DNA from: Chitinophagia bacterium
GTDB lineage: Bacteria; Bacteroidota; Bacteroidia; Chitinophagales; Chitinophagaceae
Reading direction: 5' to 3'
Assembly (NCBI GenBank): GCA_010027295.1
Contig: RGVM01000044.1
Span: 1 to 10,489 of the forward strand
Length of the DNA stretch: 10,489 nucleotides
Shown here piece after piece: positions 1 through 10,489 of this stretch. The position numbers and the translations under genes were made by a program. The first letter of the stretch is position 1; each line of letters begins with the position of its first letter. The notes beneath the pieces were generated by a model. That model did not search any database and was not told the DNA's origin. It saw only the letters and a list, made by a program, of their open reading frames with translations.

Positions 1-372
1 CAGGAGCGTCTGTAATGCATAGAAGGCGCCCTTGCCGCCGGAGGCCTGCACGTCGATCCGCCGTGGGCCTACCTCGAGCTGATAGGCTTCCTCGGCGAGG
101 GCGGGATTGCGGCGGAAGACGATGCCCGAGGCGGAACTGCCGGTGGCCACCGTCGATGCCGTGCCGGTGGCGGCTGTCAACTTGCCCGCGAGCATCTCTG
201 CCACGGGGGCGAAAGCCGCGTCGGAGACGTGGATGCGCTCGCCGGGACGGACGGCGTAGGCGCCCTTGGCAGGCACGAGGCTCATCGGTGCGGGGATGAT
301 GTCGTAGCCCGACTGCGCATGCGCAGCGAAGAGGCAGGGCATGGAGAACAGGGCGGTGAGGATCCTTCTCAT
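1..372 (-). CDS. GH20 beta-N-acetylhexosaminidase, N-terminal fragment
   Basis: This is the first 124 codons of a gene that runs off the left edge of the window. The start at 372 opens a signal peptide: basic MRR, a hydrophobic stretch, then a likely signal peptidase I site after AHA (residues 17-19). The mature protein begins with the pattern of the GH20 N-terminal alpha/beta domain (Glyco_hydro_20b). It shows IIPAPMS (25-31), a central segment rich in Ala and Thr, then YQLEV (97-101) and FYALQTLL (117-124). Enzymes of this family remove terminal GlcNAc or GalNAc from glycans, acting in the periplasm or at the cell surface. The catalytic barrel with its Asp-Glu pair lies outside the window, so activity cannot be confirmed. 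The gene follows the sulfatase by 88 bp on the same strand and no clear promoter is visible between them, so an operon is likely. Family call firm; substrate inferred. Confidence 0.85.
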   Translation of the reverse strand, partial: MRRILTALFSMPCLFAAHAQSGYDIIPAPMSLVPAKGAYAVRPGERIHVSDAAFAPVAEMLAGKLTAATGTASTVATGSSASGIVFRRNPALAEEAYQLEVGPRRIDVQASGGKGAFYALQTLL

Positions 373-460
373 GTCGTGGGTTTGTCGTTGGGGTTCGGCA
401 AAGCGTGCTTGCAAGCGTCTGAAAGTCGCGGACGGTTTGCGGGGAGATGCAGGGATGGCG

Positions 461-1924
461 TCAGCTGCCGCGGCCTTTGCGCCGGGCGGCGGCGCGTCCC
501 CAGTCGGCCGAATCGATGTCGAGGTCGTCGTGCTTGTCACGCATCTCCTGTCGCAGCAACTCCCGGAGCTGCGCCTTCCGTTCCCGGTAGGACAGGTCCG
601 CCGAGAGATCCCTCGTCTCGAGCGGGTCCGCCGCCAGATCGAACAACTGCTCCCGCTGCTGGCCGTCGACATTGTAGAGGATGAGCTTCATCCCGTCGGC
701 CGTCTTGATGCTGCGGCTCCAGTTCCCGTAGACGTTGTAGATGCGGTCGCGAATCCGTTTGTCGGGATGGCGGAGGACGGATGCATGGCTGAGGGCTTCG
801 AAACTTTCGGGCCTCGGCATACCGAGGAGATCGAGTAGGGTCGGGGCGATGTCGCTCAGATACACGAAGCCGTCGTAACGGCCTCCCCGGGGTATGCCGG
901 GTCCTGCCATGATCATGGGCACGCGGATGCTGTGTTCGTAGAGGTTCTGCTTACCGAGCAGCCCGTGGCGGCCCATCGCCAGTCCGTTGTCACCGGCGAA
1001 GACGACCAGGGTGTTCCTGTCGAGTCCGTTGGAACGAAGGACGTCCAGGATGCGTCCGACCTGTTCGTCCATCTCGCTGATCATGGCATAGTAGGCCGCG
1101 ATATCCTTCCGCAACGTGTCCGCATCCAGCGGGCGCGGGAGGAGCTGCTCGTCGCGGGTGTTCAGGTCCCCGTTGTCGAAGGGATGTCGGGGCAGGAAGT
1201 TGCCCGGCAGCGGGATTCGGGAGGGGTCGTAGCGCGCGGCCCAGCGGGCCGGAGGCGTGCGGGGGTCGTGCGGTGAAGTGAAGGCGACATAGCAGAGGAA
1301 GGGGCGCTCTTTTGCCTCGGGTGTAGAGAGAAAGCGGATGGCATTGTCGGCGTAGAGTGTAGAGCTGAAAGTGTCGGCACGACGTCGCAGGGTCTCCGGC
1401 CAAACCCCGGCAGGGTCGAAGGCATAGACGGTAGGATGCTCCTGCCCGCCGTCGCGGGGGAAATGCATGCCGCCGAAGAAGACGTCGCCGGCGGCGCTGA
1501 ACATGCGGTGGTGGGAGTCTTTGTCGCTATGCCACTTGCCGGTGTGATAGGTCGTGTAGCCTTTTTCGCGCAGCACTTCGGGAAGGCTTCGGAAGGAGGC
1601 GGGGATGGTGGACCCGTCACCGGGCATCCGGTTCACATAGCGGCCCGTCAGGAGCATCGCACGGCTAGGGACGCACACGGCCCCCTGGTGGCCTCCCATC
1701 ACATGCGCCTGCGTGAACAGCATCCCCCGGGAGGCCAGCCGGTCGAGGTTCGGCGTCATCACCTCCTTATTGCCCGCCGCACCGAGGGCGTGGTGGCTGT
1801 GGTCGTCGCTATAAAGGATCAACACGTTGCGAGGCCCTGTCTGGGCACACGGCACATCGATCGTGGCCATGAAAAGCCAGCCAAGGGCGATCCATCGACG
1901 GAGGGAGGGAAGACGGAGAAGCAT
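461..1924 (-). CDS. Secreted formylglycine-dependent sulfatase (S1 family)
   Basis: The chosen start at 1924 gives 487 residues and puts a signal peptide (MLLRLPSLRRW, then a hydrophobic run to about residue 28) right at the N-terminus. Upstream in-frame starts at 1957 and 2110 would add unlikely sequence and run into the promoter region of the divergent peptidase. Sulfatase hallmarks are visible in order. The calcium-binding Asp pair is SDDH (40-41). The C-x-P-S-R signature is CVPSR (84-88), whose Cys84 would be converted to formylglycine, followed by LLTGR. Next come TGKWH with Lys130, SPHDP with His219, GDNG with Asp312-Asn313, and LLGKQNLYEHSIRVP with Lys325. The enzyme hydrolyses sulfate esters, probably on carbohydrates in the periplasm. 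It needs a formylglycine-generating or anSME maturase, which is not in the window. The co-directional GH20 gene downstream suggests sulfated amino-sugar glycans such as mucin or glycosaminoglycan, but the S1 subfamily cannot be set from motifs alone. Confidence 0.9.
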   Translation of the reverse strand: MLLRLPSLRRWIALGWLFMATIDVPCAQTGPRNVLILYSDDHSHHALGAAGNKEVMTPNLDRLASRGMLFTQAHVMGGHQGAVCVPSRAMLLTGRYVNRMPGDGSTIPASFRSLPEVLREKGYTTYHTGKWHSDKDSHHRMFSAAGDVFFGGMHFPRDGGQEHPTVYAFDPAGVWPETLRRRADTFSSTLYADNAIRFLSTPEAKERPFLCYVAFTSPHDPRTPPARWAARYDPSRIPLPGNFLPRHPFDNGDLNTRDEQLLPRPLDADTLRKDIAAYYAMISEMDEQVGRILDVLRSNGLDRNTLVVFAGDNGLAMGRHGLLGKQNLYEHSIRVPMIMAGPGIPRGGRYDGFVYLSDIAPTLLDLLGMPRPESFEALSHASVLRHPDKRIRDRIYNVYGNWSRSIKTADGMKLILYNVDGQQREQLFDLAADPLETRDLSADLSYRERKAQLRELLRQEMRDKHDDLDIDSADWGRAAARRKGRGS

Positions 1925-1954
1925 ACCCGAATATAGCCATTGCACCTCGACAGG

Positions 1955-1974
1955 CATCCGCCCCCAGGCGGATG
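1955..1974. promoter_or_regulatory. Inverted repeat between divergent sulfatase and S9 peptidase genes
   Basis: A perfect 8-bp inverted repeat, CATCCGCC and GGCGGATG around CCCA, lies in the 91-bp space between the starts at 1924 (minus) and 2016 (plus). It could be a binding site for a dimeric regulator acting on both genes, or a hairpin in the sulfatase leader. No clear -33/-7 (TTG, TAnnTTTG) promoter pair is visible for either gene. The nearest -7 likenesses are TACTTTCA at 1987-1994 (plus) and TATATTCG just before the sulfatase start (minus). Confidence 0.35.
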
Positions 1975-2015
1975 GGCCCGATTCCGTACTTTCAGCCCCC
2001 AAACTCCACAGACAC

Positions 2016-3989
2016 ATGAAGCCTTCCCTGTCCCTGATCCCGATGCTGCTGCTGACAGCGGCACTCTTCGCGCAGGAGTCCCCTCGCCGACCCATCCGGC
2101 CGGAAGACACCTACCGGATGCAGACGGTTTCCGCACCTCGCCTCTCACCCGACGGGCAATGGGTCCTCTATACGCAGTCGAAGGTCGACTCTGCCAAGGA
2201 CGGGTATGAGAGCCGCCTCTACATGACGAGCACCGACGGGGCGGAGACGATCCAACTCACGGAACAGACCAAGGGCACGGGACAGCCCTCCTGGAGCCCC
2301 GACGACCGCTACATCTCCTTCCTGTCGAAAGGCAGGGGAGAGGACGGCACTTCTCAGATTTTCCTCATGAACCGCAAGGGAGGCGAGCCGGTGCAACTCA
2401 CCTCCGTCAAAGGGGAGATCAGCGCCTACAGATGGTTCCCGGACGGGAAACGCATCCTGCTCGAGATACGCGACCCCTCCACGGCCGATACGGCCAAGTC
2501 GAAAGTCAGGAAGCCCTACGAGATCCATCGCCACGCGTTCAAGAACGACTCGGATGGATACCTGGACGAACGCAAGACCCACCTGTACATCTTCGACGTG
2601 GCCGCTAAGAAACTGGACACGCTGACCCGCGGCAGCCACAACGAGACGGGTGCCGTCATCAGTCCCGATGGCAGGCTTGTCGCCTTCGTCAGCAACATCA
2701 CGGCCGACCCCGACCTCAACGAGAACACAGACGTCTTCCTCCTCGACATCGCATCCGGCACCCGCAGGCAAATCACGACCTATGCGGGCGAGAACGGCTT
2801 GCCGCGCTTCAGCCCCGACGGCAAGCTCCTCTCCTATACCCAGTCGACCACCGAGAGCGGGTTCAACATGTACGAACACGCCCGCCTCTGGGTGTACGAC
2901 CTCGCATCCGGCAACGCACGCTGCCTCTCCGAGGCACTCGACAGGTCCGTCTCCAACGCGGCCTGGTCGCCCGATGGCAAATACATATACTCCACCATCG
3001 AAGACGACAGGCGGCGCAATATCCTCCGCTTCGATGTGACGAAGGGCACGCATGAATGGGTGACGGACGCCCGGGGTTCCTACGGCTCGCTGGAGATCGG
3101 GAAGGACGGACGGATGGCGGTCCTCTTCAGCGACCCGCAGACCCCCAATGAGATCCATATCGGAGAGAACGGCCGCTTCCGCAGGCTTACGCACGCCAGC
3201 CGCGACTTCCTCGCCCCGCTCAGACTCTCACATGTCAGCGGCTTCAGCTGCACGTCGATAGACAAGAACACCGTCAACGGCATCCTATATCTGCCCGATA
3301 GCAGCGCACGCAACCTGCCGCTGGTGCTGTACATCCACGGTGGCCCCGTCGCACAGGACGAGTTCTCGTTCGACATGACCCGTCAGGTGCTCTCCGGGGC
3401 GGGCTATGCCGTCGCCGCTGTCAACTACCGCGGCAGCAGCGGCAGGGGACTTGCATATACCCGGTCCATATACGCCGACTGGGGCAACAAGGAGGTGAAG
3501 GACATCCTCGCCGTGGTCGATCACCTGGTCCGTACCGGCGTGGCAGACCCCGCAAGGGTGGGCATCTCGGGATGGAGCTACGGGGGCATCCTTACCAACT
3601 ACAGCATCGCCACCGACAGGCGCTTCAAGGCCGCCGTCAGCGGGGCCGGAAGCTCCCTGCAGCTGTCGATGTACGGCTCGGACCAATACATCCGCCAGTA
3701 CGAGGAGGAACTCGGAAAGCCTTGGAAGAACCCGAAGAAATGGCTCGACCTCTCCTATCCCTTCTTCCAGGTGGAGCGCATTACCACTCCGACCCTCTTC
3801 ATGGCCAGCGAGGACGACTTCAACGTGCCCGTGATAGGGGCGGAGCAGATGTACCAGGCCTTCCGTTCGACAGGCATCCCCACCGAGCTCGTCATCTATC
3901 CCAACCAGCACCATGGCGTGAGGGTGCCCAGCTACATCGTGCACCGTCACCACAAGCACCTCGAGTGGTTCGGGAAATACCTGAAATGA
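2016..3989 (+). CDS. Exported S9-family serine peptidase (prolyl oligopeptidase / dipeptidyl aminopeptidase type)
   Basis: A 657-residue protein. The start at 2016 (MKPSLSLIPM) gives a clean signal peptide ending near LFA (17-19), and the 63 upstream in-frame codons overlap the divergent sulfatase and are not needed. Residues of about 35-390 form a beta-propeller of WD40/PD40 type: repeated SPDG or SPDD turns appear at several points (APRLSPDG, PSWSPDD, AVISPDG, PRFSPDG, AAWSPDG). The C-terminal alpha/beta hydrolase domain (about 400-657) has the oxyanion motif HGGP (441-444), the nucleophile elbow GWSYGG with Ser521, an acid in EDDFNVP (probably Asp601) and the catalytic His633 in QHHGV. The family cleaves short peptides, often at dipeptide or acyl-aminoacyl ends, in the periplasm. 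Length and layout are typical and all triad residues are present. The exact specificity (dipeptidyl versus acylaminoacyl) cannot be read from the sequence. Confidence 0.93.
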   Translation: MKPSLSLIPMLLLTAALFAQESPRRPIRPEDTYRMQTVSAPRLSPDGQWVLYTQSKVDSAKDGYESRLYMTSTDGAETIQLTEQTKGTGQPSWSPDDRYISFLSKGRGEDGTSQIFLMNRKGGEPVQLTSVKGEISAYRWFPDGKRILLEIRDPSTADTAKSKVRKPYEIHRHAFKNDSDGYLDERKTHLYIFDVAAKKLDTLTRGSHNETGAVISPDGRLVAFVSNITADPDLNENTDVFLLDIASGTRRQITTYAGENGLPRFSPDGKLLSYTQSTTESGFNMYEHARLWVYDLASGNARCLSEALDRSVSNAAWSPDGKYIYSTIEDDRRRNILRFDVTKGTHEWVTDARGSYGSLEIGKDGRMAVLFSDPQTPNEIHIGENGRFRRLTHASRDFLAPLRLSHVSGFSCTSIDKNTVNGILYLPDSSARNLPLVLYIHGGPVAQDEFSFDMTRQVLSGAGYAVAAVNYRGSSGRGLAYTRSIYADWGNKEVKDILAVVDHLVRTGVADPARVGISGWSYGGILTNYSIATDRRFKAAVSGAGSSLQLSMYGSDQYIRQYEEELGKPWKNPKKWLDLSYPFFQVERITTPTLFMASEDDFNVPVIGAEQMYQAFRSTGIPTELVIYPNQHHGVRVPSYIVHRHHKHLEWFGKYLK

Positions 3990-4004
3990 GGGACGGCGGT
4001 ACCT

Positions 4005-4019
4005 CGGCCCGATGGGCCG
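4005..4019. terminator. Short GC hairpin between convergent genes
   Basis: CGGCCC and GGGCCG around GAT form a perfect 6-bp stem in the 33-bp space between the convergent S9 peptidase (ends 3989) and FMN-protein (ends 4023) genes. Position fits a shared terminator, but neither side has a clear U-tract. Confidence 0.35.
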
Positions 4020-4022
4020 CTG

Positions 4023-4679
4023 TCAGGGCGTGAGCCAGTCCGACCGCAGGAGCCCGCCGGACGCGTAGCGGAAGCGGGCCCTGCGGTTGCCCCGATTGTG
4101 GGTGTAGTACCATTCCAGCTCGTCGACATCCGTCTCTACGACCACGAAATGGTCGAAGCCTGCCTCGCTCTCCTCGGACGTGTAGGAGAAGCCTGACAGG
4201 CGCTCGTCGAACGGCTCATCGGGATGCGCCAGGGGAAGACCGGGACCTTCGGGGAGCAGATAGCAACGGCGGCTGAAGCGCTTGGTATCCTGCCAGTGGA
4301 GCCGGCAGAGCTCGTCGCGGTGATGGAGGACCGTCGGTCCGCCGAACCGGAGCTGCGAACGGCGGGCGGCGTCGTAGGCGAGCCAGCTCAGGTGTCCCGA
4401 CGCCCGGATCTCTGCAATCTTTCCGCTCCGGATGTCGGTATGGAAATACGCCTTCCTGACATCCGTGTCGACCCGGCGGATGATGACAGTGCGGAGGTGC
4501 GCGATGCCGCCGGCGGCCGTGCCGACGACGACGGTGTGCATGGGACTTCTGCGGTCGGTCACAGCCTCTGCAAGCATACGCCAGCAGAGCGACTCGACGA
4601 AGAGGATGTCGTCGGTCTCGTGGGTCTCGAAGACGATCCGCGGCCGTGGGTTGTCCTGAGTCATGTTTTCCCGGTTCAT
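4023..4679 (-). CDS. Pyridoxamine 5'-phosphate oxidase-like FMN-binding protein
   Basis: A 218-residue protein resembling the PNPOx-like split-barrel flavoproteins, closest in pattern to the Alr4036-type domain. Visible signs are a VVVGTAAGG...LRTVIIRRVD segment, where the family binds FMN phosphate through an Arg-Thr strand, then YFHTDIRSGKIAEI, SWLAYDAARRSQLRFGG and WQDTKRFSRRCYL. The last resembles the W...S-R..Y signature near the end of such domains. The start at 4679 (MNRENMTQ) is chosen because its ATG overlaps the TGA of the upstream membrane-protein gene in an ATGA arrangement, pointing to translational coupling. ATG codons at 4688 and 4664 are alternatives. No signal peptide is visible, so it is probably cytoplasmic. 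True pyridoxal-phosphate synthesis is not assured, because many members are flavin or heme-related oxidoreductases of unknown substrate. Confidence 0.8.
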   Translation of the reverse strand: MNRENMTQDNPRPRIVFETHETDDILFVESLCWRMLAEAVTDRRSPMHTVVVGTAAGGIAHLRTVIIRRVDTDVRKAYFHTDIRSGKIAEIRASGHLSWLAYDAARRSQLRFGGPTVLHHRDELCRLHWQDTKRFSRRCYLLPEGPGLPLAHPDEPFDERLSGFSYTSEESEAGFDHFVVVETDVDELEWYYTHNRGNRRARFRYASGGLLRSDWLTP

Positions 4680-4927
4680 CCGATCCATCGTTCCGCCAGC
4701 CAGATACCGGCACGCGCAGAGAAACCCAGCAGCAGCGGATAGAGCAGGAACAGCCAGACAGGGTCTATCCAGCGCATGCGGCTGAAGACGGACGCCCCCT
4801 GTCCGGAGAGGGCGGTGAGGAACTCGTACCAACCCATGATGCGCAGGCCCTGCACAGCGAGGTTCAGGGCGATGGCGGCCACTAACACGACGCCTCCGGT
4901 GAGGAGTGTCCTGAGGAAGTCATGCAT
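4676..4927 (-). CDS. Small two-helix membrane protein, unknown function
   Basis: An 83-residue protein starting MHDFLRTLL at 4927. An in-frame ATG at 4966 would add 13 residues but would read through the inverted repeat at 4941-4960 and come within 15 bp of the divergent start. Two hydrophobic segments can be seen: about residues 8-28 (LTGGVVLVAAIALNLAVQGL), and about 55-72 (PVWLFLLYPLLLGFSARAG), with a polar loop between them. I do not recognise a named family. The gene overlaps the downstream FMN-protein gene by 4 bp (ATGA), so the two are probably translated together and may work together. A TACTTTCG sequence shortly upstream of the start resembles a Bacteroidota -7 element but lies very close to the ATG. 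Confidence 0.7.
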   Translation of the reverse strand: MHDFLRTLLTGGVVLVAAIALNLAVQGLRIMGWYEFLTALSGQGASVFSRMRWIDPVWLFLLYPLLLGFSARAGIWLAERWIG

Positions 4928-4940
4928 ATAGGCTTCGAAA

Positions 4941-4960
4941 GTACGCCAAGTCGGGCGTAC
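4941..4960. promoter_or_regulatory. Inverted repeat between divergent membrane-protein and lipoprotein genes
   Basis: A perfect 7-bp inverted repeat, GTACGCC and GGCGTAC around AAGTCG, sits in the 53-bp space between the starts at 4927 (minus) and 4981 (plus). The position suits an operator shared by both genes. If the membrane protein really starts at 4966, the repeat would instead be coding. Confidence 0.3.
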
Positions 4961-4980
4961 CTTCATCGAGATACGTGACC

Positions 4981-5412
4981 ATGTCCTTCCGCATCCTGGC
5001 TATGCTGCTGCTCGCCGCCTGCCGGACGCCGGCGCCTCAGGCACCGACGGCGGCCGAGGGACACGCCACGGCCTTCCTCGAAGCAAAACGCCGAACGGGT
5101 GTGGATGTCTTCGCCGTGGGACACGAGCCCGAATGGTATCTGGACATCGACGAGCAGGGCGAACTGCGCTTGCTCCCGCTGGAGGGTGATTCCCTGAGGA
5201 CATCCTGGGCATCCTTCCGCAAGACCCGAAGCGGCCGGATGACCCGTTATGAGCTTCGGCAGGATGGCATCCATCTGCGACTCACTCTTTCGAAACAACC
5301 CTGCACGGACAACATGTCGGGTCGCAGCTTCCCGCTGACCGCCGTGGTGGAATGGTATGGTCCCGAATCCCCCGTCCGCACACTCACCGGCTGCGCCATC
5401 CGCATCCGCTGA
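4981..5412 (+). CDS. COG3650-type lipoprotein
   Basis: A 143-residue protein with a short lipoprotein signal: MSFRILAMLLLAAC, lipobox LAAC with the acylated Cys at residue 14. A GTG two codons upstream is possible but ATG 4981 is preferred. After a Pro/Ala-rich linker comes the core FAVGHEPEW (44-52), and near the end PCTDNMSG with Cys108, FPLTAVVEWYG and TGCAIR with Cys138. The AVG-EP-W opening, the C-D-MSG motif and the closing GC motif match the COG3650 family, which is often found near META/HslJ-like lipoproteins. The two late cysteines may form a disulfide. The protein is expected to be anchored in the cell envelope; its biochemical role is unknown. It stands alone, divergent from the membrane-protein unit and followed by the 19-bp repeat array. 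Confidence 0.8.
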   Translation: MSFRILAMLLLAACRTPAPQAPTAAEGHATAFLEAKRRTGVDVFAVGHEPEWYLDIDEQGELRLLPLEGDSLRTSWASFRKTRSGRMTRYELRQDGIHLRLTLSKQPCTDNMSGRSFPLTAVVEWYGPESPVRTLTGCAIRIR

Positions 5413-5440
5413 ACCCGGCGCAACGCCTTTAAAACCCAGC

Positions 5441-5592
5441 TTCTCAAAACCCCGGTAACTTCTCAGAGCCCCCGGTACTTCTCAAAACCAGGTACAGTTC
5501 TCAAAACTCGGGGGAGTTCTCAGGACATGGGGGAGTTCTCAAAACCCCGGCAGGTTCTCAAAACCAGGTACAGTTCTCAAAACCGGGGGCGC
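5441..5592. repeat. Tandem array, eight copies of a 19-bp repeat
   Basis: Eight contiguous units start at 5441, 5460, 5479, 5498, 5517, 5536, 5555 and 5574, each exactly 19 bp. Every unit begins TTCTCA, and most continue AAACC. The second half varies but is G-rich, for example TTCTCAAAACCAGGTACAG. Units 3 (5479) and 7 (5555) are identical and units 4 and 8 are similar, hinting at duplication of a four-unit, 76-bp block. A partial AAAACCC at 5431-5437 may be a decayed ninth unit. There are no spacers, so it is not a CRISPR array. Nineteen base pairs is not a multiple of three, so it is not a coding repeat. It ends 82 bp before the fabH start and begins 28 bp after the lipoprotein stop. Confidence 0.95.
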
Positions 5593-5615
5593 ATCGGTAA
5601 GGATCAGGCAGGGCC

Positions 5616-5645
5616 TTGCACTTTTCACAGGCCGTGTCAATTTTG
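5616..5645 (+). promoter_or_regulatory. Candidate Bacteroidota-type promoter of fabH
   Basis: TTG at 5616-5618 and CAATTTTG at 5638-5645 are separated by 19 bp. This matches the Bacteroidota -33/-7 consensus (TTG, TAnnTTTG) except for one base in the -7 box. Transcription would start about 20-25 nt before the ATG at 5675. A second near match, TAATTTG at 5648-5654, lies closer to the start. The promoter sits 23 bp downstream of the repeat array. Confidence 0.4.
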
Positions 5646-5674
5646 CCTAATTTGCCCATCCCAAACCGAGAGAA

Positions 5675-6724
5675 ATGCCCAGATCGAGAATCGCAGGCAT
5701 AGGGATGTACGTCCCGGAGAACGTCGTCACTAATCAGGACCTGACGCAGTGGATGGAGACGAGCGACGAGTGGATTCAGGAACGCACTGGCATCCGGGAG
5801 AGGAGATACGCCCACCGTACGGAGGAGACCACCACCACGATGGCCGTGGAGGCCGCCCGCCAGGCGATGGACATGGCGGGCACCACCCCGCAGGAGATCG
5901 ACTTCATCGTATTTGCGACCCTCAGTCCGGACTACTACTTCCCCGGCTGCGGCGTACTGCTGCAGCGGGCCATGAAGATGCGCGAGATCGGGGCGCTGGA
6001 CGTCCGCAACCAATGCAGCGGCTTCGTCTACGCCTTGAGTGTCGCCGACCAGTTCATCCGGAGCGGCATGTACCGCAACATACTCGTCGTGGGGAGCGAG
6101 AAACACTCCTTCGGGCTGGACTTCACGACCCGCGGCCGCAACGTGAGCGTCATCTTCGGCGACGGGGCCGGTGCCGTCGTGCTGCAGCCCACCGAGGAGC
6201 CGGGACGAGGCATCCTCAGCACGCATCTGCACAGCGACGGTGAAAGCGCCGAGATCCTCGCCATGTACAACCCGGGCACCCATGCCAACCACTGGAAGGA
6301 GGAGGCCTATGCGGCTTTCGACGAGGCCGATATCGGACAGATGTTCTTCAGCCACGCCATGATCGACCAGGGCCAGATATACCCCTTCATGGACGGTCCC
6401 GCCGTCTTCAAGAAGGCCGTCGTCAAGTTCCCCGAGGTCATCCTGGAAGCGCTCCATGCCAATGGCCTGCAAGCCTCCGACCTAGACATGCTCATACCCC
6501 ATCAGGCGAACCTTCGCATCTCGCAATTCGTCCAGCAGCGGCTCGGCCTTCGCGACGACCAGGTGCACAACAACATCCAGTCCTACGGCAACACGACAGC
6601 CGCCTCCGTACCCATCGCCCTCTGCGAGGCCGTGCGGCTCGGGAAGGTGAAGGAGGGCAACCTTGTGTGCCTCGCCGCCTTCGGCTCCGGCTTCACATGG
6701 GCCAGCGCACTGCTGCGCTGGTGA
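5675..6724 (+). CDS. fabH: 3-oxoacyl-ACP synthase III (ketoacyl-ACP synthase III)
   Basis: A 349-residue thiolase-fold condensing enzyme. The catalytic triad is complete: Cys114 in RNQCSGFVYAL, His276 in IPHQANLRI and Asn306 in YGNTTAASVP. Other KAS III hallmarks are WIQERTGIRERR (33-44), FGDGAGAVVL (161-170) and the C-terminal FGSGFTWASALLRW. FabH condenses an acyl-CoA primer with malonyl-ACP to start fatty-acid synthesis in the cytoplasm. The protein is about 30 residues longer than the E. coli enzyme. The extra length falls around residues 198-238, between the DGAGA motif and the His motif, in the region that in this family borders the acyl pocket. The gene stands alone, without the plsX/rpmF neighbours that often flank a primary fabH. 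It may therefore be a second KAS III with a different primer, so the symbol is less certain than the family. Confidence 0.9.
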   Translation: MPRSRIAGIGMYVPENVVTNQDLTQWMETSDEWIQERTGIRERRYAHRTEETTTTMAVEAARQAMDMAGTTPQEIDFIVFATLSPDYYFPGCGVLLQRAMKMREIGALDVRNQCSGFVYALSVADQFIRSGMYRNILVVGSEKHSFGLDFTTRGRNVSVIFGDGAGAVVLQPTEEPGRGILSTHLHSDGESAEILAMYNPGTHANHWKEEAYAAFDEADIGQMFFSHAMIDQGQIYPFMDGPAVFKKAVVKFPEVILEALHANGLQASDLDMLIPHQANLRISQFVQQRLGLRDDQVHNNIQSYGNTTAASVPIALCEAVRLGKVKEGNLVCLAAFGSGFTWASALLRW

Positions 6725-6747
6725 ACAGCGGGCACCTGCAAAATATG

Positions 6748-6791
6748 AAGGCCCCGTCCCCCGCGCTGTCCGGCGCTAGGGATGGGGCCTT
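6748..6791. terminator. Bidirectional terminator between fabH and korA
   Basis: AAGGCCCC and GGGGCCTT form the base of a 13-bp stem that continues through one G-T wobble and TCCC/GGGA. The loop (6761-6778) contains an inner GCGC/GCGC pairing. The genes converge on it from 6724 and 6808, and T-rich stretches follow on both strands (a weak one on the plus strand, TTCATATTTT on the minus strand), so it can serve both transcripts. Confidence 0.8.
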
Positions 6792-6807
6792 GTCCTTGGT
6801 TTGACAA

Positions 6808-8652
6808 TCAGAGATGGCGTCGGATTTCGGCGACCAGCTCCGTCTTGGTGATGGGTACGCCCTTGATCTTGTTGTAGGGGATGGCGTCCACCAGGAATCT
6901 GTCGCGCAGGATGCGTACGAGTTGGCCGTTGTTGATCTCGGGCACGATGACCTTCTCGAAGCGGCCGATGATCTCGCCGAGGTTGCGGGGGAAAGGGCGC
7001 ACATAGCGGACATGCACGTGCGAGACGGAGCGTCCCTCGCGCAGCAGTTCGGCGCAGGCGCTCTTGATGGCCCCGTAGGTGGAGCCCCAGCCCAGCACCA
7101 GGATCTTCCCCGAGTCGGCGCCGCTGTCGATACGCTGAAGGGGAATGTAGTCGGCGATGCGCTCTACCTTGGCCTCGCGCGTCTTCACCATGTGCTCGTG
7201 GTTGTCGTTGTCATAGCTGACGTTGCCTGTGACATCCTGCTTCTCGAGGCCTCCGACGCGGTGTTCGAGGCCGGGCGTGCCGGGGATGGCCCAGGGCCTG
7301 ACGAGCTTCTCGTCGCGCTGGTAGGGCATGAAGCGTGTCTCCCCTTCGTCGAGCGATTTCTTGAAGCTGACCTGGATGGGGGCGAGGTCCTCCGACTTGG
7401 GGAATTTCCAGGGCTCGGCACCGTTGGCGATATAGCCGTCGCTCAGCAGCATGACCGGAGTCATGTGCTGTACGGCGATGCGGGCCGACTCGTAGGCCAC
7501 TTCGAAACAGTCGCTCGGGGTGGACGCGGCGATGATCGGCATGGGGCATTCGCCGTTGCGGCCCCAGTAGGCCTGCATGAGGTCGCTCTGCTCGGTCTTG
7601 GTGGGCAGGCCCGTGGAAGGTCCGCCCCGCTGTATGTTACAGACGATCAGGGGGATCTCCTGCATGACGGCCAGTCCCATCGCTTCGCCCTTGAGGGCGA
7701 CGCCCGGACCCGATGTCGTGGTCACTGCCAGTGCTCCGCCATAACTCGCGCCGATGGCCGAGGTGATGCCGGCGATCTCGTCCTCCGCCTGGAAGGTCTT
7801 GACGCCGAAGGCCTTGTACTTGCTGAGGTCGTGCAGGATGTCGGAGGCAGGTGTGATTGGATAGGAGCCAAGAAAGAGGGGCAGGCCGCTCTTCTGGGAG
7901 GCTGCGATCAGGCCATAGGAGAGCGCCTGGTTGCCCATAATTGAGCGGTAGGTGCCAGGCTCCATCCGGGCACGCTCGACCTTGTAGCGGGTGGTGAAGG
8001 TCTCGGTTGTGTCGCCGAAGTTATAACCCGCCTGCAGGGCTTTGATGTTGCTGTTCAGGATCTCGTCCTTGCGGCCGAACTTCTCGCGCAGGAAGGAAAG
8101 CGTGCTCTCCATGTCGCGATTGTACATCCAATAGAGGAAGCCCAGCACGAACATGTTTTTCGCGCGGTCCTTCTCCTTGGTGCCCATGGTGAACTCCTTC
8201 AGCGCCTCCCGGGTCATCTTGGTGACATCCATGCGGATGAGCTCGAAGCCGGCCAGGCTGTCGTCATCGAGGGGATTGACTCCATCCGGATAGTTCGCGA
8301 GGCGGAGGTTCTTGGCGTCGAAGCCGTCGGTATTGGCAATGATACGCCCGCCCCTCTTGAGCGACTTCAGGTTCGTCTTCAGCGCGGCCGCGTTCATGGC
8401 CACGAGCACGTCGCACTCATCGCCCGGCGTGAACACGGGCTGACTGGAAAAGCGCAGCTGGTAGCCGCTGACACCGGGAAGAGTGCCTTGCGGCGCCCGT
8501 ATCTCGGCGGGGAAGTCGGGAAATGTCGCCAGATCGATGCCCAAGAGGGCCGTGTTATTCGTGAACTGGCTGCCGGTGAGCTGCATGCCGTCGCCGGAGT
8601 CGCCGGCAAACTTGATGACTACGTCCTGGAGTATCTCTTCCTTCCTGGCCAT
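6808..8652 (-). CDS. korA: 2-oxoacid:ferredoxin oxidoreductase, fused gamma-alpha subunit (KorA type)
   Basis: A 614-residue protein. The start at 8652 (MARKEEILQDVVIKFAGDSGDG) is where family similarity begins; an open frame continues another 66 codons but looks non-coding. Residues of about 5-190 are the gamma domain, with GDSGDG at 17-22. The alpha part follows, with YPITPASDIL from 264 and QAEDE (288-292) in the pyrimidine-binding thiamine diphosphate domain. SGPG (314-317), RGGPSTG (342-348) and, in the C-terminal domain, GWGSTYG (521-527) complete the pattern. With a beta subunit that carries thiamine diphosphate and the 4Fe-4S cluster, such enzymes convert 2-oxoglutarate, or another 2-oxoacid, and CoA to acyl-CoA, CO2 and reduced ferredoxin in the cytoplasm. 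The gamma-alpha fusion is usual for 2-oxoglutarate types in this phylum. The oddity is the missing korB: downstream lies a terminator and convergent fabH, upstream a divergent gene. Confidence 0.93.
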   Translation of the reverse strand: MARKEEILQDVVIKFAGDSGDGMQLTGSQFTNNTALLGIDLATFPDFPAEIRAPQGTLPGVSGYQLRFSSQPVFTPGDECDVLVAMNAAALKTNLKSLKRGGRIIANTDGFDAKNLRLANYPDGVNPLDDDSLAGFELIRMDVTKMTREALKEFTMGTKEKDRAKNMFVLGFLYWMYNRDMESTLSFLREKFGRKDEILNSNIKALQAGYNFGDTTETFTTRYKVERARMEPGTYRSIMGNQALSYGLIAASQKSGLPLFLGSYPITPASDILHDLSKYKAFGVKTFQAEDEIAGITSAIGASYGGALAVTTTSGPGVALKGEAMGLAVMQEIPLIVCNIQRGGPSTGLPTKTEQSDLMQAYWGRNGECPMPIIAASTPSDCFEVAYESARIAVQHMTPVMLLSDGYIANGAEPWKFPKSEDLAPIQVSFKKSLDEGETRFMPYQRDEKLVRPWAIPGTPGLEHRVGGLEKQDVTGNVSYDNDNHEHMVKTREAKVERIADYIPLQRIDSGADSGKILVLGWGSTYGAIKSACAELLREGRSVSHVHVRYVRPFPRNLGEIIGRFEKVIVPEINNGQLVRILRDRFLVDAIPYNKIKGVPITKTELVAEIRRHL

Positions 8653-8843
8653 TGATGAACGGATTGGGGTGCTTGTAGCGTTACTTTTTTTGGGACTGCA
8701 TGTTACGATTTTATCACGTGTCCTACAAATTGTGGCCATCCTGGAAGGAATGGAGGAAGACATATTTTCCCTAATTTCATCATAATACCCCACCCCGGCC
8801 AGGGTGGAACAAGCCCTACCAAGACACCTAAAACAATAACGAT
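8653..8843. promoter_or_regulatory. Divergent promoter region of korA and the BaxI_1 gene
   Basis: This is the most AT-rich gene boundary in the window. It should hold both promoters because the genes diverge from 8652 and 8844. Visible items are a 7-T run near 8684-8690, a CACGTG palindrome at 8716-8721, and a CCACCC/GGGTGG hairpin at 8790-8807 in the leader of the plus-strand gene. TAATTTCA at 8772-8779 is a partial -7 match. No promoter can be fixed with confidence. Confidence 0.4.
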
Positions 8844-9584
8844 ATGGCACTCTTCGACTCCGGAAACCCCGCCCTCACAGAAAAGGCGTTGCAGAAATCC
8901 ATCACAGGAAGCGGTGACACCATGACCTTCCGCGGCACCCTGAATAAGTTCGGCTTCCTCTTGTTCATGCTCATAGGCACCGCCTTCTACACATGGAAGG
9001 CCTACTTCGGAGGCCAGGAACCCGGAGGCTACATGATTGCCGGTGCCATCGGCGGCCTGGTCATCGCACTCGTCATCGCCTTCAAGCAGACCTGGGCACC
9101 TTACCTGGCACCTGCCTACGCACTCTTCGAGGGACTGCTACTGGGCGCCCTCTCTGCCGTCATGGAGCACGCCTATGACGGCATCGTGACACAGGCCGTC
9201 CTTCTCACCTTCGGCACCGTCATCGGCATGTACCTGCTCTATTCCTTAAAGGTCATCCAGGCGACCGAAAGGTTCCGTACCATCCTCCTGTCCGCGACCA
9301 TGGGCATCGCCTTTTTCTACCTCATCGCATTTGTCCTCGGCTTCTTCGGGATACGCATCCCCTTCATCCACGAGGGGTCCGTTTGGGGCATCCTGTTCTC
9401 CCTGTTCGTCGTGTGCATCGCGGCCCTGAACCTGATACTCGACTTCGACAGGGTCGAGCAGGGCGTGGCCCTGGGCGCCCCCAGGCATATGGAATGGTAC
9501 TGTGCCTTCGGCCTCCTCGTGACCATCGTATGGCTGTACATTGAGATCCTGAGGCTGCTGGCCAAGATGTCCAGCCGCCGCTGA
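8844..9584 (+). CDS. Bax inhibitor-1/YccA family (BaxI_1) membrane protein
   Basis: A 246-residue integral membrane protein with a short cytoplasmic N-terminus (MALFDSGNPALTEKAL, then GDTMTFRGTLNKFG) and seven hydrophobic segments. These lie near residues 34-52, 61-80, 87-109, 115-135, 146-170, 178-198 and 218-240. The sequence NLILDFDRVEQG (196-207) between the sixth and seventh helices and the final EWYCAFGLLVTIVWLYIEILRLL segment are characteristic of the BaxI_1 branch. Family members are inner-membrane channels or stress-protection proteins; some bacterial relatives conduct Ca2+ in a pH-dependent way through an Asp pair, and Asp200 and Asp202 here are candidates. No partner gene is adjacent. 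The stop lies 10 bp before the first of two candidate RNA elements, which could be part of the 3' untranslated region of this gene. Confidence 0.92.
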   Translation: MALFDSGNPALTEKALQKSITGSGDTMTFRGTLNKFGFLLFMLIGTAFYTWKAYFGGQEPGGYMIAGAIGGLVIALVIAFKQTWAPYLAPAYALFEGLLLGALSAVMEHAYDGIVTQAVLLTFGTVIGMYLLYSLKVIQATERFRTILLSATMGIAFFYLIAFVLGFFGIRIPFIHEGSVWGILFSLFVVCIAALNLILDFDRVEQGVALGAPRHMEWYCAFGLLVTIVWLYIEILRLLAKMSSRR

Positions 9585-9594
9585 ACCCGTCATG

Positions 9595-9813
9595 CATCGG
9601 GATCGGCCGACATCGACCGATTTCGATGAATGGCCCCAGGGATTCGATGTGCGGTTTCCGAAATCGTAAATGTCCTGTTAATTTTACGTCGTCGAAAGGG
9701 GGTAACTCCGAAGACAATACACGAGAGTCAAAAAGCCCGCAGGGCAAAAGATACAAACACGGATGGTTTGAGAACCGGACCGGCACCCATGGTGACCGGT
9801 CCTTTTCTATTTT
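9595..9813 (+). ncRNA. Candidate structured RNA, copy A
   Basis: First of two related elements. In order it shows: a 5' hairpin CATCG/CGATG with inner ATCGG/CCGAT (9595-9628); a stem CGTAAA/TTTACG (9665-9670 with 9683-9688), with TTTCGATGA at 9621-9629 able to pair with TCGTCGAAA at 9689-9697; a small GGG/TCC hairpin (9700-9709); GCCC-GCA-GGGC at 9735-9745; a block at 9750-9786 that matches copy B at 36 of 37 positions and contains CAAAC/GTTTG; and a terminator hairpin. The reading frame is not conserved relative to copy B, which argues against coding. It starts 10 bp after the BaxI_1 stop and may be an independent RNA or a 3' UTR-derived one. I do not recognise it as a known family. Strand is set by the U-tract. 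Confidence 0.65.
9777..9813 (+). terminator. Rho-independent terminator of RNA copy A
   Basis: GGACCGG at 9777-9783 pairs with CCGGTCC at 9796-9802. The stem continues as CACC/GGTG past one bulged A, around a CAT loop, and is followed by TTTTCTATTTT. Strong on the plus strand only. Confidence 0.85.
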
Positions 9814-9880
9814 ATCCATCCTTCTGAAACGCAGTCTGGAAGATGGTTTCCAGATACCTGTTGATTACCCCGCCACATGG

Positions 9881-10101
9881 CATCGTAAAAACACGAGATT
9901 GGAACCGCCTTTCGATGAAAGGGATCCATGCGTCGACAAGCGATTTCGAAAAACGTAAAACCCCCGCTACTTTTACGTCATCGAAAGCGGGTTATCCCGG
10001 GGACGAAACGAAACAGATAATAGGTCCTCCAAGGACTCACGATACAAACACGGATGGTTTGAGAAACGGACCGGCACTTCAAGTGCCGGTCCTTTCATTT
10101 T
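9881..10101 (+). ncRNA. Candidate structured RNA, copy B
   Basis: Second element, offset 289 bp from copy A in its 5' half and 291 bp in its 3' half. It shows: TTTCGATGAA at 9910-9919; a perfect hairpin ACGTAAAA/TTTTACGT (9953-9960 with 9971-9978), flanked by TTTCGA/TCGAAA (9944-9949 with 9981-9986); a CGGG-TTAT-CCCG hairpin at 9988-9999; GTCC-TCCAA-GGAC at 10024-10036; the near-invariant block at 10041-10077; and a perfect terminator. The hairpin at 10024-10036 occupies the place of the GCCC/GGGC hairpin of copy A; one C:G pair there has become U:A. No clear promoter was found in the 67 bp after the copy A terminator, so it could arise from its own weak promoter or by read-through. Family unknown. 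Confidence 0.68.
10068..10101 (+). terminator. Rho-independent terminator of RNA copy B
   Basis: GGACCGGCAC at 10068-10077 pairs perfectly with GTGCCGGTCC at 10083-10092 around a TTCAA loop, and TTTCATTTT follows. It is a plus-strand terminator with no U-tract on the other strand. Confidence 0.9.
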
Positions 10102-10163
10102 CACTCTCTGACGAGCATGCTGACACGTATCGATTTGGGGGATAAGACGTTTGGGGCATCTTC

Positions 10164-10203
10164 AAAAAAGTGAGAGGCCCCTGCAATTCATCGCAAGGGC
10201 CTC
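10164..10203 (-). terminator. Rho-independent terminator of the RND permease gene
   Basis: Read on the minus strand, GAGGCCCTTGC (10203-10193) pairs with GCAGGGGCCTC (10184-10174) through 11 positions including one wobble. The loop is 8 nt, and a six-T run follows (10169-10164). It lies 25 bp after the stop codon. Confidence 0.88.
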
Positions 10204-10228
10204 GGGTTGAAAAGACGGATGGAAAAGA

Positions 10229-10489
10229 TCAGCTGTTTCTCGTCTTGAGGGTGCCGTCCCATACGGGCCTGCCTTGCAAGCGTCGTACGATGTACACTAC
10301 GGCGGTGAAGATGAAGAACAGCGGCCCCAGCAGGCCGAAGATCGAGATCCACCTGCCTCCGAAGAAGGCGGACATAGGCCGCTTCAGCCGCTCGGCCATC
10401 AGATACATGCCCGGCACCATGAGCAGCGTCATGAAGAATGCGAACATGAGGCCCCAGATGATGGTCCAGGACAAGGGCTTCCAGAACAG
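10229..10489 (-). CDS. RND-family efflux permease, C-terminal fragment
   Basis: The last 86 codons of a gene that begins beyond the right edge. FWKPLSWTIIWGLMFAFFMTLLMVPGMYLMAERL is the closing transmembrane segment pattern of AcrB/HAE-type resistance-nodulation-division transporters, with the usual P-L-...-T-I-..-GL start and V-P-..-Y-L end. After a loop (KRPMSAFFGGRW) a further hydrophobic helix ISIFGLLGPLFFIFTAVVYIV is present, followed by a polar tail ending RNS. That extra C-terminal helix is beyond what E. coli AcrB has. The protein would be an inner-membrane proton-driven pump working with a periplasmic adaptor and an outer-membrane channel, none of which is in the window. Substrate cannot be told from this part. 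Confidence 0.85.
   Translation of the reverse strand: MFWKPLSWTIIWGLMFAFFMTLLMVPGMYLMAERLKRPMSAFFGGRWISIFGLLGPLFFIFTAVVYIVRRLQGRPVWDGTLKTRNS

Follow-up and report, generated by a model that had tools for sequence, protein, structure and literature searches.

Tandem predicted small RNA genes with a phased upstream operator in a Chitinophagaceae genome, and their multicopy family

Two similar sequences lie head to tail in the genome of a Chitinophagaceae bacterium (G000 in what follows), and the question that they raise is what they encode. The window, that is, the whole stretch of 10,489 nucleotides that we analysed, had been given a preliminary description in which the repeat at 9595-10101 was read as two copies, each of about 220 nt, of a structured RNA element. 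The tandem arrangement holds: copies A and B (Table 1) are offset by 291 nt at a 3' block with 36 of 37 identical bases (9750-9786 and 10041-10077), share a 17-nt block that differs by a single G/A transition (9682-9698 and 9971-9987), both as had been described, and each carry the word TTTCGATGAA (at 9621 in A and at 9910 in B). They are 67% identical to each other, and the nearest relative of copy A is a G066 copy (73%). The length does not hold as that of an RNA, as the 220 nt comprise a promoter plus the RNA. The repeat is real and not the product of chance, because the same promoter-plus-RNA unit is found at E<1e-10 in 11 further genomes of the genus, three of which (G084, G072 and G079) are absent from the training alignment. 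We hold it rather probable that the window carries two paralogous genes for trans-acting small RNAs (sRNAs), activated by a LytTR regulator, whose conserved block pairs with target mRNAs; comparison of the copies supports the predicted ensemble of promoter, phased repeats, RNA of about 120 nt, hairpins, CGGAUGG block, terminator and multicopy family.

Table 1. Features of the tandem repeat and its neighbours (positions in the window)
Feature	Position	Strand	Basis
Upstream neighbour: BaxI_1 membrane protein (PF12811)	8844..9584	+	Pfam
Copy A operator: two TTCGAT direct repeats, TTCGA to TTCGA 21 bp (9622, 9643)	9621..9648	+	pattern match
Copy A promoter: TTTC at about -33, 20-nt spacer, -7 box TAATTTTA at 9679-9686	9655..9686	+	
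Copy A predicted sRNA, ~122 nt	9691..9813	+	start inferred as -7 box start +12
Copy A 5' hairpin	9698..9709	+	hairpin scan against shuffles
Copy A small hairpin, GCCC-GCA-GGGC	9735..9745	+	
Copy A conserved block, candidate seed ACGGATGG at 9759-9766	9750..9774	+	alignment
Copy A intrinsic terminator	9777..9813	+	fold
Copy B operator: TTTCGATGA and GTCGAC repeats, 22 bp start to start	9910..9937	+	pattern match
Copy B promoter: TTTC, 20-nt spacer, -7 box TACTTTTA at 9968-9975	9944..9975	+	
Copy B predicted sRNA, ~122 nt	9980..10101	+	start inferred from -7 box
Copy B 5' hairpin	9988..9999	+	hairpin scan against shuffles
Copy B small hairpin, GGTCCT-CCA-AGGACT	10023..10037	+	
Copy B conserved block, candidate seed ACGGATGG at 10050-10057	10041..10065	+	alignment
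Copy B intrinsic terminator	10068..10101	+	fold
Downstream convergent neighbour: C-terminal end of RND-type transporter, 86-aa piece	10229..10489	-	resemblance

Homologues, to which the preliminary description had looked for support, do exist. With a sequence-only model (R1) built from 22 copies (alignment A2), we found 26 copies at E<1e-10 in 12 of the 41 genomes of the genus, 22 of them training sequences and the other four comprising two of G084, one of G072 and one of G079; three cut-off copies (two of G084 and one of G072) are omitted from A2. These genomes carry between one and five copies each: five in G065, four in G060, three in G075, two in each of G000, G066, G083, G084 and G096, and one in each of G072, G076, G079 and G092. 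The window copies, being training sequences themselves, match at 9619-9813 and 9909-10101 with E of about 1e-30. G074 and G088 each carry a more distant member, which scores weakly with R1 (E of 5e-4 and 0.004) and was recognised by its seed, promoter and terminator. No member was recognised in 27 of the 41 genomes, several of them near complete (e.g., G053), and a seed match in G098 was not recognisable as belonging to the family.

Across the 396 genomes of the order, 67 match at E up to 0.01 and four below 1e-10, all four from this genus; the best of the remaining 63 reaches 5e-5, and at E<1e-10 no other genus appears, with the proviso that model searches above 40 genomes were run under strict filters, by which weak relatives were possibly missed. 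Of the loci of those weak matches, nine were checked for the seed word and nhmmer was run on 14; none looked like a member, and one of them (L199) has a seed with one mismatch and no operator. The word ACAAACACGGATGGTTTGAG leads to two loci, L027 (VGFQ01000003.1) and L028 (CAJBPC010000163.1), each with two tandem copies in surroundings like those of the window, and a looser word occurs in 7 of the 41 genus genomes and in 4 of 394 family genomes, all four of this genus. Among viral sequences, 26 stretches contain a 15-base word and none is a recognisable member (best nhmmer E of 0.002, over 22 positions), and the plasmid search gave no match; spread by phages or plasmids was rejected on these grounds. 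In line with the preliminary description, no known class (6S, tmRNA, SRP, RNase P, riboswitches or other Rfam families) is recognised: an Rfam 15 cmscan of the window at E up to 5 returned four weak matches, none of them within 9595-10101. The family was not found in Rfam or in the open-licence papers searched, in which the seed word occurs in a plant context only. What is new is the sRNA family with its operator; the kind of system is already known.

The 5' third of each copy looks like control DNA rather than RNA, with a Bacteroidota promoter of the housekeeping type and the form TTN-N20-TAnnTTTR. Spacings were measured on the ungapped sequence of every A2 copy (n=22). Only one of them, that of G092, lacks the TTCGAY repeats, though it has the promoter and the seed; in all the other 21 the first repeat starts exactly 58 nt before the start of the TAnnTTTR box. 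At the place expected for the second repeat, TCG is found in 21/21 and TCGAY in 16; TTN precedes the box by 20-21 nt in all 22 copies, with an exact TTG at spacer 20 in seven. Copies outside A2 (G088, G079 and G074) have TAnnTTTR at +58 in 3/3 cases, at a background of 0.0005 per position and with the boxes of G088 and G079 already noticed by eye before this count; one of the three has a perfect TAGCTTTG, and the second repeat is present in G088 and G079 and absent in G074. G076 has TAATTTTG, and both G076 and G088 have the textbook TAnnTTTG. Downstream of the box the distance to the seed varies between 75 and 97 nt. Such fixed spacing with drifting sequence upstream, followed by variable length downstream, is expected of promoter DNA and then an RNA gene. 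In Flavobacterium psychrophilum the TAnnTTTG box lies at -12 to -5, according to the available text of PMC9723704, which puts the predicted starts near 9691 and 9980. Judged by sequence, each copy has its own promoter and its own terminator and lies outside any operon leader, as is characteristic of an sRNA gene.

Upstream of this core promoter, the TTCGAY repeats, 21 bp apart, occupy about -70 to -40, with their starts near -70 and -48. For LytTR regulators, the available text of PMC2766830 gives 9-bp repeats with a 12-bp spacer, making 21 bp, and that of PMC4227749 places the centre of the AgrA repeats near -60. The layout of LytTR promoters, two direct repeats of about 9 bp separated by a 12-bp spacer and located upstream of the core promoter, is found here as well; in its geometry the operator agrees with LytTR response regulators, and by analogy the repeats are a likely activator site. 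No Bacteroidota LytTR motif appears in the passages and titles consulted for the operator. The window genome contains three LytTR matches, and one of them, a receiver plus LytTR protein (G000:C131), is a candidate for the regulator. It has one ortholog each, 59-79% identical, in G060, G066, G075, G083, G084, G088 and G096, and in G083, where this was tested, an HPt domain protein is encoded directly upstream of the LytTR gene.

Pairs of TTCGAY repeats at 21 bp adjoin the G075 member of this group (three pairs) and the G088 member, and not the other six; the G088 locus (G088:C11) was selected by the operator search itself and has no TAnnTTTR box 40-90 nt downstream of the repeats. In 40 LytTR loci chosen blind to the repeats, drawn from 84 LytTR matches and including none from G065 or G076, there are seven pairs at distances of 8-60 bp, of which three have the 21-bp spacing, all three at the G075 locus; in 107 control loci one pair of 19 has it. 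The association between the repeats and LytTR genes is suggestive only. It is accordingly a possibility of some weight, which we nonetheless place clearly below an even chance, that the sRNAs are as proposed and the TTCGAY repeats bind a regulator outside the LytTR family, since a 21-bp period suits other dimeric regulators too and little evidence connects the repeats with LytTR genes; on the opposite side are the 9+12 bp arrangement and the distance from the start site, which match LytTR activators as far as the cited texts describe them, and the phased repeats next to two LytTR genes of one ortholog group. Among the repeats of this type, at least three TTCGAY repeats in 21-bp phase lie just after a LytTR gene, on the opposite strand, at L146:1360-1430 (G075:C36), a further pair lies about 500 bp on (L146:1915-1950), and at L123:1744-1801 (G060:C1) phased TTTCGAT/GTCGAT repeats precede a sequence of another kind, which has a terminator-like hairpin and may be a further gene controlled by the same regulator.

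The predicted RNA would consist of a 5' hairpin, a variable linker, a small hairpin, the conserved block and the terminator. Copies A and B fold better than expected (z of -2.7 and -3.2; 0/200 dinucleotide shuffles as good). A compensatory change between the copies in the hairpin before the 3' block, GCCC/GGGC against GTCC/GGAC, had already been pointed out, and by the rule used a hairpin is indeed present there in 21 of the 22 copies, at a shifted position in some and missing in G065c, with stem variants that include ACCC/GGGT, TCCC/GGGA, AGC/GCT and AGGGG/CCCCT. Its total score of 190.5 compares with 115.9 (sd 15.0) in shuffles, and that of the 5' hairpin, which five copies lack, of 175.5 with 123.2 (sd 14.9); neither was reached in 500 shuffles, which kept the base composition of each copy and not its dinucleotides and in which hairpins were picked per copy, so that the result is support for the short hairpins and not proof. 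In a linker control, the observed total was reached in 16/500 shuffles, partly because the linker overlaps the second hairpin in shorter copies. The terminators proposed for A and B are present in both, and, by eye, a hairpin precedes the final T-run in 22/22 folds, with sequences that differ (e.g., in G092).

Between the small hairpin and the terminator, CGGATGG is conserved in 22 of 22 aligned copies, ACGGATGG in 18 and ACACGGATGG in 15; G079 carries CGGACGG in place of CGGATGG. In single-sequence folds the seed is unpaired with a mean of 0.55 (0.75 and 0.73 in the window copies), and at 0.3 or less in G096b, G060d and G076a, the last being the lowest at 0.24. A protein frame across the region would be at odds with an RNA reading, and no frame is common to all copies: 17/22 have no ATG, GTG or TTG reading frame through the seed within the predicted RNA, and of the five that do, three share one frame and two use others. 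A small peptide gene was rejected on this basis, and the copies are probably non-coding. In G088, three tandem ATATTGTTCACGGATGG units are followed by one terminator-like hairpin (L181:1240-1600, G088:C62), as if the seed had been multiplied.

In the mechanism that we propose, a LytTR-type response regulator would bind the repeats at about -70 to -40 and recruit RNA polymerase, and the RNA output of the copies would be pooled; the conserved block, which lies between small hairpin and terminator, would then pair with target mRNAs and alter their translation or stability. In Bacteroides, GibS (PMC7366714) and FopS (PMC11697453) pair near start codons, according to the available text of both sources, and by analogy start-codon pairing with the 3' block as seed is to be expected in this family. 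A search of 10 genomes for the 10-base word AAACCATCCG gave 232 occurrences, among them the sRNA copies, and 24 for the reversed word; the latter is of little value as a control, because a stop triplet lies within it and because the seed word, read on the other strand, probably spells common protein motifs. At 95 AAACCATCCG places among the matches listed, some of them sRNA copies or duplicates, many with an ATG within 100 nt, and with genes judged without orthology, a start-codon target common to them is not evident; in G000:C125 (L253), a site stands 13 nt upstream of an ATG.

The conserved block could instead act on a protein. CsrA sites present GGA in a hairpin loop, and this is resembled by the block of the window copies, which can form CAAAC-ACGGAUG-GUUUG with GGA in the loop, one such GGA by an unsystematic count. 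We consider it unlikely that the RNAs sequester a protein in the manner of CsrB/RsmZ, with CsrA or conceivably another RNA-binding protein, such as an RRM protein, as the partner: the CAAAC/GUUUG stem is not kept in distant copies, which have UUAAC/GUUUU. CsrA itself (PF02599) is over the cut-off in none of the 41 genus genomes, with a lone match below it in G088 that has an internal stop, and was detected in all the positive controls (E. coli, B. subtilis and T. maritima). This absence makes titration of CsrA unlikely, and a CsrA decoy was rejected on its account.

Base-pairing sRNAs remain our preferred reading also when the copies are considered as structured cis-acting RNAs of about 220 nt, 3' UTR or riboswitch-like, an explanation that we disfavour as very improbable. 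It draws on the BaxI gene closely upstream in the window and on the inverted repeats that exist in copies A and B; the preliminary description had read a long stem (TTTCGATGA with TCATCGAAA) as RNA structure under selection. In the 22 copies, this stem fares no better than chance: 66.3% of cells are paired against 66.1% in shuffles, and 441 of 500 shuffles reach its covariation score. Slid versions of the stem do pair less well (32-50%), as is expected of a structure derived from these very sequences. RNAalifold on the whole A2 alignment gives four pairs only, which link the two operator repeats and show no covariation, and the operator part folds no better than shuffles (413/500 at least as good). 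The long 5' stem was rejected as an RNA structure for want of covariation. An inner hairpin, GTAAAA/TTTTAC, was also rejected: its TTTTAC arm belongs to the -7 box, the opposite arm drifts, and the hairpin is missing in G076, G079, G088 and G092, though the promoter is retained there. Further against a cis-acting element are the invariant spacing and promoter boxes of the 5' third and the occurrence of copies at loci with different neighbours. The gene 3' of copy B is on the minus strand and convergent, so that the copies are not its leader, and in G083 the stretch between the BaxI gene and copy 1 has, by eye, a terminator-like hairpin of its own, complete with a T-run, which indicates that the copies there are not simply a BaxI 3' UTR. 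A stem without covariation and a rigid promoter and operator spacing together point to two sRNA genes of about 120 nt and not to two structured RNAs of 220 nt. The earlier interpretation is therefore partly supported: the short hairpin before the 3' block has support, and the 5' third looks like promoter and operator DNA.

The setting shared by many members comprises a gene of the pyruvate:ferredoxin oxidoreductase family, BaxI_1, sometimes a secreted protein, the sRNAs and, on their 3' side and on the opposite strand, AIM24 and then an RND transporter. Pfam confirms both the oxidoreductase and BaxI in the window, the oxidoreductase also in G096, BaxI and AIM24 in G092, BaxI in G076, AIM24 in G065 and G075, and ACR_tran in G084, the remainder being assigned by resemblance of ORF ends. 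In the window there is no AIM24 gene between the sRNAs and the transporter, and the transporter piece, with 0 Pfam matches, takes its name from resemblance to the G084 protein at the same place, which has the ACR_tran match. Shortly 3' of the BaxI stop codon lies a 12-bp inverted repeat (9595-9628, CATCGGGATCGG / CCGATTTCGATG), whose 3' arm includes the first operator repeat of copy A and which is without a T-run. Other copies are located between DUF4230 and PfkB genes (G060:C23 and G065:C264) or elsewhere, and runs of GTTCAACGTTAAACGTT-type repeats flank several copies in G060 and G065 (L109 and L115). Copies within a genome are often highly identical (89% in G083, 90% in G096, 87% for G060c/d), a likeness that, against the divergent pair of the window, suggests repeated duplication. 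That we are dealing with mobile or repetitive DNA of small unit size, with promoter and terminator and no RNA function, as the copies' tandem and dispersed occurrence, patchy presence and higher number in the two largest genomes (G060 with four, G065 with five) might indicate, is the least probable of the explanations, given that no inverted repeat bounding the unit is among the window repeats listed, that the main locus is common to several genomes, that CGGATGG stays constant at the core in spite of drift in the linker, and that plasmids give no match and viruses no recognisable member.

As regulated sRNA genes, the copies have counterparts in several known systems. RNAIII is a long, single-copy staphylococcal RNA that also encodes a peptide, whereas the family described here is short, multicopy and from Bacteroidota. 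The Qrr sRNAs of Vibrio are redundant paralogs under one response regulator, as is proposed here, and are regulated by LuxO with sigma-54 and depend on Hfq. Their regulator belongs to a different family from the one proposed here, and the window copies are without an Rfam match. The likeness to agr lies in the control of RNAIII, where, in the available text of PMC4227749, AgrA, a LytTR protein, binds two direct repeats with the centre near -60 and a long promoter spacer follows. The Qrr sRNAs are named in the available part of PMC11697453, and that of PMC7366714 reports no obvious Hfq or ProQ in Bacteroides. Closer in phylogeny is FopS of Bacteroides thetaiotaomicron, with multicopy sRNAs, housekeeping promoters and a shared conserved seed; as described in the accessible text of PMC11697453, its seed is in the 5' portion, whereas here the block sits towards the 3' end, ahead of the terminator, with a phased operator upstream, the two families being set apart by description and not by sequence. 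GibS from the same species, also compared by description only, resembles the copies in being intergenic, of about 145 nt, and in having its own promoter and a potential terminator, and differs in that its seed is the unstructured 5' part (PMC7366714, available text). Rfp18 and other sRNAs of F. psychrophilum are likewise conserved, independent sRNAs, from a Bacteroidota species whose principal promoter box is TAnnTTTG, and such an operator is not mentioned in the portion of PMC9723704 available for this comparison by description. We tentatively propose, at somewhat less than even confidence, that a LytTR regulator with an HPt partner directly activates redundant, short trans-acting sRNAs with a seed at the 3' end, which would form an independently arisen counterpart of agr-RNAIII and Qrr in Bacteroidota that expands by tandem duplication beside a BaxI gene.

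One lesson of this locus is that conserved promoter DNA can be mistaken for conserved RNA structure. The action of sRNAs in Bacteroidota is still known from few cases, to which a predicted multicopy family with a visible operator is now added; that the operator is visible makes its regulator open to direct testing, and the 21-bp-phased TTCGAY repeats may define a LytTR regulon in the genus.
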